Source of the DNA: Tannerella sp.
GTDB taxonomy: Bacteria; Bacteroidota; Bacteroidia; Bacteroidales; Tannerellaceae
Assembly: GCA_031283785.1 (NCBI GenBank)
Contig: JAITBC010000390.1
Coordinates: forward strand, 1 to 6,580
Reading direction: 5' to 3'
DNA: 6,580 bases
Position numbers and translations under genes: made by a program. The notes below the pieces were generated by a model that saw only the letters and a list, made by a program, of their open reading frames with translations, had not been told where the DNA came from and did not search any database. Positions 1 to 6,580 of the stretch are shown piece after piece; positions within the stretch are counted from its first letter, which is position 1, and the number at the start of each line of letters is the position of its first letter.

Positions 1-407
1 AATTTATTGGCATAAGTCAAAATGTTTTTGGTGTAACTGGTTTCAAACACGCCTTGTTCCCAAAGCCTTTTTGCACCCGATTCGCCCAAGTTGTAAGCCA
101 TTAAAACCTTGGCGGGGTCATCGTACTTTTCAAACAATCCGCGCAAAATGTACAAACCAGCCCGAATGTTTTGTGTAGGGTCAAGGAAATCATCAACCCC
201 GATGGCTTCGGTCATTACGCTTGCGAGCGATGCCGTGAGCTTGTCGGGTTCAGCCACACCCAAGCTGACCGTGAGCGAGTGTTGGCTGTCCGCGTCGATT
301 AGTAGCGTCCGCTTGCCCTGCCTTGCAAGCCCGAAACCGAGACTTGCGGTTGTCATTGTCTTCCCAACGCCGCCTTTCCGTGTGCCGATAAAGATTGTTC
401 TGCCCAT
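1..407 (-). CDS. Chimeric ORF: ParA/Soj ATPase N-terminus joined in frame to a lytic transglycosylase (SLT) C-terminal segment; partial at the window edge
   Basis: Read leftward from ATG at 407-405, the frame stays open for 135 codons to the window edge. It is preceded by a strong AGGAGG site about 8 nt upstream. Residues 1-65 look like a ParA/Soj partition ATPase: the deviant Walker A motif KGGVGKT is at residues 11-17 and LLIDAD at 35-40. From about residue 69 the protein no longer resembles ParA. DPTQNIRAG (76-84), KVLMAYNLGE (100-109) and RLWEQG (114-119) are typical of the C-terminal half of SLT-type peptidoglycan lytic transglycosylases, as found in conjugative elements. The ParA dimer/DNA-binding part and the SLT catalytic Glu region would both be missing, so neither activity is expected. 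Natural candidates are a deletion joining two genes of one element, or an assembly chimera. Both family calls rest on recognised motifs; the start is well supported. Confidence 0.75.
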   Translation of the reverse strand, partial: MGRTIFIGTRKGGVGKTMTTASLGFGLARQGKRTLLIDADSQHSLTVSLGVAEPDKLTASLASVMTEAIGVDDFLDPTQNIRAGLYILRGLFEKYDDPAKVLMAYNLGESGAKRLWEQGVFETSYTKNILTYANK

Positions 408-472
408 TGAGGCTTCCTCCTTTGCGGTGCGGAACTTCTCGCTGATTTGACGCTCGGCTTTTTAACGATGAA

Positions 473-491
473 TTGCCTCCGGTGGAGGCAA
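473..491. repeat. Perfect 8-bp hairpin upstream of the ParA-like start
   Basis: TTGCCTCC and GGAGGCAA are separated by GGT. The hairpin lies about 66 nt upstream of the ParA-like start in the gene-free stretch 408-547. On the minus strand it holds a GGAGG that would be buried in the stem, but no convincing start codon follows it. It may be a leader structure of the parA transcript. It has no T-run, so it is not an obvious terminator. Function unknown. Confidence 0.5.
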
Positions 492-526
492 GAACGGAAT
501 CAGCCCCGATTTAATGATATAAAATT

Positions 527-578
527 AGAACCATCCGGCTCAAACCCTTAATATATGTGGGTTTTACCGTTTGGTTCT
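527..578. repeat. Long imperfect inverted repeat at the end of the recombinase cassette; possible terminator or element-end signal
   Basis: AGAACCA (527-533) pairs with TGGTTCT (572-578), a CCGG/ACCG-type block pairs internally, and AAACCC (542-547) pairs with GGGTTT (559-564), around an AT-rich loop. On the minus strand the structure is followed by AATTTTAT, so it could end the recombinase transcript, although the T-run is weak. It covers the last codons of the recombinase C remnant and lies exactly between the recombinases and the ParA-like gene, so it could also be a recombination or end sequence. I cannot decide between these. Confidence 0.5.
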
Positions 579-825
579 ATTATATCACAAGCCTCAAGCC
601 GCCAAGTCTTGCTGTTGTCGGTGTCACGCAGGTAGCCGTATGGGATTGCGCTTGTGACGTGCTTGCCCTCGTGCGTTCGGGCGGTGTTAATCGCACGAAT
701 TTTTCTCTGTGCAGCAAAAAAGATATTTGCATTTAACCCGATAACCAAGCCGTTTGTTACACATCGTCCAAATTCCCGCAAAAGCAAACCGTCCGAACCA
801 ATGTCCGGGCAGTCACTCTGTTCAT
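548..825 (-). pseudogene. Remnant of a third large serine recombinase (recombinase C)
   Basis: The first ATG (825-823) overlaps the stop of recombinase A as ATGA, the translational-coupling arrangement typical of tandem recombinase genes. It begins MNRVTA, a usual start for these proteins, but the frame stops after 22 codons (757). Another frame, about 711-548, reads RKIRAINTARTHEGK followed by PYGYLRD and KTWRLE. That is the segment joining the long catalytic-domain helix to the Recombinase domain of TnpX-like large serine recombinases. Nearly all of the catalytic domain is gone between these pieces, and the protein ends soon after KTWRLE, at a TAA (550-548) inside an inverted repeat. Intact relatives have roughly 500 or more residues; here about 75 codons' worth of sequence survives. 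It cannot be active. The identification rests on a short but characteristic motif run and on its position after recombinase A. Confidence 0.7.
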
Positions 826-2432
826 GCGAAATCTCCCGTCACCGACACGCCGCCTTTGAATGTAATCTCCACAGTTTTATCATTCCGCACGAGTATCCGC
901 TCCGCAAGATGCCGTGTCAGCACATCGTCATATTCAGTCAGAATATGCTGGTTTTCTTCGAGCAGTTTCAGCACTTCCCGCATTGATTCATCCGCTTGAT
1001 TATCAGCTTTTCTCCGTGATTTCTCAGTCGTGATAAAATCCCGCAGTGCCGATATGTCGTCTGAAAGCTGTTTGAATTTTGATGTGTATTCCGTTATGTC
1101 AATCCCCGCCGCACACTGCTCCGCCAATTTTTTAGTTTCATTCTGCAGCGCAATTATTTGATTTTCAGCGTTGGCAATCACATTATTATCATCACCACCG
1201 ATTACATCTTTGAGATTGGTTTTTAATATTTCCGCAACCTCGCCTTTGATTTTGAAGAACCTGTTCATCGAATCAACAATTGTTTTATGAAGCTGTTCTT
1301 CGTTAATCGTAGGCAATTTCTTGCAGTATTTTTTCCCGCTCTCAAGCCGATTTATGCATCTCCACACTATGGTTTTTGCACCTTTTTGTGTCCAAGTTAC
1401 CCGCCGGTACGGTGTGCCGCATTCTGCACATCGTAGTAATTCTGTTAGCGCGTATTTTGCACTGTATTTGCCGTTTTGGTTTTGTGCTTTTTTGTGACAA
1501 CCGTCCTGCTGTTTCGCCGCACGATTTCAGATTGCACCTTATCAAAAACATCTCTGCCGATTATTCCAATGTGATGATTTTTAATTAGGTACGTCGGCAG
1601 TTCGCCGTGATTTTTTCTCACTTGGTGCGATATGCAATCCGCCGTGCATGTTTTTTGCCGCACAACATCTCCGGTTAGCGTGTCATTTTCGAGTATCCTT
1701 TTAACAGTATTTGAGTTCCGGTTTAAGTCGCCCTGCTTGGTCAAAAATCCCTTTGCAATCAACTCCGCAGCGATTTGTCGTTGGCTTAATCCGTCAAGAA
1801 ACCGTTTGAATATAAATTTGATTGTTTCGGCTTCTTCGGGGACAATTTCAGGTTTTCCATCCGCGCCTTTTTGATAACCAAGCAGATATTTATAATTCAA
1901 ACTTACCTTGCCTTGACGGAACGCTTCACGCTTTCCCCACGTCACATTCTGAGAAATTGATTCCGATTCCGCTTGTGCGAAACAGGCGAAAAGTGTGAAC
2001 ATCATCTCGCTTTTGGTATCGTCAAGCGTGTTCAATTTTTCTTTTTCGAATATAATCGGTATTCCGAGCAATTTCAGTTCACGCGCATAATTCAAACTAT
2101 CGACCGTATTTCGTGCAAACCGTGATATTGGTTTAGCAAGAACAATGTCGATTTTTTTCCTTTTTACAGGCTTTTATCATACTCAAAAAGCCTTGCCGTT
2201 TGCTCACTTGCGTTCCCGTAATTCCGTCGTCTTGGAAAAATTTATACAATTTCCGGTTCGGATTTTCGCTTACTAATCGGTTAAAGTGTGATGACTGAGC
2301 CTCAAAACTGTTTTCTTGGTCGTCAAAATTCGTGCTTACACGAATGTACACTCCGATTGAACGCTGCCCTTTTGATTCACTTTTTTCAGTTTTGGTCGGC
2401 GGTATCACAACCACTGTCGGCATATTTTTCAA
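822..2432 (-). pseudogene. Large serine recombinase (recombinase A), broken by two compensating 1-nt frameshifts
   Basis: Large serine recombinases cut and rejoin DNA at attachment sites through a serine nucleophile. TTG at 2432 with GGGGAG 6 nt upstream is the likely start. The first frame holds YIRVS with the catalytic Ser at residue 33, then DDGITGT. It breaks in an A7 run (T7 at 2152-2158 on the plus strand) and stops at 2133. Dropping one A lets the next frame read KIDIVLAKPISRFARNT, the conserved SRFARN helix, and then the Recombinase domain (2150-1475). A missing base near 1474-1477 leads to a stop at 1445. Adding one restores KYSAKYALTELL, a zinc ribbon beginning CAEC (about residue 334) and WRC, a coiled-coil-rich tail and the stop at 822. 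Net shift is zero, giving about 536 residues, a normal family length. All catalytic and zinc-binding landmarks survive, so the breaks are recent or are sequencing errors. It follows a small gene by one base. Confidence 0.88.
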
Positions 2433-2433
2433 T

Positions 2434-2717
2434 TTAATCTCCCCTTTTCAAAATCAACACCGCTTTGTCATCGCCAACCTGAATTTGTTCGACAATTTCA
2501 AGGAATTTGCTGACATCTTCATTGGTCGGCGAAGTTGAATTGCGCTTTCTGAGAATCCTCGTCACATCGCTCCGGTTAATAATTATCCGATTGCGGGGAG
2601 TCGCTTTAATCGCGCTGTATTTCAAATTTGCCGATTCAAAGCACTCCGCTTGGTCGGCGGCTATTTTGCCGTAGTCATCTTAAATCCGAACACTGCATTC
2701 TTTGGTTTTTCTGTCAT
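2434..2717 (-). pseudogene. Small gene between the two recombinases, broken by a 1-nt deletion; function unknown
   Basis: ATG at 2717 lies 4 nt after the end of recombinase B, with AGGT as a weak ribosome site. It reads MTEKPKNAVFGFK and then runs into TAG after 18 codons. From about 2680 another frame continues DYGKIAADQAECFESANL and runs to the TAA at 2434, one base before the TTG of recombinase A. One added base near 2676-2682 would join the two into about 94 residues. The lower frame alone could also start at TTG 2625 (63 residues) but has no clear ribosome site there. The product would be soluble and charged, with several short helices and no signal peptide. I do not recognise the family. 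Tight packing between the recombinase genes suggests an accessory role in recombination, but that is inference from position. Confidence 0.6.
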
Positions 2718-2721
2718 TGCA

Positions 2722-4120
2722 TTACCTAAATTTCTCCGTAAATTTGATACTGCAGAGCAGTTCAAATTTCGCTTGATTATGCGGTTTGAGCGCTATCCCG
2801 GTCTAATGTTGGCTGACATTCAATTAACCGCATATCAATCACATTTGACTGCTCTTGATATATCACTTCGTCAATTATATCTTGCATTTTCAGCTGTGAA
2901 TAAGCGTGGTGTTGTTCACGCAATTTTGCAATTTCAATCTGTATACCGACAATGGCTTTGTTGTCAGATTTGTTTGCCGTATCTAACATTTCAAGCTGCC
3001 GTATTGCCGTGTGCAAAATATGATTGTTTGATTTTAGTTTTTTCACCACTGTTATAAATGCCGCAGTCAATTCTGTTTCACCATAACTTTTCTGTTCGCA
3101 ATCATCACAGTTATCGTAATATTTGGCCCCACCAACGCTTTTCCCGCAGTTATATCTAATCGTTTCACGGCAGTTAGCTGCATAAAAACTGCGGTTGGAA
3201 TTTATGCAGAAAACTTTTTGCTTAAACGGTGTCTGTAAACTTCCGTCACCTTTTGTATCGCCCCTGTTCCGCATCACATTTTGCACCTTGTCAAAAATTT
3301 CTTTGCTGACAATCGGCTCGTCGTGATTTTTAACGCAGTATAATTCCCGCTCACCTTTGTTGGTTTTGTAAACTTGGTTTTCGGTATAATGTTTGCCGAG
3401 AAATACATCGCCGTAGTAAACTTCATTTGTTAAAATTCTGCGGATAGCAACATTGCGCCATATTTTATCGCCACTCTGATTTAATTTGTCGGCAATTAAA
3501 TGCGTTCCGATTCCGTTTAGGTACATATCGTAAATTTGTCGCACTATCGCGGCTTCGGGTTCATAAATTACGAATTTCTTATTCTCTTTTCTAAATCCAT
3601 ACGGCACAGTTCCAATGTCAAAAGTGCCGTCTATCATCCGCTTTTTCTGCCCCCACTGCACATTTATTGCGATTGATTTGCTTTCTTCCTCGGCGAATAT
3701 GCTGTAAAACGTCAGCATCATTTCGCCGCTCATTACGCCTGTGTCGAGTTCCTCTTTTTCGAAATAAACGCTGATTCCGAGCGATTTTAATTCACGCAGT
3801 ATGGTTAGACTTTCTTTCGCGTTCCGTGCAAATCTACTGACCGATTTGGCGTATATTCTGTCAATTTTTCCTTTTCGGCAATCGGTCAGCATACGCTGAA
3901 ATTCCTCGCGGTTGTCAGCTTTTGTTCCGCTCTCGCGGTCGGCGTAAATCTCCGCTAATTGGTACTTCGGGTCAATTTTGAATTTGTCTGTGTATCGCTG
4001 AATTTGTTTTGTGTATGATTGTGACTGCTCATTTTCTTCGTTACGTACCCGGCAATATGCGGCAGATTTTCTGATTTTTTCGTTATTTTTGTTATCTTTG
4101 ATTACAATAACTTCCGACAT
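2722..4120 (-). pseudogene. Large serine recombinase (recombinase B), with catalytic Ser replaced by Arg and a damaged C-terminus
   Basis: ATG at 4120 follows GGGGTG by 5 nt; the frame is open for 447 codons to 2777. The order is family-like: resolvase catalytic domain (about 18-165, with KSVSRFARN), Recombinase domain (about 170-290, with VPYGF and a helix-rich segment), a zinc-ribbon region (about 300-350) and a coiled-coil-like tail. Two key residues are altered. The motif expected as YCRVS reads YCRVR, so the nucleophile position is Arg26 (codon 4045-4043, one base from AGT Ser). The first zinc-ribbon pair reads CINS, with Ser308 where Cys is expected. After the stop at 2777 another frame, ending at 2722, reads FELLCSIKFTEKF, which resembles the usual last strand of this family; about 50-60 residues before it seem to be missing. 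The protein may fold but should not cut DNA by the normal route. It heads the recombinase cluster. Confidence 0.87.
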
Positions 4121-4189
4121 ATTTTCACCCCGCTCTCTACCTTATTAATTGTTCCTTAATACAACAATACCACAATTTCCACTATAAAG

Positions 4190-4354
4190 CTATGTGGCAA
4201 TACCAACGAATTTTTGCGGCAATTTTGCCAAAGATTCGTCATTGCGCCTATTCCACTCGCGATGCTGTTTCGGCGTTATCAAGCCTTTTTCAAGCATTTC
4301 GGCAGTGAACTTTCCCATAGTGTGTGCGGCGAATATTTTCTCCGATTCAGTCAT
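4190..4354 (-). CDS. Small conserved-looking protein of unknown function upstream of the recombinases
   Basis: The call is a 54-residue ORF starting at ATG 4354 (MTESEKIFAAHTMGKFTAEM), ending 69 nt before recombinase B. The frame is also open upstream to a GTG at 4387, but the ATG is chosen because the protein reads naturally from MTESEK. Neither start has a good ribosome site, which is a weakness. The sequence is helical and charged, with KGLITPKQHREWNRRN in the second half. That recalls the short 'G-L-I-T-x-E-x-x' helix pair of SHOCT-like proteins, but I cannot assign it firmly. No membrane segment or signal peptide is seen. It lies downstream of the promoter at 4532-4560, on a transcript that must first pass an intrinsic terminator, and probably belongs to the recombinase operon. 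It is one of only two genes here without visible damage. Confidence 0.5.
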   Translation of the reverse strand: MTESEKIFAAHTMGKFTAEMLEKGLITPKQHREWNRRNDESLAKLPQKFVGIAT

Positions 4355-4480
4355 TTTGATACGGCGGGAGGGCACTTTTTGCAGCACTTTTTCAGAAAAA
4401 ATTTTGCGCTTTTATAAAATCGGCAAATTGCACAAATTTAAGCGACTGTTTTGTGCATTTTGACATCATAGCTTGGACAT

Positions 4481-4513
4481 AAAAAAGCCCGCCGACCTTA
4501 CGGTCAAACGGGC
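4481..4513 (-). terminator. Intrinsic terminator, minus strand
   Basis: On the minus strand GCCCG (4513-4509) pairs with CGGGC (4491-4487), enclosing GACC/GGTC around a GTAA loop, followed directly by TTTTTT (4486-4481). This is a good Rho-independent terminator. It could end the leftward transcript of the phage-type regulator (4595-5185). It also lies about 10 nt after the predicted start of the 4532-4560 promoter, so it would attenuate that promoter. Confidence 0.85.
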
Positions 4514-4531
4514 GCACTTCCCTATAATACT

Positions 4532-4560
4532 ATTATACCACTTCAAAAGTCTGTTGTCAG
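4532..4560 (-). promoter_or_regulatory. Strong extended -10 sigma-A promoter, leftward
   Basis: On the minus strand CTGACA (4560-4555, one mismatch to TTGACA) is 17 nt from TATAAT (4537-4532), with TG one base before it (TGGTATAAT). Predicted start of transcription is near 4525. The -10 lies in a perfect palindrome, TATAATACTATTATA (4523-4537), which could be an operator. Downstream are the terminator at 4513-4481, then the small ORF at 4354 and recombinase B. Confidence 0.8.
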
Positions 4561-4594
4561 TATGTAATTTAGTCTGTAATTTGGTATGTAATTT
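4560..4594. repeat. Three direct repeats with 12-bp period next to the promoter
   Basis: GTATGTAATTT (4560-4570), GTCTGTAATTT (4572-4582) and GTATGTAATTT (4584-4594) are separated by single bases. They abut the -35 box of the leftward promoter and begin right after the stop codon of the regulator reading frame (4595). The layout suits an activator or recombinase binding array; the protein is unknown. An additional AGTCTGT/ACAGACT pair lies at about 4548-4554 and 4598-4603. Confidence 0.75.
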
Positions 4595-5185
4595 TTACAG
4601 ACTGTACTGATAAACGGCGTTGTTATCATATCTGTTGCGTTCATATTTCGTAACGCTAAGTTTGCCGTCAGAATAATTTTTTCTCATATACTGCGGAACG
4701 ACCATTCCCCATATGTAGAACCCCATTAATGCGACAGCCTCCTTTTTTCTTTAGTAGTAGCTTGAGCGGTCGATGTTCATAAATTCGAGCATATCGCTTT
4801 CCTTATAATGACGGCTGCCGGAGTATAAATCGAAAACAAGGTTGTAGTAAACATCGCCTTTGTCGGAGTAATCATGAACAAGCACCAACGCTTCGTCTAT
4901 AATTTCCACAAGCCACTTCGTGCGGAAACAGGAAGTTACACGCTGCAAAAACGCTGACTTGTCCATGTCCCCTTTGTAGTCGATGAGGAATTCCGGCGCG
5001 ACTTCCATTCGCTTGCTTTCGAACCCAATCCGCTCGTAAAAATCAACGACGCGGTCGGTCGCCTGAAAGCACACATCGCGGTACGCTTCAAGCAACAGCT
5101 TTGTTTTGTTGAAGTAGGAATCATAGTCCAACCCCGACACACTGTAAAGTAACTGTATCTTTTTGAGAGATGCGCTCAGCCTCAT
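4595..5185 (-). pseudogene. Phage-type (ArpU/sigma-region-4-like) transcriptional regulator interrupted by an in-frame TAA
   Basis: ATG at 5185 follows GGAGGT by 6 nt. The frame runs 144 codons to TAA at 4753-4751, then continues in the same frame, without any indel, for a further 52 codons to TAA at 4597-4595. Across the stop it reads FMNIDRSSYY, stop, RKKEAVALMGFYIWG. That is the form expected of the C-terminal DNA-binding helix-turn-helix of phage ArpU/RinA-like late regulators (SRSTYYRRKKEA...LWG). A single base change from a Lys, Glu or Gln codon would explain the stop. The first 120 residues are helical, without recognised motifs. An AGGAGG at 4743-4738, within the RKKEA codons, followed after 11 nt by ATG 4726, could allow a separate 43-residue C-terminal product. 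The gene faces left from the switch region and is divergent from the XRE repressor. The family call is by motif feel, moderately sure. Confidence 0.7.
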
Positions 5186-5229
5186 AATCTAACCTCCGCA
5201 AAATATTTTCAAAAATTTTCGACAGGGTA

Positions 5230-5258
5230 TTGACAAGCTATAACTTTTTCGGTATAAT
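5230..5258 (+). promoter_or_regulatory. Perfect-consensus sigma-A promoter for the repressor-protease operon
   Basis: TTGACA (5230-5235), a 17-nt spacer and TATAAT (5253-5258) match consensus at all 12 positions. Transcription should start near 5265, giving a leader of about 95 nt before the XRE repressor ATG at 5360. That leader crosses the opposing promoter at 5287-5315. Confidence 0.9.
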
Positions 5259-5272
5259 AAATATAGTTCATC

Positions 5273-5337
5273 AACTTCCGAATATTATTATAACACAAAA
5301 TTTTACTCTTGTCAATAGAAAATCGGAAGTTACGGAA
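5273..5337. promoter_or_regulatory. Probable repressor operators: inverted AACTTCCGA/TCGGAAGTT plus a third CGGAA
   Basis: AACTTCCGA (5273-5281) is a perfect 9-bp inverted copy of TCGGAAGTT (5323-5331), and a second CGGAA follows at 5333-5337. One arm covers the predicted leftward start site, and the other lies just upstream of the leftward -35. The pair therefore brackets that promoter, as expected for sites of the adjacent XRE repressor. Repressor binding is inferred from position; no footprint is known to me. Confidence 0.6.
5287..5315 (-). promoter_or_regulatory. Perfect-consensus sigma-A promoter for the leftward regulator
   Basis: On the minus strand TTGACA (5315-5310), a 17-nt spacer and TATAAT (5292-5287) match consensus at all 12 positions. 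Transcription should start near 5280 and run left through the opposing promoter (5230-5258) to the regulator ATG at 5185. It is flanked by the two arms of the inverted repeat at 5273-5281 and 5323-5331. Confidence 0.9.
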
Positions 5338-5359
5338 TAAAAATTTATGAGGTATCATT

Positions 5360-5818
5360 ATGAACGAGATAAAAAAGCCTGTGGGCGAAAAGATTGAAGA
5401 GGCGCGTGAACTGCTCGGGTTGTCGCAGCGTCAGCTTGGGGAGATGGTGGGTGTGTCCGCCCGAACTATTTATTCCTACGAGATTAAAGGCGCGAAACCG
5501 CGTCCGTCTACGCTGAGGAAACTTGCGAACACGCTTAAAGTGTCTACAGAATATCTTGAGCGTGACGATATTGATGACCCGCTGTACGGTATGGAGCGGA
5601 AAGAGGATATGGATGCTGTCCGTGAGAAGTACGGCAATAAAACGGCGCGGGAACTCGATTTTCTGCTTGAAAAGAACTTGGCGTTGTTCGCGGGCGGCAC
5701 GGTCAGTCAGTCCGCAAAAGACGAATTTTTCCAAGCTGTGATGCAGGCGTATGTGTTAAGCAAAGACAGGGCAAAAGAGAAATTCGGTCATCGAAAAACT
5801 GACGTACCTGATGCGTAA
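5360..5818 (+). CDS. XRE-family helix-turn-helix repressor (ImmR/CI-like immunity repressor)
   Basis: This intact 152-residue cytoplasmic DNA-binding protein starts at ATG 5360, with GAGGT 6 nt upstream. Residues about 8-67 form an XRE helix-turn-helix: ARELLGLSQRQLGEMVGVSA, then RTIYSYE, then LRKLANTLKVSTEYL. The C-terminal part (LALFAGGTVSQ, DEFFQAVMQAYVLSKDRAKEKFG) is helical and of the type found in Clostridia mobile-element repressors that are followed by an ImmA-like protease. In ICEBs1-like systems ImmR represses excision and transfer genes and is inactivated by ImmA cleavage; the same pairing is seen here. It is transcribed rightward from a perfect promoter, 23 nt ahead of the protease gene. 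It should bind the inverted repeats at 5273-5337 to hold the leftward promoter off and may regulate itself. Unlike almost all its neighbours, it shows no damage, which may mean that immunity is still maintained. Confidence 0.88.
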   Translation: MNEIKKPVGEKIEEARELLGLSQRQLGEMVGVSARTIYSYEIKGAKPRPSTLRKLANTLKVSTEYLERDDIDDPLYGMERKEDMDAVREKYGNKTARELDFLLEKNLALFAGGTVSQSAKDEFFQAVMQAYVLSKDRAKEKFGHRKTDVPDA

Positions 5819-5841
5819 ATGAAGTTGCGGAGGTCACGGAA

Positions 5842-6393
5842 TTGTATAATAATTTGAATAAAATCATCCAAAAGGTGAAATCTGTCAAGAAAATTTATGA
5901 CGGAAACAGCCCGTACAGACCGGCTGAAGCGTTGGATATAGAAGTTCTGTATTTTCCGTTGGAGGATTTGCGCGGATTCTTCACTAACTTCAATAGAGTA
6001 AAGATCATCACGTTGAGTAATAAATTGGACAAATGGGAACGACACTCGGCTTTATTTCACGAAATCGGGCATGCCTGCATACATGAAAAAGAGGTGCTTG
6101 ATATGCCCGGCGCGGCGGCGTTTCTGCAAAAAACAAGCCGCCGAACACGAGTACGAGATTGAGGCGAATTACTTCTTTGCCGAGATGCAATCAGCGATGA
6201 TGACTTGCTTGAAGCGTGGAGTGATGTGGATTATTTTAACTTTTTCAGTTTTGCGAAGTCTTTTAGTGTGCCGCCGGATATCCTTGCTTTGAAGTATAAA
6301 TTGATGGAGTATAAGGGATATAGCGATGTTCCGAAAGTTCCGATTGTTCCGCAAGGGGATTGTATGGGGCGGGAACGGTTGTTTTATGATTGA
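5842..6393 (+). pseudogene. ImmA/IrrE-type zinc metalloprotease, broken by two compensating 1-nt frameshifts
   Basis: The start is TTG 5842 with GGAGGT 7 nt upstream; no ATG is available nearby. This family cleaves the partner XRE repressor upon induction. The first frame holds ALFHEIGHACIH with the HExxH zinc motif at residues 73-77. It shifts at an A6 run (6128-6133) and would stop at 6162. With one A fewer, the next frame reads QAAEHEYEIEANYFFAEM, the second conserved helix of the family, which supplies the third zinc ligand (Glu). A missing base near 6187-6190 then returns the original frame, ISDDDLLEAWSDVDYFNFF to the TGA at 6393. The net shift is zero and the restored length is about 183 residues, typical of the family. 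As written, only the first 106 residues would be made: they keep HExxH but lose the third ligand, so no cleavage is expected. Placement after the XRE repressor strongly supports the identity. Confidence 0.87.
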
Positions 6394-6412
6394 AAAAGCG
6401 CATCATAAAACA
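6380..6412. repeat. 11-bp perfect inverted repeat over the protease stop codon
   Basis: TGTTTTATGAT (6380-6390) and ATCATAAAACA (6402-6412) are exact inverted copies around an 11-nt loop that contains the TGA stop of the protease gene. There is no T-run after it, so it is not a typical terminator; it may protect the 3' end of the mRNA or be a protein-binding site. Confidence 0.55.
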
Positions 6413-6442
6413 CTTCAAAGGCAGTTGATTCTTGCCTAAAAT

Positions 6443-6506
6443 ATATTTTTTAATAAAACAAAGCGCCTTTCAAATACAAAAGGTGCTTTGTTTTATTAAA
6501 AAATAT
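6443..6506. terminator. Bidirectional intrinsic terminator with 28-bp stem
   Basis: Arms 6443-6470 and 6479-6506 are inverted copies with one G-T wobble, around the 8-nt loop CAAATACA. The core CAAAGCGCCTTT/AAAGGTGCTTTG is flanked by A-runs on one side and T-runs on the other, so it can end transcription both from the rightward repressor-protease operon and from a convergent gene on the right. Confidence 0.85.
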
Positions 6507-6580
6507 TAACATTTGCTAATGTGGCTTATGATTTACCGCATGGTTACTTTTTTATCGGCGTATCGGTAATCACAATTGCG
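6507..6580. other. Edge of window: no assignable gene, possibly the 3' end of a convergent minus-strand gene
   Basis: Two minus-strand frames are open from the right edge: one ends at TAA 6546-6544 (reading ITDTPIKK), the other at TAA 6535-6533. The terminator at 6443-6506 works in both directions, which fits a convergent gene ending here, but 11 to 15 codons are too few to name a product. Confidence 0.25.

What the first reader, a model, noticed from the sequence alone, without database searches (positions are those of the whole stretch)
1..407. In-frame ParA ATPase / lytic transglycosylase chimera
Seen: one uninterrupted frame with a good ribosome site begins with ParA Walker motifs (KGGVGKT, LLIDAD) and switches, between about residues 65 and 75 (215-185), to the C-terminal half of an SLT domain (DPTQNIRAG, AYNLGE, RLWEQG). 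Known: ParA and SLT proteins are separate proteins, both often encoded by conjugative elements. Inference: a deletion fused two genes of one element exactly in frame, or the assembly joined two loci. A real fusion would put a peptidoglycan-enzyme fragment on an ATPase N-terminus with neither catalytic centre complete; I know of no such architecture. The two families may share a short D-rich stretch at the junction.
Basis: partly seen in the sequence, partly recalled or inferred. Interest (0 to 1): 0.72.

Follow-up and report, generated by a model that had tools for sequence, protein, structure and literature searches.

The report
Probable assembly chimera at contig end
The odd ParA-plus-cell-wall-enzyme gene is really in the sequence, but it joins the start of a DNA-partition gene to the end of an apparently phage-type gene, only about 200 bases from the end of a contig, and is most likely a sequencing or assembly artefact and not a new protein.

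Summary
In detail: one open frame (407..3, minus strand, ATG, good ribosome site, no stop before the window edge) starts as ParA and ends as the C-terminal part of an SLT transglycosylase. DNA similarity passes from ParA to SLT relatives at about 212-200. 'Two genes of one element' is not supported: ParB follows ParA in 6 of 6 loci with an unbroken ParA; the SLT half matches phrog_19349, and of 56 viral-contig loci 42 carry an SNF2 helicase and 0 carry ParA or ParB. In the 4 genomes checked, no ParA match shares a contig with the SLT gene. The junction is ~200 bases from the end of what is listed as a 6580-base contig, and no match that I could see repeats it. In a related genome two contigs end in this same ParA stretch with exactly 119 identical bases, equal to the k119 in one contig name. 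Neither half keeps its catalytic segment. Composition differs between the halves, but it is the ParA half that departs from the window. Best reading: chimeric read or mis-join; second: a unique real rearrangement. Reads would decide.

The parts
416..423 (-). ribosome-binding site AAAGGAGG, 8 nt before the ATG
   Evidence: read; DNA similarity to some ParA relatives also covers 16-21 nt upstream of the ATG
200..407 (-). 5' part of a parA gene (residues 1 to about 69): Walker A KGGVGKT and LIDAD, no IDTAP (Walker B-like) segment
   Evidence: Pfam AAA_31/CbiA, phrog_164, 73% protein identity to L001 over 1-81, DNA 67-77% to the closest relatives
200..212 (-). junction zone: ParA similarity ends (212; 201 in L006), SLT similarity begins (200)
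   Evidence: blastn ends; GC3 split best at codon 70, weak
3..199 (-). 3' part of an SLT-domain gene (residues about 70-135), cut by the window edge
   Evidence: phrog_19349, Pfam SLT, 80% identity to P0003 residues 142-212, DNA 77% to L113

Best explanation
A chimera made in the laboratory or the computer: at about 200 bases from the end of this contig, a parA gene start was joined, through a chimeric read, a library chimera or a mis-resolved overlap, to the 3' end of an unrelated, apparently phage-type SLT gene. The frame stays open because the join is in the sense strand and happens to be in phase; no fusion protein exists in a cell. Shown: two halves, sharp switch, position near the end, no second copy seen, different usual neighbours. 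Inferred: that the join itself is not in a genome.
For: Junction ~200 bases from the end: the database copy P0001 is listed with 1 contig of 6580 bases, the window length. Of the 120 listed of 1228 protein matches only P0001, the window itself, carries both domains. No listed match joins the halves in 391 genomes of the class of G001 (203 with any match, list cut) or in the loci; five that seemed to span (L008, L010, L016, L021, L046) match ParA only and not the SLT. Usual neighbours differ: ParB follows in 6 of 6 unbroken ParA loci; of 56 viral-contig SLT loci 42 have the SNF2 helicase, 47 at least one of helicase, exonuclease or VRR-NUC-like gene, 0 ParA or ParB. In 4 of 4 genomes the two lie on different contigs. 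GC 58% versus 43% and GC3 46/69 versus 32/66 codons (Fisher p 0.038). In G003 two contigs both end about 82 codons into parA with exactly 119 identical terminal bases, equal to the k119 in the title of one (L003): this stretch is a branch point where an assembler stopped.
Against: No reads were available, so the join is not shown to be false. Relatives share only scattered letters at the junction, far fewer than an assembler k-mer, so a plain k-mer mis-join is unlikely and a chimeric read or loose overlap must be assumed. Composition does not mark the SLT end as foreign: its GC3 is like that of five other minus-strand frames of the window (p 0.80), while the ParA half, continuous with the body, differs (p 0.0011). 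The change-point gain is small (2.6 log units). Different contigs in draft genomes are weak evidence of distance; in G004 the SLT match begins 238 bases from a contig end. SLT loci from genomes (L152, L216, L112) showed none of the three phage markers. ParA starts followed by other residues occur elsewhere (P0009, P0049, P0076), and L008 has a broken ParA without ParB well inside a contig, so real breakage of such genes happens.
Confidence: 0.7

Rival explanations
1. A real but unique illegitimate recombination in one cell lineage: an SLT gene end, from a phage or prophage, was joined to a parA start at an element border with several serine recombinases, leaving a dead fusion gene.
For: The flank holds serine recombinase genes, one in several frames, and a weak recombinase-like remnant at 548-787. 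Some related parA genes are decayed or cut short away from contig ends: L009, L012 (one stop), L008. The SLT end has the base composition of the rest of the window. Codon-level resemblance at the junction could serve microhomology joining.
Against: No second example of the junction seen; it sits at the very end of the contig; no ParA or ParB in any of 56 viral-contig SLT loci.
Confidence: 0.24
2. An in-frame deletion inside one element that carried both parA and an SLT gene.
For: Sense orientation and open frame; conjugative elements can carry SLT proteins (recalled).
Against: phrog_19349 match and phage-type neighbours in most viral-contig loci; 0 of 56 loci with ParA or ParB within the held flanks; different contigs in 4 of 4 genomes. 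A viral collection is a biased set for this test and draft contigs are a weak one.
Confidence: 0.04
3. A functional ParA-SLT fusion protein of a new architecture.
For: Open frame with a good start site.
Against: IDTAP (Walker B-like) segment and SLT catalytic Glu both absent; no relative seen.
Confidence: 0.02

Closest known systems
ParA partition ATPase followed by ParB (and in three loci a DUF3991 protein) in MAGs titled as Clostridia-type bacteria (PF13614; phrog_164)
   Same: Residues 1-69: start, Walker A, LIDAD; 73% identity over 1-81 to L001
   Different: Stops after about a quarter of the protein; no IDTAP segment; no ParB in the window
phrog_19349, SLT-domain protein with an N-terminal hydrophobic stretch, found in viral contigs (PF01464)
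   Same: Residues 65-135 match the C-terminal third, 80% identity to P0003
   Different: The N-terminal part, the invariant Glu115-Ser116 and the GLMQIN segment are missing
Chimeric contigs of metagenome assemblies
   Same: Two unrelated gene halves, abrupt switch, close to a contig end, single occurrence
   Different: The read evidence that normally proves this was not available

Membership tests
ParA/MinD ATPase | Deviant Walker A KGGVGKT | tested here: met
   translation; Pfam
ParA/MinD ATPase | Walker B-like segment (IDTAP at residue 129 of L001 and L002) | tested here: not met
   the window frame has left ParA by about residue 70
ParA/MinD ATPase | parB downstream | tested here: inconclusive
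   present in 6 of 6 unbroken relatives and the ParB query found nothing in the window, but the contig ends before any downstream gene could be seen
SLT transglycosylase | Catalytic Glu (E115-S116 in P0003, invariant in 22 aligned rows; that it is the catalytic one is recalled) | tested here: not met
   window residue 70 corresponds to P0003 G147
SLT transglycosylase | C-terminal AYN.GE segment | tested here: met
Assembly or library chimera | Each half continues through the junction at other loci | tested here: met
   in relatives, not the same strain: L001, L002, L005 (ParA) and L113, L114, L004 (SLT)
Assembly or library chimera | No reads support the join | not testable with these tools
   no reads held

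The most novel reading that the evidence does not exclude
A real recombination fused the 5' end of an element's parA to the 3' end of a phage SLT gene, giving a short P-loop protein with an SLT tail that might still bind nucleotide or the partition machinery without hydrolysis.
Probability: 0.02. Interest if true: 0.45.

Novelty: not a real feature. Interest (0 to 1): 0.08.

Why it matters
Mainly as a caution: in at least one related genome the parA 5' end is a repeated stretch where contigs stop, and a chimera that stays in frame looks like a new domain architecture in a protein database, where this one is listed as P0001.

Tried and rejected
Single-element deletion: tested through the neighbours of both genes and judged unlikely. 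Apparent spanning matches: L008, L010, L016, L021 and L046 match ParA and not the SLT; 34 of 3629 plasmid records cover at least 80% of the query, of which the 7 listed have 30-36% identity and are annotated ParA, RepA or AAA ATPase; the other 27 were not seen. Homopolymer reading: the two frame changes of the recombinase 2432..822 fall at or near T runs (2152-2158; 1488-1493), which suggests consensus errors but may be true decay. DNA comparison with plasmid and phage records gave one and two records, short matches only. Papers: two searches, listings only were seen; no listed title or abstract start names a ParA-SLT fusion; no paper was opened. No structure prediction was run, since it would not tell a real join from a false one.

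Full report
What is there. The minus-strand frame 407..3 has an ATG, a good ribosome site read from the sequence, 135 codons and no stop before the window edge. Residues 3-79 match AAA_31/ParA and residues 67-114 match positions 56-103 of 117 of the SLT profile. PHROGs give phrog_164, ParA-like, at 1-72 and phrog_19349 at 64-134.

Where it switches. DNA similarity to parA relatives ends at window 212 (L002, L003, L157), 234 (L001) or 201 (L006, 67% identity); similarity to SLT relatives begins at 200 (L113, L114) (blastn ends, so within some bases). ParA relatives L001 and L002 and SLT relatives L113, L114, L115 and L004 continue through the equivalent place. P0003 has IGVDDFLDP as the window does, so the junction is most likely just before residue 70 (inference). 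The ParA part has 58% GC and G or C at 46 of 69 third positions; the SLT part 43% and 32 of 66 (Fisher p 0.038); a one-break fit is best at codon 70 with a small gain of 2.6. Against a simple reading, the SLT end has the third-position composition of five other minus-strand frames of the window (p 0.80) and the ParA half is the one that differs (p 0.0011).

Where the halves belong. I put 15 ParA loci into. Six have a ParA match that reaches residue 257 or more without a stop (L001, L002, L005, L006, L007, L011; stops checked), and all six have a ParB match downstream (the ParB query is from L005, so that one is a self match; Pfam ParB_N confirmed for L001 and L005). Three of the six also show a DUF3991 protein (L001, L005, L011). 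L012 has one stop inside parA and a partial ParB. L008 has a ParA cut at about residue 147 and no ParB match although 6 kb follow. L009 is decayed, with no ParB match in the 1.2 kb that remain. The other six (L003, L010, L013, L014, L070, L157) reach a contig end within 0.5 kb of the ParA start. The fifteen are those I chose from the 80 loci, plus L157. The SLT half belongs to proteins of 210-237 aa (the database rows; the search had an upper length limit near this) with an N-terminal hydrophobic stretch and an invariant Glu115-Ser116. In L113 the gene lies between an SNF2 helicase and HNH, endonuclease and exonuclease genes of phage families. Of 56 viral-contig loci, 42 hold the SNF2 helicase, 45 the VRR-NUC-like gene, 32 the exonuclease, 47 at least one of the three, and 0 ParA or ParB at E 1e-5. 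A viral collection is biased towards that answer. In genomes, the SLT gene (E 1e-20) is in 3 of 391 genomes of the class of G004, G004 itself included; the loci L152, L216 and L112 showed none of the three marker genes, so their phage nature is not shown. In G004, G177, G328 and G005 (distant SLT match) the ParA and SLT matches lie on different contigs. These are drafts, so this is only weak evidence of distance.

Is the join real? P0001, the database copy of this frame, is listed with one contig of 6580 bases, so the window appears to be a whole contig and the junction is about 200 bases from its end. Among the 120 listed of 1228 matching proteins only P0001 has both domains. No match listed or 43 joins the two; five that seemed long enough are ParA proteins without SLT similarity. 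In G003 two contigs stop about 82 codons into parA and share exactly 119 terminal bases, equal to the k119 in the title of one of them: this stretch is a repeat where an assembler stopped. Some short database proteins also show a ParA start followed by other residues (P0009, P0049 and P0076); whether these are artefacts, frame errors or decay was not tested.

Against this: I have no reads; the shared letters at the junction are few; the neighbourhood has several serine recombinase genes, one in several frames; and related parA genes do decay.

Function, if any. The ParA part has the P-loop but ends before the IDTAP segment; the SLT part lacks the invariant Glu. I expect no enzyme activity from either (inference).

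Verdict. A probable chimera, 0.70; a real but dead and unique junction is the main rival, 0.24.

Noticed in passing
window 822-2432 and 2777-4120, minus: Two serine recombinases in tandem, recalling the three neighbouring recombinase genes of Ruminococcus albus plasmid pRUMAL02; the one at 822-2432 changes frame twice, at or near T runs.
   Followed up: partly
window 548-787, minus: Weak recombinase-like remnant (best E 2e-4 in plasmid records) between the parA start and the recombinases.
   Followed up: partly
window 5360-6393, plus: XRE-type regulator followed by a gene with a Peptidase_M78 (ImmA/IrrE-type) match whose reading frame appears interrupted.
   Followed up: no
L003 5987-6248 and L157 15630-15891: Two contigs of one genome end in the same parA stretch with exactly 119 identical bases.
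   Followed up: yes
P0009, P0049, P0076; L013 6001-6294; L008 6001-6441: Other parA starts followed by unrelated residues or cut short: decay, frame errors or further chimeras.
   Followed up: no
L113, L115, L159-L212: SLT-domain proteins (phrog_19349, function unknown in PHROGs) often sit beside an SNF2 helicase and nuclease genes in viral contigs; why a peptidoglycan-type enzyme would sit there is not obvious.
   Followed up: partly
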